A DNA stretch of 43,143 bases from positions 1-43,143 of the forward strand of contig VBOY01000010.1 of the NCBI GenBank assembly GCA_005893295.1. Direction: 5' to 3'. This stretch comes from Candidatus Eiseniibacteriota bacterium. GTDB taxonomy: Bacteria > Eisenbacteria > RBG-16-71-46. The notes below the pieces were generated by a model that was given only the letters and a program-made list of their open reading frames with translations, was not told the origin of the DNA and made no database searches. Positions 1 to 43,143 of the stretch are shown piece by piece. Numbering within the stretch: position 1 is the first letter of the stretch; each line of letters opens with the position of its first letter. A program made the translations under genes and the position numbers.

Positions 1-321
1 CTGCGAAGGGATAGTGGCTCATGATGGCCAAGGGCTTAAGGGGGCGCGTGACGAACTCTCCGTGGGGCGGAGCATAGCGGGACTGGCGGCGGGAGTCACG
101 GTGCCGCGCGGGGCCACCATGTAGAGCTCGAGGTCCGGGCCCTCCCCCCCCATCTCGACGATGGCCGCACGAGACGATTAAGCGTTCCAAGTGGACTCCA
201 TCTCCCGCCTCATCCCCCACCTAGCGCGGCGAAAGTTGTGGTGGCGAAGCGAGCGCAAGCGATCCCCCTCGCGGAGCCCGAAGGGCAAGAAGGCGCCCAC
301 TCGTGGGCCTCGGGCAACGCA

Positions 322-358
322 AAGAAACTGCGGCCCCACTCTCCCGAGCGGGCCGCAG
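322..358 (-). terminator. Intrinsic terminator candidate
   Basis: 9-bp inverted repeat CTGCGGCCC/GGGCCGCAG (328-336/350-358), followed on the minus strand by TTTCTTTG. Confidence 0.55.
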
Positions 359-527
359 AGGACAACCGCCGGAAGGAGGGAGTTCCCTCCGGGCTGAGGT
401 CTAACGCAGGTAGGCGACGCGCACCGGGCGCACGCGACGGGTTGGGCATCGCACGCTGGCGCAGTCCGGGCGGCGGCCGGGGTGGATTTTCCCACGCCCA
501 CCGGTCCAGGAGCGCCGGAAATGGTAC

Positions 528-557
528 GGCGAGGCGGATCGACTGATCCGCCCCGCC
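528..557 (-). terminator. Hairpin just downstream of the 1126-aa secreted protein gene
   Basis: 13-position stem ggcgaggcggatc/gatccgccccgcc with one G-U pair and a 4-nt loop, 26 nt after the stop; no strong T-tract. Confidence 0.55.
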
Positions 558-582
558 GTCCGTTACTGCTCGACTTCCGGTC

Positions 583-3500
583 CTACTTGATCAGGACCAT
601 CCTGCGCAGCTGGTGGAACGTCCCGGTCTTCAGCCCCGTGGCGTCCATCCGGTAGAAGTACATGCCCGCCCGCACCGGCCGGCCCGCACGGTCCCGCGCA
701 TTCCACTCCATCGAGTGGTAGCCCGGGCTCATCGTCCCGCTCGCCAGCGTCGCCACTTCCTGACCCAAGACGTTGAACACCTTGAGGCTCACGGTGCTGG
801 CCTCGGGCAGGGCATAGCGGATGACGGTGTTCTGGCGGAACGGGTTGGGGAAGTTCTGCTGCAGCGAGAACTCGATCGGCAGCGCCGCCGCCGTCGGATG
901 CGAGGCCTCGGGGGCCGCGCTCTGCAGCTGCCCCTCAGTTTCCCCGCTCTTCAGCGCCGTGGCCACGTTAGCAGCGGCGCTAACAGAGAAACGACCAATG
1001 AGAAAATCCTTTAGCGATGCAGTTACCGACTGTGACGACCTTGTCTCCAATAGGAAATTGGAGAAGCAGGCGCTAATACCCGGACCCGTCAGACATGCCA
1101 GGTCAACCCCTCCTTCAAAGAATGCACCCGGAGGGAATTGATTAGCAGGAGCTTTCCCCTTTGCCTGGAAGGGCCACGGAGAAGGTTTGCTAGATGTATT
1201 GACGATGGCGAATGAATTGGCCGCCGACAGCGTCAGCTTATTCAGCGAGCCGTCAGAGCCACCGCTTCCCACCCACTCATACGCAAATATCACCGGCGCT
1301 CCCCCTCCCGTGACGAAATTAGAGAGAACGAGCACGTCGCCAACGCTGTGTTTCCCGGTGAAGGTACTGCCTGGCACGACAACATTCACAGTGTCTTTGA
1401 GGAACCAGAAACCGATCTGCGCATCGCCGCTTACGTCAAACCTGTCGCCAAAGAAATAGAGACGACTGCCGTATTGCGCAGCGCCTCCGTGCAGGATGTC
1501 ATCTTTGTCGGGGGTACTTTGGATGTTGTACCTCCATGAAGTGGCATCGTCAAGGTCTTTGGTGCCGATCACGAAGTAGTCATCCTTCTTGGACGGGAAG
1601 TCATTTACAACTCCGGTGGTGAATGTAGCACTACTTGTTCCGCTGAAAACTAAACTCCAATCGTCTGGAGGATTCGGTGCAACGGCAAATGCATCTCCAT
1701 CCAGTTCAAATCCTGATGCGATTGGTCCGCCGCTGCCGCAGCTGCCTAGCGTGGGATTCACAATAATAACCTTAGCCGTAGCGGAATTGGTACAGCTGTC
1801 GCTCGTGGTAACTGTAACTGTATAAGTGCCGGAATCGCAAACGGCGGGATTTTGTTGCGTGGAAGTAAAGCCGTTCGGACCACTCCAGCTATACGTTACA
1901 GTTGGAGTTGTTGAGCTTGCCTTCACTTGGCCACAATGTTTAAAGCAGGACAGCGTGTCACCCGTCGCAGTTGCATTCGGAGTTGGGTTCACGATTAATT
2001 TCGCCGAGCAGTTTGTCGGGCATCCCGTGGAATCGGTGATGCTTGCTGTGTAGGTGCCGGCATCAGTAACTGTTATGGTCGAGGCGCTTGATGTAAAGCC
2101 ACCAGGTCCGGTCCAGCTGATTGTATATGGGGCTGTCCCACCACTCGGCGTAACTGTGAAGCTTGCCGATCCACCAGCGCAGACCGTTGCCGAGTCAGGC
2201 GCTACACTGCACGTGAATGGCGGCGGCTGATTGATCGTCGCGCCTGTGGTCGCGGTGCAGCCGTTGGCGTCGGTCACCGTCACCGAGTAGCTCCCAGCCG
2301 CGAGGCCGGTGCGATCCTCGGTGGTCGAACTATCCGCCCAGAGGAAGCTGTAGGGCGTGGTCCCACCGCTCACCGTCACGTCGATCGAACCGTCGTTCCC
2401 GCCGTTGCACTTGACGTCGACGTGCTTCTCGTTCGCCGTCAGCTGCGGAGGTTGCGTGATCGTCGCGCCGGTGCTCCCGGTGCAGCCGTTGGCGTCGGTC
2501 ACCGTCACCGAGTAGCTCCCGGCCGCCAGGCCGCTCCGATCCTCGGTGGTCGGACCATCCGCCCACAGGAAGCTGTAGGGCGTCTTGCCGCCGCTCACCG
2601 TCACGTTGATCGAGCCGTCACTGCCGTTGAAGCACTTGACGTTGGTGTGTGTCTCGGTCACGACCGGGTTGGGGTTGACCGTCAAGCTCACCTGATCCGT
2701 GGCCGTGCATTCCCCCTTGGTGCAGGTCAGCTTCAATACCGCGACTCCGGGGCCGGTGAACGCGGCAGTGGTGGCGCACTGGGTCGCGTCCCCGAAGGTC
2801 ACCGCTGGCCCCGAGACCTGGCTCCAGCCGCAGTTGCCGCTGGAGCAGCTCCCGCTGAGATTGAACGAATTGGGTCCCGCGACGTTGGGGCACTGCGACT
2901 GGTCAGGCCCGGCGTCGGCGACCGGCGGGGTCGACAATACGAACGGAGCGATGAGGAAGTCTTTCAGCTGGGCTTCGCCGAAGCCGGACGATCCCGAAGA
3001 CCGCGTCTTGACCTGCACGGTCGAGAGCGGGTTGCAGAAGGCGCCGAGATCGAAGGCGGGCAGATAGCAGGAGATATTCACCGCCGCCTCGGCGAACTGC
3101 AGGGCATCGTAGTGGTCGGTACGCGACTCCTGGGAGCTGTTGGCGAACACCAGGCACGGCACCGCCGTGTTGGCGACGCTCACTGCGCTGAACGAAGTGT
3201 CGCGCGTCCCGCCCGGAAGCGGCGGGCACTGCGCGTTCACCTGCACGTAGGCGAAACTGCCGCCCACGGCCCGCCACTGGCGCAAATGCACGCACGGCGC
3301 CGAGCCGCCCTGCTGGTAGTCGATGCTCAGAACGATGTCGCCGGAAGTTCCCGACGTGCGGCCCCCATCGGTCCCGTTGCCGGTGATGGTGCCATCAGGG
3401 TTGAGGTTGAGGCCCTTCTGATTGAACTCGAAGTCGAAGTGCTTGTCGCCGTTGGTGGACCGGTAGGCGGCGCCGACGACCAGCCAGGTATCACCGTTCG

Positions 3501-3963
3501 GGTCGGCAGCCGCGGGACGCACGTTGATGTACGCCTCGGTGAGGTCATCCTTCTGGGGGACGGTTCCCGCGGACCAGTGCCACGGGCTTTGCCCCACACC
3601 GATCAGATCCTGATTGGTGTTCGACATGCCCGAGTAGACCGTGGGGTCGTTCCCGGTGCTGGGCCCGACCGAGTCCTGAGCGAACAACGTGTTCCCGAGC
3701 CCTGCGATCGGGGTCCCACACACTCCCGGAGGAGAAGCGAGCACTCCGAGACACGAGCTCGCGGGAAGCTTGTACCAATCGATCCCGGAGCCGGAACAGA
3801 TGACTTTGCCGTCGATCGTGAAGCCGGCGGCGACGCCGTTCGAGATCGGGCCGCATATCTCGGCCGCGGCGCGCACGTTGGCGGGTCGGGCGAGGCCCCC
3901 AGTGACCATGACGATGGTCGTGAAACCGAAAAGCAGTTTGCGCCAGATGCGTTTCGGACTCAT
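583..3963 (-). CDS. Secreted SprB-repeat/Ig-like protein with C-terminal FlgD-like/T9SS-type sorting domain
   Basis: Signal peptide MSPKRIWRKLLFGFTTIVMVTGG; SprB-type repeats (DGSINVTVSGGKTPYSFLWADG...GLAAGSYSVTVTDANGC); C-terminus LQQNFPNPFRQNTVIRYALPE...GMYFYRMDA...RRMVLIK; GGGAGGTGG upstream of ATG. Confidence 0.85.
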   Translation of the reverse strand: MSPKRIWRKLLFGFTTIVMVTGGLARPANVRAAAEICGPISNGVAAGFTIDGKVICSGSGIDWYKLPASSCLGVLASPPGVCGTPIAGLGNTLFAQDSVGPSTGNDPTVYSGMSNTNQDLIGVGQSPWHWSAGTVPQKDDLTEAYINVRPAAADPNGDTWLVVGAAYRSTNGDKHFDFEFNQKGLNLNPDGTITGNGTDGGRTSGTSGDIVLSIDYQQGGSAPCVHLRQWRAVGGSFAYVQVNAQCPPLPGGTRDTSFSAVSVANTAVPCLVFANSSQESRTDHYDALQFAEAAVNISCYLPAFDLGAFCNPLSTVQVKTRSSGSSGFGEAQLKDFLIAPFVLSTPPVADAGPDQSQCPNVAGPNSFNLSGSCSSGNCGWSQVSGPAVTFGDATQCATTAAFTGPGVAVLKLTCTKGECTATDQVSLTVNPNPVVTETHTNVKCFNGSDGSINVTVSGGKTPYSFLWADGPTTEDRSGLAAGSYSVTVTDANGCTGSTGATITQPPQLTANEKHVDVKCNGGNDGSIDVTVSGGTTPYSFLWADSSTTEDRTGLAAGSYSVTVTDANGCTATTGATINQPPPFTCSVAPDSATVCAGGSASFTVTPSGGTAPYTISWTGPGGFTSSASTITVTDAGTYTASITDSTGCPTNCSAKLIVNPTPNATATGDTLSCFKHCGQVKASSTTPTVTYSWSGPNGFTSTQQNPAVCDSGTYTVTVTTSDSCTNSATAKVIIVNPTLGSCGSGGPIASGFELDGDAFAVAPNPPDDWSLVFSGTSSATFTTGVVNDFPSKKDDYFVIGTKDLDDATSWRYNIQSTPDKDDILHGGAAQYGSRLYFFGDRFDVSGDAQIGFWFLKDTVNVVVPGSTFTGKHSVGDVLVLSNFVTGGGAPVIFAYEWVGSGGSDGSLNKLTLSAANSFAIVNTSSKPSPWPFQAKGKAPANQFPPGAFFEGGVDLACLTGPGISACFSNFLLETRSSQSVTASLKDFLIGRFSVSAAANVATALKSGETEGQLQSAAPEASHPTAAALPIEFSLQQNFPNPFRQNTVIRYALPEASTVSLKVFNVLGQEVATLASGTMSPGYHSMEWNARDRAGRPVRAGMYFYRMDATGLKTGTFHQLRRMVLIK
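2222..2671 (-). repeat. Two tandem ~225-bp SprB-repeat units
   Basis: Near-identical blocks cagccgttggcgtcggtcaccgtcaccgagtagctcc at 2258 and 2483; period 225 nt (75 aa). Confidence 0.8.
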
Positions 3964-4354
3964 GGATCCACCTCCCAGGTTGGGTGTAGGGCGTGATGGT
4001 GGAGCGGCAACCTAGGGCTCGCCTAAAGTGCTCGGCCCTATGGCCCAGGCAGGATTTCAACCTTCGGGCAGAGACTAAAATGCGAGGAGAGGCGGGGCGC
4101 ATTTCACAGCGGGGGGGGGCTGTTGCGGCTGCAAAACGAACTCGTCTGGCTCCAACGCTTGCTGTCTGAGCAAGGCGTAATAATCCACATTTGGCAGGAG
4201 GATTCAACAAGTATCTGACGCGGTCGGCACCTCGAGTTGACGAAAAGGGGCCGTTGGAGGAGTGGGCGCCCCGGGCCGGAGGTTCAAGTCCGCGAATGGG
4301 GCCAGTCCGGAAGCCGGACCCAGGGCTGTGTAGGGGGGTCGGTGGTGAATCGTC

Positions 4355-6754
4355 CTAACGCAGGCGGATCAATCGCTTCACCCAATGGCCCGAGGCATCC
4401 ACGACGTCGAGAAGGTACGTCCCCGCCGGCACGGCCCGACCGAACTCGTCCTGCCCGTCCCAGGTCCAAGCCTGGAGCCCCGCCTCGCGCACCTCGTCCG
4501 CCAGCCGGCGGACCAGACGGCCTTGAAGGTCCAGGATCTGGATGGTGAGGCGCGCCGCCCGCGTCAAGGTGACCGATCCGGCCGTTCGGGACTCGAATGG
4601 ATTCGGACTCGGGCCCAAGAACTCGAGTTGAGACGGGGGGGCGCCCACTGCCGTCATGGTCCCCATTCCCGTGTCAATCTCGGTGACGAACGCGTCGTAG
4701 CCGCCGCTCTGAGTGCGGTCATAGGCTGACGAGCTGATCGGGAAGTTCGCCCCGTCCGTGTAGCCTACCACGATGGCCGTGCCGTTCGAGCTAAGCGCGA
4801 TCCCCAGAGCCTGATCGTTCCCGCTCGAGCCAATGTAAGAGGAGTAGAGGAGGCGTGAACCGCCGGGCGCCACAGCACTGACGAAGCCATCCGCCGGCCC
4901 GCCGGCGAAGCTGCTCGAGACAGCGCCGGAAGTGACGGGAAAGTTGGTCGAGGTGCAGACGCCGGTGACGCACACGGTCCCATCGGACCGAACCGACGCC
5001 CCGTAGGCGACGTCGCTCCCGCTTCCGCCGAGGTAGCTGCCGTAGACCAAGCCGCCGCTGGGAGAGATCTCGACGATGTAGCCGTCGTAGACATTGGAGC
5101 CGCCCCCCCACGTCGTCTGGAACGCCCCGCTGGAGACGGGGAAGTCGGTGGAGGTCGTAGCGCCCACGGCGTACGTGTTTCCGTTTCCGTCGACCCCCAC
5201 CCCGTATCCGTCGTCAACTCCCCCCCCGCCGAGCATGGTGGAGAAGATGTAGGTGGAGCCGGTCGAGTTCAGTCGGGTCACGAACGCGTCCTTGACTCCC
5301 TTGAGCGTTCTACTGAGGGCGTTGGATGTGGTGGGGAAGTCAGGCGAGGCGGTGGGCCCCGTGATCGTGGGCTCATCGTTCCCGTCGAGGACCAGTGCTC
5401 GCACCTGCTCGGTGCCGCTGTTGGAGCCCAGGTAGGTGGAGTAGACGAGCCCGGTACCGGTCGCGTTGAGCTTGGTGACGAATCCGTCCGACCCGTCGAG
5501 GAGCCCGGGCGTGCGCGAGAACTTGACGACGCCCGAGGTGGTCGGGAAGTCCGTCGAGCCCGTGCTGCCGCCGACCGTCGCCTGGCCAGCCGAATTCACC
5601 GCGATCGCCGTGCCCTTGTCGTCGCTCAGGCCACCCAGGTAGGTCGAGTAGGCCAGCATGTCGCCGTCGGGCCCGAGCTTGGTCACGAACGCATCGTAGG
5701 TCCCGCTCATCCCGATCTGGGTTCGGAATGCACCCGTGGTGACGGGGAAGTCGTTCGAGAGTGTCTCTCCCGTGATGTACACGTTGCCATTGCCGTCCAC
5801 CGCCACGGCGCGGCCGGCGTCCCAGGCCGAACCGCCGAGGTAGGTCGACCACACCATCGATCCGTCGCTGCGCAACTTGGTGACGATCACATCGTCGTCG
5901 GCGTGTTTGGTTCCCTGATACGCACCGGCCGTCGTGGGATAGTCGGCCGAAGACGCGTAGCCGACCAGGAAGGACTCCCCGCTCGAGTTCGTGGTCACCG
6001 CCACCTGGCAATCCGCTCCGGTGCCACCGAGGAAGGTGGACCACATCATGCCTGGATCCACCACGAGCGGACGGCTTCGATCGTAGGCCGCCGCCCAGAA
6101 CCCGATCTCCTGCCTCGAGACGATGCGATAGCCTCCGGCCACGGACACGCGCCCGTCGGAGCGTTCCTGGTAGAGCACGGGGGCCGCCTCGGCGATGGTG
6201 CCGGCCGCCGTCTGGATCGCCAGCCGTCCGTCCCGTCCGATCGAGAGGCTCCGCGCGCCTCGGTAGCGCAGCACCGCGTGCGACAGGTCCGCGCCCGGAG
6301 CCAGCACCAGATCGTACTCGAGATGCCCCGCTTGAACGCGATAGACCAGGTCTGCGCCTGGAGCTACGCCGGAATAGCGCACCTCTCGATAGGCCTGAGC
6401 CCCGCTGCTCCAGCGAGTCTCGTCATTCCCCACGAAGACGTTGACACGCGAGGCTTCGGGCTCCAGCGCCTGGAGCCTCGGACGAGCCGGAGCCGCGGGG
6501 AAGTCGACGCGCAACACGGCGCCCAACGAGTTCCCGGTGCGGAGCAAAACGCTGGTGGGCTCGAAGAACACCGCCGAGCCGTGGCCGACGGCGTAGAAGC
6601 GAGCCGGACCGTGGACCTGGCCTCTGTTCGAAAGGAAGCTCTGAACCTCGAGCGGCGAGCCCGTGATGGTGGGCACGGATCCGACCGCGCCCGAGGATCG
6701 GGCCAAGACGACCAAGGGCATCGCGAAAAGCAATCCCATGCGGATTCTCGACAT
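4355..6754 (-). CDS. SBBP-repeat beta-propeller secreted protein with C-terminal FlgD-like domain
   Basis: Repeated YSTYLGGS..D.G.A...D..GN.Y..G.T.S.DFPVT.GAF units; C-terminus LTIQILDLQGRLVRRL...GTYLLDVVDASGHWVKRLIRLR; start placed at MSRIRMGLLFAMPLVV. Confidence 0.82.
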   Translation of the reverse strand: MSRIRMGLLFAMPLVVLARSSGAVGSVPTITGSPLEVQSFLSNRGQVHGPARFYAVGHGSAVFFEPTSVLLRTGNSLGAVLRVDFPAAPARPRLQALEPEASRVNVFVGNDETRWSSGAQAYREVRYSGVAPGADLVYRVQAGHLEYDLVLAPGADLSHAVLRYRGARSLSIGRDGRLAIQTAAGTIAEAAPVLYQERSDGRVSVAGGYRIVSRQEIGFWAAAYDRSRPLVVDPGMMWSTFLGGTGADCQVAVTTNSSGESFLVGYASSADYPTTAGAYQGTKHADDDVIVTKLRSDGSMVWSTYLGGSAWDAGRAVAVDGNGNVYITGETLSNDFPVTTGAFRTQIGMSGTYDAFVTKLGPDGDMLAYSTYLGGLSDDKGTAIAVNSAGQATVGGSTGSTDFPTTSGVVKFSRTPGLLDGSDGFVTKLNATGTGLVYSTYLGSNSGTEQVRALVLDGNDEPTITGPTASPDFPTTSNALSRTLKGVKDAFVTRLNSTGSTYIFSTMLGGGGVDDGYGVGVDGNGNTYAVGATTSTDFPVSSGAFQTTWGGGSNVYDGYIVEISPSGGLVYGSYLGGSGSDVAYGASVRSDGTVCVTGVCTSTNFPVTSGAVSSSFAGGPADGFVSAVAPGGSRLLYSSYIGSSGNDQALGIALSSNGTAIVVGYTDGANFPISSSAYDRTQSGGYDAFVTEIDTGMGTMTAVGAPPSQLEFLGPSPNPFESRTAGSVTLTRAARLTIQILDLQGRLVRRLADEVREAGLQAWTWDGQDEFGRAVPAGTYLLDVVDASGHWVKRLIRLR

Positions 6755-7034
6755 GAGGACCTCGATGCGGCGCGGGGTACATGCGCGGCCGGCAAATCGG
6801 CTCGCACGAGCCACGAGCCCCACAGCAAATCTCGCTCCGGCCGTGGAGCGCCCCCATCGTGAGTACATTGGCCTCCCTGGCCCCGCGCCGGCCTCGAGTC
6901 GTGCAGGAATTCATTGCCGGCGTGGCATTGCGCCCGACCTCCCGGTCGGGCCGACGCTCTGCGTGTGCTCGCGCCGCGGTCCGTGATCGAGACGGACCCA
7001 CCGTGTTGGGCGCGGGGTTTCTTCGAACGTTTCG

Positions 7035-7071
7035 CGGGGAGCGAAGAATCAGTCGGGGAGCGAAGAATCAG
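7035..7071. repeat. Short tandem duplication, 19-nt period
   Basis: cggggagcgaagaatcagt followed directly by cggggagcgaagaatcag. Confidence 0.8.
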
Positions 7072-7149
7072 GAGAGATCAGTAGGAAACCGCATCGGCGC
7101 CCATCGTGTCGAGGCGCGACGGGGTGCCGGCTCGCTCCGTGGGCCCGCG

Positions 7150-8211
7150 TCACGTCGCCGCCGGGCGCGCCACGTTCTCCCTCCGCGGAGGTGGCGAGGC
7201 GGCGACGCGCGTGGCCTGCTCGAGTACCGCCACCGAGTCGGCTCTCCCCCGCTTCCAGGCCGCCTCGGCCCGATAGAGAGCGTCCAGCATACGGGCGAGA
7301 TCACGCGGCGAGGCGCGACGGCGCAATGCGTCGCTCGCTTCGCGATGGCGCGCCCAACCGCCGAGAGCTCCTCCCACCAGGTTCGAAAGCGCGAACAGCA
7401 GCGTCCCCTCGCTCGCCCCGGCCGCGAGCACGCGGCCCAAACGCTGGGCCGCCAGCGCCGGCTGCCCCAGGGCCACCGCCGCCAAGTACTCGGCCAGGTC
7501 GGCGCCCGCCACCGGACGAAGCGAAGCCGCGAGATCGGGTTCGGTGATCCGGCCCCCGGCCCCCACCCATGTGAAGAGCTTCTCCAGCTCGTTGAAGAAC
7601 ACGGCCGGGTCGCCCTCGCAGGCGTCGACCAGTTGCTCGAGCACGGCGCGTTCGACGGCGACCCGCTCGCGGGCCGCGCGCCGCTCTCCCCACGCGAACA
7701 AGTCGCGGCGCGTGGGCGGTGTTGCCGACGTGATCACCTGGCAGGCGGTCCGAAGCGGCTCGAGCGATTTCCGTGGCGCCTCGGAGGCCCGCTCGACCAG
7801 CACCAGCGACGAGCTGCCCGCCGGACGGGCCAGCCCTTCGGCGAGAGCGGCGACCTTGCGCTCGCTACGGCCCAGGTCCTCGACGTCGAGCACGATCGAG
7901 AGTTCGCGCGGCGTGAACAGCGAGGCGCCGTGGAAGGTCGCCAGGATCTCGTCCACTCCCGACTCCGCGGCGCGAAACACGCGCGCGGCCGGGGCCTCGG
8001 GGCAACCTTCCGCCCACCGGTGACGTAGCTCCACCAGCAGGGCGGCCTTGATCGACTCCTCCGGCCCCTCCAGGTAGAGGGTGGCCGGCACCTCACGGTC
8101 GATCCAGGCGAGCAGCTCGCGCGCGGTCAGCCGCGTCGCGCCGCTACCAGCCTTCGACGGTACGGCTGATGATTTCGTCCGCGATCTTTTCGATGGCCTC
8201 TTTGCGTCCAT
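7150..8211 (-). CDS. holA: DNA polymerase III subunit delta
   Basis: HolA-like reading (LLAWIDREVPATLYLEGPEE..., AALAEGLARPAGSSSLVLVE, LEQLVDACEGDPAVFFNELEKL); lies after lptE as in many genomes. Confidence 0.75.
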   Translation of the reverse strand: MDAKRPSKRSRTKSSAVPSKAGSGATRLTARELLAWIDREVPATLYLEGPEESIKAALLVELRHRWAEGCPEAPAARVFRAAESGVDEILATFHGASLFTPRELSIVLDVEDLGRSERKVAALAEGLARPAGSSSLVLVERASEAPRKSLEPLRTACQVITSATPPTRRDLFAWGERRAARERVAVERAVLEQLVDACEGDPAVFFNELEKLFTWVGAGGRITEPDLAASLRPVAGADLAEYLAAVALGQPALAAQRLGRVLAAGASEGTLLFALSNLVGGALGGWARHREASDALRRRASPRDLARMLDALYRAEAAWKRGRADSVAVLEQATRVAASPPPRRENVARPAAT

Positions 8212-8620
8212 CGATCTCCGTTCGAGCCCGTTGCCCGGGCACGTCGACGACGAAGTAGTTGGCCGTCTTGACCAGATTCTCGTCGCTCCACAACTCGCGG
8301 TTCTTCACCTGGTCCTTGAGCGTCACCGCTACCCCCACCGTCACGCGATACTCCTCGGCGGACGTGCCGGTGGAGAAGCCGAACACGGTGTTGCGGTAGA
8401 GCACCACCTTGCCGCGCAGCACCGCGTTGGCCGATCGCTCGTCGACCACCCTCAAGTGGTTGTCGGTGACGAAGCGGGCGATCACGGCATTCGTGACGTC
8501 CTGCTCGAGCGTGTACTCGGTCGTCTGATTCTCGAATACCGGGATGGCGATCGTCTTGAGATGGGTGGGAAGGAGTGCGGGGCTGGTGGTGTAGCCACAC
8601 GAAGCCGCGAGGGCCGCCAC
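8144..8620 (-). CDS. lptE: LPS-assembly lipoprotein LptE
   Basis: SCGYTTSPALLPTHLKTIAIPVFENQTTEYTLEQDVTNAVIARFVTDNHLRVV resembles LptE; annotated GTG start gives an abnormally short signal peptide. Confidence 0.7.
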   Translation of the reverse strand: MAALAASCGYTTSPALLPTHLKTIAIPVFENQTTEYTLEQDVTNAVIARFVTDNHLRVVDERSANAVLRGKVVLYRNTVFGFSTGTSAEEYRVTVGVAVTLKDQVKNRELWSDENLVKTANYFVVDVPGQRARTEIDGRKEAIEKIADEIISRTVEGW

Positions 8621-8648
8621 GACGAGAGCGGCGGCCCTGGACCGCGGG

Positions 8649-10082
8649 CTAAGCCGCCTGCGTGCGATCGTGTGCGTTCGGGGACTCCGGCTCGAGCTGA
8701 AACAGTTTCATGCGGTAGCGCAGCTTGTCGCGCTTGAGCTGGAGCAGCTCGGCAGTGCGACTCTGATTCCAGTTGGTAGCATACGACACCTTGAGAATCA
8801 AGGCGCGCTCGAGATTCTCGACCAGCGTCTCGAACGGGATCCCGACCTCGGGAACGGGCGTGGTGAGGTATTCGTCGATGCGCTGGCCGGGCGTTGGCTC
8901 GGCGGCCGCGCGCGCGCGCGAGGACAGCTTGAGGTGGTGCGGCTCGAGCAACTCCCCGTTCTCGAGCAGCACCGTGCGCTCGAACAGGTTGCGCAGCTCG
9001 CGGATGTTGCCGGGCCACGGATACTCGAGCAGGACGCGCGCGGCGGTGGGCGCGATGTCGCGAAACGGCTTCTTGAACTGTTTCGAGAAGCGCTCCATGA
9101 AGAGCCGCGCCAGCGGCAGGATGTCGTCCCTACGGTCGCGCAGCGGCGGGACCCACAGCGGCACCACTTTGAGGCGGTAGTAGAGGTCCTCGCGGAACCC
9201 TCCCTCCTTCACCATGCGCTCGAGATCCTGGTTGGTGGCCGAGATGACGCGCAGGTTGACGGTGATGTCCTTGGTCCCCCCCACGCGCTTGAAGGTGCGA
9301 CGCTCCAGCACCCGCAACAGCTTGACCTGAAGCATCGGGCTCATCTCCCCGATCTCGTCCAGGAACAGCGTGCCGCCGTTCGCCAGCTCCATCAGGCCGA
9401 GCTTCTGCATCCGCGCGTCGGTGAACGCGCCCTTCTCGTGCCCGAACAGCTCGCTCTCGAGCAGCTCGCGCGGGATCGCCGCGCAGTTGATCTCGACGAA
9501 GGGCTTGTCGTGTCGCGAGCTCATGCGGTGGATGAGGTTGGCGAAATACTCCTTACCGGTGCCGCTCTCGCCCTCGATCAGCACGCTGGTGGTGTCGCCG
9601 CGCGCCACCTGCTCGGCGATCGCGTAGGCCTCCTGCATGCTGGGGCTCGACGAGTGCAGGAAGTCCTCGTCGGCGAACGCCTGATGGCGCAGGCGGCGCA
9701 GCTCGATCCACAGCTTCTGTGACTCGAGCCCACGTTGCACCAGGGCGATCAGCTCCTCGTTCTGGAACGGCTTCTTGACGAACCAGAACGCCCCGGCGCT
9801 CATCGCCTCCACCGCCGTCTCGAGCTCGCCGAAGGCGGTCATGAGAATCACCGCCACCTCCGGCTGCACACGCTTGATCTCTCGCAGCAGCTCGAGCCCG
9901 GTCCCGTCCGGGAGCTTGAGATCGAGCAGCGCCAGGTCCGGCATGTCCTTCTCGAGCGCTTGCCGCGCCTCGCGGACCGAGGCGATCGTCTGCACCTGGT
10001 AGCCTTCGTCCTCGAGCGCCTTGCTCACGAAGTGCCGGATCGAGTCCTGGTCGTCCACCACCAGGATGTTGGCCTTGCTCAT
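8649..10082 (-). CDS. NtrC-family sigma-54-dependent response regulator
   Basis: Receiver (ILVVDDQDS...LALLDLKLPDG), AAA+ (GESGTGKE, GAFTDA, GGTLFLDEIGEM), C-terminal HTH (NWNQSRTAELLQLKRDKLRYRM). Confidence 0.93.
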   Translation of the reverse strand: MSKANILVVDDQDSIRHFVSKALEDEGYQVQTIASVREARQALEKDMPDLALLDLKLPDGTGLELLREIKRVQPEVAVILMTAFGELETAVEAMSAGAFWFVKKPFQNEELIALVQRGLESQKLWIELRRLRHQAFADEDFLHSSSPSMQEAYAIAEQVARGDTTSVLIEGESGTGKEYFANLIHRMSSRHDKPFVEINCAAIPRELLESELFGHEKGAFTDARMQKLGLMELANGGTLFLDEIGEMSPMLQVKLLRVLERRTFKRVGGTKDITVNLRVISATNQDLERMVKEGGFREDLYYRLKVVPLWVPPLRDRRDDILPLARLFMERFSKQFKKPFRDIAPTAARVLLEYPWPGNIRELRNLFERTVLLENGELLEPHHLKLSSRARAAAEPTPGQRIDEYLTTPVPEVGIPFETLVENLERALILKVSYATNWNQSRTAELLQLKRDKLRYRMKLFQLEPESPNAHDRTQAA

Positions 10083-12004
10083 GACGTCCCTCCATTGGAT
10101 TCGAGCGGCAGCTCCAGGCTGAAGGTCGTGCCGCGTCCTGGTTCGCTTTGCACGGTGAGCGTTCCTCCGTGTCGTTTGACGATGTCGTGGCAGATGTAGA
10201 GGCCGAGCCCGGTGCCTCCCGGCTTGGTGGTGAAGAAGGGCTCGAAGATGGTCTTTTGGTGCTCGGGGTCGATGCCGCAGCCCTGGTCGCGCACCCGAGC
10301 CACGACTCCACCGCCGCGGCCACGACGGCCGCGACGGCCGTCCGGTAAGACGGTGATGCGAATCGTCGTACCCGGCCGCGAGGCCTCGGCCGCGTTCTTG
10401 ACCAGGTTGATGAACACTTGTTGGATCTGGTCCGAGTCATAGGGCACCGCGGGCGTCATCGGCGCCACCTCGACCGCGGCGGTGACGCCGCGCTCCGCGA
10501 GCACCGCCTCGAGCGACTGGAGCGCGCGCCGCGCCGCGTCCTCGATCGGCGCGGCGCGGGCCTGCAGCTGGCGCGGGTGGGTGATGTCGAACAGGTCCTG
10601 GACGATCGAGTCGAGGCGCCGGATCTCGCTCAAAATGAACTCCAAGTTCTCGGCCTGCGGCGCGTCGTCCGCGATCGACCGCGCCAGATACTGGACGCCG
10701 GCGGCGATTCCGGTGAGCGGGTTGCGGATCTCGTGGGCCACGCTCGAGGTGAAGCGGCCCAGCGCGGCGAGCCGATCCTGCGACCGCGCGTGCTCCTCGG
10801 CTCGTTTGAGCGGCGTCAAGTCGACGAAGGTGGCGATCGCGCCGTACACGCTGCGGCGCTCGTTGCGGAGCAGTGAGGTCGTGAGCCCGACCGGGATCGG
10901 AGCTCCGTCCTTGGTGTGGAGCAAGGTCTCCTCGCGCAATACCTCACGGCCGCGCTCGAGCGTGCCGCGCAGCAACGTCTCGGCTTCCGATCCACACAGG
11001 ATGCCGAACGGCTTGCCCGACACCTCGGCTTCGCGAAAGCCGAGCAGCTCCTGGGCGGCGCGATTGAAGGTGAGAATCTCGCCCTTCATGCTCACCACCA
11101 CCAGCGCGCTCGCCATGCTGTCGAGCACGTGCAGGCGGAAGCGTTCGCTACGGCGCAGCTCGTAGTAGAGCCGAGCGTTCTCGACGATCGGCGCCACCGA
11201 ATGGGCGATCGACTCGAGCAGCGTCACATCCGCCGGGCCGAGCGAGACGTCGGTCGAAGGCCGCGCCATGCCGATCACGCCCAGGATCGGCATGAACTCG
11301 CAGGCAAGGCAGTTCCCCTGGCGCTCGTCGCGATCGACCGCCCAGCCCTCGGCGGCCGCCCCCGGGGGCGGCGCCAGCAGCGATACATCCCCCAGGATGC
11401 ACCGTGCCCCACACAGCTCATGGGGCTCGGGGAGCCCCGAGTAGCTGCGCTGCAGCGGCACACAGGCGATGGATCCGATCCCTCCCAGCACGTCGTGCAA
11501 GGCGTGGCCGTCGGGCAACAGCAGCGAGGGATGGCGTTCCGGATCCCGCAGCAGGACGGTGCGGTTGAGCCACAGCGAGCGCGTCACCCCGCCTCGGTCT
11601 CCGAGCAGCGGTAGCTCGAGCCGGAAGGTGCGCTCCCCCTCCCCCACGCCGTGGGTCCAAGTGCCCGCGAGCGTGCCCCGCTCGCGATCGACCAAGAGCA
11701 AGAATGCATCCCCGAAGCCGAAGGCGCGCGCCAGATACCGGGTCACCGTGCGCGTGGTCTCACTGGCGTCGGTGGCGGTCACCATGCTGCTCGCCACCTC
11801 GCGCAGCGAAACCAGCTGCACGTTGGTCTCGATCAACCGGCGATGGCTGCGCTCGAGCTCGTCGACCAGCTCCGCCGTGGTGCGCATCCAATCCGACGGG
11901 TCACCGGGGTCGATCGGGCCACGCTGCGACGACTCGGAGAGGCCCCGCACGTCGTCGATGCGGCGCAGCAGGTCGCGCACCTCTTCGCGGTGCGATTGGC
12001 TCAT
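10079..12004 (-). CDS. Sensor histidine kinase (GAF-PAS-HisKA-HATPase)
   Basis: H-box SVAHEIRNPLTG; N-box INLVKNAAEAS; GGTGLGLYICHDIVKRHGG; start MSQSHREEVRDLL; 4-nt overlap with the response regulator. Confidence 0.9.
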   Translation of the reverse strand: MSQSHREEVRDLLRRIDDVRGLSESSQRGPIDPGDPSDWMRTTAELVDELERSHRRLIETNVQLVSLREVASSMVTATDASETTRTVTRYLARAFGFGDAFLLLVDRERGTLAGTWTHGVGEGERTFRLELPLLGDRGGVTRSLWLNRTVLLRDPERHPSLLLPDGHALHDVLGGIGSIACVPLQRSYSGLPEPHELCGARCILGDVSLLAPPPGAAAEGWAVDRDERQGNCLACEFMPILGVIGMARPSTDVSLGPADVTLLESIAHSVAPIVENARLYYELRRSERFRLHVLDSMASALVVVSMKGEILTFNRAAQELLGFREAEVSGKPFGILCGSEAETLLRGTLERGREVLREETLLHTKDGAPIPVGLTTSLLRNERRSVYGAIATFVDLTPLKRAEEHARSQDRLAALGRFTSSVAHEIRNPLTGIAAGVQYLARSIADDAPQAENLEFILSEIRRLDSIVQDLFDITHPRQLQARAAPIEDAARRALQSLEAVLAERGVTAAVEVAPMTPAVPYDSDQIQQVFINLVKNAAEASRPGTTIRITVLPDGRRGRRGRGGGVVARVRDQGCGIDPEHQKTIFEPFFTTKPGGTGLGLYICHDIVKRHGGTLTVQSEPGRGTTFSLELPLESNGGTS

Positions 12005-12120
12005 CGTTCCACTTCTCGGGCGCCGGCCGATAGGGGCTTGGGCCGGACGGGCTGAGTCGCTCGGGGGCGCGGGCCGCACCGGGCGGGGGTGCGGCGCCGC
12101 GACCGTCTCGGGTCGATTGT

Positions 12121-13245
12121 CTACACCGGGTCCGTGAAGTCGCGCACGGCGGCCGCGACGTAACGGATCTGCTCCTCCGTCAGCTCGGGGTAGATCGGCA
12201 GCGCCAGCACCTCGCGGGCAGCCTCTTCGGACTCGCGCATGTCGCCGGCACGGTAGCCGAGCGGCGCAAAGCACTCCTGCAGGTGCAACGGCACCGGGTA
12301 GTAGATTTCGCTGCCGATGCCGCGCTCGGTCAGGTGCGCGCGCAAGCCGTCGCGATCGCGGACGCGGATCACGTACTGGTTGTAAATGTGACGGGTGCGC
12401 GGATCGTGGTAGGGCCGGACCAGATGGGCGCCCTCGAACAGGCGGTCGTAGAGGGCGGCATTGCGCGCCCGCGCCTCGCTCCAGCGGTCGAGGTGGCGCA
12501 GCTTGACGCGAAGGATCGCCGCCTGGATCGCGTCGAGCCGCGAATTGGTCCCGATTATCGCGTGGTGGTACTTGGGCTTCGAGCCATGCTCGCGCAACAG
12601 TCGCAATCGCTCGGCGCGCGCCGCGTCGTTCGCGGTCACCATGCCGCCATCTCCCGCGCCGCCGAGGTTCTTGGAAGGGAAGAACGAGAAGCAGCCGAAG
12701 TCGCCGACCGAGCCGGCCCGCCGTCCCTCCCACTCCGAGCCGATCGCCTGCGCCGCGTCCTCGATCAGCCACAGCTGATGCTTGTCGCACACCGCCTGGA
12801 CCGCGGTGAGGTCGCAGCACTGGCCGAACAGATGGACCGGCATCACTGCCTTGGTTGCCGGCGTGATCGCGGCCTCCAGGCGGTGCGGGTCGAGATTGAA
12901 GGCGCGCGGGTCGATGTCGACGAATACCGGCCGCGCGCCGACGTTGGCGATGGTTCCGGCGCTGGCGAAGAACGAGAACGCGCTCGTCACCACTTCGTCC
13001 CCGGGCCCGATGTCGAGCACCCGCAATGCCAGCAGCAACGCATCGGTGCCCGACGCGCATCCGATCGCGTGCGCCGAGCGGCAGTAGCGGGCCACCTCCT
13101 CCTCGAGCCCGGCCACTTCGGGCCCCCCGATGAACCGCGTGCTCTCGAGCACCCGGTGCACCGCCTGATCCAGCTCGGCCTTGATGTCCGCGTACTGGGC
13201 CCTGAGATCCAGCAACGGCACCGACATCGCGGTCTTCACCGGCAT
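12121..13245 (-). CDS. DegT/DnrJ/EryC1/StrS aminotransferase (WbpE-like)
   Basis: VPLLDLRAQYADIKAELDQAV, GCASGTDALLLALRVLDIGPGDEVVTSAFSFFASAG, IEDAAQAIGSE, SFFPSKNLGGAGDGGMV. Confidence 0.9.
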   Translation of the reverse strand: MPVKTAMSVPLLDLRAQYADIKAELDQAVHRVLESTRFIGGPEVAGLEEEVARYCRSAHAIGCASGTDALLLALRVLDIGPGDEVVTSAFSFFASAGTIANVGARPVFVDIDPRAFNLDPHRLEAAITPATKAVMPVHLFGQCCDLTAVQAVCDKHQLWLIEDAAQAIGSEWEGRRAGSVGDFGCFSFFPSKNLGGAGDGGMVTANDAARAERLRLLREHGSKPKYHHAIIGTNSRLDAIQAAILRVKLRHLDRWSEARARNAALYDRLFEGAHLVRPYHDPRTRHIYNQYVIRVRDRDGLRAHLTERGIGSEIYYPVPLHLQECFAPLGYRAGDMRESEEAAREVLALPIYPELTEEQIRYVAAAVRDFTDPV

Positions 13246-13260
13246 CGCCCGCTCCCCCGT

Positions 13261-14022
13261 TTACGCGTCCGTCCAGCCTTGGTTCTCGAGCAGCTGCTCC
13301 GCGGGAACCGCGCGCAGCGGGCGGGCCGGCTGCCCCATCACCACGGTGCGCGCGGGAACGTCCCGGGTCACGACCGATCCGGCCGCCACGAGTCCGTCCT
13401 CGCCCACCGTCACACCGGGGAGCAACACCGCTCCGGCTCCGACCCGGCCACCGCGCCGCACCGTCACGCCCTTGAAATGCTTGAATCGCTCGGCCGTGCG
13501 GCCGACGAAGTTGTCGTTCGATGTCACGACGCCGGGGGCGATGAACACGCGATCCTCGAGGGTCGAGTAGGCGGTGATGTAACACTCGCTTTCGAGCTTG
13601 CAATAGCGGCCGATCGTGCACGCGTTCTCGATCGTGACGCCCCGGCCGACGATGGTGCCGCGTCCGATCGTGACCTGTTCGCGCACCGTGCACAGGTCCG
13701 CGAGCAGCACCTTCTCGGCGATCGACGCCCCGCGGTAGAGCACCACGCCGCTGCCCACGATGCCGAGATCACCGAGCGCGAGCGGCGGCAGCTCCTGGTC
13801 GCGCGTTACCGCCGAGTTGGCGGCGCGCATCGGCCGCTTGCCGAGGCTCGAGTGGTCGTCGATCCGCACCTGGTTGCCGATCCGGGTGTCCGCGTGGAGC
13901 ACCACACCATGCCCGATGCGACAGCCGGCGCCGACGCGCACGTTTTCGCCGACCACGCAGGCTTCGCCCACGGTGGTGCCTTCACCCAGGACGGCGGTCG
14001 GATGGATCGAAGAGAGGGTCAT
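13261..14022 (-). CDS. Left-handed beta-helix (hexapeptide) N-acetyltransferase, WbpD-like
   Basis: MTLSSIHPTAVLGEGTTVGEACVVGENVRVGAGCRIGHGVVLHADTRIGNQV...; hexapeptide repeats throughout. Confidence 0.87.
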   Translation of the reverse strand: MTLSSIHPTAVLGEGTTVGEACVVGENVRVGAGCRIGHGVVLHADTRIGNQVRIDDHSSLGKRPMRAANSAVTRDQELPPLALGDLGIVGSGVVLYRGASIAEKVLLADLCTVREQVTIGRGTIVGRGVTIENACTIGRYCKLESECYITAYSTLEDRVFIAPGVVTSNDNFVGRTAERFKHFKGVTVRRGGRVGAGAVLLPGVTVGEDGLVAAGSVVTRDVPARTVVMGQPARPLRAVPAEQLLENQGWTDA

Positions 14023-15053
14023 CCCACCCTCGCGGGCTGGACGAGCGGGACCGGGACGCCGCCGGATTCGAGCGACGCCTGGGCGGCTGCCAACACCTTC
14101 ACGACCGCCAAGCCGTTCGCGCCGCCGGTGAGCGGTGCGGCGCGGTCGCGCACCCGGTCCACGAAGTGCTGGCACTCGAGGCGCAGCGGCTCCTGCAACG
14201 AGATCCGAGGAATCAGGATGTCCCCACTGCGCACCGTGAGGGCGTCGCCGTAGCTCACGATTTGTCCGCCGCGGTCCACGCCCTTGTCGTACACCTTGAT
14301 CTTCTCGCTCGCTTCCATGTCGTCGAACACGACCATCTTGCGGCTTCCCACCACGGTGAACTTGCGGAGCTTGTGGGGATCGAGCCACGAGACGTGCACG
14401 TGGGCCATCCGACCGTCCGCGAAGCGAAGATGGAGGAACACCACGTCCTCGACGTTGCCCTGGAGGTACGCCGAGCCGCGGGCCGCGACGTCGACCGGCT
14501 CCGCCTCGAACAGATGGAGGATCACCGAGAGATCGTGCGGCGCGAAGCTCCACAGCGCGTTCTCGTCCTTGCGCACCTTGCCCAGGTTCACGCGCTGCGA
14601 GTAGATGTAGTAGAGGTCGCCGAGATCGCCGCGCTGCACCATCTCCTTGAGGGCGCGCACGCCGGGGTGGTACAGCAGCAAGTGCCCCACCATGAGGACG
14701 CGACGCGAGTCGCGCGCGATCCGCACCAGCTCCTCCGCGTGATCCACGCGTAGGGCGAGCGGCTTCTCGACGAACACGTCCTTGCCGGCTTCCAGTGCGG
14801 CCTTGACCAGCGCGTAGTGCTGTGCCGCCGAGGCGGCGACGACCACCGCCTGGACGTCCGCCGCGGCCAGCAGATCTTCGATCCGCGTCGTCGCGCGCGC
14901 CTGCGGAAACCGCGCCGCGGCCTGCGAAAGCCGCTCGCGGTCCGTATCGCAGAGCGCCATCAGGCGCGCGTCCCGCAGCGAGGCGAAGTTGCGCACCAGG
15001 TTTGCGCCCCAATCGCCGGTCCCGACCACCCCGAGACCCAACGGCTCCGTCAC
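14019..15053 (-). CDS. Gfo/Idh/MocA-family oxidoreductase (WbpB-like)
   Basis: LGLGVVGTGDWGANLVRNFASL; AALEAGKDVFVEKPLALRVDHAEELV; GTG start; ATGA overlap with the acetyltransferase. Confidence 0.85.
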   Translation of the reverse strand: MTEPLGLGVVGTGDWGANLVRNFASLRDARLMALCDTDRERLSQAAARFPQARATTRIEDLLAAADVQAVVVAASAAQHYALVKAALEAGKDVFVEKPLALRVDHAEELVRIARDSRRVLMVGHLLLYHPGVRALKEMVQRGDLGDLYYIYSQRVNLGKVRKDENALWSFAPHDLSVILHLFEAEPVDVAARGSAYLQGNVEDVVFLHLRFADGRMAHVHVSWLDPHKLRKFTVVGSRKMVVFDDMEASEKIKVYDKGVDRGGQIVSYGDALTVRSGDILIPRISLQEPLRLECQHFVDRVRDRAAPLTGGANGLAVVKVLAAAQASLESGGVPVPLVQPARVG

Positions 15054-15087
15054 GCGCCATCTCCTCGTTGCCGACCACAACAATGAA

Positions 15088-15110
15088 CCCGGACGCGCGC
15101 CGCGCCCGGG
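15088..15110 (-). terminator. GC-rich hairpin, possible terminator of the GGDEF gene
   Basis: CCCGGGCGCGGCGCGCGTCCGGG followed on the minus strand by TTCATTGTTGT. Confidence 0.3.
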
Positions 15111-15194
15111 CAAAACGAACTCTATCAGCCGATTCGGGGCCGGTCAACCGCGGCCCGCGGCCCGCGCGGAGGCGTTCGCGACCACGGCCGCCGA

Positions 15195-16208
15195 TCACGC
15201 CGCCACGCGGCCCACCGGCTCCACGCGGTTCCGCCCTCGCTGCTTGGCCACGTAAAGCGCGCGGTCGGCCACCTCGAGCAAACCGCTCGCCGAGTCCTCG
15301 GTGGATGGGAAGCTTGCCACGCCCAGGCTGATCGTGATTTCCCCCTTCGCGGCGAGCGGGAACGTCTGATCGGCCACCGCGGCGCGCAGTCGCTCGGCCG
15401 CAGCAAACGCTCCACTCTCGCCGGTCTGGGGCAGGATGATCGTGAACTCGTCGCCTCCGTACTTGGCCACGAGATCCCACGAGCGCACCTGGGCGGCGAG
15501 CACGCGGGCGATCTCGCGCAGCAGGAAGCTGCCGCGCAGATGCCCGTGCCTGTCGTTGTACCCCTTCAGATTGTCGACGTCGATCATGATGATCGACAGG
15601 TCTTGCTTGAACCGACTCGCGCGCTTGATCTCGCGCCGCAACGCGGCCTTGAGGAAGCGAAAGTTGTAGACCTGCGTCAGGTCGTCCGTGACCGCGAGTC
15701 GCTCGACGCTTTCGGCGAGGCGCAGGTTCTCGAGCGCCATCGCGGTCCAAGCGCCGAGCAGCGTCATGACCCGCATGTCCTCGGCGATGAACTCGGGCGC
15801 TCCGCGCTGCCGGTAGGCGCCGAGATGGCCGGCCTCGCCTTCCTTGAGCCGTAGCGGCACGATCAGGGCGGGCCCCGCGAGTCCGGGGAAACGGTCGGTG
15901 GGTCCGATGCGCTCGTCGGTCTCCGCCTCGGCGATCATGAGCGGCTGGCCACGCCTCAGGAAGGCCGAGAGGCCCTCGTGCCCTTCCACCCCACGCTCGG
16001 TCTCCTCCGGGTGCAGCATGTCGCGCTGCAACAGGAAGCGATGGAGCTGGCGGCCGCGTTGGATCAGCGCGGCGGCTCCGGCCGCATCGACCAGTCGCGA
16101 TGCGAAGCGTAGCGCGGTGCCGATCAGCTCGGGCCGAGTACGGGCCACGGCCGGGCCGGAAAGGTCGAGCAAGGACTCCAGCGCGCGCTCTCGAGACAGG
16201 ATTGCCAT
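15195..16208 (-). CDS. GAF-GGDEF diguanylate cyclase
   Basis: Intact KYGGDEF with RSWD (RxxD, I-site) five residues upstream; VTDDLTQVYNFRFLKAALRREI; GAF-like N-terminal half; start MAILSRERAL. Confidence 0.88.
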   Translation of the reverse strand: MAILSRERALESLLDLSGPAVARTRPELIGTALRFASRLVDAAGAAALIQRGRQLHRFLLQRDMLHPEETERGVEGHEGLSAFLRRGQPLMIAEAETDERIGPTDRFPGLAGPALIVPLRLKEGEAGHLGAYRQRGAPEFIAEDMRVMTLLGAWTAMALENLRLAESVERLAVTDDLTQVYNFRFLKAALRREIKRASRFKQDLSIIMIDVDNLKGYNDRHGHLRGSFLLREIARVLAAQVRSWDLVAKYGGDEFTIILPQTGESGAFAAAERLRAAVADQTFPLAAKGEITISLGVASFPSTEDSASGLLEVADRALYVAKQRGRNRVEPVGRVAA

Positions 16209-16281
16209 GCGAGGTTCCCCGGATGGTGGGCGGAAATCCGCGCTTGGTACACGCAACCCGTATGCCAGGGGCCGCTTGGGG

Positions 16282-17325
16282 TTACGACCCCCGAGGTGGC
16301 TCGTCCCCACGCAGGATGAGAAGCGCGGCCCGGACCGCGAATGCCACCGCGGCGAGTCCGCCGAGCGCCCACCCCACGTGTCGCAGCCACGAAGCCAATG
16401 GCATGGCGTCGGACGACTTGGCGAAGAGCCAAGATCCGTAGGCCAGCGCCAGCGCCAGAATGAATGAGAGCCCAGCCTGAGCCCGGCTCCACAGACGCCA
16501 TTCTTGCGCCACCTCCCCTTCCCCTGTCTTGAGGGGCCGCGGAGCTCGGGCGCCCGGCCGTGCGTCCTGCACGGCCGGTGGGGCAACGGACGCAATTTGA
16601 CCGGCAGCCCGGCCGCGCCGGGCGACCCACAGCCGGGCCGCCCCGAGCAGGAACACGCGACGATCGAGGAGCACGAAGCCCGCGTGAGCGAGCTCCCGCT
16701 CGAACTGTGGACCGGCGCCGAACTCGAAGATCGAGCGGCTCAGGTACGCATACGCCGAGGGATCGCGCGACAGCCTTCCCAAGAATGGAACGACGCGCCT
16801 GAGATAGAGCGCGTGGAACCGGGCCATCGGCCCGCCGGCAGGGGCGGTGGCCTCGAGCACCGCCAGGGCCCCGCCCGCGCGAAGCACGCGCCCGATCTCG
16901 GCCAATGCGTCGCCCAGCGGACGCAGGTTGCGCGCTCCGAAGGCAATCGTGACGGCGTCGAGAGAGGAGTCGCGAAACGGCAGGCGGAAGCCATCCGCGC
17001 ACAAAAGGCGCGCCGCCCAGCCGCGCGGGCGCTGGTGTGCGGCGGCGAGCTCGAGCATGGCGAAGCTGACGTCCACGCCCAGCACCAGGCGCCCTGGGCG
17101 GCGCAGGCCCGCGAGTGAAGCACCGCTGCCAGTACACAGGTCGAGCACCGCGTGCGCATCTTCGGGGATGGCGCGCGCCAAAACGCGGCGCCACGCGCGA
17201 TCTCGTCCCAACGACATCCATTGGTTCAGGAGGTCGTAGCGGTCCGACACCTGGTCGAACATGCCGCCCAGCTCGCGCGCCGCGTGGGGAGCGAAGCGAC
17301 CGGATGGGCCATGGGGCTCACCCAT
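16282..17325 (-). CDS. UbiE/MenG-like methyltransferase with C-terminal hydrophobic extension
   Basis: FDQVSDRYDLLNQWMSLGRDRAWRR, VLDLCTGSG, DAVTIAFGARNLRPLGDALAEIGRVLRAGG, LYLRRVVPFLGRL; C-terminal SFILALALAYGSWLFA and VGWALGGLAAVAFAVRAALLIL. Confidence 0.8.
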   Translation of the reverse strand: MGEPHGPSGRFAPHAARELGGMFDQVSDRYDLLNQWMSLGRDRAWRRVLARAIPEDAHAVLDLCTGSGASLAGLRRPGRLVLGVDVSFAMLELAAAHQRPRGWAARLLCADGFRLPFRDSSLDAVTIAFGARNLRPLGDALAEIGRVLRAGGALAVLEATAPAGGPMARFHALYLRRVVPFLGRLSRDPSAYAYLSRSIFEFGAGPQFERELAHAGFVLLDRRVFLLGAARLWVARRGRAAGQIASVAPPAVQDARPGARAPRPLKTGEGEVAQEWRLWSRAQAGLSFILALALAYGSWLFAKSSDAMPLASWLRHVGWALGGLAAVAFAVRAALLILRGDEPPRGS

Positions 17326-17332
17326 CGCGAAC

Positions 17333-17353
17333 CCCTGGCCGGCAAGGCCAGGG
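17333..17353 (-). promoter_or_regulatory. Hairpin between tRNA-Arg and the ubiE-like gene
   Basis: Perfect 8-bp stem CCCTGGCC/GGCCAGGG with loop TTGCC, ending 7 nt before the ATG; contains the AGGGG SD-like sequence. Confidence 0.5.
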
Positions 17354-17366
17354 AGGCAGGAGACGG

Positions 17367-17443
17367 TGGTGCGCCCGACAGGAATCGAACCTGTAACCTT
17401 TAGCTCCGGAGGCTAACGCTCTATCCAATTGAGCTACGGGCGC
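17367..17443 (-). tRNA. tRNA-Arg (anticodon CCG), CCA encoded
   Basis: GCGCCCG-TA-GCTC..GAGC-G-TTAGC-CTCCGGA-GCTAA-AGGTT-ACAGG-TTCGAAT-CCTGT-CGGGCGC-A-CCA; all four stems pair. Confidence 0.96.
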
Positions 17444-17455
17444 AGGCGACCCGCG

Positions 17456-17484
17456 TTTATAGCACAGGGCGCGGCGAGCGTCAC
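17456..17484 (-). promoter_or_regulatory. Sigma70-like promoter candidate for tRNA-Arg
   Basis: GTGACG-N17-TATAAA on the minus strand, about 12 nt upstream of the tRNA 5' end. Confidence 0.5.
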
Positions 17485-17553
17485 GGAAGGCGGCGAGAAC
17501 GAGTACGCGACGGACTCCCGCCATCCTTCCCGGGCCGCGCCAGGGAGCCCGAG

Positions 17554-18762
17554 TCACGAGCGCCCCGCCCCGCGCACCCGCAGCACCTCCTCCACGTCCT
17601 TGTCTCCGCGACCCGAGAGACCGACGACGACGTTCCTCTCGCGTCCGAGCGTCTTGCCTTCGCGCAGCACCCAAGCCAGCGCGTGCGCGGTCTCGAGCGC
17701 CGGCAGGATCCCCTCGAGCCGTGACAGGGCCTCGAACGCATCGAGCGCCTCGGCGTCGGTTGCGTGCGTGTACTCGACCATCCCTTGATCGCGCAGCCAG
17801 GCATGCTCGGGCCCGAGCGCGGGATAGTCGAGGCCGGCCGAGACGGAATGGGTCTCGCGGATCATTCCGCGCTCGTCTTGGAGTACCAGAGTACGGGTGC
17901 CATGGAGCACCCCCACGGTCGGCTCGGCCGTGCGGCTGGCGTGTCGCCCGGAAGCGATGCCGAGCCCCCCGGCTTCGACTCCCACCTTGCGCACCGACGG
18001 CTCGTCGAGGAACGCATGGAACAGGCCGATCGCGTTGCTGCCGCCGCCCACGCACGCCACCAGGACGTCGGCGAGCCCTCCCACGGTGCCGGCGAATTGC
18101 GCGCGCGCCTCGACCCCGATCACGCGCTGGAAGTCACGAACCAGGGTGGGAAAAGGGTGAGGCCCGAGCACCGAGCCCAGCACGTAGTGGGTGTCGTCGA
18201 CGCGCGTCACCCAGTCGCGCAGCGCCTCGTTGATCGCGTCCTTGAGGGTACGGCTTCCCGACTCCACCTCGCGCACCTCGGCGCCGAGCAGCTGCATGCG
18301 TTGGACGTTCAGATGCTGGCGGCGCGCATCCTCGACCCCCATGTAGATCGTGCAGGTGAGCCCGCAGCGTGCCGCGGCCGCCGCGGTGGCCACGCCGTGC
18401 TGGCCTGCGCCGGTTTCGGCGATCACGCGCGGCTTGCCCATGCGACGCGCCAGCAGGCATTGGCCGATCGTGTTGTTGATCTTGTGGGCGCCGGTGTGCA
18501 GCAGGTCCTCGCGCTTGAGGAACACGCGGGTGTGCGCGGCCTTGGAGAACTGCGGCGCGAACACGAGCGGTGACGGACGGCCGGCGAAGTCGCGCAGGGC
18601 TTGCTCCAGGTCCGATGCGAAGGCGGGGTCCGAGCGCGCGCGCGCGTACTCCGCCGCCAACTGGTCCAGGGCGTGCACCAGGGTCTCGGGCACGAAGCGC
18701 CCCCCGTAGGGCCCGAAGTGCCCGGTTGCGTCGGGCGAGGAACGCACCTCAGGCGCCGTCAC
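17554..18762 (-). CDS. trpB: Tryptophan synthase beta subunit
   Basis: [63 protein letters not shown] start. Confidence 0.96.
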
Positions 18763-19405
18763 GGTGCTCGTCCTCCCAGCGCCGCACGGCAGCGACGAAG
18801 CGCCGCACCTTGTGCGGATCCTTGATCCCAGGAGCCACTTCGAGCCGCGACGAAGCGTCGACGCCGAATGGTCGCACCTCGGAGAGAGCCTCCCCCACGC
18901 ACGCATCGTCGAGCCCACCGGCGAGCAGCACTTCGCGGGTGGCCGCCACGACGCGCGCGGTCTCCCACGGCAGGCGCTCTCCGGTGCCGCCCGCGAGCGC
19001 AGAGTGCGCGGCATCCAACAGGACGAGGGGCCCGAGCGGCGGCAGTGTCTCGCGCAGCGAGCCATCGCGCTCGACCCCGACCGCCATCGTCACCGGCAGC
19101 GGGAAGTCCGTGGGCCAGGCGAGCGGATCGACCCGATGGAGCTGCACGCGGTCGGCCCGCGCCTGCCGCGCGAGGGTCGCCGCCTCCTCGGGCGTGGGCG
19201 ATACGAGCACCGCCACGATCGTCGCCCCGGGCAGCGACGCCGCGATCGCGGCCACCCGCTCGGGCTCGACGCGGCGCGCGGTATCTCCCGTGAGCACGAA
19301 GCCCAGCCAGTCGGCCCCGGCGTCGCGTGCCGCGCGGGCGTCCTCGAGCCGGGTCAAGCCGCACACCTTGACCACGGTGCGCCGGCTCTTAGCCGCCGGA
19401 TCCAC
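18749..19405 (-). CDS. trpF: Phosphoribosylanthranilate isomerase
   Basis: [43 protein letters not shown]...[24 protein letters not shown]. Confidence 0.92.
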
Positions 19406-19406
19406 G

Positions 19407-20219
19407 TCAGCCTCGGGCGGCGGCCGAGAGCGTGCGCAGGACGGCCCCGGGGTCGGGGCTCGTCATGAACACCTCCCCCATCAGCACGGCGTCGCAGCGG
19501 GTCGAGCGCAGGCGCTCGAGGTCCGAGGCGGTGGAGATGCCGCTCTCGGCGACCGCGCAGACCAGCGGCGGAACCTCGGGCAGCAGCCGCAGCGATAACT
19601 CCGGGTCCAGCTCGAAGGTGCGGAGGTCACGGTGATTGATGCCCACCAGCGTGGCGCCTGCGCGCAGCGACCGCTTGAGCTCGTCCGGGTCGTGGACCTC
19701 GACCAGGCAGTCGAGCCCGAGCAGGCGCGCCTCGGTGATCAGGCGCTGGGTCTGGACCTCCGACAGCAGCGCCGCCAGGAGCAGCACGCCGTCGGCCCCG
19801 CGCGTGGCCGCGTCGAGCAGTTGATACGAGTCGAGCACGAAGTCCTTGACCAGGATCGGCAGCGACACGGCCGCCCGCACCGCGTCCACCCACGTGAGCT
19901 CCCCTTGGAAGTGATCGGGCTCGGTGACGATCGAGATCGCGGCCGCGCCGCCTGCTTCGTAGGCGCGCGCGATCGCCACCGGATCCAGATCCGCGCGCAG
20001 GATGCCCTTGGAGGGCGAGGCGCGCTTGATCTCGCACAGCAACTTGAGCGGCGCCGTGCGCGGGGCACGACGCAGCGCCCGCTCGAGGCGCCCGTCCGGC
20101 GGCGCCGGCCCCAGGCGCCCGCGCAGCACGTGCCCCGGCGTGCGTGCGGCCAGCTCCGCGATGCGCCGCCTACGGTCGCCGGCGATGCGCGTCAGGAAGT
20201 CCAAGGGTGGGGCCGCCAT
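19407..20219 (-). CDS. trpC: Indole-3-glycerol phosphate synthase
   Basis: LLCEIKRASPSKGILR, AISIVTEPDHFQGEL, LPILVKDFVLDSYQL, VGINHRDLRTFELD. Confidence 0.95.
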   Translation of the reverse strand: MAAPPLDFLTRIAGDRRRRIAELAARTPGHVLRGRLGPAPPDGRLERALRRAPRTAPLKLLCEIKRASPSKGILRADLDPVAIARAYEAGGAAAISIVTEPDHFQGELTWVDAVRAAVSLPILVKDFVLDSYQLLDAATRGADGVLLLAALLSEVQTQRLITEARLLGLDCLVEVHDPDELKRSLRAGATLVGINHRDLRTFELDPELSLRLLPEVPPLVCAVAESGISTASDLERLRSTRCDAVLMGEVFMTSPDPGAVLRTLSAAARG

Positions 20220-20220
20220 G

Positions 20221-21224
20221 CTATCCCCGGAACGCCGCCAGATCCGCGAGCTTCGCGGCCGCCTCGCCGCTGTCGATCGCACGCCGTGCACGGCTCAGCC
20301 CATCTTCCAAGTCCTTCGCCACCCCTGCGACGAGCAGCGCGGCCGCCGCGTTGAGAGCCACGATGTCGCGTCCGGCGCCGGCTTCGCCCGAAAGGATCGC
20401 TCGGATGCGGGCGGCGTTCTCGGCCGCCGCGCCCCCGCCGATGCCGGCGCGGTCGCTCCCACCGAGGCCGAGGCGCTTGGGGTTCACGTCGAACTCGCGA
20501 ATCGTTCCATGGGCAAGCTCGGCGACATGGCTGTCCGCGAACAGCGTGAGCTCGTCGAGCCCGTCGCGGCCATGCACCACCCAGGCACGCTCGCTCCCCA
20601 GGCGCTGCAGCACCTCGGCCATCGGCCGCACCAGCGAATCGGCGTACACGCCGAGCAGCTGCCGCGTGGCGCCGGCCGGGTTGGTCAACGGGCCGAGGAT
20701 GTTGAACACGGTGCGCACGCCCAGCTCGCGCCGGGGGGCCGCGGCGTGTTGGAGCGCGGCGTGGAAATGCGGAGCGAAGAGGAAGGTGATCCCGAGAGCG
20801 TCGAGCGAGCGCGCCGCGTCCTCGGGGGTGAGGTCGATGGACACCCCGAGCGACTCCAACACGTCGGCGCTGCCGGTGCGGCTCGACACCGCGCGGTTGC
20901 CATGCTTCGCCACCGCCACGCCGCAGGCTGCCGTGACGATCGCCACCGTGGTCGAGATGTTGAACGTGCCGGCGTTGTCGCCGCCGGTACCACAGGTGTC
21001 GAGCAGCGGCTGGCGCCGGGTGCGGATCGGCGGCACCCGGCGCCGCATCGCCTCGGCCATCCCGGCGATCTCCTCAGGCATTTCCCCCTTCATGCGCAGC
21101 GCCACCACCAGGCCTGCGATTTGAGCCGGAGTGGCCTCGCCGGCCAGCACTTGGTCCATCGCCGCGCACGCCTGCTCCCGGGACAGGGGTTGGCGCTCGA
21201 CCACGTGTGCAATCGCGGTGCGGA

Positions 21225-21228
<4 letters not shown>
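20221..21228 (-). CDS. trpD: Anthranilate phosphoribosyltransferase
   Basis: [59 protein letters not shown]. Confidence 0.96.
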
Positions 21229-21811
<583 letters not shown>

Positions 21812-21815
<4 letters not shown>

Positions 21816-23278
21816 GTCTGCCCCTGCTCGGCGCGCTGCACCGCCAGCCACAGGGCGCGCCCCTTGCTCAACGTCTCCTGCCATTCGCGCTCAGGCTCCG
21901 AGTCGGCCACCACGCCCGCGCCCACTCCCCAGTGCGCGCGGCCATCCGCGTACACCAGCGTGCGGATCGCGATGCACAGGTCGAGGTTTCCGTGGTAATC
22001 GAAGTGCCCCACCGCCCCGGCGTACACGCCTCGCCGCACCGGCTCGAGATCGTCGATGATCTCCATCGCCCGCACCTTGGGCGCCCCCGAAACGGTGCCC
22101 GCGGGGAAGCAGGCGCGCACGATGTCGAGCGGCTCCAGCCGCGGCAGCAGGCGCCCGCGCACGTTCGACACCAAGTGCATGACCTGCGAATAGCGCTCGA
22201 CCGCCATGTATTCGTTGGTCTCCACCGACCCGTACTCGGCCACCCGGCCGACATCGTTGCGTCCCAGGTCCACCAGCATCACGTGCTCGGCGCGTTCCTT
22301 TTCGCTCGCCTTGAGTTCCCCTTCCAGCGCACGGTCCTCCTCGGGGGTGCGGCCGCGCGGCCTGGTGCCCGCGATCGGGCGCACCTCGACGGTGCTGTCG
22401 GTGCGTCGCACCAACACTTCGGGCGACGAGCCGACCAGCGCGAGCGAGCCGAGCTTGAGAAAGTACATGTAAGGCGACGGGTTCGTCACCCGCAGCGCCC
22501 GGTAGGCCTCGAAGGCCGGGCGGCTCACCGGCGCGCTCATGCGGTGGCTCAGGACCACCTGGAAGATGTCGCCGGCGCGGATGCGTTCCTTGGCATGGTC
22601 GACTGCCTCGAGGTACTGCTCGCGGGTCGCGGTCGAGGTGGCTTCCGCGAGACCGGAGGCTGGGCTCGCTTCCTGCCAGGCGAGCGGACGGCCGAGACGT
22701 TCCACCTCGGCTTCGATCCGCTGGACGGCCCGGGCGTACGCGGCATCGGGGTCGCTCCCGCCGCGCTCGTGGGTCACCACCTTCAAGGTATGCCTGAGGT
22801 TGTCGAACACGCTCACCACGTCACCGAACAGGAACATCGCATCCGGCAGCCCGAGGTCGTCGCGCCCGCGTGCCGGCAAGCGCTCGAACCAGCGCGCCAC
22901 GTCGTAGCTCAAGTAGCCGACCGCCCCACCGCAGAAGCGCGGCAGCCCCGGCAGCGCGACCGCCTGGTGCCCGCGCAGCAGCTCGGCCAGCTCTTCGAGC
23001 GGATGGCGCGCGAGCGGTTGCACGACGCCGCCCCGGTGGATCTCGCATCGCTCGCCGCGGGCGATGAACACCTGGGACGGACGGCTGCCGAGCAGCGAGT
23101 AGCGCCCCCACTTCTCGCCCCCCTCGACGCTCTCGAGCAGGAACGAGTACGGCGGCTCGTCGATCTTGCGGAACGCCGAGACCGGGGTGTCGTGGTCGGC
23201 GAACACCTCGCGGTAGACCGGCACCAGGCGACCGCCGCGGGCGAGCGAGCGAAACTCCGAGCGGGACGGGACGATCAT
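21812..23278 (-). CDS. trpE: Anthranilate synthase component I
   Basis: [79 protein letters not shown] overlap with recN. Confidence 0.96.
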
Positions 23279-24950
23279 CGGTCCGATGGAGCGGCGGCCA
23301 GCAGCTCGCGCGCCTGCCGGCGTGTGGTTTCGCTCGCGCGGGTTCCGGCGAGCATGCGTGCCAGCTCCGCGACGCGCGCTTCGCCGTCGACCGGACCGAA
23401 CCGCGCCAGCGTTCGCGCGCCCACGATCTCCTTGGTCACGCTCAGGTGGTGGTCGGCGAGTGCGGCGATCATCGGTAGGTGGGTCACGCACAGGATCTGG
23501 CGGTGGCGCGCGAGGAGGCGCAGGCGCTCTCCCACCGCCTGGGCCACCGCGCCTCCGATTCCGGAATCTACTTCGTCGAACACCAGAAGATCAACGCGGT
23601 CTTTGGCTTCCAGCGCGGCCTTGAGAGCGAGCATGACCCGAGAAAGCTCTCCTCCCGAGGCGATCTTGGCGAGTGGCTTCGGCGGCTCGCCCGCGTTGGC
23701 GGTGAAGCGTATCGTTACCGCGTCGAGGCCCAAGGGGCCGAAGCCGCGAGCGTCCTCGCGCGGCCGGGCGACGTCGAAGGCCAGCCGCGCCGAGGCGAAG
23801 CCGAGCGGCTTGAGCTCACGCGTGAGGCGGGTCCCCCAAGTGGCTGCGGCTGCAGCCCGTTGCGCGCCGAGAGAGAGCGCCTGTTGCAAGCACTCGGCCT
23901 CGGCACGCATCAACCGTGCGCCCGCTCGCTCGCGGGCGCCCGCGGCGTCGTCGCCCGCCGCCAGCTCGCGCTCGAGCTCGGTCCGCCAGGCCTGCAGCTC
24001 CGACACGTTGCGGCGGTACGTGCGCGTCAAGCGGTGGATCGAGTCGCGCCGGGCCTCGATCGCGTCCAGCTGCGAAGGGTCGACCTCGAGTTGGTTCACG
24101 TAATCGGTGAGGGTGCGCGCCGCCTCGGCCATCGCGATTCCGGCTTCATGCAGCGGCGGCAGGCCGTCGGCCAGGCTCGGATCGAGGCGCGCCGCCTGCT
24201 CGAGCGCATGGAGCGCCGAGGCCAGCGAGGCGCCGGCCGAGGTCTCGGACTCGGAGAGTCCCTCGAGCGCCTGCGACGCTAGCGCGCGCAGGCGGTCGGC
24301 GTGCGCGAGGCGCGCCGCGTCGCGCTCGAGCGTTTCCAGCTCATCGTCGGCGAGCCTCGCCTGGTCGATCTGATGCGCCGCGTGGCGGAGGTACTCGGAG
24401 CGCTCGGCGAAGGTGGCGAGCGAAGCTTCCAGCCGCTCGAGGTCGGCCCGCGCCTCGCGCCACGCCGCGAGCGATACGCAGTAGAGCTGGCGTTGCTCCT
24501 CGAGCCCGGCCAGCCGATCCAGCACCAGCAGGCCCGCCTCGGGCTTGAGCAAGCTCTGGTGCTCGTGCTGGCCGTGGAGATCGGCCACGATCTCGCCCAG
24601 GCGCTTGAGCGCCGCGAGGGTCACCGGCGATTGGTTGACGCTGGCGCGCCCACGCCCATTCGCCTGCGCCTCGCGTCGCACGATCACCGTGGCGCCGTCG
24701 AAGTCGAGGCCCCACTCGGCCATGAGCGCCCCCACCCGGGCCGCCGCCTCGCCGTTCAGATCGAACTCGGCCTCCACCACCGCCGCCGCCGCGCCTTCAC
24801 GTACCACGTCGGCATCGGCCCGCTCCCCCACCACCAGGTTAGGGACTTGCCGGCTCCGGTCTCGCCGGTGACGGCGTTGAGCCCCGGTCCGAACGTGACC
24901 TCGGCCCGCTCGACCACCGCGAGATCGCGAATCGTCAGACGCTCGAGCAT
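23275..24950 (-). pseudogene. recN: DNA repair protein RecN, apparent frameshift after Walker A
   Basis: MLERLTIRDLAVVERAEVTFGPGLNAVTGETGAGKSL reads in one frame (from 24950); LVVGERADADVVREG...LHGQHEHQSLL...KIASGGELSRVMLALKAAL...VFDEVDSGIGGAVAQAVG reads in another. Confidence 0.8.
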
Positions 24951-24957
24951 GCGAGTC

Positions 24958-25833
24958 CTACATACTCCGCCGCGCGCTCCCCTGCCAGCCCAGCTTGCCC
25001 TGGAGCGAGCGGGTGAACGGGCGCGCGGGGTTCTGGAACAGTCGCACCGAAGCGCGCGAAAGCCCGAGCTCGATCTCGTCGCCGGCTTCGAGCGCCACCT
25101 TGTCTTGGCCGTCGAGCAGCAGCATCGCCGGATCGAACGAGCCGAGCACGGTGAGCTCGACCGCATCCGTGGCCGACAGCACCAACGAGCGGCTGGCAAT
25201 CGTGTGCGGGCACACCGGCGTGACGACCAACGCTTCCAAGGTCGGCGCGAGGAGCGGCCCGCCGGCCGACAGCGAGTAGGCGGTCGAGCCGGCGGCGCTC
25301 GCGGCGATCAAGCCGTCGGCCACCAGGTGGCCGAGCTCGCTGCCGAGGGCGCGCATGCGCATGTGGAGCGCCGAATAGCCGCCGGCGGTCTTGGCCACGG
25401 CATCGTTCACGGCGAGCCCGCGGTGCACGACGCGCCCCCTGCGTTTCACGACGGCGGCGATCAAGCGGCGCCGGATGGTGGGCCACTCTCCGGCGAGCGC
25501 GGCGCGCACCGCCGGTTCCATCTCCCGCTCCTCGGCGGCGGTGAGGAAGCCCAGGCCCCCCAGGTTGATCGCGAGCAGCGCGCCACGGCGACCGGCGAGC
25601 GAACGCGCCGCCTTGAGCGCGGTGCCGTCGCCGCCGAGCGCCACCAGGACCTCGCACCACGCCGCCAGCTTCGCCACCGGCACGCCCGGCTCCCCCATCG
25701 CGCGCGCCAGGTCGCCCTCGAGGCGCACCTCGCGGTGCTGCCGTGCAAGCTGGGTCACGAGGTGCGCGACCGCGCGTCGCACTCCGGGGCGGCCGGTATG
25801 GCCTAGGATCGCGACCCGACGGAGCGGCTTCAT
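24958..25833 (-). CDS. nadK: NAD kinase
   Basis: LVALGGDGTALKAAR, NLGGLGFLTA, VNDAV, GSTAYSLSAGGPLL, TPVCPHTIASRSLVL. Confidence 0.95.
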   Translation of the reverse strand: MKPLRRVAILGHTGRPGVRRAVAHLVTQLARQHREVRLEGDLARAMGEPGVPVAKLAAWCEVLVALGGDGTALKAARSLAGRRGALLAINLGGLGFLTAAEEREMEPAVRAALAGEWPTIRRRLIAAVVKRRGRVVHRGLAVNDAVAKTAGGYSALHMRMRALGSELGHLVADGLIAASAAGSTAYSLSAGGPLLAPTLEALVVTPVCPHTIASRSLVLSATDAVELTVLGSFDPAMLLLDGQDKVALEAGDEIELGLSRASVRLFQNPARPFTRSLQGKLGWQGSARRSM

Positions 25834-25991
25834 GCGGGCTCGGGTCCCCGCACGCTCACCGTGGCGGCTCGCCGTTCCGCCCCGAGCGCAAAACGGCGAG
25901 GCGGCGACGAGCGAGGCGTACCCGCGGGATACGTCGCAGCGAGGAGGGACCGAGCCAACGCAGCGATCGGGCCCTCACGACGAGCCGGCGC

Positions 25992-27884
25992 TCACGTGTA
26001 CTGGCGCTGGTGGGCACGGACCCAGTCCAGCGTCCGGCGCGCGATCGCAGGCGGGTCCAGTCCCACGGTCCGCAGCAGCTCGTCGCGCTTGCCGTGCGTG
26101 ACGAAATGCTCGGGGAGCGCCACGCGCTGCAGGGCAACGGTGGACAACGAGTGTCGATCGAGACACTCGCTCACGGCGCTGCCGAATCCGCCCATCGGCA
26201 CGTTCTCCTCCACCGTGACGATGCGGCCGACCGAGCGTGCCAGGCCGACGATCGCGTGCTCGTCGAGCGGGGACGCGAAGCGCGCGTTCACCACCGTCGC
26301 CGACACCCCCTCGGCCGCGAGCAGCTCGGCCGCCGCCAGCGCCGGCTGCACCATCGTGCCGAGCGCCACGATCGCGACGTCGCCGCCCGCGCGCAGCTGC
26401 TCCGAGAGACCGAGCGCCAGCAGGCGCGGCTCGCGCGCCGGCATCGTCTCCTCGGGGATGTTGGCGCGCGGGTAGCGCACCGCCACGGGGCCGCCGCGGT
26501 GATGCACCGCCGTCCACAGCATGTCGCGCAGCTCTTCTCCGTTCTTGGGCGCCATCACCACCATCCCCGGGATCATGCGCAGGTAGCCGATGTCGAAGGC
26601 GCCGTGCTGCGGAGCGCCGTCTTCGCCCACCAGGCCGGCGCGGTCCACGCACAGCACCACGTGCAGGTCCTGGACCGCCACGTCGTGGATGAGGGAATCG
26701 AAAGCCCGTTGCAGAAACGTGGAGTAGATCGCGGTGAGGGGCACCATGCCGGACGCCGCCAGCCCGGCGGAGAAGGTGACGCCGTGCTCCTCGGCCATGC
26801 CGACGTCGAAGAAGCGATCGGGGTACTGCTTCGCGAAGCCCTTGAGGCCGGTGTTGTCGGTCATGGCCGCGGTGACCGCGACGACCCGCGGCATGCGCGC
26901 GGCGATCTCGATCGCGGTCTCACCGAACACTTGTGTATAGGTACGCCGCGCGCTCTTGGATGCGGTGCCGGTCTCCGGGTCGAACACGCCGACGCCATGG
27001 AAGGTGCCGGCGTCCCCCTCGGCGGGGCCGTAGCCCTTGCCCTTGGTGGTCACGACGTGGAGCAGCACCGGACCCTCGAAGCGCCTGAGATCGCTGAGCG
27101 TTTCCTCGAGCACGTCGAAGTCGTGCCCGTCGATCGGCCCGAAGTACTTGAGGCCCAGCTCTTCGAACAACACGCCGGGCACCACCAGGTTCTGCAGCCC
27201 CTCCTTGACGCGGCGTGCCGCGAGCTGAGCCTGGCGGCCGAGGCGCGGCAGTCGCCCGAGCAGCTCGTAGACATCGCGCTCGAACGCGCGATAGACCCGG
27301 CTGGTCGTTAGCTTGGTCAGGTAGCGGGCGATCGCGCCGGTGTTGCGCGAGATGCTCCACTCGTTGTCGTTCAAGATCACGATCAGCCGGCGCTTGAGCT
27401 CGCCGGCGTTGTTGAGGCCCTCGAACGCCATGCCGCCGGTGAGCGCGCCGTCGCCGATCACCGCCACCACGTGATGGTTCTCCCCGCACAGATCACGGGC
27501 CACCGCGAAGCCGAGCGCGGCCGAGATCGAGGTGCTGCCGTGACAGGTGCCGAACGGGTCGTGCTCACTCTCGGAACGCATCGGGTAGCCGGCGAGGCCG
27601 CCCAGCGAGCGCAGCGTGTCGAATCGCTCGAAGCGCCCGGTCACCAGCTTGTGCGGGTAGGACTGGTGCCCGACGTCCCACAGGATCTTGTCGCGCGGTG
27701 AGTCGAACACGCGATGGAGCGCCAAGGTCAGCTCCACCACGCCCAGGTTCGGCGCCAGGTGGCCGGCGCGGCGCGCCACCGTCTGGATGATCACGTGCCG
27801 TATCTCGGCCGCGAGCTGGTGGATCTGGGCGCGCGACAGCGCCTTGAGGTCGGCCGGCGAGTGGATGCGTTCGAGCAGGCTCAT
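25992..27884 (-). CDS. dxs: 1-deoxy-D-xylulose-5-phosphate synthase
   Basis: GHQSYPHKLVTGR, GDGALTGGMAFEGLNNAG, DGHDF, VDRAGLVGEDGAPQHGAFDIGYLR; ATGA overlap with the PAP2 gene. Confidence 0.96.
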   Translation of the reverse strand: MSLLERIHSPADLKALSRAQIHQLAAEIRHVIIQTVARRAGHLAPNLGVVELTLALHRVFDSPRDKILWDVGHQSYPHKLVTGRFERFDTLRSLGGLAGYPMRSESEHDPFGTCHGSTSISAALGFAVARDLCGENHHVVAVIGDGALTGGMAFEGLNNAGELKRRLIVILNDNEWSISRNTGAIARYLTKLTTSRVYRAFERDVYELLGRLPRLGRQAQLAARRVKEGLQNLVVPGVLFEELGLKYFGPIDGHDFDVLEETLSDLRRFEGPVLLHVVTTKGKGYGPAEGDAGTFHGVGVFDPETGTASKSARRTYTQVFGETAIEIAARMPRVVAVTAAMTDNTGLKGFAKQYPDRFFDVGMAEEHGVTFSAGLAASGMVPLTAIYSTFLQRAFDSLIHDVAVQDLHVVLCVDRAGLVGEDGAPQHGAFDIGYLRMIPGMVVMAPKNGEELRDMLWTAVHHRGGPVAVRYPRANIPEETMPAREPRLLALGLSEQLRAGGDVAIVALGTMVQPALAAAELLAAEGVSATVVNARFASPLDEHAIVGLARSVGRIVTVEENVPMGGFGSAVSECLDRHSLSTVALQRVALPEHFVTHGKRDELLRTVGLDPPAIARRTLDWVRAHQRQYT

Positions 27885-28306
27885 CGAATCCAGCTCCACG
27901 CGAGGGCCGTGCTCACGCCGAGCAGCGCGCCCACGAAGACCTCGAACGGCGTGTGTCCAAGGAGCTCCATGAGCCGGTGGGTTTCCGCTTCGGGATGCTG
28001 CAAGTGCTCGTCGATCAGGCGGTTGAGAATGGCGGCCTGTCGGCCGGCCGCGCGGCGCACTCCCGCCGCATCATACATGACGATCAGGCTGAAATACAGC
28101 GTGACGCCGAACAACGGCGAGCGCACGCCCTCCCGCAGGCCCACCAGGGTCGAGAGCGCGGCCACCGAGGCCGCGTGCGAGCTGGGCATGCCGCCAGTCT
28201 CTACGAAGCGCCGGAAGTTCCAGCGCCGCGCCTTGAGGTATTCGCGCACGCCCTTGTACGTCTGCACCAGCATTCCGACGAGGAGCGCCAACCAGAACTC
28301 GTCCAT
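27881..28306 (-). CDS. Divergent PAP2 family (DUF212/YuiD-like) membrane protein
   Basis: QTYKGVREYLKARRWNFRRFVETGGMPSSHAASVAALST...MYDAAGVRRAAGRQAAILN...LGHTPFEVFVGALLG. Confidence 0.9.
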   Translation of the reverse strand: MDEFWLALLVGMLVQTYKGVREYLKARRWNFRRFVETGGMPSSHAASVAALSTLVGLREGVRSPLFGVTLYFSLIVMYDAAGVRRAAGRQAAILNRLIDEHLQHPEAETHRLMELLGHTPFEVFVGALLGVSTALAWSWIR

Positions 28307-28315
28307 CGCCGTCTC

Positions 28316-29236
28316 CTAGCGCTCTCGGGTCGCCATCGCGCACACCAGCCGCGCCAGGTTGCGGCACCGTGGGCCGAGAGTCGACAGATTGGCGAGCGCC
28401 AGATCGATCGATTGCTCGGCTTGGACGCGCGCCGCACGCTCTCCCACCGCACGCGGATAGGTGGCCTTGCCGCGGCGCTGGTCGGTGCCGGCCCGCTTGC
28501 CCAAGCGGCCCAGCGAGGAGCGACGGTTCAGGAGGTCGTCGTGGATCTGGAAGGCAAGGCCCAGGTGACGGCCCGCCACGCCAAGCAGGTCGAGCTGGTG
28601 GTCGCCCGCTTCCCCCGCCAGGCCGCCGAGTCTCAGGGCCGCGCTCATCAGGGCGCCGGTCTTTCGGACGTCGATCTCTCGGACCATCGCTTCGTTCGCC
28701 ACGCGTCCCTCGGTCTCGAGATCGAGCACCTGGCCCGCGATCAGCTCGTGGCTGCCGGTGCAGTAAGCGAGCCATTGGCTGGCTTCCACCACGCGGCGCG
28801 ACGGCACTCCACGCTCGCCCAGGCGGGCCACTTCTTGGAACGCCAGGGCGAGCAGCGCATCCCCGGCCAGGATGGCCAGAGCCTCGCCGTACTTGCGATG
28901 CGTGGTGGCTCGCCCGCGCCGGTAGTCGTCGTCGTCTAAGGCCGGGAGATCGTCGTGCACCAACGAGAACGCATGCACGCACTCGACCGCCGCCGCGGCG
29001 GGCAGGGCTCGCCGCCACGATCCGCCCACCGCCTCGCACGCGGTGAGGACCAACAGCGGCCGCAGCCTCTTGCCGGGGGCCAACGCGGCGTAGCGCATCG
29101 CCTCGTGGAGGTTGCGAGGCTCGATGCCTTCGGGTGGCAGCACCGAGGCGAAGTAGCGCTCGAAGGCTCGCAGTCGGCTGGCGAGTGGCCCGGCAGATCG
29201 GCCCCGTGGGCCTGCGACCGCGGCCGCGGGGCTCAA
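28316..29236 (-). CDS. Polyprenyl (farnesyl/geranylgeranyl) diphosphate synthase
   Basis: GKRLRPLLVLTACEAVGG, VHDDLPALDDDDYRRGRATTHRKYGEALAILAGDALL, FQIHDDLLN, GKATYP. Confidence 0.92.
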   Translation of the reverse strand: MSPAAAVAGPRGRSAGPLASRLRAFERYFASVLPPEGIEPRNLHEAMRYAALAPGKRLRPLLVLTACEAVGGSWRRALPAAAAVECVHAFSLVHDDLPALDDDDYRRGRATTHRKYGEALAILAGDALLALAFQEVARLGERGVPSRRVVEASQWLAYCTGSHELIAGQVLDLETEGRVANEAMVREIDVRKTGALMSAALRLGGLAGEAGDHQLDLLGVAGRHLGLAFQIHDDLLNRRSSLGRLGKRAGTDQRRGKATYPRAVGERAARVQAEQSIDLALANLSTLGPRCRNLARLVCAMATRER

Positions 29237-29538
29237 GGCGACAGCTCGTCCGGGCCGGCCTTGTCGGCGGACCTCAAGTCCAGCTCGAGTGGCCGCGTGG
29301 CCGGCGCCTCGCCCGGCTCCTCCGCCAGGCGCTCGATCCGCCGCTCGGCTTCCTCCAGCGTGCGCGTCAGGCGCCGCGACAGCTGGACCCCCTCCTCGTA
29401 GCGAGTCAGGGACTCCTCGAGCGAAAGCGTGCCAGCTTCCAGCTCGTCCACGATCGTCTCGAGCCGCTCCAGGGCCTGCTCGAAGCTCGGCCCCGCGTCG
29501 TCGTCGGCTCCTCCCGTGGCGTTCTTCTTAAGCGCCAT
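29233..29538 (-). CDS. xseB: Exodeoxyribonuclease VII small subunit
   Basis: SFEQALERLETIVDELEAGTLSLEESLTRYEEGVQLSRRL. Confidence 0.93.
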   Translation of the reverse strand: MALKKNATGGADDDAGPSFEQALERLETIVDELEAGTLSLEESLTRYEEGVQLSRRLTRTLEEAERRIERLAEEPGEAPATRPLELDLRSADKAGPDELSP

Positions 29539-30892
29539 GCGCTCCCTCTGGACGCACCGTCTCGATCCGGGCGTCCGCTTCCCCGCGCGCGAACTCGACC
29601 GTGATCCGATCCCCGACCGCCACGTCGGCCGCCGCGCGCAGCAGCCTACCGTCGTCGGCGCGCACCAGGCAATACCCGCGTTCCATCACCTGCCGCGGCG
29701 ACAACGCCCGCAGTCGGTCGGCAGCCCCGCCGAGTCGCGCCCGCCGTCCCGCGATCCAGTTGGCGAGTCGGCCCTCGAGCGCGCGCGCCACCTGCGCGAC
29801 GTGCTCACGGCGCTCGAGCAAGGTGCGCGGCCACGACCGCAAGCCATAGCGGTCGCGGGCCGCCGCGAGTCGCGCCACGGCCGCGGCCAGCGCCCCGAGT
29901 GCGCGCCCGCGCAAACGTTCCGCCAGCTCGTCGACGCGTTGCTGCCACATCCCGAGCACCTCGCGCTGGCGCCGAAACCCGTACTGGCCAATCAGCGCCG
30001 CGAGCCGCTGGCGTCGCTCGGCGATGGTCTGCGCCATGACGCGCTCGATCCGGAACCCCAGCGTTCGCACCCCCCGCGCGATCTCCGCGCAGTCGCGCAC
30101 CGCGATCTCGGCGGCGTTCGAGGGCGTGGCTGCTCGACGATCGGCCGCCAGGTCGGAGAGCGTCCAATCCACCTCGTGACCGACCGCCGAGATCACCGGG
30201 ATCGAGGAGGCAGCGATCGCGCGCACCACGATCTCCTCGTTGAACGCCCACAGGTCCTCCAAGGATCCGCCGCCGCGGCCGACAATCAACAGGTCCACCG
30301 CGCCGTAGCGGCCGAAACGCTCGATCGCCGCCGCGATCTCGGCGGCCGCGCCTTCGCCCTGGACCCTGACCGGCGCCAGCACCAGGGCGATCGGGGGCCA
30401 TCGGGACCGCAGCCCCGTCACCAGGTCACGCACCGCGGCCCCGACGGGTGACGTGACGAGGCCGATCCGCCGCGGATATCGCGGCAGGGGGCGCTTGCGG
30501 CTCTCGTCGAACAGGCCCTCGGCCTGGAGCCGGCGCTTGAGCTCCTCGAGCGCGAGCAGCAGGGCGCCCACGCCCGCGGGGCGCAGTTCCTCGACGATCA
30601 GCTGGTAGCGGCCCCGCGGCTCGAAGACCGAGACCGAGCCGAAGGCTTCGACCTCGGAACCGTCCCTGAGCTCGAAGGCGAGCCGACTCGCCGCCCGACT
30701 GTAGAGCGCGCACTCGAGCTGCGCCTCGCGGTCCTTGAGCGAGAAGTAGACATGGCCGCGGTCCGAGCGGCGCACCCCGGTCACTTCGCCCCGCACCCAT
30801 ACCGCGGGGAACGCCTCGGCGAGTGTTTCCTTGACCAGGCGCGTCAGCGCGATGACGGTGAGGACGCCCTCGCGCGCCGGCGAGATCGCCAT
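29528..30892 (-). CDS. xseA: Exodeoxyribonuclease VII large subunit
   Basis: VWVRGEVTGVRRSDRGHVYFSLKD, IGLVTSPVGAAVRDL, RGGGSLEDLWAFNEE, PVISAVGHEVDWTLSDLAADRRAATPSNAAE. Confidence 0.96.
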   Translation of the reverse strand: MAISPAREGVLTVIALTRLVKETLAEAFPAVWVRGEVTGVRRSDRGHVYFSLKDREAQLECALYSRAASRLAFELRDGSEVEAFGSVSVFEPRGRYQLIVEELRPAGVGALLLALEELKRRLQAEGLFDESRKRPLPRYPRRIGLVTSPVGAAVRDLVTGLRSRWPPIALVLAPVRVQGEGAAAEIAAAIERFGRYGAVDLLIVGRGGGSLEDLWAFNEEIVVRAIAASSIPVISAVGHEVDWTLSDLAADRRAATPSNAAEIAVRDCAEIARGVRTLGFRIERVMAQTIAERRQRLAALIGQYGFRRQREVLGMWQQRVDELAERLRGRALGALAAAVARLAAARDRYGLRSWPRTLLERREHVAQVARALEGRLANWIAGRRARLGGAADRLRALSPRQVMERGYCLVRADDGRLLRAAADVAVGDRITVEFARGEADARIETVRPEGAHGA

Positions 30893-30927
30893 CTAGAGAC
30901 TCCGCATCGGGTGCCGGCGGCCCATTC

Positions 30928-32607
30928 CTAGACCTTCACGCGGGCCAGCAAGCGTTCCGCGGCGCGCACCGTGTTCGCCACCAGCATCGCCACGGTCATC
31001 GGCCCGACGCCGCCCGGCACCGGGGTGAGCGCGCTCGCGACGCGCGACACCGACGCGGCCTCGACGTCGCCCGTGAGGCGTTGCTTCCCTCCGCCGGCCG
31101 CGACGCGATGGATGCCGACGTCCACGACCACCGCCCCGGGCTTGACCCAATCCGCGGTGACCGCCTCGGCGCGGCCGATCGCCGCCACCAACAGGTCGGC
31201 CTGGCGTGCCAGCTCGGCGAGGTCTAAGCCGCTCTGACTGTGGCCCACGGTGACCGTCATGTCCACGCCACGCATCGAGAGCAGGTTGGCGAGCGGGCGA
31301 CCGACGATGTTGCTACGCCCCAGCACCACCACATGGCGTCCGGCGAGCGGCACGTGGTAGTAGCGCAGCAGCTCGAGAATGCCGCGCGGGGTGGCGGGCA
31401 CGAATCCGGGCACACCGGCCGCGAGACGGCCCGCGCTCACGGGATGGAAGCCGTCCACGTCCTTGTCGGGTGGCACCGCTTCGAGCACCGCCGCGGCCTC
31501 GGCTGGAGCGGCGAGGGGGAGCTGGACCAGGATGCCGTGAATCGCGGGATCCGCTCCCAAGGAGCGCACCCGATCGACCACCGTGCTGGTGTCGGTGCCC
31601 GCCGCGAGCGTGACGTGGCGGGCATCGATCCCGACCTCGGCGCAGGCAGCACTCTTCTTCTTGAGATAGATCGCGGAGGCCGGGTCGTCGCCCACCGACA
31701 CCAGAGCCAACGCGGGAACGATCCCCCCCGCCCTGAGGTCGCGCACGCGTTCACGGACGGCGCCGCGCACCGCCGCCGCCGGCTCTTCGCCCGCGAGCAG
31801 CCGAGCCGGGCCGGCCGGCCCCGCCTCCCAAGGGATCTGCAGCCGCTGGATCGAGGCCGCTCGCCCCGAGCGCGGATCGATCCGCAGCAGGATCGCGTTC
31901 ATGCGCAGGTCGCCGGTGGCGGGCGTGAAGCGCTCCGGCAGCAGGGTGAGGAATCGGCGCAGCGCGACGTGACGATCCATGCCGATCACCGAGTCGAAGC
32001 CGCCGGTCATCCCGGCGTCGCTCAAGAACGCGGTCCCCCCTGGCAGCACGCACTCGTCGGCGGTCTGAACGTGGGTGTGGGTGCCGATCACGGCGCTCGC
32101 GCGGCCGTCGAGGTACCAGCCGAGCGCGATCTTCTCGGCCGTGGTCTCGGCGTGGATGTCCACCAGCACGACGCGGCACTGATCCTTGAGGCCCTGCAAC
32201 GCCTGGTCGGCGGCGCGGAACGGGCAGTCGGCCTCCTTCATGAACACGCGCCCCAGCAGGTTGACGATCCCGACCGGCGTGCCGTCTCGAGCCGGAAACA
32301 CCGCAAAGCCACGCCCCGGAGTCTCGAGCGGAAGGTTGGCGGGGCGCACCAGGCGCGGTTCCTGGGAGAGATAGGCGAAGCCCTCCTTGCGGTCCCACAG
32401 GTGATTTCCGCCGGTGAGCACGTCCACGCCGGCCGCGAACAGGGCGGTGGCGGAGTCGTGCGTGAGCCCGAAGCCGCCGGCCGAGTTCTCGCCGTTCGCC
32501 ACCACCAGCGACACGTCGTATCGGCGTCTCAGATCGGGCAGCAGGGCGCGCACCACGTCGCGCCCCGGCGCCCCGATCACGTCGGCGATGAACAGGAGAT
32601 TCAGCAT
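30928..32607 (-). CDS. Fusion: YmdB-type metallophosphoesterase (N-terminal) + FolD methylenetetrahydrofolate dehydrogenase/cyclohydrolase (C-terminal)
   Basis: One open frame of 559 aa from MLNLLFIADVIGAPG. YmdB motifs: ADVIG, NGENSAGG, GGNHLWD, DIHAETTAEK, GTHTHVQTADE. FolD motifs: GDDPASAIYLKKKSAACAEVGI, GILVQLPL, KDVDGFHP, VVLGRSNIVGRPLA, LTPVPGGVGPMTVAML. Confidence 0.85.
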   Translation of the reverse strand: MLNLLFIADVIGAPGRDVVRALLPDLRRRYDVSLVVANGENSAGGFGLTHDSATALFAAGVDVLTGGNHLWDRKEGFAYLSQEPRLVRPANLPLETPGRGFAVFPARDGTPVGIVNLLGRVFMKEADCPFRAADQALQGLKDQCRVVLVDIHAETTAEKIALGWYLDGRASAVIGTHTHVQTADECVLPGGTAFLSDAGMTGGFDSVIGMDRHVALRRFLTLLPERFTPATGDLRMNAILLRIDPRSGRAASIQRLQIPWEAGPAGPARLLAGEEPAAAVRGAVRERVRDLRAGGIVPALALVSVGDDPASAIYLKKKSAACAEVGIDARHVTLAAGTDTSTVVDRVRSLGADPAIHGILVQLPLAAPAEAAAVLEAVPPDKDVDGFHPVSAGRLAAGVPGFVPATPRGILELLRYYHVPLAGRHVVVLGRSNIVGRPLANLLSMRGVDMTVTVGHSQSGLDLAELARQADLLVAAIGRAEAVTADWVKPGAVVVDVGIHRVAAGGGKQRLTGDVEAASVSRVASALTPVPGGVGPMTVAMLVANTVRAAERLLARVKV

Positions 32608-32657
32608 GGATCTAGGACTTTCTCGGCCGCGCCGCGGGCGATGGAGCGACGTCGTGC

Positions 32658-34223
32658 CTACCGCGCGTACTCGACCGCACGGGTCTCGCGGATCACGGTG
32701 ACCCGGATCTGACCAGGGTACTCCAGCTCCTTTTCGATCCGGCGCGCGATCTCTCCGGCCAGCCCTTGGGCGCGCGCGTCGTCGACTTGCGCGTGCTCGA
32801 CCAGGATGCGGATCTCGCGGCCGGCCTGGATGGCGTACGACTTCTCTACGCCCGGGAATTGCGAGGCGATCTTCTCCAGGGCCTCGAGTCGCTTGATGTA
32901 GATCTCCAGGCTCTCGCGCCGCGCGCCGGGACGCGCCCCGGAGACCGCGTCGGCGGCGGCGACCAGGACCGGCCACAGGCTGCCGCCCGCGTAGTCGTCG
33001 TGGTGGTAGCCGATCGCCTCGAGGACGGGCTGAGGCTCGCCGTAACGCGCGGCCACCTCCATGCCGAGCGCCGGGTGGGTTCCCTCCTGCTCGTGGTCGA
33101 TCGCCTTGCCGATGTCGTGCAGCAGGCCGCCCCGCTTGGCGGTCTTCTGATCCAGGCCGAGCTCCGCGGCCATCATGCCGGCCAGATGCGCGACCTCGAT
33201 CGAATGGCGCAAGATGTTCTGTCCATACGAGGTGCGGTAGTGCAGGCGCCCGAGCAACTGTTGCAGCTCGGGATGGATCCCATGCACGCCCACCTCGAGG
33301 CACGCCAGCTCGCCGAGCTCGTGGATCCGACTTTCCACTTCGACCTTCACCTTGGCGACGATCTCCTCGATGCGCGCCGGGTGGATCCGTCCGTCGGCCA
33401 CCAGACGCTCCAGGGCCTGCCGGGCGATTTCGCGGCGCACCGGATCGAATGCGGACAGGATCACCGCCTCGGGCGTGTCGTCGATGATGACGTCCACGCC
33501 GGTGATGGTCTCGAAGGAGCGGATGTTGCGGCCCTCACGGCCGATGATGCGGCCCTTCATGTCGTCGCTCGGCAGGTGGACGACCGACACCGTGGACTCG
33601 GACACCTGGTCGCCGGCGTAACGCTGGATCGCGATCGTGACGATGCGGCGGGCCTCCCGCTCGGCGTTGCGCTGCGCGTTCTCTCGCACGTCGGCCACCA
33701 AGCGGGCGGCCTCGGCGCGCGCCTCGCTCTCGATCGCGGCGACCAGCTGAGCTTTCGCCTCCTGGGCGGTCATGCCCGCCACCTTCTCGAGGCGCGTGCG
33801 TTGCTCGAGGAGCAGGGCGGCGAGCTGGTTCGAGCGCTCGTCCACTGTTTGCTCGCGGCGCGCCAACTCCTGTTCTTGCCGCTTGGCGTCGCGTTCTTTC
33901 TTGTCGATCAGCTCGACGCGGCGGTTGAAAGCCGCCTCGCGCTCCTGAAACGCTCGCTCCGCGGCGATCTGGCTGGTGCGTGAGGCTTGGACTTCGCGTT
34001 CGGCTTGTTGGCGCAGCCGCAGCGACTCCTCCTTGCTCTCGAGCAGCGCCGAACGCCGCACGGATTCGGCTTCCCGCCCGGCGTCCTCGAGCAACCGTTG
34101 AGCCTCACGCTCGGCGCTTCCCAGCTTGTGCCCCGCCTGCCGGGCGCGCAGCAGGTAGCCCAGCACAAACGACACGACGGCACCGAGAGCGATGCCGCCG
34201 ATCCAGACCAGAGTCGTCATCAT
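32658..34223 (-). CDS. rny: Ribonuclease Y
   Basis: N-terminal TM plus coiled coil; [67 protein letters not shown] domain [22 protein letters not shown]. Confidence 0.97.
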
Positions 34224-34234
34224 GGACTCTCCAG

Positions 34235-34265
34235 GACCGGTCGCGGCCATGCGCCGCGACCGGTC
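34235..34265 (-). promoter_or_regulatory. Perfect 13-bp hairpin immediately upstream of the rny RBS
   Basis: GACCGGTCGCGGC-GCATG-GCCGCGACCGGTC, then CTGGAGAGTCCATGATG; no U-tract. Confidence 0.7.
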
Positions 34266-34281
34266 TCAGGCGGAAGACAAT

Positions 34282-34460
34282 CCCCGCCGAAATGCCGTGT
34301 GCAGGCGAGTTCTTGAGACCTGGAATCCCAGGTGGGTGCGCCTTCGACCGGGTGGGTCTCCGCGAGCCTGCGGCCGCGGCGTGACGTCGCCGGCCACCGG
34401 CGCTCCCGTGGTACGTCAATCGTGGTTCAAGAACTGTTGTGCATCACGGGCATGGCAGGG
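34282..34460 (-). ncRNA. ssrS: 6S RNA candidate
   Basis: ~179 nt between zapA and rny. Closing stem CCCTGCCATGCCCGTGATGCA pairs with TGCACACGGCATTTCGGCGGGG; second stem AGTTCTTGA/TCAAGAACT (9 bp); 3'-side hairpin ACCTGG-GATT-CCAGGT; GCACCCACCT and CACACGGCAT blocks resemble proteobacterial 6S RNA; zapA-adjacent as in many genomes. Confidence 0.8.
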
Positions 34461-34487
34461 AAATCGCGTCGTCGTAGCCCTCCTCGG

Positions 34488-34790
34488 TCACCTGGAGGCG
34501 CCGTCCTCGAGCAATTCGTCCAGGACCGCGTTGAGTCGCGCCGCGCGGGCATCGAGCAGCTCCTGCTGCCGGCTCCGCTGCGCGCGCTCCGTGAACAACT
34601 CGTCGGCGATATTGAGGGAGGCAAGAATGGCGACCTTGGAGAGCGAGGCCACCGGCAGCTTGTCGGTGATCTCTCGCATCTTGCGGTCCACATAGGCGGC
34701 CACACCCATGATATGTTCCTGATTCGCGTCGCCTCGAATCGTGTAACCATGGCCGAAGATCTGGACCTGAACCACATTCTTGGCATCCAT
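34488..34790 (-). CDS. zapA: Cell division protein ZapA
   Basis: VVQVQIFGHGYTIRGDANQEHIMGVAAYVDRKMREITDKLPVASLSKVAILASLNIADELF. Confidence 0.88.
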   Translation of the reverse strand: MDAKNVVQVQIFGHGYTIRGDANQEHIMGVAAYVDRKMREITDKLPVASLSKVAILASLNIADELFTERAQRSRQQELLDARAARLNAVLDELLEDGASR

Positions 34791-34949
34791 CGCGCCCCCG
34801 ATCGCCGCAAGATCCCTGCGTGGGTTCGTCGATGACCCTCCCACCCGTTCGGGAGGCGTCGGTTCGACATCGTTATCCGCTCGCTCGTCGCTCCCTCACC
34901 GCCTTGCGCTCGGCTTCCTGACCAAGCCCGGCTCGAGGCGCCGCTCGCG

Positions 34950-35246
34950 TCAGGTCTCGAGACGTTCCAGCTTCTTGGCCAGCGCCTCGATCCGCGATGC
35001 CACTTCGCGCCGCTCGCCCTGCCACTCGCGCTGCTCCTTGCGCAGCGCGTGCACCTCGGCGACCAGTGCGGCGACATCCTGCCCCTGAAGCTTCTCTTCC
35101 GCATCGCGCAATCGCCGCGAGAACTCCTCCTTCTCGTGCTCCAAGCGCTGCTTCTCTTCACGTAGACGTTGGACCAGCGCGGCGGCCTTTTCGACGCGCT
35201 CCGCCAGCAGGTCGAGATCGGTATGCACTACTGTGGTCTCGTTCAT
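34950..35246 (-). CDS. Short coiled-coil protein, ZapB-like
   Basis: MNETTVVHTDLDLLAERVEKAAALVQRLREEKQRLEHEKEEFSRRLRDAEEKL...; ATGA overlap with pheT; next to zapA. Confidence 0.65.
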   Translation of the reverse strand: MNETTVVHTDLDLLAERVEKAAALVQRLREEKQRLEHEKEEFSRRLRDAEEKLQGQDVAALVAEVHALRKEQREWQGERREVASRIEALAKKLERLET

Positions 35247-37684
35247 CGCTCTCTCAGTCGGCCGCCGCACGCCCGGGCCACGGCTGCGGACATCTGGTCT
35301 TGAACAGTCTGGACTTCGGACTCCTCCAGCGTTCGTCCGGGATGTTGGAACTGGACCGCAAACGCCAAGCTCTTCATCCCCGCCGGGGTGCCCGGACCAG
35401 CATACACGTCGAACAACTCCAGCGATTGCAGCCATTCACCGGCAGCTCCCCTGAGCGCCCCCTCGAGCTCCACGTAGGTCACGGACTCGGGCACGTAGTA
35501 CGCGAGGTCACGACGGACCGGAGGGAAGCGACCGGGGGTGGCCGCGCGTGGGGCCGCTGCGGCGCGCCGCGACAGCGAGTCGACCAGCACCACGAACAGG
35601 TGCACCGGGACCTCGATGTCCCAGACGCGGAGCAGCGAGTGCCCCAGCGTCCCCGCCCATCCAATGCGCGAAGCCCCGCTCGCAACTTCAGCGCTGGCAC
35701 CGGCTTTCCAACCGGGCGCAGAATAAGCTCGCCATTCGAGCGTGTCAACGCCCATCTCCTCGAGCCAGGCCTCCCATAGGCCCTTGGCGTCGAAGAAGTC
35801 CACCGGTTGCTGCGCCGCGTCGTGGGCGTGCTCGAAACGCGGGCCGGTCGCCAGGGCGGCCAGGATCTGGGTCTCGACCGGGAGCTCGGCCGCGCCGGGC
35901 GACTCGGCGTCCGCCCTCGGCGCGCAGAATCCTGTCCCGACCTCGAACAGCCGAACCGCCGCCATGCCCTGTCTCAGGTTGTGCGCACAGGCCCGCAGCA
36001 GGCCCGCCACTGGATTGGGTCGCAACACGGCGCTCTCGCGGCTCATCGGGTTCATGAGGGTTACCAGCTCGAGCTCTGCTTGGCCCAGCAGAGCCGCGGT
36101 CGCCCGCGCCTCCTCCTCGGAGATCAGGCTCGTGGTCCACGCCTCGGTGAGTCCACGTGCCGCCATCGCGTTGCGGGCCCGTTCGAGCAGGCGCTCGTGT
36201 GCCCCGCGCACCGCGAGGACGCCATGGGTATCGGGAGGTGCTTCGGGGATGCGGTCGTAGCCGTGCGAGCGACCCACCTCCTCGATCAGGTCTTCCTCGA
36301 CCGTCACGTCGGGGCGCCAGCTCGGTACGTGGACCACGAGCGGATCGCCGCGCTCGACCCGGAACTCCAGGGATTCGAGATGGCGCGCGATCTCGTCGGC
36401 TTTGACCGAGACACCGAGCAGGCGCGCGCAACGGCCGACACGCAGCCTCAGCGTGCGCCCGCTGGGGCGCATTTGGTTGCGCTCGCGGGCCGCCCCGAGG
36501 CGGAAGCCCGGCGAAAGCTCGCGCAGCAGCGAGACGAAGCGCGCCGTGGCCGCCGAGCCTCCCTCGGGGTCGACGCCGCGCTCGAAGCGCCGCGAAGCCT
36601 CCGTGGCGAGTCCCAGGGCGCGCGCCCCGCGGCGGATGCGACGCGGCTCGAACCACGCGCACTCGAGCAGGAGCGACGTGGTCGACTCGGTGACCTCGGT
36701 CTCGAGTCCGCCCATGATGCCGGCCACGGCGGCCGGGCGCTCCCGATCCGCGATCACCAGCACCTCGGGGTCGAGGGAGCGCTCCTTGCCATCCAGCGTG
36801 ACGATGGTCTCCCCCGCCGCCGCGCGCCGCACCCGAATCGCCCGGCCCTTGAGCTTCGCCAAGTCGAAGGCGTGCAGCGGCTGCCCGAGCTCGAGCAGCA
36901 CCAGGTTCGTGAGATCGACGACGTTGTTCACCGAGCGTTGGCCGACCGACGCCAGACGGCCGACCAGCCAGGAGGGCGAAGGGCCGACCCGGATCGCTTC
37001 GATCGTCTGCGCGATGTAGCGCGGACATCCCTCGGGATCGGAGAGGTCGAGATCGAAGTCGTTCCGGCCCGACCACCGCGCCGCGAGCCACGCCTGCGCC
37101 GCGCGGGTCCAGCGGGCTCCGAGCGCCGCGCGCACCTCGCGCGCCAGCCCCGCGATCCCCAGCCCGTCGGGACGATTGAACGGCACCTCGACTTCGAGCA
37201 CCTGATCGGAGGGGCCGAGCACGCGATCGAGCGGAGTGCCGAGCGGGAGCTCATCGGCGCGACCCGTGAGCTGTGTCAGATCGACGATCCCCTCCTGATC
37301 GTCCGAAAGACCCAGCTCGGCCGCCGAGCACAGCATGCCCTGGCTCTCGACCCCGCGGATCTTGCTCTTGCGGATCGCCGTGCCGTTGGGTAGACGCGCC
37401 CCCACGGTCGCGAGCGGCACGATCATGCCGGCGCGCACGTTGGTGGCGCCGCAGACGATCGACAGTTCACCCGCGCCGCCGTCGACCCGGCACAGGGTCA
37501 GCCGATCGGCGTCGGGGTGGCGCGAGACCTCGAGCACCCGGGCCACCACCACCCCGCGATACTCGCGCCCGAGGGTCTCGACCGCCTCGACGTAGAATCC
37601 GCGCAGGGTGAGCGTCTCGGCGAGGGACTCGGCCGAGACGTCGAGCTCCACCCAATCGCGCAACCACGACATGGGTAGCTTCAT
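35243..37684 (-). CDS. pheT: Phenylalanine--tRNA ligase beta subunit
   Basis: [63 protein letters not shown]-type B3 region; C-terminal FDX-ACB domain ([14 protein letters not shown]). Confidence 0.96.
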   Translation of the reverse strand: [813 protein letters not shown]

Positions 37685-37738
37685 GGCGTCAAGCTACGCG
37701 GCGGCGCCCGAGCTTGTCCAGGACCTCCCCCGGCACGC

Positions 37739-39574
37739 TCATCCGCCGCGTTCCGTGGCCGCACGGCGCGACTCGGCGGCGATCCATTCGTCCACCACCT
37801 GCTCGAGCAGCGTCAGGGGCAGCGCCCCGTTCGTCAGCACGACGTCGTGAAACCGCTTGAGATCGAAGCCGGGACCGAGCCGATCCATCGCCCGCTGCCG
37901 CAGCTCGAGGATCTTGAGCTGTCCCACCTTGTAGGCGCACGCCTGGCCCGGGTTCACGATGTAGCGCTCGACCTCGGTCGTCACTTCCTTCTCGCGCATG
38001 CCGGTGGTGCGCATCATGTAGTCGATCGCCTGCTCGCGGGTCCAGCGCTTGCGGTGGATGCCGGTGTCCACCACGAGTCGCACGGCGCGGAACAGCTCGG
38101 CCTGGAGCGCGCCCAGAGAGTCGTAGGCGTCGCGGTGGAACCCGTTCTCGAGCGCGACGCGCTCGGCGTAGAGGCCCCAGCCCTCGACGTACGCCGTGAA
38201 CGGGATGATGCGGCGGAAGAACGGCATCCCCTTGAGCTGCTGGGCGATCGTGAGCTGGAAATGATGGCCCGGGATCGCCTCGTGGTAGGCGGTGGTGGGC
38301 ATGCCGAGCCGGCTGGTCTCGGCAGGGTCACGCAGATTGACGAAGAAGATTCCGGGCCGCTCCCCGCCGATCGACGCCGGCTGGTAGTAGGCGGCAGGAG
38401 CCGTCGCCTCGCGGAAAGCCGGCACGCGCTTCACCTCGACCCCGAACCCCGGGCGAACCCCGAACAGGGGCGCGACGCGCCGATTCGCCTCGTCGATGAT
38501 CGCCTGGTAATCGGCCAGGATGCGCGTCCGCCCCGAGTCGCCCGGCGGGTAATGGAAGCGCGGCTCGCCCGCGAGCTGGATCATGGTGGCCGCGAGGTCG
38601 CGGGTCGGGTAGCCGTGCCGAGCGAGGATCTCCTTCATCTCCGCTTGGAGGCGTGCGACCTCGCGCAGGCCGAGGACGTGGATCGTGTCGGCGGGCAGAT
38701 CGGTCGTGGTGTTGCTCCGCAAGCATTGGTCGTAATAGGCGTCGCCGTTCGGAAGCTTCCACACGCCATCGTCTTCACTCGCCACCGCCTCGAGGTGAGC
38801 GCAGGCAGCGATCAACCGATCGTAGGCTGGATGAACGGTACGCCGAACCTCGTCTGCGACGCGGCGCTCAAGACGGGCCCGCTCCCCCCGCGTGAGGCCC
38901 GGCATGGTGTCGATACGAGCCGCGAAGGTGCGAACCAACGGATTCGAGTCCGCCGGGACGCGGCGGAAGCTCTTCATTTCGGCCGACACCTCGCGGAGCA
39001 CGAAACGCGGCGGGATCACTCGCATCCGCTCGCGCAGTCGCAGCCCCTCGATCACCTGGTCGTACGCGACGCCGAAGCGGGCGAGCCGCTTGACGTAGTC
39101 CTCGGCATCGCGCGGCCGCCGCAGCGGGTGCGTGTTCATCATGAAATCGGGCAGCGCGCTCTGCATGCCGAAGAGCTGGTTCACCGGATAGTCGTAGAAC
39201 AGGAAGCGATTGCCGCGCTGCTGGTCGGTGAGGAACCAGTCGAGCACCTGATAGGACAGGCGCTGGCTCTCGGACATCCGGTCGGTCCGATACCGGTGGA
39301 GGATCTGGATCTGGCGATCGAGGAAGCGCGCCTCGCGCCGGGCGAAGGTGACCGAAAAATCGTCGAGGTCGCCGGCGAAGAAGTGCACCGGAGTGCCGTC
39401 GAGGATGCCGAGCCCGGTGAGCAACATCGGGTGGCGAAGCGCGTACTCGATGAACACGCGCGCGTAGTAATCGTCGATCCGCCATGGGGTGAACCAGATC
39501 GTCGGCACCAGGAAGATCGCCGCCGCGAGGGCCAGCCCCAGCGCGCCGAGCGCGAGCCGCTTGCGTCTCCTCAT
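37739..39574 (-). CDS. DUF885-type membrane-anchored/exported protein (putative metallopeptidase fold)
   Basis: Signal anchor MRRRKRLALGALGLALAAAIFLV; TAYHEAIPGHHFQLTIAQQL; YVEGWGLYAERVALENGFHRDAYDSLGALQAELFRAVRLVVDTGIHRKRWTREQAIDYM. Confidence 0.88.
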   Translation of the reverse strand: MRRRKRLALGALGLALAAAIFLVPTIWFTPWRIDDYYARVFIEYALRHPMLLTGLGILDGTPVHFFAGDLDDFSVTFARREARFLDRQIQILHRYRTDRMSESQRLSYQVLDWFLTDQQRGNRFLFYDYPVNQLFGMQSALPDFMMNTHPLRRPRDAEDYVKRLARFGVAYDQVIEGLRLRERMRVIPPRFVLREVSAEMKSFRRVPADSNPLVRTFAARIDTMPGLTRGERARLERRVADEVRRTVHPAYDRLIAACAHLEAVASEDDGVWKLPNGDAYYDQCLRSNTTTDLPADTIHVLGLREVARLQAEMKEILARHGYPTRDLAATMIQLAGEPRFHYPPGDSGRTRILADYQAIIDEANRRVAPLFGVRPGFGVEVKRVPAFREATAPAAYYQPASIGGERPGIFFVNLRDPAETSRLGMPTTAYHEAIPGHHFQLTIAQQLKGMPFFRRIIPFTAYVEGWGLYAERVALENGFHRDAYDSLGALQAELFRAVRLVVDTGIHRKRWTREQAIDYMMRTTGMREKEVTTEVERYIVNPGQACAYKVGQLKILELRQRAMDRLGPGFDLKRFHDVVLTNGALPLTLLEQVVDEWIAAESRRAATERGG

Positions 39575-39631
39575 CGATGCCCCCTTGAGACGCCGGTGGC
39601 CCCGCGGCCGGGCCGGCATCCGCGTTCGGCG

Positions 39632-40783
39632 TTAGAACTGGCTCAGGAAACGCAGGTCGTTCTCGAGGAACAGCCGAATCTCGGGCACTCCGTAGCGCAG
39701 CATCGCGATCCGCTCGAGGCCCATGCCGAAGGCGAACCCGGTCACTTCCTCGGGATCGTAGCCCACCGCGCTGAACACGTTCGGGTGCACCATGCCCGCC
39801 CCCAGCACCTCGAGCCAGCCGGTGCCCTTGCACACCACGCAGCGTTTCTCCCCCGCGGGGGTGTGCTCGATGCCGGTGCCTCCGCACAGCACGCACGCGA
39901 CGTCCATCTGCGCCCCGGGCTCGACGAACGGAAAGTAGACCGGCACCAGTCGGGTGCGGATCTTCGCGCCGTAGATCTCCCGCGCAAAGGCAGCGAGCGT
40001 GCCCTTGAGGTCCGCCAGGCTCACGTCGCGATCGACGAACAGGCCGTCGATCTGATGGAACTGATCCATGTGCGTTGCGTCCACGTGCTCGGCGCGATAC
40101 ACGCGGCCCGGGAACACCCGGCGCAGCGGTGGCTTGCGCTCCTCCATCGCGCGCACCCAACCCGGCGAGGTATGAGTGCGCAGCAGGACCTCGGGGCGCA
40201 CGAAGTACGTGTCGTGGGCGTCGCGCGCGGGATGGTCGGTGGGGAAGTTGAGCTTGGTGAAATTGTAGGGCTCGAGCTCGACCTCGGGGCTCGTATAGAC
40301 CGAGTAGCCCATGCCGTGGAACAGATCGAGCAGCTCTCCCTGGATCTGCGCCAGCACGTGACGCCGGCCGACCCATGGACGGCGCCCGGGCAAGGTGAGA
40401 TCGAGTCCCGTCGCTGCCCGGGCTTCGGCCTCGCGCTCGAGCTGGGAGCGCCGCGCCGCTTCGATCTCGGCGAGCCAGCGTTTGACCTGGTTGAGCCCAC
40501 GGCCGCGCCGCTTGCGCTCGTCGAGCGGCAATCCCGGCAGATCGCCGAGGGCCAGGGTGATGACGCCGCGCTCGCGACCGAGCAGCGCCGCGCGACGCTG
40601 GTCGAGGGCGGCAGGATTGGCGGCGCCGGCCAGCACCTCGGCCCCGCGTCGGTAGAGTGCGGCCAGCTCGTGATCGAGCGACTCCAGCTCGGCGAGATGC
40701 TGCGCGTGCTCCGGCGCGAGCCCGGCCGGGTCCCCCGCCTCCCACGCCGGGTCGATGCCCAGGTGCGGGACCGCGGCGTGCAT
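39632..40783 (-). CDS. pheS: Phenylalanine--tRNA ligase alpha subunit with CxxC-CxxC insertion
   Basis: LNFPTDHPARDAHDTYFV, LLRTHTSPGWVRAM, VYRAEHVDATHMDQFHQIDGL, WLEVLGAGMVHPNVFSAVGYDPEEVTGFAFGMGLERIAMLRYGVPEIRLFLENDLRFLSQF. Confidence 0.96.
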   Translation of the reverse strand: MHAAVPHLGIDPAWEAGDPAGLAPEHAQHLAELESLDHELAALYRRGAEVLAGAANPAALDQRRAALLGRERGVITLALGDLPGLPLDERKRRGRGLNQVKRWLAEIEAARRSQLEREAEARAATGLDLTLPGRRPWVGRRHVLAQIQGELLDLFHGMGYSVYTSPEVELEPYNFTKLNFPTDHPARDAHDTYFVRPEVLLRTHTSPGWVRAMEERKPPLRRVFPGRVYRAEHVDATHMDQFHQIDGLFVDRDVSLADLKGTLAAFAREIYGAKIRTRLVPVYFPFVEPGAQMDVACVLCGGTGIEHTPAGEKRCVVCKGTGWLEVLGAGMVHPNVFSAVGYDPEEVTGFAFGMGLERIAMLRYGVPEIRLFLENDLRFLSQF

Positions 40784-41139
40784 CAGGCTTCCGCCGACTT
40801 GGCGACCTCCGCGAGCCGGGCGAAGGCTGCGGCGTCGCGAACCGCGAGGTCGGCCAGCAGCTTGCGGTTCACTTCGACCTGAGCTCGCTTGAGCCCGGAG
40901 ATGAGCGTGCTGTACGAGAGCCCGTTGATGCGGGCCGCCGCGTTGATGCGCGTGATCCACAGCCGCCGGAAATCGCGCTTACGCGTCCGCCGATGCTCGT
41001 AGGCGAACTGACCAGCGCGCTGCACGGTCTGAAGCGCGCTCTTGAACAGCTTGCGGCGCCCGCCGTAGGCGCCCTTGGCGGCCTTGAGGACTTTGCGACG
41101 TCGGGCGCGTCCCGGGACGACCGTCTTGGTACGTGGCAT
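40783..41139 (-). CDS. rplT: 50S ribosomal protein L20
   Basis: [70 protein letters not shown]. Confidence 0.98.
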
Positions 41140-41204
41140 GAGTCACCATCTCCATCCCGATGCGCCGCGCGAAGGAGCGGCGTCCGGGGCTCGAGGATCA
41201 AGGG

Positions 41205-41402
41205 TCAACGTCGTCCGAGCATGCGCAGCGCCCGCGCCTGGTCGACGGCAGCCACGAGGGTCGTGCCCAGCAATCGCCGCTTCTGTTTGCGCGCTTTGCG
41301 GATCATTCCGTGGCGCTTGCCGGACTTGGCGCGCGTGACGCGCCCGGTACCGGAGACGCCGAAGCGCTTCGCCGCCGCGCGGTTCGTCTTGTGCTTGGGC
41401 AT
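41205..41402 (-). CDS. rpmI: 50S ribosomal protein L35
   Basis: [44 protein letters not shown]. Confidence 0.97.
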
Positions 41403-41473
41403 TTCCTGGCTCTCCTAAACGTGCAACGTCGCCGCACGGCGACGCGAAAATCTCGGTGCCGCGATCGCGGAAC

Positions 41474-42037
41474 CTAGTGGGAGGCGCTGGCTTTGGGCGG
41501 CGCCGGACCTCCCCGCGGCGGTTTGGGCATCACCACCATCGACAGCGTCCGTCCCTCCGAGCGCGCGGGCGACTCCACAGTCGCGAGCTCGGCGAGCTCG
41601 GCGACGATCTTATGGATCAGCTTGTGGCCGATATCCTGGTGCGCCATCTCGCGCCCCCGGAACGTGATCGTGAACTTGACCTTGTTGCGTTCCTCCAGGA
41701 ACTCCCGCGCGTGGTCCATCTTGAAGCTGTAATCGTGGCCCTCGATCTTCGGTCGCATCTTGATCTCTTTCAGGTGCACGACGTGCTGCTTCTTCTTGGC
41801 CTTGCGGGCGCGCCGGTTCTGCTCGTACTTGAACTTCCCGTAATCCATGATCCGGCAGACCGGAGGCCTCGCCGTGGGCGACACTTCCACCAGATCGAGT
41901 CCCTTGGACTGCGCCAGCGCGAGGGCCTCCCGCGCCGGCAGCACGCCGACCTGTTCTCCGTCGTCTCCGATGAGACGGACCTGCGGAACGCGAATACGCT
42001 CGTTGACACGAATCTCGGGTTGCCGATTGACTGAAAT
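41474..42037 (-). CDS. infC: Translation initiation factor IF-3, AUU start
   Basis: RVNERIRVPQVRLIGDDGEQVGVLPAREALALAQSKGLDLVEVSPTARPPVCRIMDYGKFKYEQ; AGGAGGT (42045-42051) 7 nt before ATT (42035-42037). Confidence 0.93.
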   Translation of the reverse strand: MSVNRQPEIRVNERIRVPQVRLIGDDGEQVGVLPAREALALAQSKGLDLVEVSPTARPPVCRIMDYGKFKYEQNRRARKAKKKQHVVHLKEIKMRPKIEGHDYSFKMDHAREFLEERNKVKFTITFRGREMAHQDIGHKLIHKIVAELAELATVESPARSEGRTLSMVVMPKPPRGGPAPPKASASH

Positions 42038-42246
42038 TGCCGTGACCTCCTGTTGGAAGACGCTGCGACCGCCCGCTCGAAATGAGCGCCAGGCGGGCCT
42101 CCGGGGCAGGAGCGCCGCCCGGCGCGAGGGCCGGCCGAGACGGCCTCGACGGGGTGGACCCAGGGCCGCTCGGAACCCGTGGCGAAGCCACAAGGGCCCG
42201 CGAGGGGTGAGAAGCGCGGAGCTTCTGCTTGAAAAACCGCCACGGC

Positions 42247-42275
42247 AGTCTAGCCAGGCGGGGGCGGACGTGCAA
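42247..42275 (-). promoter_or_regulatory. Sigma70-like promoter candidate upstream of infC
   Basis: TTGCAC-N17-TAGACT on the minus strand in the 340-nt thrS-infC gap. Confidence 0.6.
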
Positions 42276-42377
42276 GTCGCGAATCCTGGACAGCTGCGAA
42301 TCGGGGGCTTCCGTGTCGATCGCCCATGCTTGGGCGGCCTCGAGCTCGGGGCGGCCGCCGATTGCCGTTCGGCTGCC

Positions 42378-43143
42378 TTACGACCGCTCGGCGCTCTCCC
42401 TGCGCACCCGCTCGAGAAACGCCTGGCGCGTCATGGGTTCGAGCTGGCCCTGGCCCTTGCGGCGCGGCGCCACCGTGCCGGCTTCGGCTTCCCGCGGGCC
42501 CACCACCACCATGTAGGGCACCTTCTCCAACTCGGCATCGCGGATCTTGGCGGCGAGCTTTTCGTCGCGCAGATCGACCTCGGCCCGCACACCACCTTCC
42601 TTCAGCATGCGCCCGGTATCGGCGGCGTAGTCGAGCGCCTTGGGGTTCGCGGGGATCACAGCCACTTGGGTGGGCGCCAGCCACACCGGGAACTCGCCGC
42701 CGGTGTGCTCGATGTAGATGCCGACGAAGCGTTCCATCGATCCGAGGAGCGCACGATGAACCATCACGACCTCGTGCTCCTTGCTGTCGGATCCGCTGTA
42801 CCGTACCTGGAAGCGCTTGGGCAGATTCAGATCCACCTGAATCGTCGGGCACTGCCACCGGCGCCCCAGTGCGTCCTCGAGCTTGACGTCGATCTTGGGC
42901 GCGTAGAACGCGCCGCCGCCCTCGTCCGCTTCCTGGGGCATGCTTCGACGCTCGAGCGCCTGCCGCAGCGCCGCCGTCGCGAACGTCCATTCTTCGTCGC
43001 TGCCGATCGACTTGCCGTGTGGCCGCGTGGACAGGTAGCAGGTGTATTCGTATCCAAACGTGTGGAGCAGGGTGTCCATCAGATCCAGGACTCCCGACAC
43101 CTCGTCGGCGAGCTGGTCGCGGGTGCAGAAGATGTGCGAGTCG
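42378..43143 (-). CDS. thrS: Threonine--tRNA ligase, partial (5' end outside window)
   Basis: DSHIFCTRDQLADEVSGVLDLMDTLLHTFGY, APKIDVKLEDALGRRWQCPTIQVDLNLPKRF, MVHRALLGSMERFVGIYIEHTGGEFPVWLAPTQV. Confidence 0.97.
   Translation of the reverse strand, partial: DSHIFCTRDQLADEVSGVLDLMDTLLHTFGYEYTCYLSTRPHGKSIGSDEEWTFATAALRQALERRSMPQEADEGGGAFYAPKIDVKLEDALGRRWQCPTIQVDLNLPKRFQVRYSGSDSKEHEVVMVHRALLGSMERFVGIYIEHTGGEFPVWLAPTQVAVIPANPKALDYAADTGRMLKEGGVRAEVDLRDEKLAAKIRDAELEKVPYMVVVGPREAEAGTVAPRRKGQGQLEPMTRQAFLERVRRESAERS

Follow-up and report, generated by a model that had tools for sequence, protein, structure and literature searches.

A YmdB-FolD fusion gene conserved in one family of Candidatus Eiseniibacteriota

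We analysed a window of 43,143 nucleotides, contig VBOY01000010.1 of the Candidatus Eiseniibacteriota assembly GCA_005893295.1, which carries at 30928-32607 on the (-) strand a single open frame of 559 codons, running from an ATG at 32607 to a TAG stop. This frame encodes a YmdB-type phosphodiesterase followed by a FolD enzyme and is the sole copy in its genome. Directly upstream, across a gap of 50 bp, lies the RNase Y gene rny (32658-34250, (-); Pfam RNase_Y_N, KH and HD), which bears out the placement of the fusion gene beside rny in the initial annotation. Directly downstream, after 35 bp, xseA (29528-30892, (-); Pfam Exonuc_VII_L) encodes the large subunit of exonuclease VII. Elsewhere in the window, at 35243-40960 (-), a DUF885 gene (37739-39619) lies between pheS (39632-40960) and pheT (35243-37684), an interruption that is unusual for pheST, which normally form a pair.

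Both halves of the 559-aa protein are complete. Pfam recognizes YmdB (PF13277) at residues 5-256 over 253/253 positions (E 7e-101; 337 bits, cut-off 27), followed by the two FolD domains THF_DHG_CYH (PF00763; residues 271-385, 115/115 positions, 103.6 bits, cut-off 32.8) and THF_DHG_CYH_C (PF02882; residues 388-552, 158/160 positions, 201.1 bits, cut-off 27). The YmdB domain also reaches a TIGR00282 score of 268 against a cut-off of 254; the FolD half scores below the organism-specific NCBIfam FolD cut-offs that were shown, as is expected for a lineage that those models do not represent. In the AlphaFold2 model both domains are folded (mean pLDDT 88), with a low-confidence linker and, at a pTM of 0.59, an uncertain inter-domain arrangement, and a Foldseek search with the model finds solved FolDs as well as YmdB 4B2O. 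Domain matches, structure and conservation delimit a YmdB domain at 31834-32607 (-) (residues 1-258) and a FolD domain at 30928-31806 (-) (residues 268-559), the latter having lost its own start methionine; between them lies a linker at 31807-31833 (-) (residues 259-267, PWEAGPAGP, with low pLDDT at 263-265). The one unbroken frame with a complete YmdB and a complete FolD, which the initial annotation had read from the DNA, is confirmed by the frame itself and by Pfam, and all YmdB and FolD motifs quoted there are found in the protein at the coordinates given.

Relatives of the window's genome carry the same fusion. Our sample comprised 20 genomes of its GTDB family, in 18 of which, from 13 genera, the junction is readable; one of the remaining two gave no match and the other has the FolD end alone at a contig edge. 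All 18 readable junctions are fused, with no stop, which rules out a recent stop loss. The fusion is thus conserved in 17 further genomes, and close relatives with separate genes, the counter-evidence that had been envisaged at the outset, do not occur among the family members with a readable junction: split genes appear only in more distant families. The 17 relatives share 65-75% identity with the window's protein, except for one (L021, 60%) that carries a duplication, and the copy from Candidatus Eisenbacteria bacterium GL140_6_metabat_35 (L033, taken as the same as L013 because the two contigs are equally long, and counted once) places the family in Candidatus Eiseniibacteriota. In the maximum-likelihood trees of YmdB and of FolD alike, the fused copies (18 rows) group together as a single clade at 100/100 support, which shows that the fusion arose once. 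Each family genome has one FolD/YmdB locus; no second stand-alone FolD was found in the family genomes and no second YmdB in the window's own genome, the sole extra match in the family being a PF02882 hit of 58 positions in G010, below the cut-off. In one member (G006; L137 8186-9220), frames that by eye resemble DinB-like and glyoxalase-like proteins lie between the fusion gene and xseA, and a similar extra distance between these two genes is seen in G014, G003 and G008.

Since the window's assembly is fragmented (189 contigs, 87% complete), a missed stop or an indel at the junction could in principle have produced the long frame. The presence of the same fusion in 17 other genomes, with differing linker lengths, leads us to reject such a sequencing or assembly error, the probability of which is practically nil.

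The linker evolves quite differently from the two enzymes that it joins. Between residues 258 and 268 it measures 9, 10, 11, 13, 14, 17 or 23 codons in the family, seven lengths that cannot be explained by fewer than six indels, each a multiple of three, and it contains a stop in none of the members. Its dN/dS is about 1 (0.7-1.6, rough values obtained from 12-14 codons per pair), while YmdB and FolD are both under purifying selection (0.17-0.35). The linker sequence thus drifts and what is kept is the open frame through it, as would be expected if ribosomes must cross the linker to make FolD.

We considered whether the fused frame nevertheless yields a separate FolD, by internal initiation or by proteolysis, so that the cell would contain two ordinary enzymes. 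Bacterial linkers can be cleaved, and a GTG or TTG stands 12 codons into FolD in 13/18 fused genes, at the position of V280 (GTG, 31768-31770, (-)), which is the first in-frame GTG inside FolD here. This start is missing in 5/18 genes, however, and its use would remove strand 269-270 and the beginning of helix 1 in the AlphaFold2 model; in our view this is an ordinary hydrophobic position in genes where GTG is abundant. Between an ATG that lies inside YmdB, 32 codons ahead of the first FolD residue, and this GTG, a codon scan finds no in-frame ATG, GTG or TTG, just as the initial annotation had stated. In a stretch of 16 codons about the start of FolD, the 18 genes together hold 11 such codons where their frequency in the remainder of the gene predicts 28, a depletion that is partly due to the linker's low Val and Met content. 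Shine-Dalgarno-like matches score no higher at the junction than in other parts of the 18 fused genes, and neither a conserved internal start nor a conserved Shine-Dalgarno site was found there. The GGGAGG at 31824-31829 (-), which had been proposed as a possible relic of a separate folD start, forms part of codons W260-E261-A262 and is not conserved; with the nearest candidate, the V280 GTG, 53 nt away, there is no start at a usable distance, and neither a functional nor a relic role can be upheld in a region depleted of starts. Release of a free FolD therefore appears improbable to us, and the protein is predicted to be translated as a single chain of roughly 59 kDa.

How the two genes came together is suggested by their arrangement in other families of the phylum, for which our search took in 47 genomes. 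In 20/20 two-gene genomes from eight other families, ymdB and folD are neighbours with a stop between them in every case, at a spacing that ranges from an overlap of a few bases to about 0.2 kb. The nearest outgroup, a genome of the same order (G020), shows an apparent ATGA overlap of the ymdB end with folD, and at three loci (L018, L019, L020) folD begins in frame with ymdB, either immediately behind its stop or one codon further on; loss of a single stop codon would fuse these pairs. The initial annotation had offered the loss of a stop between neighbouring genes as one possible explanation, and the finding of adjacent, split genes in other families supports it. These split loci make rny-ymdB-folD-xseA the ancestral order here, and the same arrangement recurs in two Gemmatimonadota genomes (L053, L129).

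As far as these tools show, the YmdB-FolD architecture is confined to one family; both enzymes belong to families that are already known. Samples from four other phyla, about 1,250 genomes in all (395 Gemmatimonadota, 396 Acidobacteriota, 399 Bacillota and 64 Latescibacterota), yielded no second, independent fusion, where those phylum-sample searches that came back empty carried no positive control. The sole full-length in-frame match in the four phyla, in G218, is interrupted by a TAA at the junction and is no fusion, and it shows that the search could detect one at about 50% identity. In a plasmid collection no record spans 80% of the fusion protein, and we found no description of a YmdB-FolD fusion in the open-licence literature, where matches to the E. 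coli 'YmdB' concern an unrelated macrodomain protein.

Both active sites are intact throughout the fused family. B. subtilis YmdB binds its two metals through D8, E39, N40, N67, H150, H175 and H177 and uses H68/D71 for catalysis (PMC10406935); the corresponding metal ligands D9, E40, N41, N68, H152, H177 and H179 and the catalytic pair H69 and D72 are invariant (100%) across the fused proteins. That enzyme cleaves cyclic nucleotides in vitro, its physiological substrate being unknown (PMC6123443); according to one proposal, YmdB opens the cyclic phosphodiesters that RNA decay yields as end products (PMC4993169). The designation of YmdB as an established 2',3'-cyclic nucleotide phosphodiesterase in the initial annotation hence holds for in vitro cleavage and is too strong for the physiological role (PMC6123443). 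Going by the conserved residues, the YmdB half most likely acts as its unfused relatives do, in phosphodiester hydrolysis.

The FolD half likewise keeps its catalytic Y314, K318, Q362 and D385 (in YxxxK, VQLPL and DVDG) in 100% of the fused family, and most likely converts methylene-THF to 10-formyl-THF, as its unfused relatives would. Formate-THF ligase is the other common route to 10-formyl-THF. It is encoded in 11/20 family genomes, including that of the window, and gave no match in G009, whose completeness is rated at 100% and whose only FolD is the fused one; from what is known of the pathway, the FolD domain should therefore be active. The ligase is patchy in this family, and genomes with completeness ratings of 96-100%, among them G009, G002 and G011, lack it. 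In the last of these, the FolD of L021 (G011:C115) contains a near-identical in-frame tandem duplication of 67 aa holding YLRRK and VQLPL, which is either genuine or an assembly artefact.

With two presumably active enzymes on one chain, the fusion might have been selected because it couples the folate/NADP state to cyclic-nucleotide and RNA turnover, with control running in one direction or the other; a coupling of this kind was one of the options raised in the initial annotation. Its retention throughout the family over deep divergence would fit such a role, as would the four-gene order kept across the phylum and in the two Gemmatimonadota genomes, which implies that co-expression was already favoured. 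Against this, the linker is constrained neither in sequence nor in length, and YmdB and FolD have no known substrate in common. Moreover, five genomes of another family of the same class (f10) match FolD but not YmdB, and both f10 loci that were inspected (L135, L136) read rny-folD-xseA, with folD kept between rny and xseA and ymdB missing from the cluster. Finally, once the FolD start has been lost, retention of the fusion needs no selective benefit. We consequently hold functional coupling to be unlikely, and slightly more doubtful still is its specific form of a regulated device, in which folate or NADP(H) bound at FolD would tune YmdB, or the reverse, so that the RNA degradation that follows RNase Y would be tied to one-carbon status in this family.

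We favour instead, with a probability of roughly 85%, a bifunctional enzyme composed of an N-terminal YmdB metallophosphodiesterase, a short flexible linker and a C-terminal FolD, which arose by a single merger of co-transcribed neighbours. The ancestral state would have been an rny-ymdB-folD-xseA cluster like that of the relatives, where ymdB and folD abut or overlap by a few nucleotides. In the ancestor that the family shares, the ymdB stop and the folD start would have been lost and the genes merged; the fusion would then have become fixed, with the decay of the folD start making it hard to undo. From then on, both enzymes would have come from the fused frame alone. This loss of the gene boundary is a scenario that needs no benefit from coupling. 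The tether would set a 1:1 stoichiometry and co-localisation of the two domains, and it is probably not an allosteric device.

The fusion adds a lineage-wide domain architecture for two widespread enzymes and can serve as a marker for one Eisenbacteria family. It offers a clean case of neighbouring genes that merged once, the merger becoming difficult to undo because the downstream start was lost. Should the two domains cooperate, the fusion could provide a clue to the physiological substrate of YmdB; should they not, it cautions against inferring function from fusion alone.

Compared with known systems, each part of the locus is familiar and their union is new. With B. subtilis YmdB (TIGR00282; 4B2O) the fusion shares a full-length domain at 46% identity in structural alignment, all dimetal ligands, the His/Asp catalytic pair and the adjacent rny, yet the YmdB chains of solved structures (252-286 aa) extend no further than this domain, whereas here a complete C-terminal FolD follows. 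With FolD, the bifunctional methylene-THF dehydrogenase/cyclohydrolase, it shares the complete two-domain structure and the Y/K/Q/D active-site residues, at a target TM-score of about 0.9 to solved FolDs; unlike an ordinary FolD, it lacks a start of its own and has YmdB joined at its N-terminus. Other Eisenbacteria families have an unfused rny-ymdB-folD-xseA cluster, which is identical in gene order and orientation but retains the ymdB stop and a separate folD start. FolD is also part of a larger multi-enzyme polypeptide in the eukaryotic C1-THF synthase (MTHFD1), in which it is fused to formate-THF ligase, and human MTHFD1 is among the Foldseek matches of our model. There, however, FolD is N-terminal and its partner belongs to the same pathway, whereas the partner of FolD in the Eisenbacteria fusion is a phosphodiesterase without a known folate link.
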